From: a virus
Direction: 5' to 3' (one strand)
DNA length: 20,368 nt
IMG/VR virus record: IMGVR_UViG_3300027801_000209
Span: 1 to 20,368 of that record
Shown: one piece after another, positions 1 to 20,368 of the stretch
Numbering within the stretch: position 1 is the stretch's first letter
Layout of the letters: each line of letters opens with the position of its first letter
Notes under the pieces: generated by a model
The model's input: the letters and a program-made list of their open reading frames with translations, nothing else
What the model was told of the DNA's origin: nothing
Database searches by the model: none
Made by a program: the position numbers and the translations under genes

Positions 1-8
1 AGCGAAAA

Positions 9-572
9 ATGATTAAAGTAATAGATGATTTTTGTGATGAAGCATATTTTCAAGCATTGCAAGACATTTTCGTAAGACCGAACAATAAATTTGCCTGGTT
101 CTATCACAATGCCGTAAATGGCAAAGCCTATGACAAGGGAGAAGATACATTTCAGTTTGTTCACACTTTATATCCCGGAGTTCCAGTAATAGCATCTTCA
201 CTCGCTGGCAGTCCATCAATGATACAAGAGGATCCGTGGTTGAGATCATTATCTCCGATTGTTGAAGCATTAGACATCACCACACTACTTAAGATCAAAG
301 CTAACTGTCTGCCCCGTACTGAAAAAATCATAGAGCACGGTCTGCATGTAGATTTTACTAAAAAAGAAAAAGAAGTACTCACCACAGGAATTCTGTATAT
401 GAATACCAATAATGGCTATACACACTTTGAAGATGGAACTAAAATTAAGAGTGTGGCCAATAGATTAATTACCTTTCCGTGTAATCTCCTACACGGAGGC
501 TCTACCTGCACAGACGAAAGTACCCGCGTTGTAATAAACTTTAGTTTTTATAAGCAAGGCGACAAAAACTAA
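9..572 (+). CDS. 2OG-Fe(II) oxygenase (prolyl 4-hydroxylase-like)
   Basis: Predicted Fe(II)- and 2-oxoglutarate-dependent dioxygenase of 187 residues, which would hydroxylate a protein or small molecule; the substrate is unknown. Seen in the sequence: an HxD iron-binding motif at His113-Asp115 (in EHGLHVDF), a distal iron-binding His162 (in NLLHGGS) and Arg173 (in TRVVINF), placed as expected to bind the 2-oxoglutarate carboxylate. Between them lies YMNTNNGYTHFEDGT, a stretch I recognise from small oxygenases encoded among the structural genes of cyanophages and other marine T4-like phages. The single-domain length is usual for that group. The start at 9 is the first Met, but only eight bases precede it, so the ribosome-binding site cannot be judged and a longer N-terminus is possible. 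A terminator follows at 598, so this is probably the last gene of an upstream unit. Confidence 0.85.
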   Translation: MIKVIDDFCDEAYFQALQDIFVRPNNKFAWFYHNAVNGKAYDKGEDTFQFVHTLYPGVPVIASSLAGSPSMIQEDPWLRSLSPIVEALDITTLLKIKANCLPRTEKIIEHGLHVDFTKKEKEVLTTGILYMNTNNGYTHFEDGTKIKSVANRLITFPCNLLHGGSTCTDESTRVVINFSFYKQGDKN

Positions 573-597
573 GACAAAAGATTTGCTTGCTGTTAAT

Positions 598-639
598 AAG
601 AGAGATTCTCTATGAGAGCACTCTTTTTATTTTTCTTTT
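598..639 (+). terminator. Probable rho-independent terminator after the oxygenase gene
   Basis: A two-part hairpin begins 26 bases after the stop codon. The outer stem is AAGAG (598-602) with CTCTT (621-625). The inner stem is TTCTC (606-610) with GAGAG (614-618), closing on the loop TAT. It is followed by a T-rich tract, TTTATTTTTCTTTT (626-639). The stems contain few GC pairs, so termination may be only moderately efficient. It separates the oxygenase from the next gene. Confidence 0.6.
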
Positions 640-670
640 CAGCCTCAGAGCCTATTTAAAATCAGGTCCG

Positions 671-682
671 GTTTATATAATC
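671..682 (+). promoter_or_regulatory. Candidate promoter -10 element before the 749 gene
   Basis: TATAAT at 676-681, within GTTTATATAATC, is a perfect sigma70 -10 hexamer 67 bases upstream of the ATG at 749. No good -35 element is visible 16-18 bases upstream; the nearest sequence is CTATTTAA. T4-like late promoters need only a -10-like TATAAATA box, so the lack of a -35 does not exclude it. It lies between a terminator and an isolated gene that needs its own promoter. This is an inference from position and motif only. Confidence 0.3.
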
Positions 683-748
683 ACCTGACACCCACAGGGA
701 ATCGGAAGCATTGGGAGCAACAAACTTTTAAAAAAAAGGAGAAAGATT

Positions 749-1297
749 ATGCCAAAGGTAAAATTTACATCAGATAAGGGTCTAGTTACATCAACTGGGT
801 CAGGAATGGATCTCACCAGTATGGGTGCTAGCGCCGGCCCTAACATTAAAGTTCCAGTTGAGAGTATCACCGCCGCTACATATACGGTGACTTCTGGCCA
901 GTCCGGAACAATCTTCACACTCAATAAAGCGGACGGGATTGTAGTTACGCTACCAGCAGCCACACCCGGCCTAAGGTACGAGTTTTATGTTGAAACTGCT
1001 CTAACAAGCAATAACTACACAGTTAATGCAGCTTCAGACGCTGATACGCTCACTGGAGCTTTAAGGCTTGTTGATATTGCAACTTTAGGGTCACATATTG
1101 ACAATAACGACAATGTTATCACAACTGGTATCTCTATTCCTGCTGCTGCTGATCATCAGCTTGTAACGAATAAGACTACTACGGGTGGACTTGCAGGATC
1201 ACACTGGGTATACACTTGCATAACTGACAGTAAGTGGCAAATATCTGGAACAAATATGTGTTCTTCCGGTGCTACTCTAGCGACTCCGTTTACCTAA
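749..1297 (+). CDS. Putative virion structural protein, beta-rich
   Basis: A 182-residue protein rich in Thr, Ala, Ser and Gly with alternating hydrophobic strands (for example ATYTVTSGQSGTIFTL and IVVTLPAATPGLRYEFYV, residues about 43-81) and a C-terminal stretch ending in a conserved-looking HWVYTCITDSKW. It has no signal peptide or membrane segment. I recognise the general pattern from small beta-sandwich proteins encoded among virion genes of marine phages, usually annotated as hypothetical or structural; I cannot name a family with confidence. AAGGAGA at 736-742, six bases before the ATG, is a strong ribosome-binding site. The gene stands alone, with terminators at 598-639 and 1371-1401 and a -10-like box at 676. 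This layout suits a separately and strongly expressed product such as a head decoration or fibre-associated protein, which is inference. Confidence 0.6.
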   Translation: MPKVKFTSDKGLVTSTGSGMDLTSMGASAGPNIKVPVESITAATYTVTSGQSGTIFTLNKADGIVVTLPAATPGLRYEFYVETALTSNNYTVNAASDADTLTGALRLVDIATLGSHIDNNDNVITTGISIPAAADHQLVTNKTTTGGLAGSHWVYTCITDSKWQISGTNMCSSGATLATPFT

Positions 1298-1330
1298 GCC
1301 GTTTAAGTAGTTTATAATACTATAACGCTA

Positions 1331-1370
1331 GCTATTGCATAGCAGTAAAATGACAAAACATACGTTTTGT
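1331..1370 (+). other. Two hairpins stacked directly upstream of a terminator
   Basis: GCTAT (1331-1335) pairs with ATAGC (1339-1343) across the loop TGC. ACAAAAC (1353-1359) pairs perfectly with GTTTTGT (1364-1370) across the loop ATAC. The second hairpin ends two bases before the terminator stem. Together with the terminator this gives three consecutive RNA hairpins in the 3' untranslated region of the 749 gene. They may protect the transcript from 3' exonucleases or form a small stable RNA; neither role is shown. Confidence 0.4.
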
Positions 1371-1401
1371 GAGGAGACCTTTCGGGGTCTCCTTTTTTTT
1401 T
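1371..1401 (+). terminator. Strong rho-independent terminator
   Basis: GGAGACC (1373-1379) pairs perfectly with GGTCTCC (1386-1392). T1380 and G1385 can form a wobble pair that leaves a TTCG tetraloop (1381-1384). The stem is followed at once by nine T residues (1393-1401). This is a textbook intrinsic terminator 73 bases after the stop codon of the 749 gene. Confidence 0.93.
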
Positions 1402-1522
1402 ATGAAATCTACTAAACAAAATAACAGCTGCAGAACGCCCTTAATAACTAGTCATTGATAATTCAGTGTCGCAATAGGAAATATGATCTAACTCTTTCAG
1501 AAGAACATAGTTATGTAACGAT

Positions 1523-2065
1523 ATGAGTTTAGAAAGCAAAAAAAGATTAAAGGCTCTAAGGACAATTGTCGAGGACTTGTCTGATAGAGATGTAAGAATC
1601 AAACAAGACCTACAACTTTTTGAGGATTTTTTTAAAAATTTCCCCTTACCAGTGACAATGTGGTCTGTGTCTAAGGAAGGAAACGTAATTTCTCAAAGAG
1701 GCAATGGCCTAATATGTGGTGCCTCTACTAGCTTAGAAGATTTATTCTTATGCCCAGTTGTTAAGGGAATGTGCCTTGAGGCACATGAGCTAGCTCTAAA
1801 GGGAGAATCAGTTCAACAATTTGTAACACAGGAAAAAAATATATTTTATGTTTCAATTGTTCCAAGAAGGTTAGACAATAAAGAAATCGTAGGTGTAGCC
1901 GGAATTGCTTGGGACATTACATCTAATGCTGTAATACTTTCGATCTTAGAAGATATACAAAAACTTTCTGAAGAGAAGCAAGTTGATACTAAGAAGATAA
2001 GACGCTTAGCAACAAAAGGCCTTAAGTCCAGCCGACTAAAGATGTTAATACAGGAGAAAGACTAA
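1523..2065 (+). CDS. PAS-like domain protein
   Basis: A 180-residue cytoplasmic protein. Residues about 1-30 are charged and helical. Residues about 32-135 look like a PAS fold: a helix FEDFFKNFPLPVTMW, a variable middle, then the two closing strands FYVSIVPRRLDNKEIVGVAGIAWDIT, whose ending G-I-A-x-D-I-T is typical of PAS domains. The tail (136-180) is a basic coiled-coil-like helix. There is no histidine kinase, cyclase or DNA-binding domain, so it would act by binding a ligand or a partner. PAS domains normally sense small molecules, redox state or light; no cofactor can be assigned here. No clear Shine-Dalgarno sequence precedes the ATG at 1523. The stop codon overlaps the next start codon (TAATG), which implies translational coupling with the membrane protein that follows. 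The PAS assignment rests on pattern alone. Confidence 0.6.
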   Translation: MSLESKKRLKALRTIVEDLSDRDVRIKQDLQLFEDFFKNFPLPVTMWSVSKEGNVISQRGNGLICGASTSLEDLFLCPVVKGMCLEAHELALKGESVQQFVTQEKNIFYVSIVPRRLDNKEIVGVAGIAWDITSNAVILSILEDIQKLSEEKQVDTKKIRRLATKGLKSSRLKMLIQEKD

Positions 2066-2400
2066 TGCCCAACAGTGGTAATGGTGAACAAAATGGGTGG
2101 AACGAATACTCAAGACTTGTACTAAAAGAGTTGGAAACACTTTCAGACAGCATCGAAGGGCTAAGAAATGAAGTACAAAATGTAAAACAAGAAATTGCAA
2201 AAATGCAAGTTCGCGAAGACAAAGTTGACGAACTTAAAGCGTGGAAAGAAAAAGTAGACGAAGTTGCGTCTCCTACTCAAATGAAGGAGATGGCATCTGC
2301 CGTAGAAGAATTAAAAACATTTAAGACTAAAGCGGTGACCATATTTGCTGTTGTTCAATTTACAATGGCTGCGTATGTATGGTTACTGAGAGTTATGTAA
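2065..2400 (+). CDS. Small coiled-coil protein with C-terminal membrane anchor
   Basis: A 111-residue protein. Residues about 13-65 form a heptad-patterned coiled coil (VLKELETLSDSIEGLRNEV and following). A second helical stretch lies at about 70-88, and a hydrophobic segment at about 90-109 (VTIFAVVQFTMAAYVWLL) would span the membrane once. Its start overlaps the stop of the PAS-like gene by one base. The layout of N-terminal coiled coil plus a single C-terminal membrane segment resembles XhlA-like and other small phage membrane proteins that sometimes accompany holins. No lysis gene is visible nearby, so a holin role is only a possibility. An alternative is a membrane tether or partner for the PAS-like protein. 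Confidence 0.6.
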   Translation: MPNSGNGEQNGWNEYSRLVLKELETLSDSIEGLRNEVQNVKQEIAKMQVREDKVDELKAWKEKVDEVASPTQMKEMASAVEELKTFKTKAVTIFAVVQFTMAAYVWLLRVM

Positions 2401-2425
2401 GCCAAAGTATTTAAAGGAGAATCAA

Positions 2426-2854
2426 ATGGCCATATTAAAGAAAACAAAGACACCAACAGAGACAAAAAAGGCAGCTCCAGCTCCAGCTCCAGCTCCAGCA
2501 GTAGCAAAGCCAGCAGCAGCAGTAGTAAAGCCAGTAGCTCCAGCTCCAGCTCCAGCAGTAGAAAAGCCAGCAGCAGCCCCAGCCCAACCTGCACTAACCA
2601 AAAAAGCTGCCCCGGAAGCTCCTAAGAAGAAATCTCTAGAGTCTTCTATCAAGGTAGGTGATAAAGTAATGTGGGTAGGAGAGACAGACACAGCCAAGAT
2701 CGCTACTGTCTCGAGAGTCTATGAGTCAGACGGAAAAGAAGTGGCCGATTTAGTTGTACCCTGGAAGTCCTCCGGGCCAAAAGCAACAGCCCTCCTCGAG
2801 GCGCTAAGAGTCGTTGATTGTCTGCACTGTTCTGGCACAGGTCTTACAGTTTAA
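2426..2854 (+). CDS. Ala/Pro-repeat protein with C-terminal CxxCxGxG motif
   Basis: A 142-residue protein of unknown function, preceded by a strong ribosome-binding site (AAAGGAGA at 2413-2420, five bases before the ATG). It has three parts. Residues 1-15 are basic, with Lys and Thr. Residues 16-58 are low-complexity Ala-Pro repeats built from two copies of a 19-residue unit (19-37 and 38-56). Residues about 70-142 form a compact domain starting LESSIKVGDKVMWVG, which resembles a small SH3-like barrel, and ending in a CxxCxGxG motif at Cys132-Gly139 (CLHCSGTG). One such motif is half of a DnaJ-type zinc site, so zinc binding would need a second copy or dimerisation. The Ala-Pro region is probably an extended linker. 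It lies between the PAS/membrane pair and the neck genes, so a minor virion or assembly role is possible but unproven. Confidence 0.6.
   Translation: MAILKKTKTPTETKKAAPAPAPAPAVAKPAAAVVKPVAPAPAPAVEKPAAAPAQPALTKKAAPEAPKKKSLESSIKVGDKVMWVGETDTAKIATVSRVYESDGKEVADLVVPWKSSGPKATALLEALRVVDCLHCSGTGLTV
2480..2593 (+). repeat. 57-bp tandem duplication encoding Ala-Pro units
   Basis: Two adjacent 57-bp units, 2480-2536 and 2537-2593, start with the same run of GCTCCA hexamers and stay nearly identical for their first 43 bases before drifting apart. The period is a multiple of three, so the reading frame is kept. The GCTCCA runs inside each unit are themselves a six-base repeat prone to slippage, so copy number may vary between relatives. 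Confidence 0.8.
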
Positions 2855-3051
2855 TTGACGAGCCTTAGTCTTCATAAAAATTTTAAAATTTTTAAAATAT
2901 ATTTTGGAGGTGACAATTTTTGATACGATATAACTTGTTATTGCTACAGACGAGTAGCTGTCTGAATAGACAAATCGATGATCAAAATCAATAGTCTTAG
3001 GCAAATCTTTTAAACATCAAATAGATAGTTAGAATCGGTGGAGCAAAATTA
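2855..3051 (+). promoter_or_regulatory. AT-rich leader before the neck-tail gene cluster
   Basis: This 197-bp gap holds a perfect 18-bp palindrome of alternating A and T tracts at 2876-2893, probably bent or easily melted DNA. GGAGGTGA at 2906-2913 is an ideal Shine-Dalgarno sequence, followed six bases later by a TTG that opens 24 codons ending at 2994. Two mutually exclusive small hairpins overlap: GCTAC/GTAGC (2943-2947 with 2954-2958) and CAGAC/GTCTG (2947-2951 with 2960-2964). GGTGGAG at 3037-3043 serves the GTG start at 3052. A promoter for the neck cluster is expected here, but I cannot pick one box with confidence. Confidence 0.3.
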
Positions 3052-4221
3052 GTGGCAAATTTTATTGACATATTAAGCCCAACACCGTTTGGCTTTTTTG
3101 ACTCGTCTATAGACTTCCAAAAAGAAGCAGACGCTATTGTGCCATTTGTAAAGCGTAAGTTAGGCGATGATATACTGTCAGTTGAGCTCACAAAGAAGCA
3201 AATCTGGGCATGCCTAGAAGAATCACTTTTAGAATACAGCTCAATAATAAATCAGTATCAGGCAAAATCACAATTGGCCAATCTTTTGGGCGGCCCTACT
3301 GGATCTCTCGACGGATCTGAGCAAAAATTTCCAAGAGAAAATCTAGAGTTCATGCTTCGAAGGGCAGAACCATATTCTATGGAAGCCGGTATGGGTGGTT
3401 CGTACAATATGCTTTCAGGGTCTATTGCTCTAGTAAAAAACCAGCAAGACTACGATTTGTACACAGATCTAAAAGACGGTGACGGAACAGCACTCTTCGA
3501 TAGAGCAGAAAATAATCCTAAAAGCAAGCTTAAGGTGATGGAAGTTTTTCATAATAGTCCGATGTCCGCTTATAGGTTTTTTGATACAACTTCTGCTATC
3601 AACTATTTAAATAATGAGTTTAGCTTTGAGTCGTTCACACCTGAGACAGTTTTTTATGTCTTACCTATTTTTGAAGACGTACTAAGAAGCGGACAATTAG
3701 ATATGTCCCAACGCATAAGACGAAGTAACTACTCTTATAAGATCGTAGGAACAAAGATAAGAATTTACCCTAAGCCAACTCAAAATGATCCTAAAAATCT
3801 GTGGGTAAGGGTCCATTTTTCACCAGATCCGATGAACCCAAGCTTTGCAGACGCAACTATTGAGGGTGTAAGTAATCTTTCAAATATTCCGTATGGAAGA
3901 CTCACATTTGATAAGATAAATTCAATTGGACGCCAATGGATAAGACAGTACGCACTCGCACTTTGTAAAGAATTGCTTGGGCTTATAAGGTCTAAATTTA
4001 CTTCTGTCCCAATCCCTGGCGCAGACTTAACCTTAAATGGATCCGATTTATTAAGCCAGGGAAGAGAAGACGTCGCCGGCCTCAAAACAAAGCTAGCTGA
4101 AATGTTAGAAGAGCTGACATACAGCAAAATGCTAGAAGATGAAGCCTCAGCAAGCGAAAATCTTACGAGAATTCTAAGAGGCATTCCGATCCCAAATGGC
4201 CGCGCAATAGTGATGGGTTGA
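3052..4221 (+). CDS. gp13: Neck protein, T4 gp13-like
   Basis: Predicted neck (head-completion) protein of 389 residues. In T4, gp13 with gp14 closes the filled head at the portal and provides the site where the tail docks. The best visible match is the N-terminal signature at residues 44-63, beginning VELTKKQIWACLEESL, which parallels VELTPDQIYDCIQRAL in T4 gp13; the acidic-helix pattern after it is also shared. It is longer than T4 gp13 (309 residues), with extra sequence in the middle (about 85-150) and a helical C-terminal tail. The start is GTG, preceded by GGTGGAG eight bases upstream. The gp14-like gene follows after eight bases, and gene order gp13-gp14-gp15 supports the call. Recognition is by motif and synteny only. 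Confidence 0.78.
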   Translation: MANFIDILSPTPFGFFDSSIDFQKEADAIVPFVKRKLGDDILSVELTKKQIWACLEESLLEYSSIINQYQAKSQLANLLGGPTGSLDGSEQKFPRENLEFMLRRAEPYSMEAGMGGSYNMLSGSIALVKNQQDYDLYTDLKDGDGTALFDRAENNPKSKLKVMEVFHNSPMSAYRFFDTTSAINYLNNEFSFESFTPETVFYVLPIFEDVLRSGQLDMSQRIRRSNYSYKIVGTKIRIYPKPTQNDPKNLWVRVHFSPDPMNPSFADATIEGVSNLSNIPYGRLTFDKINSIGRQWIRQYALALCKELLGLIRSKFTSVPIPGADLTLNGSDLLSQGREDVAGLKTKLAEMLEELTYSKMLEDEASASENLTRILRGIPIPNGRAIVMG

Positions 4222-4229
4222 TTAAATAA

Positions 4230-4901
4230 ATGGCAAGACTTTTTGTAACACCTAGAGAAATTGATTTAATCTCTGATCTAACTAAAGAAGTGATAAAAGA
4301 TATCTCAGGCCAAAAAGTATACTATTATAGAGTTAGAGAAGATCTCTCCGACGTACACGATGTTTACGAAGAATCACCTAACAAAATCTTTGATCAGCCC
4401 GTTGAAATAGAAGCAAGAGTAGAATATCAACCTGAAGAAATAAGAACTAATCAATTCGGAAGCGAGTCATCTTATTCAATAAGCGTATTTTTTCATGAGA
4501 GAGACTTGCTAGATAGAGAGATTGAGGTAAGAGAAGGAGACTACTTTAGCTACGGAGACACTTTTTTTGAAATAACCAGTGTTGTGGTAGAGAGTAATAT
4601 CTACGGTCAGATAGAGCACAGCATCGGTGTAAAGGCTACTGGTAAGCAGGCAAGAATGGGACAGATAGACGTAACCCCCGTCGGACCTACCAGCGAAAGA
4701 CTAGCGGATGAAGATGCTGTTCAGGATACGTTCGTTCAACAGCGAGGATTTTCTGAGAACAGTTTAGGAGAAACAGGAGATAAACGTCAGTTACAAGAAG
4801 ACGGAAAGCTGGACGCTCCGATAGAAAAACCGGCAGAGGTATCATCAAAAGGAGATATCTCGAGCATAGATTCATCTTTTTATGGCGATGAGGACTGTTA
4901 A
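4230..4901 (+). CDS. gp14: Neck protein, T4 gp14-like
   Basis: Predicted neck protein of 223 residues (T4 gp14 has 256). In T4 it joins gp13 to seal the head and contact the tail terminator gp15. Two stretches line up with T4 gp14. Residues about 27-42 (GQKVYYYRVREDLSD) parallel GVECYYVPREYVS. Residues about 101-127 (EGDYFSYGDTFFEIT then VYGQ-like residues) parallel EGDLIYFPMDNSLFEIN followed by FYQLGQ. The C-terminus (IDSSFYGDEDC) is acidic like that of T4. The ATG lies eight bases after the gp13 stop, in an A/T-rich context without a Shine-Dalgarno sequence, so translation may be coupled to gp13. The gp15-like gene begins two bases after its stop. Confidence 0.8.
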   Translation: MARLFVTPREIDLISDLTKEVIKDISGQKVYYYRVREDLSDVHDVYEESPNKIFDQPVEIEARVEYQPEEIRTNQFGSESSYSISVFFHERDLLDREIEVREGDYFSYGDTFFEITSVVVESNIYGQIEHSIGVKATGKQARMGQIDVTPVGPTSERLADEDAVQDTFVQQRGFSENSLGETGDKRQLQEDGKLDAPIEKPAEVSSKGDISSIDSSFYGDEDC

Positions 4902-4903
4902 GA

Positions 4904-6229
4904 ATGTCAACACGTTATTATAAAAATAGAACGGACTCTTTTTCCAGCACCACAGGTAACGAAGGTGCAAATATCCCGGAAGACTTAGAGATCCCATCTT
5001 GCACAGTTGAGGATGTCGATAGAGCACTGTTCGACTTATTCAATAATCAGCTTCCTTTTACATATAAGCACAAAGAGGGCACGAGAAGTGCTCCTGTAAT
5101 ATTTGCCACCGGTGAAAGATTCGCTGTATTAAGAAGAAAAAAGCCGCTGAGAGATAAGTCTGGTGCTTTAATACTCCCACTGGTCTCTATTATGAGGACA
5201 GGAGTCACACAGGCCGCGACCATGGGCGCCGGAACTGCACAGAACGTTCCAATGACTATAAGAAAAAAGCTCTCTCCAGAAGATCCTCTTTATCAAAGGC
5301 TCATAAACAAGCAGTCCATTCAAAACTCAGACGATCTCGTTTCTAATAATGCAATCGAGCAGGGCGGAATCGACGCATCTCCCGGTGAAAAGCTAGAATA
5401 TTCAAAAAAAGAAGCATCCCCCGGAAGATTAGCCTCAAGACGATCAGGTCTGGCAGCAGGTATGTCTGAGAGAAGGACCAAGAGGATTCAGAGTGGTTTA
5501 GGAAGCAATATATATGAAATAATCACAATGCCTCCTCCCAAGTATTTTACTGCTACATACGAAGTGACCTTCTGGGCGCAATACACGTCCCAGATGAATA
5601 ACATGATAAACGCAATGATGTCGCTGTATCAATCCTTTTCTCAAAGAACCTTTCAGTTAGAGACACCTAAGGGTTACTGGTTTGTAGGGTACGTCGGAGA
5701 AGAGCTCACAGCAGGCAATAATTTTGATGATTTTACTGACGCCGAGCGCCTTGTGCGGTATTCTTTTGAAATAAAAGTTCCAGCTTATTTGATAGGATCA
5801 ACGTATCCAGGCGCGCAAAATACTTTAAGAAGATTTGTATCAGCGCCGCAGATTTCTTTTGACTCTCTCATCATGGATAAGGATGTTGACATCCAACGCC
5901 CCAACGGCGTTGTATCCTCGGAGGCCGGAGATTACGTTCTAGATGACCTAAGAACAGTCGATGAACCTTTACCTGGCCAGACAATTGGAAGGCCTTCTAC
6001 AGCAGCTTCCGATTCTCGGGGGATATTTAGTCTAAGAGACGCATCACAGGTTACAAATAGGGATCTCAACGGAGACTTTGTAGGGGGATCAACCTCAGAT
6101 GACAATAGAACTAAAATAATTGAAATTGATCATGATCCTTTCACTGGAAAAAAAGTACAAAAAAAGTTGCATGTTAAGACAAGGACAAATAGAAAAGGAG
6201 AGACCGTTTTACGCGAGTCTCTTAAATAG
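4904..6229 (+). CDS. gp15: Tail sheath terminator/stabiliser, T4 gp15-like
   Basis: Predicted tail-completion protein. T4 gp15 forms a hexamer at the head-proximal end of the tail, fixing the last sheath and tube rings and joining the neck. Shared features with T4 gp15 are APVIFATGERFAVL (63-76; T4 VPITYASKEHF), YEVTFWAQYTSQMNNMI (219-235; T4 YELSIFTRYEDDMFQIV) and a closing strand YSFEIKVPAYL (286-296). At 441 residues it is much longer than T4 gp15 (272), with a basic insertion at about 115-200 and a polar tail from about 300 to the end. An AGGA at 4891 lies nine bases before the ATG, and the gene follows gp14 after two bases. The added parts could meet the unusually large sheath proteins encoded next; this is inference. 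Confidence 0.8.
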   Translation: MSTRYYKNRTDSFSSTTGNEGANIPEDLEIPSCTVEDVDRALFDLFNNQLPFTYKHKEGTRSAPVIFATGERFAVLRRKKPLRDKSGALILPLVSIMRTGVTQAATMGAGTAQNVPMTIRKKLSPEDPLYQRLINKQSIQNSDDLVSNNAIEQGGIDASPGEKLEYSKKEASPGRLASRRSGLAAGMSERRTKRIQSGLGSNIYEIITMPPPKYFTATYEVTFWAQYTSQMNNMINAMMSLYQSFSQRTFQLETPKGYWFVGYVGEELTAGNNFDDFTDAERLVRYSFEIKVPAYLIGSTYPGAQNTLRRFVSAPQISFDSLIMDKDVDIQRPNGVVSSEAGDYVLDDLRTVDEPLPGQTIGRPSTAASDSRGIFSLRDASQVTNRDLNGDFVGGSTSDDNRTKIIEIDHDPFTGKKVQKKLHVKTRTNRKGETVLRESLK

Positions 6230-6246
6230 TTTTTTGATATGAAGAT

Positions 6247-6254
6247 GATACTTA
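6247..6254 (+). promoter_or_regulatory. Candidate late-promoter-like box before sheath 1
   Basis: GATACTTA lies 31 bases before the sheath 1 ATG, inside a small inverted repeat (ATGAT 6245-6249, ATCAT 6254-6258). The same octamer occurs before the tail-tube gene and a close variant, GATAAGTA, before sheaths 2 and 4. It matches the T4 late-promoter box TATAAATA at five of eight positions. Function is inferred from recurrence and position only. Confidence 0.22.
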
Positions 6255-6284
6255 TCATAGGGATAGATCGCTCTAGGAGATATG

Positions 6285-9200
6285 ATGGCTGAGCAAACAT
6301 TTCGTTCACCTGGCTTTTTCGAACAGGAAATTGACCTTTCTGCAAAACAATTAACACCTACAGGAACACCTGCCGGGATAATTGGAACTGCTGAGAAAGG
6401 TCCGGCATTCGTTCCTGTTACAGTCGGGACTTTCGCAGATTTTCAAACAAGATTTGGCACTTTAGATACCAATCGATTCGGACCGTACGCGGTTCGAGAA
6501 TGGTTAAAACATAGGACCGCAAGTACCTATTTAAGGGTTTTGGGAGCTGGTTCAAATGAAACAGCAACTGATATTGCCAATACTACAAACAAAGGCATAG
6601 TCAAAAATGCAGGATTCCGCTTAAGCGGGTCTGTAGAACTTGGCGACTCCGGTGGATATCACGGTGATGTCCGAAGTGCCGGAGATGTAAGGTTTATATG
6701 TGCACAACACACACCGGCAACCAATGAGACAGCGGCGTATCCAGTATTTACTGATAACCCCTCTTTCTCAATATCGGCTACCGCTGGCGGAGACGTTTCT
6801 CTTGTCAGAGGTGTTGTTTTCGTCGCCACCGGCACCAAGCTAGAGGTGATGGACTATAATACTGACTATGCTTCGTATCGTACGACCGCAGCCGATAGTA
6901 ATGCGTATGATATTGCTAAGGTCGGTGCTATAGCTGGCAGCACACTCACAGAAAGCAAGTACTTTAAGATTATTCTTAGTTCTTCTTCTGGTGCAGGTTG
7001 GGCTAATGATGAAAGCCAGGCGGGAATTAGAATTATTTCTGCTTCTCTTGATCCTAAAGATGGAAACTATATTTCCAAGGTTCTAAACACAGACCCACTT
7101 AAGTTTCAAGAGCAGGAGCACCTTCTTTACCTCGACTTCGCAGTTGAGCATGAACTCGCACCTGTCCAGTCCACAGATGATTCTGCTACTGTTGCTATCT
7201 TAAGTGGAACTGCAGGTCATTCTAATACATCTGGCGATACTAGCGTTGTTTTCAACGACCTTTTCGGAAGGTACGATACACGATACACAACACCAAGAAC
7301 CACTGCGTTCATCTCACAGCCTTTCGGAAAGAGAGAATTCGATCTTTTTCACTTCGAGACAATTTCTGACGGTGCTTATGGTAACGAAAAGTTCAAGGTA
7401 TCTATTTCAAACCTTAGAGCCTCTACAGACCCGAACGATGATTTCGGAACATTTGAAGTTCAAATAAGAGCCTTTGATGACAAAGACACAGATACACAAA
7501 TTCTAGAAAGATATCCTGAGTGCTCACTAAACCCCAGGTCTGAAAGATACGTCGCAAAAATGGTAGGCGACAAAAAAGTCAGATACGACTTTGACCAGGA
7601 AAACGAGGATGAGCGAAGGCTGGTCATCTCTGGAAAATATCCTAACCTCTCTTCCAGAATCAGAATACAGATGAATTCTTCTGTAGAGAGTGGAGATATA
7701 CCACACTCAGCACTTCCATTTGGTTTCCGAGGTGTCCCTGTTATTAAGACAAGTGACATGCTTGCACAGGGTAACACAGGTGGCGGCGGCGGATCAGCCC
7801 TGACTTTTGACGGCAGAACTTACGGATCAGCGAAGACAAATAGAATCAACAACCTCTCTTCTTCGCAACACAATCCAATGTCGGCATCTCTGGTTCCACC
7901 TCTTCCCTTTAGATTTAAAGTGACAAGAGGCGAAGCAGACAGTGATACCACACCTACAATGGTTGGCCAACCAGGAACAAACGAAAGAGTTGATGGAAGA
8001 TATTACTGGGGTGTTAACACAATATCAATTCCAACAAAAGAAGCAGCTGGTACCGCAGCAAAAGCTATTCTTAATGCAAATGGAGGTGTTGGTGTCAACC
8101 CACTCATACGTGCTTATACCAAATTCCAAGGAATTAAGAAACTTGATGCACTCGTTACTGGGTCTGGAGCAGACGTATTCAACGCGAATAAGTTTACTCT
8201 GGCTAGAGTCGCTCTAGGTAACACTACTTCAAACAACAAGTTAAGTGATATCTTTGCAGCCGTGACTGGATCTTCTAGAGAGCATATGCTCGAAGCTGCG
8301 TACATTAGAAACGGCACACCCGATAGAAATACGTACACTGTCGATGATAGAACAACAGCCGGCGCCAACAGATTTACTTTGGCATCGCTGGTTCATACGA
8401 GCTCAGTCCTCTTCAATAGATTCACTGAGTACGCGAAGTTTACAAATATCTTCTACGGAGGCTTCGATGGAGTTAACATCCTTGATAAAGATGCTTTCTA
8501 CTTCAGAGATAGAGTATTCTCAGTCGACACAGGCGGAAAAGCTGTTGACGGCGACCCAGACATAGGATTGTCTACTACTGGTGGAACAACCATCAAGAAC
8601 GGTGACAACGTCATGGGCGAAGGAAGAAAGGCAAATTCAAATGCGTCTTTCAGAAGAGCTGTTGATATTATGACTGACCCGGTTGCTTCCAATATACACA
8701 TCTTAGCAATCCCGGGTGTAAGAGACACGTTCGTAACAGATCATGCTCTCACTAAGAATAGAGACTACTCAATGTCCATCTATATTATGGACTCTCTGAG
8801 ATACGACGAAGATGTTAATCGTCTATATGATGATTCTTCAACTCGTGTTGATGTGAGAGAGACTTCCGAGCAGTTTGAGTCGAGAGCAATTGACAACAAC
8901 TATGCGGCCACTTATTTCCCTGATGTCTTTATTGAAGATCCTATCAATAATCAGACTGTTAAGGTTCCGTCTTCTGTTGCAGCATTAGGTGTGCTATCCT
9001 ATAACGATAACAACAAGTACGAGTGGTTCGCTCCAGCCGGCTTTAATAGAGGCGCATTGGACTTCGTCCGTAACGTAGAAAATCGTCTAACTTCTGCTGA
9101 TAGAGACACTCTGTATGATGCCAGATTCAACCCAATTGCTGTGTTTCCAAATGCAGGCTATGTAGTCTTCGGACAGAAAACACTTCAAATGGCGAAGTCT

Positions 9201-9521
9201 GCTCTAGATAGAGTAAACGTTAGACGTCTCATGCTAGAGGTCAAACGACAAGTTGTACGAGTTGCCGATAGAATTCTTTTCGAGCCGAACAATTCCGCTA
9301 CAAGGGCAAAATTTGTTAATCAAGTTGTGCCTCTCTTGGCATTAATACAGCTTAACAGCGGAATTGAGCAATTCAAGGTGGTGATGGACGAGTCTAATAA
9401 TACATCAACTGACGTAGAAAACAACAAACTGAATGGACGAATAGTTGTTGTTCCGACAAGAGCAGTAGAATTTATCTCTGTTGACTTTATCATCACAAAT
9501 AGCGGTGTGTCGTTCGAGTAA
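6285..9521 (+). CDS. gp18: Tail sheath protein, T4 gp18-like (paralogue 1)
   Basis: Contractile-tail sheath subunit of 1078 residues. Sheath proteins form stacked hexameric rings around the tail tube and contract to drive the tube through the host envelope. The N-terminus has the sheath signature GTAEKGPAFVPV (about 34-45; T4 has KFQWGPAFQI) and TYLRVLGAG. The C-terminal core carries PSSVAALGVLSYND (895-908), WFAPAGFNRG (914-923), LFEPN (about 998-1002) and PTRAVEFISVDFIITN near the end, typical of phage sheath C-domains. T4 gp18 has 659 residues, so some 400 are added in the middle, where a five-glycine run occurs at 499-503. ATG at 6285 is preferred over the ATG at 6282: it gives MAEQTF, matching the other paralogues, and sits five bases after AGGAG, whereas 6282 would be only two bases from it. 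Confidence 0.92.
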   Translation: MAEQTFRSPGFFEQEIDLSAKQLTPTGTPAGIIGTAEKGPAFVPVTVGTFADFQTRFGTLDTNRFGPYAVREWLKHRTASTYLRVLGAGSNETATDIANTTNKGIVKNAGFRLSGSVELGDSGGYHGDVRSAGDVRFICAQHTPATNETAAYPVFTDNPSFSISATAGGDVSLVRGVVFVATGTKLEVMDYNTDYASYRTTAADSNAYDIAKVGAIAGSTLTESKYFKIILSSSSGAGWANDESQAGIRIISASLDPKDGNYISKVLNTDPLKFQEQEHLLYLDFAVEHELAPVQSTDDSATVAILSGTAGHSNTSGDTSVVFNDLFGRYDTRYTTPRTTAFISQPFGKREFDLFHFETISDGAYGNEKFKVSISNLRASTDPNDDFGTFEVQIRAFDDKDTDTQILERYPECSLNPRSERYVAKMVGDKKVRYDFDQENEDERRLVISGKYPNLSSRIRIQMNSSVESGDIPHSALPFGFRGVPVIKTSDMLAQGNTGGGGGSALTFDGRTYGSAKTNRINNLSSSQHNPMSASLVPPLPFRFKVTRGEADSDTTPTMVGQPGTNERVDGRYYWGVNTISIPTKEAAGTAAKAILNANGGVGVNPLIRAYTKFQGIKKLDALVTGSGADVFNANKFTLARVALGNTTSNNKLSDIFAAVTGSSREHMLEAAYIRNGTPDRNTYTVDDRTTAGANRFTLASLVHTSSVLFNRFTEYAKFTNIFYGGFDGVNILDKDAFYFRDRVFSVDTGGKAVDGDPDIGLSTTGGTTIKNGDNVMGEGRKANSNASFRRAVDIMTDPVASNIHILAIPGVRDTFVTDHALTKNRDYSMSIYIMDSLRYDEDVNRLYDDSSTRVDVRETSEQFESRAIDNNYAATYFPDVFIEDPINNQTVKVPSSVAALGVLSYNDNNKYEWFAPAGFNRGALDFVRNVENRLTSADRDTLYDARFNPIAVFPNAGYVVFGQKTLQMAKSALDRVNVRRLMLEVKRQVVRVADRILFEPNNSATRAKFVNQVVPLLALIQLNSGIEQFKVVMDESNNTSTDVENNKLNGRIVVVPTRAVEFISVDFIITNSGVSFE

Positions 9522-9523
9522 AT

Positions 9524-9531
9524 GATAAGTA
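9524..9531 (+). promoter_or_regulatory. Candidate late-promoter-like box before sheath 2
   Basis: GATAAGTA lies three bases after the sheath 1 stop codon and 30 bases before the sheath 2 ATG. It is part of the ten-base word ATGATAAGTA that also occurs before sheath 4 and, inverted, before sheath 1. It matches the T4 late box TATAAATA at six of eight positions. No experimental support can be drawn from the sequence. Confidence 0.25.
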
Positions 9532-9560
9532 CTATTAGAGATTAATCAGGAGATAACTCA

Positions 9561-12500
9561 ATGGCAGAGAAAACATTTTTAAGCCCGGCTGTTAGCACTA
9601 GAGAAATAGACCTCAGCCAGCCAACAACACTTACTCCTACTGGAGTTCCTGCAGGAATAGTGGGTACTGCCCGTCGAGGACCAGCTTTTGTGCCAGTCAC
9701 AGTCGCGACTTTCCAAGACTTTGTGGCGAAGTTTGGAAACACCGACGGCGAGGCCTTTGGCCCACTTGCCATGCACGAATGGATGAGATTCCAGCGCGCC
9801 GGCACTTATGTAAGAGTCTTAGGTGTTGGAAACGGTAAAGCACGAGTCACCTCAGGAAAGGTCACAAATGCAGGCTTTATAGTAGGCGATGCGCTCCCAC
9901 AAGCCAACGGGAATATCGGTGTAAATACTTACGCACACACCGGAATGCAGCTTGGACGAACTTACATTTTAGCTGCTTATATGAAGCAAGCAGACGGTTC
10001 CACAGTGTTTGCAGACGCTGGACTAAATGATAATAATTTCAGTGCAGCAAGACCTATTGTTAGAGGAATTATGATGTTTGCATCGGGTGTTGTTCCAACA
10101 CTCAATACTGACATCACCTCTGACAACAGACCACTAGCATCAGGAGTTCCTGAGACCGCTGAAGGTATAGAGCGAGGTACATCTATAGGTGATATCCTGA
10201 CAGGGTCAGGCGAAAAGCAAGAGTTTATAATGCTCTTGAATGGACATAAAGTCTCAGATTCTTATCTAAATGTAATAACTGCTTCATTCGACCCAGACGC
10301 ACCAAATAACTTTAGAAATATGTTCAATACCGATCCTACTAAGATCGAAGAATCAGGGCATTACCTCTATCAAGACTACCAAGTTCACAAAACTATCGCA
10401 GTCGTCACTGGCGCCGGCGCAACTCATTTTGCTGACACCAGAGGCTCAGGCCAAGAAGACGGCATTTCAGGCAAGCGATACGGTACGTGCTTCATAATGG
10501 CATCCTCAGGGTCAAGAAATGATTCTTCTGAGACATCTTCTACAGCTCTAGGTAATATCAACCTTGAAGGGTTCGATGATAGATTCAGAACAGCTTTCTC
10601 GCCCTTTGTAATATCACAGAAGTTTGGTGGACAAAACCAGAACCTTTTCAAAGTACATGCACTCGACGACGGCCAAGCAGGCTCAGATACCTTTAAGATC
10701 ACGATCGAGAACATCATTGGTTCAACGAATGAGAATAGAACGTTTGGATCTTTCGACCTCGCAGTCCGCAGGTTCGATGATGCCGATAGAAATAAGGAAG
10801 TTCTAGAAAAATTCTCGAGGATCGATCTAGATCCAGCTAGTGATAGATACATTGCTAGAGTTATCGGGGATACACACACTTTTTATGACTTTGACAAGAA
10901 GGCCGGCGGCCAAAAATTAGTAATAGACGGTGTGTACCCTAATAAGTCGCAATACATCAGAGTTGAGACATCAGACAAGCTCGATAATGGGTCTATAGAC
11001 GATTCAGCCCTCCCTGTAGGTTTCCGAGGTCTACACCACATGGTGACATCAGGCTCAAACGATGCTACTGGTTTCGGTGCAGTGGTCTCAGGATCAATTA
11101 CAGGGTCTGGCGAATCTGCGAGAAACTTCCATGTTAGTATTGCCCATCACCACACGATGGATGAGAAAAACATTTTCTCAGGCTCATTTAGAAATCTGGT
11201 TCAGTTTCCTATTCCTATGAGAGAAAACCTTTCAAAAGGAACAGGTCAGAAAAAGACTGCTGATGCGAACCTTACATGGGGCATCCAGTTTGAAAAGAAA
11301 AAGAATCTTTCAGAGCCTAACGCACTTGATAAGCTCGATCCAATGATCAGAAGCTATGTAAGATATCTGCCACACCACCTCGAATCAGACCAGAATGTTT
11401 GGGCGGGTGCCAACGAAGGCGCGCAGGACGTCGCAGGTAGTATCCTCGATGCTGATAGATTTAACAATAACCTGTTCTCGCTAGAAAGAATCGAAGTAAT
11501 AACTGACGCTAATAGTAAACCTGATCCTCAACAGTGGGCAGTTGCAGCCTATCGTAGAGATGGTACAGCAGAGTCGACCATGACTGATGTGTTCGGGAAT
11601 GCTGGCCAGGCGTCTCGTCTGCTAAACCCAGCAACAGACCTTGCCCATCTTCCTTCTAGAAAATATCTCAAGTTTACTTTCCCTCTTCAGGGAGGCTTCG
11701 ATGGGACAAATATTTTCAATGAAGACAAAGCAAAATTCAGAGATAACGCTGTAAGAAGAGAGATGGATGATTCTAGTAATCAAGGCGGAACATCCGGACC
11801 AACAGTAGCAGCGCTTAGAAAAGCAATCGATGTAATGGAAGAAAAGTCCGACGTCGATATTAAAGTCTTAGCAATACCAGGCCTTAGACACGAGTCGATC
11901 ACTGATTACGCTGTAGATTCTACTGAGAGAAGGTTCGATGCGCTCTTTGTGATGGACGTTGAGGAAAAAGACACTGTTAGTTCATACGTCACGTCTTCAG
12001 CTGATCAAGTAATTAATGTTTCTAACACAGTGACTAGATTTGCTAATAGAAACATGGACTCATCGTTTGCCGCCGCATACTTCCCCGACGTGGTAATAAC
12101 TGATCCGTCAACGCAAACAAATGTTCAGTGTCCGCCTTCAGTTGCTGTTATAGGAGCTTTAAGTTATAATGACTCTGTGGCACATCCTTGGTATGCACCT
12201 GCAGGATTTACCCGCGGCGCTCTGATGTCAGTTATAGAATCACAAGTGAAGCTAAATCAAGCAAACCTTGACGAATTGTATGAAGTAGATATCAACCCAC
12301 TTGCTTCTTTTGGACACACTCCTGAGGTTGTGGTCTTCGGACAAAAGACCCTTTTGGCGAACAAGAGCTCTCTAGATAGAGTCAACGTTAGGCGTCTTCT
12401 AATCGAAGTAAGAAGAAAGGTAAGGGTCGTCGCAAATACTCTTCTATTCGAACCAAACAGAGCAGATACACTTACTAAATTCTCAAATGCTGTGACCCCA

Positions 12501-12686
12501 ATTCTCGCAAGAATTCAGGCGCTGCAAGGTCTAGAAAGATTTAAGGTCCAGATTGATACAACAACCACAACACAGGCAGATGTCGAAAATAACACCATCC
12601 GAGGCAAGATCTACTTGCAACCTACACGTGCAGTAGAATTTATCAGTCTAGACTTCGTTGTAACAAATGCAGGTGCTGAGATTTAA
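9561..12686 (+). CDS. gp18: Tail sheath protein, T4 gp18-like (paralogue 2)
   Basis: Second complete sheath subunit, 1041 residues. It has the N-terminal GTARRGPAFVPVTV (about 34-47) and TYVRVLGVG, a long middle region shared with sheath 3 (for example TAFSPFVISQKFGGQ and LDDGQAGSDTFKI), and the C-terminal core PPSVAVIGALSYND (858-871), WYAPAGFTRG (877-886), LFEPN (962-966) and PTRAVEFISLDFVVTNAG at the end. AGGAGA at 9548 gives a good ribosome-binding site eight bases before the ATG, and the gap from sheath 1 is 39 bases. It is closest to sheath 3, with several tracts of identical DNA, and differs from it mainly by lacking the domain inserted near residue 160 of sheath 3. It should assemble around the same gp19 tube; whether it mixes with the other sheaths in one tail is unknown. 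Confidence 0.92.
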   Translation: MAEKTFLSPAVSTREIDLSQPTTLTPTGVPAGIVGTARRGPAFVPVTVATFQDFVAKFGNTDGEAFGPLAMHEWMRFQRAGTYVRVLGVGNGKARVTSGKVTNAGFIVGDALPQANGNIGVNTYAHTGMQLGRTYILAAYMKQADGSTVFADAGLNDNNFSAARPIVRGIMMFASGVVPTLNTDITSDNRPLASGVPETAEGIERGTSIGDILTGSGEKQEFIMLLNGHKVSDSYLNVITASFDPDAPNNFRNMFNTDPTKIEESGHYLYQDYQVHKTIAVVTGAGATHFADTRGSGQEDGISGKRYGTCFIMASSGSRNDSSETSSTALGNINLEGFDDRFRTAFSPFVISQKFGGQNQNLFKVHALDDGQAGSDTFKITIENIIGSTNENRTFGSFDLAVRRFDDADRNKEVLEKFSRIDLDPASDRYIARVIGDTHTFYDFDKKAGGQKLVIDGVYPNKSQYIRVETSDKLDNGSIDDSALPVGFRGLHHMVTSGSNDATGFGAVVSGSITGSGESARNFHVSIAHHHTMDEKNIFSGSFRNLVQFPIPMRENLSKGTGQKKTADANLTWGIQFEKKKNLSEPNALDKLDPMIRSYVRYLPHHLESDQNVWAGANEGAQDVAGSILDADRFNNNLFSLERIEVITDANSKPDPQQWAVAAYRRDGTAESTMTDVFGNAGQASRLLNPATDLAHLPSRKYLKFTFPLQGGFDGTNIFNEDKAKFRDNAVRREMDDSSNQGGTSGPTVAALRKAIDVMEEKSDVDIKVLAIPGLRHESITDYAVDSTERRFDALFVMDVEEKDTVSSYVTSSADQVINVSNTVTRFANRNMDSSFAAAYFPDVVITDPSTQTNVQCPPSVAVIGALSYNDSVAHPWYAPAGFTRGALMSVIESQVKLNQANLDELYEVDINPLASFGHTPEVVVFGQKTLLANKSSLDRVNVRRLLIEVRRKVRVVANTLLFEPNRADTLTKFSNAVTPILARIQALQGLERFKVQIDTTTTTQADVENNTIRGKIYLQPTRAVEFISLDFVVTNAGAEI
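9568..9610 (+). repeat. 43-bp tract identical to the 5' end of sheath 3
   Basis: These 43 bases, codons 3-17 of sheath 2, are identical to 12737-12779 in sheath 3, and identity resumes after one silent mismatch. Silent positions are shared, so this is recent duplication or gene conversion rather than protein-level conservation. Confidence 0.85.
11448..11506 (+). repeat. 59-bp tract identical to part of sheath 3
   Basis: This tract, encoding DADRFNNNLFSLERIEVIT, is identical base for base to 15064-15122 in sheath 3. A further identical stretch of about 41 bases follows shortly after, from about 11520 here and 15136 in sheath 3. The sequence between and around these tracts differs at many silent sites. 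Confidence 0.85.
12549..12601 (+). repeat. 53-bp tract identical to the 3' end of sheath 3
   Basis: This tract, encoding QIDTTTTTQADVENNTI near the C-terminus, is identical to 16165-16217 in sheath 3. It is one of several identical islands in otherwise diverged DNA. Confidence 0.85.
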
Positions 12687-12729
12687 TGCTCCAGTCCATG
12701 CTGTATATTAATTTTCGGGATATAATTCA

Positions 12730-15700
12730 ATGGCACAGAAAACATTTTTAAGCCCGGCTGTTAGCACTAGAGAAATAGATCTCAGCCAGCCATCAAAAAG
12801 AAAACCAGCAGGTATTCCCGCTGGTGTAATTGGTACTGCCCGTCGAGGCCCAGCTTTTGTGCCAGTCACAGTCGCGACCTTCCAAGACTTTGTATCAAAA
12901 TTCGGTAATACAGACGGAGAGGCCTTTGGGCCTCTTGCAATGCATGAGTGGTTGAGGAATGCCCAAGCCGGAACGTATGTAAGAGTCTTAGGCATAGGCA
13001 ATGCTGAGGCACGTGCAACATCAGGAAAAGTCGCCAGTGCAGGTTTTGTCGTGGGGTCACAGCAGGTCCAGGCCAACGGAAACTTTGGAACAAACCCATA
13101 TGCACATTCAACCACAGGCCCAGGGCAGCTAGGAAGATCTTTTGTACTCGGGTGTTTCATGTCAGAATCTGCTGGCAGCTCATTTCTTAGTGATGCAGGA
13201 ATACAAAAAGGAACCCTCCGAGCAACAGCATCAGTAACAATCCTCAATGCCGGCGAGATCACAAACAACGCCCAAATATCGTTTGTTACAGCTGGTGGTG
13301 ATACAGTCACAATTACCGGTCATGCTAGTGACAATGCCATGACCACAACGTCTGGTGCTTCCACGGATGGAACGTTTGCTGCCGGAAACACCCTCTCTGG
13401 TGATACCGCCGGCAACAAAGCTCAAGCCCTCGCTATCGCCGCTGCCATCAGCCTCCATGACGATTTTACTGCAACCGCTGTCGACACCAATGTTATAACA
13501 ATAACACAGAACACAGGCGGAGAAGCAGGCAATACAACCATTACTATAGCCAAGAATGGCGCAGACGGGAATATGTCTGCCGATGATATCGCCGTTGGGG
13601 ATTCTTTTACTGCCGGCCATGACGTCACAGCACAGCCAATTGTAAGAGGAATTTTAATGTTCCCATCTGGGGTCGTGCCAACTCTCAATACATCTATAAC
13701 TGCGCTCAGCTCGAAAGGTGCCTTAGCTCAAGGAACGCCTGGCGTTGCCAACCAGCAGGAAGGTATTGAAAGAGGCTGTGCCGTAGGCGATATCATAACA
13801 GGTTCTGGTGATAAACAAGAGTTTGTAATGCTCTTAAACGGTCACAAGGTTTCTGATGGATACCTTAACGTGATCACTGCATCATTTGAGCAAGATGCTC
13901 CAAATAACTTTAGGAATATGTTCAATACCGATCCTACAAAGATCGAAGAAGCCGGACATTATCTATACCAAGACTATCAGATACACAAATCTTTTGCAGT
14001 TCCAACAGGATCAGGTGCGACATACTGGGATGACTTCAGGGGCTCCGGTCAAGACGACGGATCAGCAGGCAAGAAATATGCAACAGCTTTTCTCCTACCG
14101 TCCTCAGGGTCAAGAAATGATTCTTCTGAGTCATCTTCTACAGTTCTAGGTAATATCAACCTCGAAGGCTTCGAAGATAGATTCAGAACAGCTTTCTCGC
14201 CCTTTGTAGTATCACAGCAGTTCGGCGGCCAAAATAAGAATTTGTTTAGGATACATGCTCTTGATGACGGACAAGCTGGATCTGACACGTTTAAAATTAC
14301 AATCGAGAACATTATTGGTTCAACGAATGAGAATAGAAAGTTTGGATCGTTTGATCTAGTTGTACGTAGGTTTGATGATTCTGATGTAAAGCCAGAAGTT
14401 CTAGAAAAGTACAATAGAATCGATTTAGACCCATCTAGTGATAGGTACATTGCTAGAGCCATTGGTGACACACATACTTTTTATGACTTCGATAAGAAGG
14501 CAGGCGCCCAAAAGCTGGTCATCGATGGAATATATCCTAATATGTCACAATATATTAGAGTTGAAACATCAGAAGCTCTAGACGAAAGTGCCATAGACGA
14601 TTCAGCACTTCCAGTAGGCTTTCGAGGCCTATACCACATGGTGACATCAGGCGCCGCAGGCGACACCGGTGGCCTCGGATCAGTATTGTCAGGAACACTT
14701 TCTGGAAGCGGAGAATCAGCTCGTCAAAACCACGTAAGCCGAGGATCGATTGACCCAGATGACCATCATCTTCGTTTAGCGATGAACTCATTCTCTGGTT
14801 CTTTCCAAAACGTAGTACAGTTCCCAATTCCTATGAGAGACAATATTTCACGAGGATCTGGAAAAAGAATCGAAGCAGATGCAAGTCTTACGTGGGGAAT
14901 CCAGTTTGAAAAGAAAAAGAACCTATCAGAACCAAATGCCCTCGAAGTCTTAGATGAGTCGATCAGAAGCTTTGTAAGATATCTCCCACACCATCTTGAA
15001 TCAGATCAGAACGTTTGGGCCGGAGATAATGAAGGGGTAACAGATATTGGCGGCGCCGTTCTTGATGCTGATAGATTTAACAATAACCTGTTCTCGCTAG
15101 AAAGAATCGAAGTAATAACTGATACTAGCAGCAAGCCTGATCCTCAACAGTGGGCAGTTGCAGCCTATCGTAGAGACGGAACAGCTAACTCTACAATGAC
15201 AGATATTTTTGGAACCGCTGGCCAGTCTTCCAGGCTTATTGATCCGGCATTAGACTTTGCCCATCTTCCTTCTAGAAAGTATCTCAAGTTCACTTTCCCA
15301 CTTCAGGGAGGTTTCGATGGTGTTAACGTCTTTGATAAAGACAAGGCAAAGTTCAGAGATAATGCTGTAAGAAGAGAAATGGATGACTCGAGCAACCAGG
15401 GTGGCATTAAGGGACCAACAGTAGCAGCTCTTAGAAAAGCAATCGACGTAATGGAAGAGAAATCAGACGTCGATATTAAAGTTTTGGCAACACCAGGCCT
15501 CAGGCATGAATCTATTACAGACTACGCTGTCGAATCGACCGAGCGCCGATTCGATGCACTTTACATAATGGATATTGAGGAAAAAGACACTGTTAGCTCA
15601 TACGTAACCTCCTCAACTGATCAAATAATTAATGTTTCTAACACAGTGACTAGATTTGCTAATAGAAACATGGACTCATCATTCGGAGCAGCTTACTTCC

Positions 15701-16302
15701 CCGACGTGGTAATAACTGATCCTTCTACAAAGACGAATGTCCAGTGTCCGCCTTCAGTTGCTGTTCTAGGAGCTTTGAGCTATAATGACGCTATAGCCCA
15801 TCCTTGGTATGCACCTGCAGGATTCAATAGAGGTGGATTAACATCTGTATTAGAGTCCCAAGTGAAGCTAAATCAAGCAAACCTTGACGAACTATACGCT
15901 GTAGACATTAATCCACTTGCTTCTTTCGGTCACACCCCTGAAGTTGTCGTCTACGGTCAAAAGACGCTCTTGGCGAACAAAAGTTCACTGGATAGAGTTA
16001 ATGTTAGAAGGCTCCTGATTGAAGTAAGAAGATCAGTCCGAGGCGTTGCAAATACCCTCCTATTCGAACCAAATAGAGAGGATACGCTCACCAAATTCTC
16101 AAATGCAGTAACCCCAATTCTTTCAAGAATCCAGGCCCAGCAAGGAATAGAGCGGTTTAAAGTTCAGATTGATACAACAACCACAACACAGGCAGATGTC
16201 GAAAATAACACCATCCGGGGCAAGATCTACTTGCAACCCACGCGTGCCGTAGAATTCATCAGCCTAGATTTTGTCGTAACAAATGCAGGCGCCGAGATCT
16301 AA
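12730..16302 (+). CDS. gp18: Tail sheath protein, T4 gp18-like (paralogue 3, with extra domain)
   Basis: Third complete sheath subunit and the longest complete one here, 1190 residues. N-terminal GTARRGPAFVPVTV and C-terminal PPSVAVLGALSYND (about 1007-1020), WYAPAGFNRG (1026-1035), LFEPN (about 1111-1115) and PTRAVEFISLDFVVTNAG are those of sheath 2, and most of the protein aligns to it nearly without gaps. The difference is an insertion of about 140 residues at 161-300, a Thr/Ala/Gly-rich beta-strand domain described separately. The ribosome-binding site is weak: only GGGA at 12717 lies before the ATG, unlike the AGGAG of sheaths 1, 2 and 4, so translation may be lower or coupled to sheath 2, which ends 43 bases upstream. 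The product may be a minor or decorated sheath subunit; this is inference. Confidence 0.92.
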   Translation: MAQKTFLSPAVSTREIDLSQPSKRKPAGIPAGVIGTARRGPAFVPVTVATFQDFVSKFGNTDGEAFGPLAMHEWLRNAQAGTYVRVLGIGNAEARATSGKVASAGFVVGSQQVQANGNFGTNPYAHSTTGPGQLGRSFVLGCFMSESAGSSFLSDAGIQKGTLRATASVTILNAGEITNNAQISFVTAGGDTVTITGHASDNAMTTTSGASTDGTFAAGNTLSGDTAGNKAQALAIAAAISLHDDFTATAVDTNVITITQNTGGEAGNTTITIAKNGADGNMSADDIAVGDSFTAGHDVTAQPIVRGILMFPSGVVPTLNTSITALSSKGALAQGTPGVANQQEGIERGCAVGDIITGSGDKQEFVMLLNGHKVSDGYLNVITASFEQDAPNNFRNMFNTDPTKIEEAGHYLYQDYQIHKSFAVPTGSGATYWDDFRGSGQDDGSAGKKYATAFLLPSSGSRNDSSESSSTVLGNINLEGFEDRFRTAFSPFVVSQQFGGQNKNLFRIHALDDGQAGSDTFKITIENIIGSTNENRKFGSFDLVVRRFDDSDVKPEVLEKYNRIDLDPSSDRYIARAIGDTHTFYDFDKKAGAQKLVIDGIYPNMSQYIRVETSEALDESAIDDSALPVGFRGLYHMVTSGAAGDTGGLGSVLSGTLSGSGESARQNHVSRGSIDPDDHHLRLAMNSFSGSFQNVVQFPIPMRDNISRGSGKRIEADASLTWGIQFEKKKNLSEPNALEVLDESIRSFVRYLPHHLESDQNVWAGDNEGVTDIGGAVLDADRFNNNLFSLERIEVITDTSSKPDPQQWAVAAYRRDGTANSTMTDIFGTAGQSSRLIDPALDFAHLPSRKYLKFTFPLQGGFDGVNVFDKDKAKFRDNAVRREMDDSSNQGGIKGPTVAALRKAIDVMEEKSDVDIKVLATPGLRHESITDYAVESTERRFDALYIMDIEEKDTVSSYVTSSTDQIINVSNTVTRFANRNMDSSFGAAYFPDVVITDPSTKTNVQCPPSVAVLGALSYNDAIAHPWYAPAGFNRGGLTSVLESQVKLNQANLDELYAVDINPLASFGHTPEVVVYGQKTLLANKSSLDRVNVRRLLIEVRRSVRGVANTLLFEPNREDTLTKFSNAVTPILSRIQAQQGIERFKVQIDTTTTTQADVENNTIRGKIYLQPTRAVEFISLDFVVTNAGAEI
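13210..13629 (+). other. Inserted beta-rich domain within sheath 3
   Basis: Residues 161-300 of sheath 3 have no counterpart in sheaths 1, 2 or 4. In sheath 2 the flanking text runs from FADAGL through nine residues to RPIVRG; in sheath 3 SDAGIQ and QPIVRG are separated by this block. It is rich in Thr, Ala, Gly and Asn with strands such as ASVTILNAGEI, DTVTITGHAS, TNVITITQNTGG and NTTITIAKNG, and a helix NKAQALAIAAAISLH. The pattern resembles, from memory, a domain that recurs in large structural and fibre proteins of marine phages, where it probably faces outward. Base composition looks somewhat richer in GC than the neighbouring sheath code. Confidence 0.8.
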
Positions 16303-16317
16303 AAAAGGCAGAATTGA

Positions 16318-16325
16318 GATACTTA
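16318..16325 (+). promoter_or_regulatory. Candidate late-promoter-like box before the tail tube gene
   Basis: GATACTTA, followed by GATAGG, lies 39 bases before the tube ATG. The same octamer precedes sheath 1, where ATAGGG also follows. Between the box and the start codon is a tandem eight-base repeat AAACTCTT (16334-16349), then AAGGAGA. The first CTCTT could pair weakly with AGGAG of the ribosome-binding site. Confidence 0.22.
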
Positions 16326-16363
16326 GATAGGTAAAACTCTTAAACTCTTAAGGAGAGATAAAA

Positions 16364-16852
16364 ATGGCAGAAACACTACCAGTTACCGATATGTTACCCA
16401 ACAAGTTCGAGCCGAAGCGAAAGTTTCGCTGGGTCTTCGCAATTGAGGGTATTGACGCATTTTTGATGAAGACGGCTGCTCGTCCAACTATTAATACAGA
16501 AGAGCAGGAAATAAGCTACATCAATCATACGCGATATGTCGCAGGAAAAACTAAATTTGACGCACTAAGCTGCACGCTTCACGACCCAATTGCTCCATCA
16601 GGAGCCCAGCAGGTTATGGAATGGATAAGAACTCACTTTGAATCAGTCTCAGGCCGCGGCGGCTATGCTGATTTCTACAAGCGCGATTGTCAGCTTAAGC
16701 TTCTCGATCCAGTTGGAACAGTTGTTGAGCTCTGGGATATTAAAGGTGCCTTCTTAACTGCAGCATCTTTTGGAGATCTAGACTACGGAGCATCAGACCC
16801 GACAGAGATTTCTCTGACAATAAGATTTGATAACTGCGTCTTGCAGTACTAG
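16364..16852 (+). CDS. gp19: Tail tube protein, T4 gp19-like
   Basis: Predicted tail-tube subunit of 162 residues, almost the length of T4 gp19 (163). Tube subunits stack as hexameric rings inside the sheath and form the channel for DNA. Supporting features are the N-terminal PNKFEPKRKFRWVFAIEG (T4: FARPNLFQVEISYLG), a central TKFDALSCTLHDPIAPSGAQ (T4: RTFDDWTVTVMND), an IKGAFLTAASFGDLDYG strand-turn (T4: IKGLWPTNVGELQLDWD) and a closing strand EISLTIRFDNCVLQY. This core is a beta-barrel in known tube proteins. AAGGAGA six bases before the ATG is a strong ribosome-binding site, as expected for an abundant protein. It follows sheath 3 and ends at a terminator, so it closes the upstream unit. 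In T4 the tube gene directly follows a single sheath gene; here another sheath gene comes after it. Confidence 0.9.
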   Translation: MAETLPVTDMLPNKFEPKRKFRWVFAIEGIDAFLMKTAARPTINTEEQEISYINHTRYVAGKTKFDALSCTLHDPIAPSGAQQVMEWIRTHFESVSGRGGYADFYKRDCQLKLLDPVGTVVELWDIKGAFLTAASFGDLDYGASDPTEISLTIRFDNCVLQY

Positions 16853-16882
16853 ACTTTCGTCGTCTTAAGAGTTTTGTTTTAG

Positions 16883-16920
16883 AACCCTCTTGTGTTTTGG
16901 GCACTTGGGGGTTTTATTTT
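16883..16920 (+). terminator. Rho-independent terminator after the tail tube gene
   Basis: AACCCTC (16883-16889) pairs with GGGGGTT (16907-16913), with one T-G wobble. Inside, GTG (16892-16894) pairs with CAC (16902-16904) across a symmetrical TT/TT internal loop. A T-rich tract, TTATTTT, follows. It begins 30 bases after the tube stop codon, so sheath 4 is likely to have its own promoter in 16921-17030. Confidence 0.75.
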
Positions 16921-17006
16921 ATTCAATTTTAGATGATTTAATAATTTCAATCGACAAGTAAGATTAGAATAGGATGAATACCAACCTCAGCGACCTTCAT
17001 CTAGAT

Positions 17007-17014
17007 GATAAGTA
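17007..17014 (+). promoter_or_regulatory. Candidate late-promoter-like box before sheath 4
   Basis: GATAAGTA, within ATGATAAGTA (17005-17014), lies 27 bases before the sheath 4 ATG and downstream of the tube terminator, exactly where a new promoter is needed. The same ten bases precede sheath 2. It matches T4 late TATAAATA at six of eight positions. A separate TATATA at 17019 is a competing candidate. Confidence 0.28.
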
Positions 17015-17040
17015 GAGTATATAGCCGCTAGGAGTTAGAG

Positions 17041-20000
17041 ATGCCAGTTTACAATAGTCCTTCAGTTACAGTGAGGTCCGAAGATACCCCTCACGCGCAA
17101 CAGTTTACTGAACCGACAACCAGCGCCGCCACAATCATTGGCCCTGCCAGAAGAGGCCCCGCATTTATTCCAGTAAGATTTTCATCTTTTGATCATTTTG
17201 AGTCTGTTTTTGGGTCAACTGACTCAGAGCGATTTGGACCACTTGCGGTCAGAGCGTGGATAGGAGAGCCTGGCACAACCGGGACCTACATAAGGACCTT
17301 GGGCGCAGGCACTTGCAAAAAAAGAGAAAGCACAGGAGAAAACGCCGGAAGAGTAGACAAGGCCGGCTTTGTAGTGGGAGACGAGCAACTTTCTGAAAAC
17401 AATGGGTTTATCGCCAAAAATTCTCAAGCCGGAGAAAATGGACCTCTTGGAAAAACATACTTCTTAGGATGCTTCATGTCGGAGTCGGCAGGAAGTACAT
17501 ACTTTAGCGACGCCGGAATTATCCACGGAATGGATAATTTAGGATACCATGCGAAGTCTGATCCAAAGAATGGGTCAATTCCGGTCTTGAGAGGCATCTT
17601 GATGGTCCCTTCCGGAGTATCACCTTCGCTTACGTCTGATACTGTGGGTAACAATGAGCCTAGCAGTGTCTCTTTCGGAAAATTCGACGCAGCAGGATCA
17701 GGAGACGGAGGTGGAGCTTTCGGAGACATCAACTCAGTCACCGGCGACAAACAACGATTCATAATGATACTAAACGGTTTCACAGCTATTAAAGACGCCA
17801 CCGGAAACGTTCTTCCTAACGGTGACGGTGATCTATGGAACAATGCGATAACAGCATCATTCGATCCTCTTGGCGACGCCGATGTTGAGTATTTTGGGAA
17901 TGTCTTTAATACTGACCCACTAAAAATACAGAAAGCCGGCCACTATTTGCATACTCACTATCCAATCGATATGATACATGCAATAGCCACAGGATCGGGA
18001 ATAGTAGGCAATTTCTCCATAGCCGAAGGCGACGGAGAAGCCTCGGTAGACGGTGCAACAGTCAATGTAAAGTATGAGACAGCTTTTTTACTAACTGGAA
18101 GCTTTAGAAACTCAGGGTCGGCAACATCTAGTACACATGTAGGCACTCCTAATTTTGAAGGATTCGAAAACAGGTACACGACTGCCTTCTCTCCGTTTGT
18201 AACAGGTCACAAAGTATCAGGAAAAAGACAAGATCTTTTTAGAATACACACCTTAGACGACGGCCGCGCAGGCTCGGACGCTCTAAAGATAACAATCTCA
18301 AATATATACGCTTCAAACAATGAAGACTTTAATCCTTACGGAACATTTGACCTGCATGTCAGGAGAGCCGATCAACCAGATATCTTATTTGGGGCTTTCT
18401 CTGATGCAGTTGAATCTTTAGAGACCTTCGCCAACTGTAATCTAGATCCATCTAGTCCAAACTATATTGCTAAGAAAATCGGTGATACACACACTTTCTT
18501 TAATTTTGATAGTAGTCTAAGTCAAAAGATAATCGTAGAAGGAAAGTATCCTAGCGTTTCACAGTATATTAGAGTTGAGATGGATCCTAGCATCGACCTG
18601 GGCACAACTCCAACAACACTTTTGCCTATAGGCTTTAGGGGTTTAAACCATCTAATAACATCGGGGTCAACTTCAAACGTAGCGGGCTACAGGTCTTCTA
18701 TTCTATCCGGACAGCTCTCTCGAGAAAGTGGAAATGCAGGAGAAAGAAATCCGTCAACTTCACTTTCTGACGCTTCGAGTGATATCGTCGCCAGAGTGAT
18801 ACAACCTCCTGTTCCTATGAGAGAAAACATTAAGGTCATAAACCCACTCGATACCGGGCCCTCATCAACAGGAAAGGTCGAAGGCAATTTAACCTGGGGC
18901 GTTCAATATGAAAGAAAGACGCAGCTGGATTTTCCAAATGAGTCCACAGTGAATTCTGAATTACTCCGAGGCCTTGTTGAATATATGCCCGATTACCACA
19001 CTGATTATCAGAACGCCTGGGTCGGAAACAATCATGGTGCACCTGATCTAGGCGGTTGCGTCCTCGATGCTGATAGATTCAATAGGAATTCGTTTACTTT
19101 GGAGAACATAGAAGTAATTGAAAATGTAGACAGCTACCCTGATGCAGACGAGTGGTCAGCGGCTGTCTATAGAAGAACCGGGAAGGCTGTGAAGACAATG
19201 AGTAACTCTGATGGTGTTACAAAAGTTTCTCGTCTTTTAGATGCCAAAAGAGACCTTACGAGCGTGACTGAAAATAGCACGACAGGCAAATACCTTAAGT
19301 TCACATTCCCACTGCAGGGAGGGTTCGACGGTGTAAATATTTTTAATAGAGACAAATCACTCTTTACAGACAACGCAGTTAGAAGAGAATATCTCGATCC
19401 TGCTCAAGGGAAAGGCAAAGGCCCGACGGTCTCCGCCTATAAAAAGTCTCTGGACATCTTGCGAGATACCACCATTCCTATGAGTATATTGGCTCTTCCT
19501 GGTATTCGCCATGTCCCGCTCACAGAGTATGCGACAGAAATGGCTGAGAACAGATTTGATACTTTTTATGTGATGGACATTCCGTTGCTTGATGTAAGTA
19601 GTACTGTTATAACATCTTCATACCTGTACCCGGGCATTCCTCCAACGTCAGCATTTGATACCGCAGGAACAGGAATCATAAACCCAGAGAATACGATAAC
19701 AAACTTTTCAAGTAACCTGTATAATAGCACATTCGCAGCTGCCTACTACCCGAACATTGTTATTACGGATACTAATGTCGAGGCCGCATTTGAGGCCCCT
19801 CCATCTGTCAAAGTAATGGGTGTTTTGAGCGGCTTATCTAACTCATGGTCACCGCCCGTAGGGTATACAAGAGGTAAGGTCGATGCTGATGCTGTTGTGA
19901 TATCCCAGACAGACATTCAGATAGAAAAAGCGTTTAATGCAGGAATAAACACGATAGCTCCTAACATAGGTGGTGTACCACCGTTTATAAGAAGTGAAAA

Positions 20001-20368
20001 AACACTCTCGTCAAACACAGCCAATGTCTTTTCTAGAATAAGTGTTAGGCGTCTCTTGTTAGAAATTAGAGGGACTGCAAGAAGACTTGCAAGGTCGACC
20101 CTCTTCGAGGGCCTTAACGCGACAACGATGAAAGAATACAAAAATACGCTCTCAGCTGAATTAGATGCTATAATAGCTCGCGGCGGCCTGACATCATACA
20201 AGATAATAATGGATACATCAAATACTACTCTCTTAGACAGTGCCGGCCAAGCCGTAGGTGTAATACCTGGTGTAAAATCGGTAAAGAGAGACAGGAAATT
20301 TAATATTATGAGGGCCAAGGTGTTACTAAAACTCAAAAATACTTCAGACTATGTTGTTCTAGACATTG
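17041..20368 (+). CDS. gp18: Tail sheath protein, T4 gp18-like (paralogue 4, partial at window end)
   Basis: Fourth sheath gene, open through the last base: 1109 codons without a stop, with probably only about 5-15 residues missing, judged from alignment to the ends of sheaths 2 and 3. TAGGAG six bases before the ATG is a good ribosome-binding site. The N-terminus reads MPVYNSPSVTVR, unlike the other three, but then has GPARRGPAFIPVRF (about 34-47) and TYIRTLGAG. The middle resembles sheaths 2 and 3 (TAFSPFV, LDDGRAGSDALKI, VLDADRFNRNSFTLENIEVI, FPLQGGFDGVNIF). The C-terminal core is diverged: APPSVKVMGVLS (919-930) is kept, but WYAPAGF is replaced by WSPPVGY, LFEPN by LFEGL (1021-1025) and the closing PTRAVEFI by LKNTSDYV, with about 17 extra residues before it. 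It is separated from the other sheaths by the tube gene and a terminator, which suggests separate regulation and a specialised position. Confidence 0.9.
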   Translation, partial: MPVYNSPSVTVRSEDTPHAQQFTEPTTSAATIIGPARRGPAFIPVRFSSFDHFESVFGSTDSERFGPLAVRAWIGEPGTTGTYIRTLGAGTCKKRESTGENAGRVDKAGFVVGDEQLSENNGFIAKNSQAGENGPLGKTYFLGCFMSESAGSTYFSDAGIIHGMDNLGYHAKSDPKNGSIPVLRGILMVPSGVSPSLTSDTVGNNEPSSVSFGKFDAAGSGDGGGAFGDINSVTGDKQRFIMILNGFTAIKDATGNVLPNGDGDLWNNAITASFDPLGDADVEYFGNVFNTDPLKIQKAGHYLHTHYPIDMIHAIATGSGIVGNFSIAEGDGEASVDGATVNVKYETAFLLTGSFRNSGSATSSTHVGTPNFEGFENRYTTAFSPFVTGHKVSGKRQDLFRIHTLDDGRAGSDALKITISNIYASNNEDFNPYGTFDLHVRRADQPDILFGAFSDAVESLETFANCNLDPSSPNYIAKKIGDTHTFFNFDSSLSQKIIVEGKYPSVSQYIRVEMDPSIDLGTTPTTLLPIGFRGLNHLITSGSTSNVAGYRSSILSGQLSRESGNAGERNPSTSLSDASSDIVARVIQPPVPMRENIKVINPLDTGPSSTGKVEGNLTWGVQYERKTQLDFPNESTVNSELLRGLVEYMPDYHTDYQNAWVGNNHGAPDLGGCVLDADRFNRNSFTLENIEVIENVDSYPDADEWSAAVYRRTGKAVKTMSNSDGVTKVSRLLDAKRDLTSVTENSTTGKYLKFTFPLQGGFDGVNIFNRDKSLFTDNAVRREYLDPAQGKGKGPTVSAYKKSLDILRDTTIPMSILALPGIRHVPLTEYATEMAENRFDTFYVMDIPLLDVSSTVITSSYLYPGIPPTSAFDTAGTGIINPENTITNFSSNLYNSTFAAAYYPNIVITDTNVEAAFEAPPSVKVMGVLSGLSNSWSPPVGYTRGKVDADAVVISQTDIQIEKAFNAGINTIAPNIGGVPPFIRSEKTLSSNTANVFSRISVRRLLLEIRGTARRLARSTLFEGLNATTMKEYKNTLSAELDAIIARGGLTSYKIIMDTSNTTLLDSAGQAVGVIPGVKSVKRDRKFNIMRAKVLLKLKNTSDYVVLDI

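Follow-up and report, generated by a model that had tools for sequence, protein, structure and literature searches.

In the tail sheath protein of phage T4, gp18, the halves of domain III flank domains I and II (residues 88-345) in the chain, and both of the latter are exposed. Domain I projects outward, takes no part in the contacts between sheath subunits and touches the baseplate and the retracted fibres (PMC3004832). In phage Milano, the sheath extension domain (SED) is likewise external on the sheath (PMC10811340). Accessory domains of sheaths are known, and their role is unsettled (PMC9230969). Ig-like accessory domains are swapped horizontally among phage virion proteins, according to Fraser 2006 as cited in that survey (PMC9230969), and sheaths go unmentioned in a survey of how phages shuffle domains (PMC10684548).

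The DNA analysed here, hereafter the window, is a record of 20,368 bases from an uncultured virus of bacteria, with four sheath genes in series: sheath 1 (6282-9521, 1079 amino acids, recognised as a sheath by alignment and in PHROGs), sheath 2 (9561-12686, 1041 amino acids), sheath 3 (12730-16302, 1190 amino acids) and sheath 4 (17041-20367, at least 1109 amino acids, extending past the window end). A gp19-like tail tube gene lies between sheath 3 and sheath 4 (16364-16852; PF06841, E = 4e-5, below the cut-off). All of these genes, and the features within sheath 3 described below, are on the plus strand. A single phage thus has four sheath paralogues arranged in tandem (6282-20367), and the usual sheath content of related contigs spanning the region is one S1-type and one S2-type gene. 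An ORF at 9-572 gave a weak match to 2OG-Fe(II) oxygenases (E = 6e-5, below the cut-off).

Sheath 3 has the conserved C-terminal core of a T4-type sheath. PF17482, the sheath C-terminal domain, scores over the cut-off, phrog_23 (tail sheath) matches with E = 3e-59, and the best PDB fold match of the full-length model is T4 gp18 (E = 4e-19). The core (15418-16299, residues 897-1190) corresponds to residues 351-653 of T4 gp18 with an hhalign probability of 99.8%. The start of the core, a probable counterpart of the N-terminal region of T4 gp18 domain III, was placed at 12820-12921 (residues 31-64) by a PF22671 match that is below the cut-off (E = 0.17 in sheath 3 and 0.013 in sheath 2).

Sheath 2 and sheath 3 are 81% identical, and residues 161-300 of sheath 3 (13210-13629) are the sole large difference between them. 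The alignment of the four sheaths bears out the original prediction that these two paralogues are nearly gapless apart from an insert of 140 residues carried by sheath 3, and that at the same point sheath 4 has another short filler of about 20 residues and sheath 1 a short loop. A hidden Markov model of the inserted module matched the window at 13213-13626 with E = 3e-60, and the insert has a G+C content of 0.51 against 0.445 in the remainder of the gene. An assembly error can be ruled out, since the insert was found at 99-100% identity in four further contigs from separate assemblies (L002, L003, L004 and L005).

Because the insert is flanked by the domain III match on one side and by the C-terminal core on the other, we infer, by analogy with T4 gp18, that it lies in the exposed section of the sheath chain. 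In the full-length model of sheath 3 the core is good, whereas for most of the insert the pLDDT is below 50, so the exposure of the insert is deduced in this way and not directly predicted. The outward-facing position that had been proposed for the insert is thus supported indirectly, by its equivalence to T4 gp18 domains I and II and by its nearest folds, of which the part that matches by sequence is external. The same model has confident beta strands on either side of the insertion loop, at 13138-13167 (residues 137-146) and 13633-13659 (residues 302-310), which is consistent with insertion at the tip of a hairpin.

When the insert alone was modelled with AlphaFold2 from 17 copies, we obtained a pLDDT of 82.9 and a pTM of 0.82, with four strands, a central helix (13405-13449, module residues 66-80, just before a conserved LHDDxTAT motif) and then further strands. 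The insert is thus predicted to be a self-contained domain; the separate fold that had been expected was recovered (pLDDT 83), although the full-length model did not place it. A Foldseek search against the PDB gave as best matches the sheath proteins of phage Milano and phage 7-7-1, with E values of 5e-3 to 8e-2; the top entries (8fop, 9rku and 8foy) had probabilities of 0.98-1.00, E values of 5e-3 to 3e-2 and TM-scores of 0.46-0.53, and no match had E below 0.001. With the insert as query, Pfam returned no family at E up to 1, NCBIfam and PADLOC likewise nothing, and PHROGs chance-level matches only, while a sequence profile search of the PDB returned only antibody fragments (E of at least 0.5), which we judged to be chance.

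Profile-guided scans located the module in 20 contigs besides the window. At the insertion site of sheath 3, which we call site A (it follows sheath 2 residue 156), it also occurs in L011 and L012, and in L010 it sits at a neighbouring sheath loop, so that two loops are used in S2-type sheaths. In T4-type phages with a single sheath it is found at residues ~155-340 or 400-640, in at least four loops. It is also present within a 384-residue non-sheath protein of L006 and twice in a giant protein of L096 (more than 3,823 residues). In the module tree the window copy groups with the L006 copy (95/89), and a single clade for the modules of S2-type sheaths was rejected (p-AU 0.003). Since the module tree conflicts in this way with the sheath tree, sequence comparison indicates that the module has moved laterally. 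Its presence in unrelated proteins, at different sites and with conflicting trees marks the module as a mobile accessory domain of virion proteins. As distant phages carry it elsewhere, in different loops and in different proteins, it seems to be exchanged among phages as a clip-on part for the particle exterior. A tblastn search of the INPHARED cultured phages with two module copies gave no match, and pattern and tblastn searches of bacterial and archaeal genomes found none.

Several other observations were made on these contigs. The giant protein (L096:1-11469) contains two more repeat pairs, residues 1-146 with 575-716 and 1800-1945 with 3215-3358, and its two other module families had no INPHARED match where tried. 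In L008 an in-frame TAG (1312-1314) stands at the module end in a T4-type sheath where L009 has a sense codon, which may reflect a sequencing error, a mutation or readthrough. Small neighbouring proteins in L006 (7200-7871) and L121 (3279-3923) resemble single modules and each other (Z 4.9), with only a marginal link to the module.

We propose that residues 161-300 of sheath 3 are a laterally acquired, self-contained domain that occupies a hairpin loop within the accessory region of a T4-type sheath and most likely serves as surface decoration. We consider this reading likely as a whole; its structural and evolutionary part is well supported, and the role is the part that we infer. With its core and assembly arms retained, sheath 3 would still polymerise around the tube, either by itself or together with sheath 2, and every sheath 3 subunit would display a single copy of the domain on the shaft exterior. 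The decoration would alter what the shaft surface contacts, be it adjacent subunits, fibres folded back along it or the surface of the host, and leave contraction undisturbed. Since the fold is similar to that of the extension domain in Mu- and Milano-type sheaths, the insert probably acts as an extra clip-on extension domain.

The same likeness, seen in both fold and profile, would also suit a mechanical role, in which the insert gives the sheath lateral stability or spacing as an extension domain would and has no outside ligand, and the contacts of T4 domain I with the baseplate and retracted fibres (PMC3004832) point the same way. However, the module also sits in the 384-residue non-sheath protein and in the giant protein, and within sheaths it occupies loops far apart along the chain, which is not what one would expect of a single packing role; we regard this as a tentative alternative to surface decoration. 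A special case of decoration is the adhesion put forward in the original prediction, in which the insert would bind glycans or the host surface and so equip the shaft of the tail with a second surface for attachment. The insert is in an exposed sheath region by T4 topology, two copies of the module belong to the giant protein of L096, and the survey of sheaths suggests adhesion for their accessory domains (PMC9230969). Yet no carbohydrate-binding or adhesin family was matched in Pfam, PHROGs, NCBIfam or the PDB sequences, and the nearest folds of the insert are sheath and flagellin domains. Glycan or cell binding is possible but unsupported, and we think it rather unlikely.

Less probable still is that the domain is a neutral passenger, tolerated in an exposed loop and spread by recombination with no function of its own. 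Its many insertion sites and its presence or absence among close relatives would fit such a history, but the reading frame is intact, the identity is 99-100% in five records and positions are strongly conserved across the 17 divergent copies, all of which argues for selection on the domain.

A scan with sheath 2 gathered 80 related loci, and the insert turned out to be absent from sheath 2 and from nearly all of 75 related sheaths, so that it is not a feature which all related sheaths share, the outcome that the original prediction had named as fatal to a gain. The loop at site A is normally about 20 residues long; measured between fixed alignment points, it spans 16-44 residues in nearly all relatives and 156 in sheath 3. 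A tree of 78 sheaths, computed with the insert columns left out, makes sheath 2 and sheath 3 sisters and requires a minimum of five changes in the presence of cassettes. Because the nearest relatives on this tree are without the module, the sequences read as a gain of the domain by sheath 3 after its split from sheath 2, in agreement with the addition originally claimed. That the domain was instead ancestral and lost by deletion in sheath 2 is highly improbable: the module does occur at the same site in the S2-type sheaths of L011 and L012, but these are distant from sheaths 2 and 3 on the tree, module-free sheaths intervene, and the sheath 3 module is nearer to that of the non-sheath protein than to the L011 and L012 copies.

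The two paralogues had also been described as recent duplicates, which is wrong, as their silent sites are near saturation (dS ~1.3, dN 0.13, 52% identity at 4-fold sites). From these values, which give a dN/dS of about 0.1, purifying selection appears to act on both sheath 2 and sheath 3. The first 50 codons of the two genes (9561-12683 compared with 12730-16299) are 75% alike at 4-fold sites against 52% gene-wide, possibly as a result of recombination.

The idea that the site behaves as a variable loop accepting cassettes is supported, as related sheaths have different cassettes there. The L028 sheath, which is closely related to sheaths 2 and 3, has at site A a different cassette of 164 residues. 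This cassette has a relative among the repeated segments of the L096 giant protein (shuffle Z 8.2, hhalign P 3e-6), a segment that differs from the module of the window. The cassette of L076 is a distant relative of the module, and profile comparison found no link between the L055/L057 cassette and the module or its relatives. In L121, the homologue of the L006 protein has another insert at the corresponding place, without sequence relation to the module and like it by eye only. Marine phages might, we suggest tentatively, draw on a pool of interchangeable cassettes of 100-160 residues that are swapped into a small number of standard loops of tail-shaft and other virion proteins, and the shaft may then be mixed and partly decorated.

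Since only one of the two paralogues acquired the domain, sheath 2 and sheath 3 form, in one phage, a natural plus/minus pair for testing its effect. Moreover, as Pfam and NCBIfam both lack the module family and PHROGs gave chance-level matches only, its description would link sheaths, the giant protein and unnamed proteins of uncultured phages.

Among known domains, the insert comes nearest to the SEDs of Milano gp20 and 7-7-1 gp126 (PF17481, Phage_sheath_domII superfamily), the sheath proteins that are its top fold matches. In Milano gp20 the sequence likeness falls at residues 136-170, within the external extension domain (91-203), and the common pattern is a helix AxxIxxAI followed by VxTxTxxxxGxxGN. 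A profile of 12 SEDs aligned to the module profile with an hhalign score of 27.7 (P 5e-4), weak in absolute terms but higher than all 400 shuffled controls (200 column shuffles, maximum 17.4, and 200 block shuffles, maximum 22.0). The insert and the SED are, on these profiles, probably distant homologues, short of proof. PF17481 itself did not match the insert, and a Mu-type extension-domain profile found nothing in 13 phage records. The two also differ in setting: the Milano SED is a native domain (residues 91-203 of a 503-residue sheath) that comes straight after the sheath body domain's first half, whereas the insert is an extra in a T4-type sheath of 1190 residues, starts at residue 161, about 70 residues further, and, unlike the SED, also sits in other proteins.

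Domain I of T4 gp18 resembles the insert as a beta-rich accessory domain nested between the halves of domain III (PMC3004832). It is, however, a fixed domain, a six-stranded barrel with a helix, while the insert belongs to only one paralogue of a pair and changes loop from sheath to sheath. Moreover, T4 gp18 is absent from the listed fold matches of the insert alone. The outer domains of flagellins, including Flagellin_IN (PF07196), gave weak fold matches, and one module copy reached a Pfam E value of 0.074; these matches are not significant and the protein context differs. With the Ig-like accessory domains the insert has in common that it is an exchangeable domain of the virion surface, but no Ig-like Pfam family recognised it, it has a central helix, and its fold matches are sheath and flagellin domains. 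Overall, we regard the insert as a surface domain cassette that is mobile and not of the Ig type. New relative to these systems are the non-Ig module family, which is uncatalogued, its uptake by a single member of a pair of paralogues and the replacement of cassettes at the same loop.
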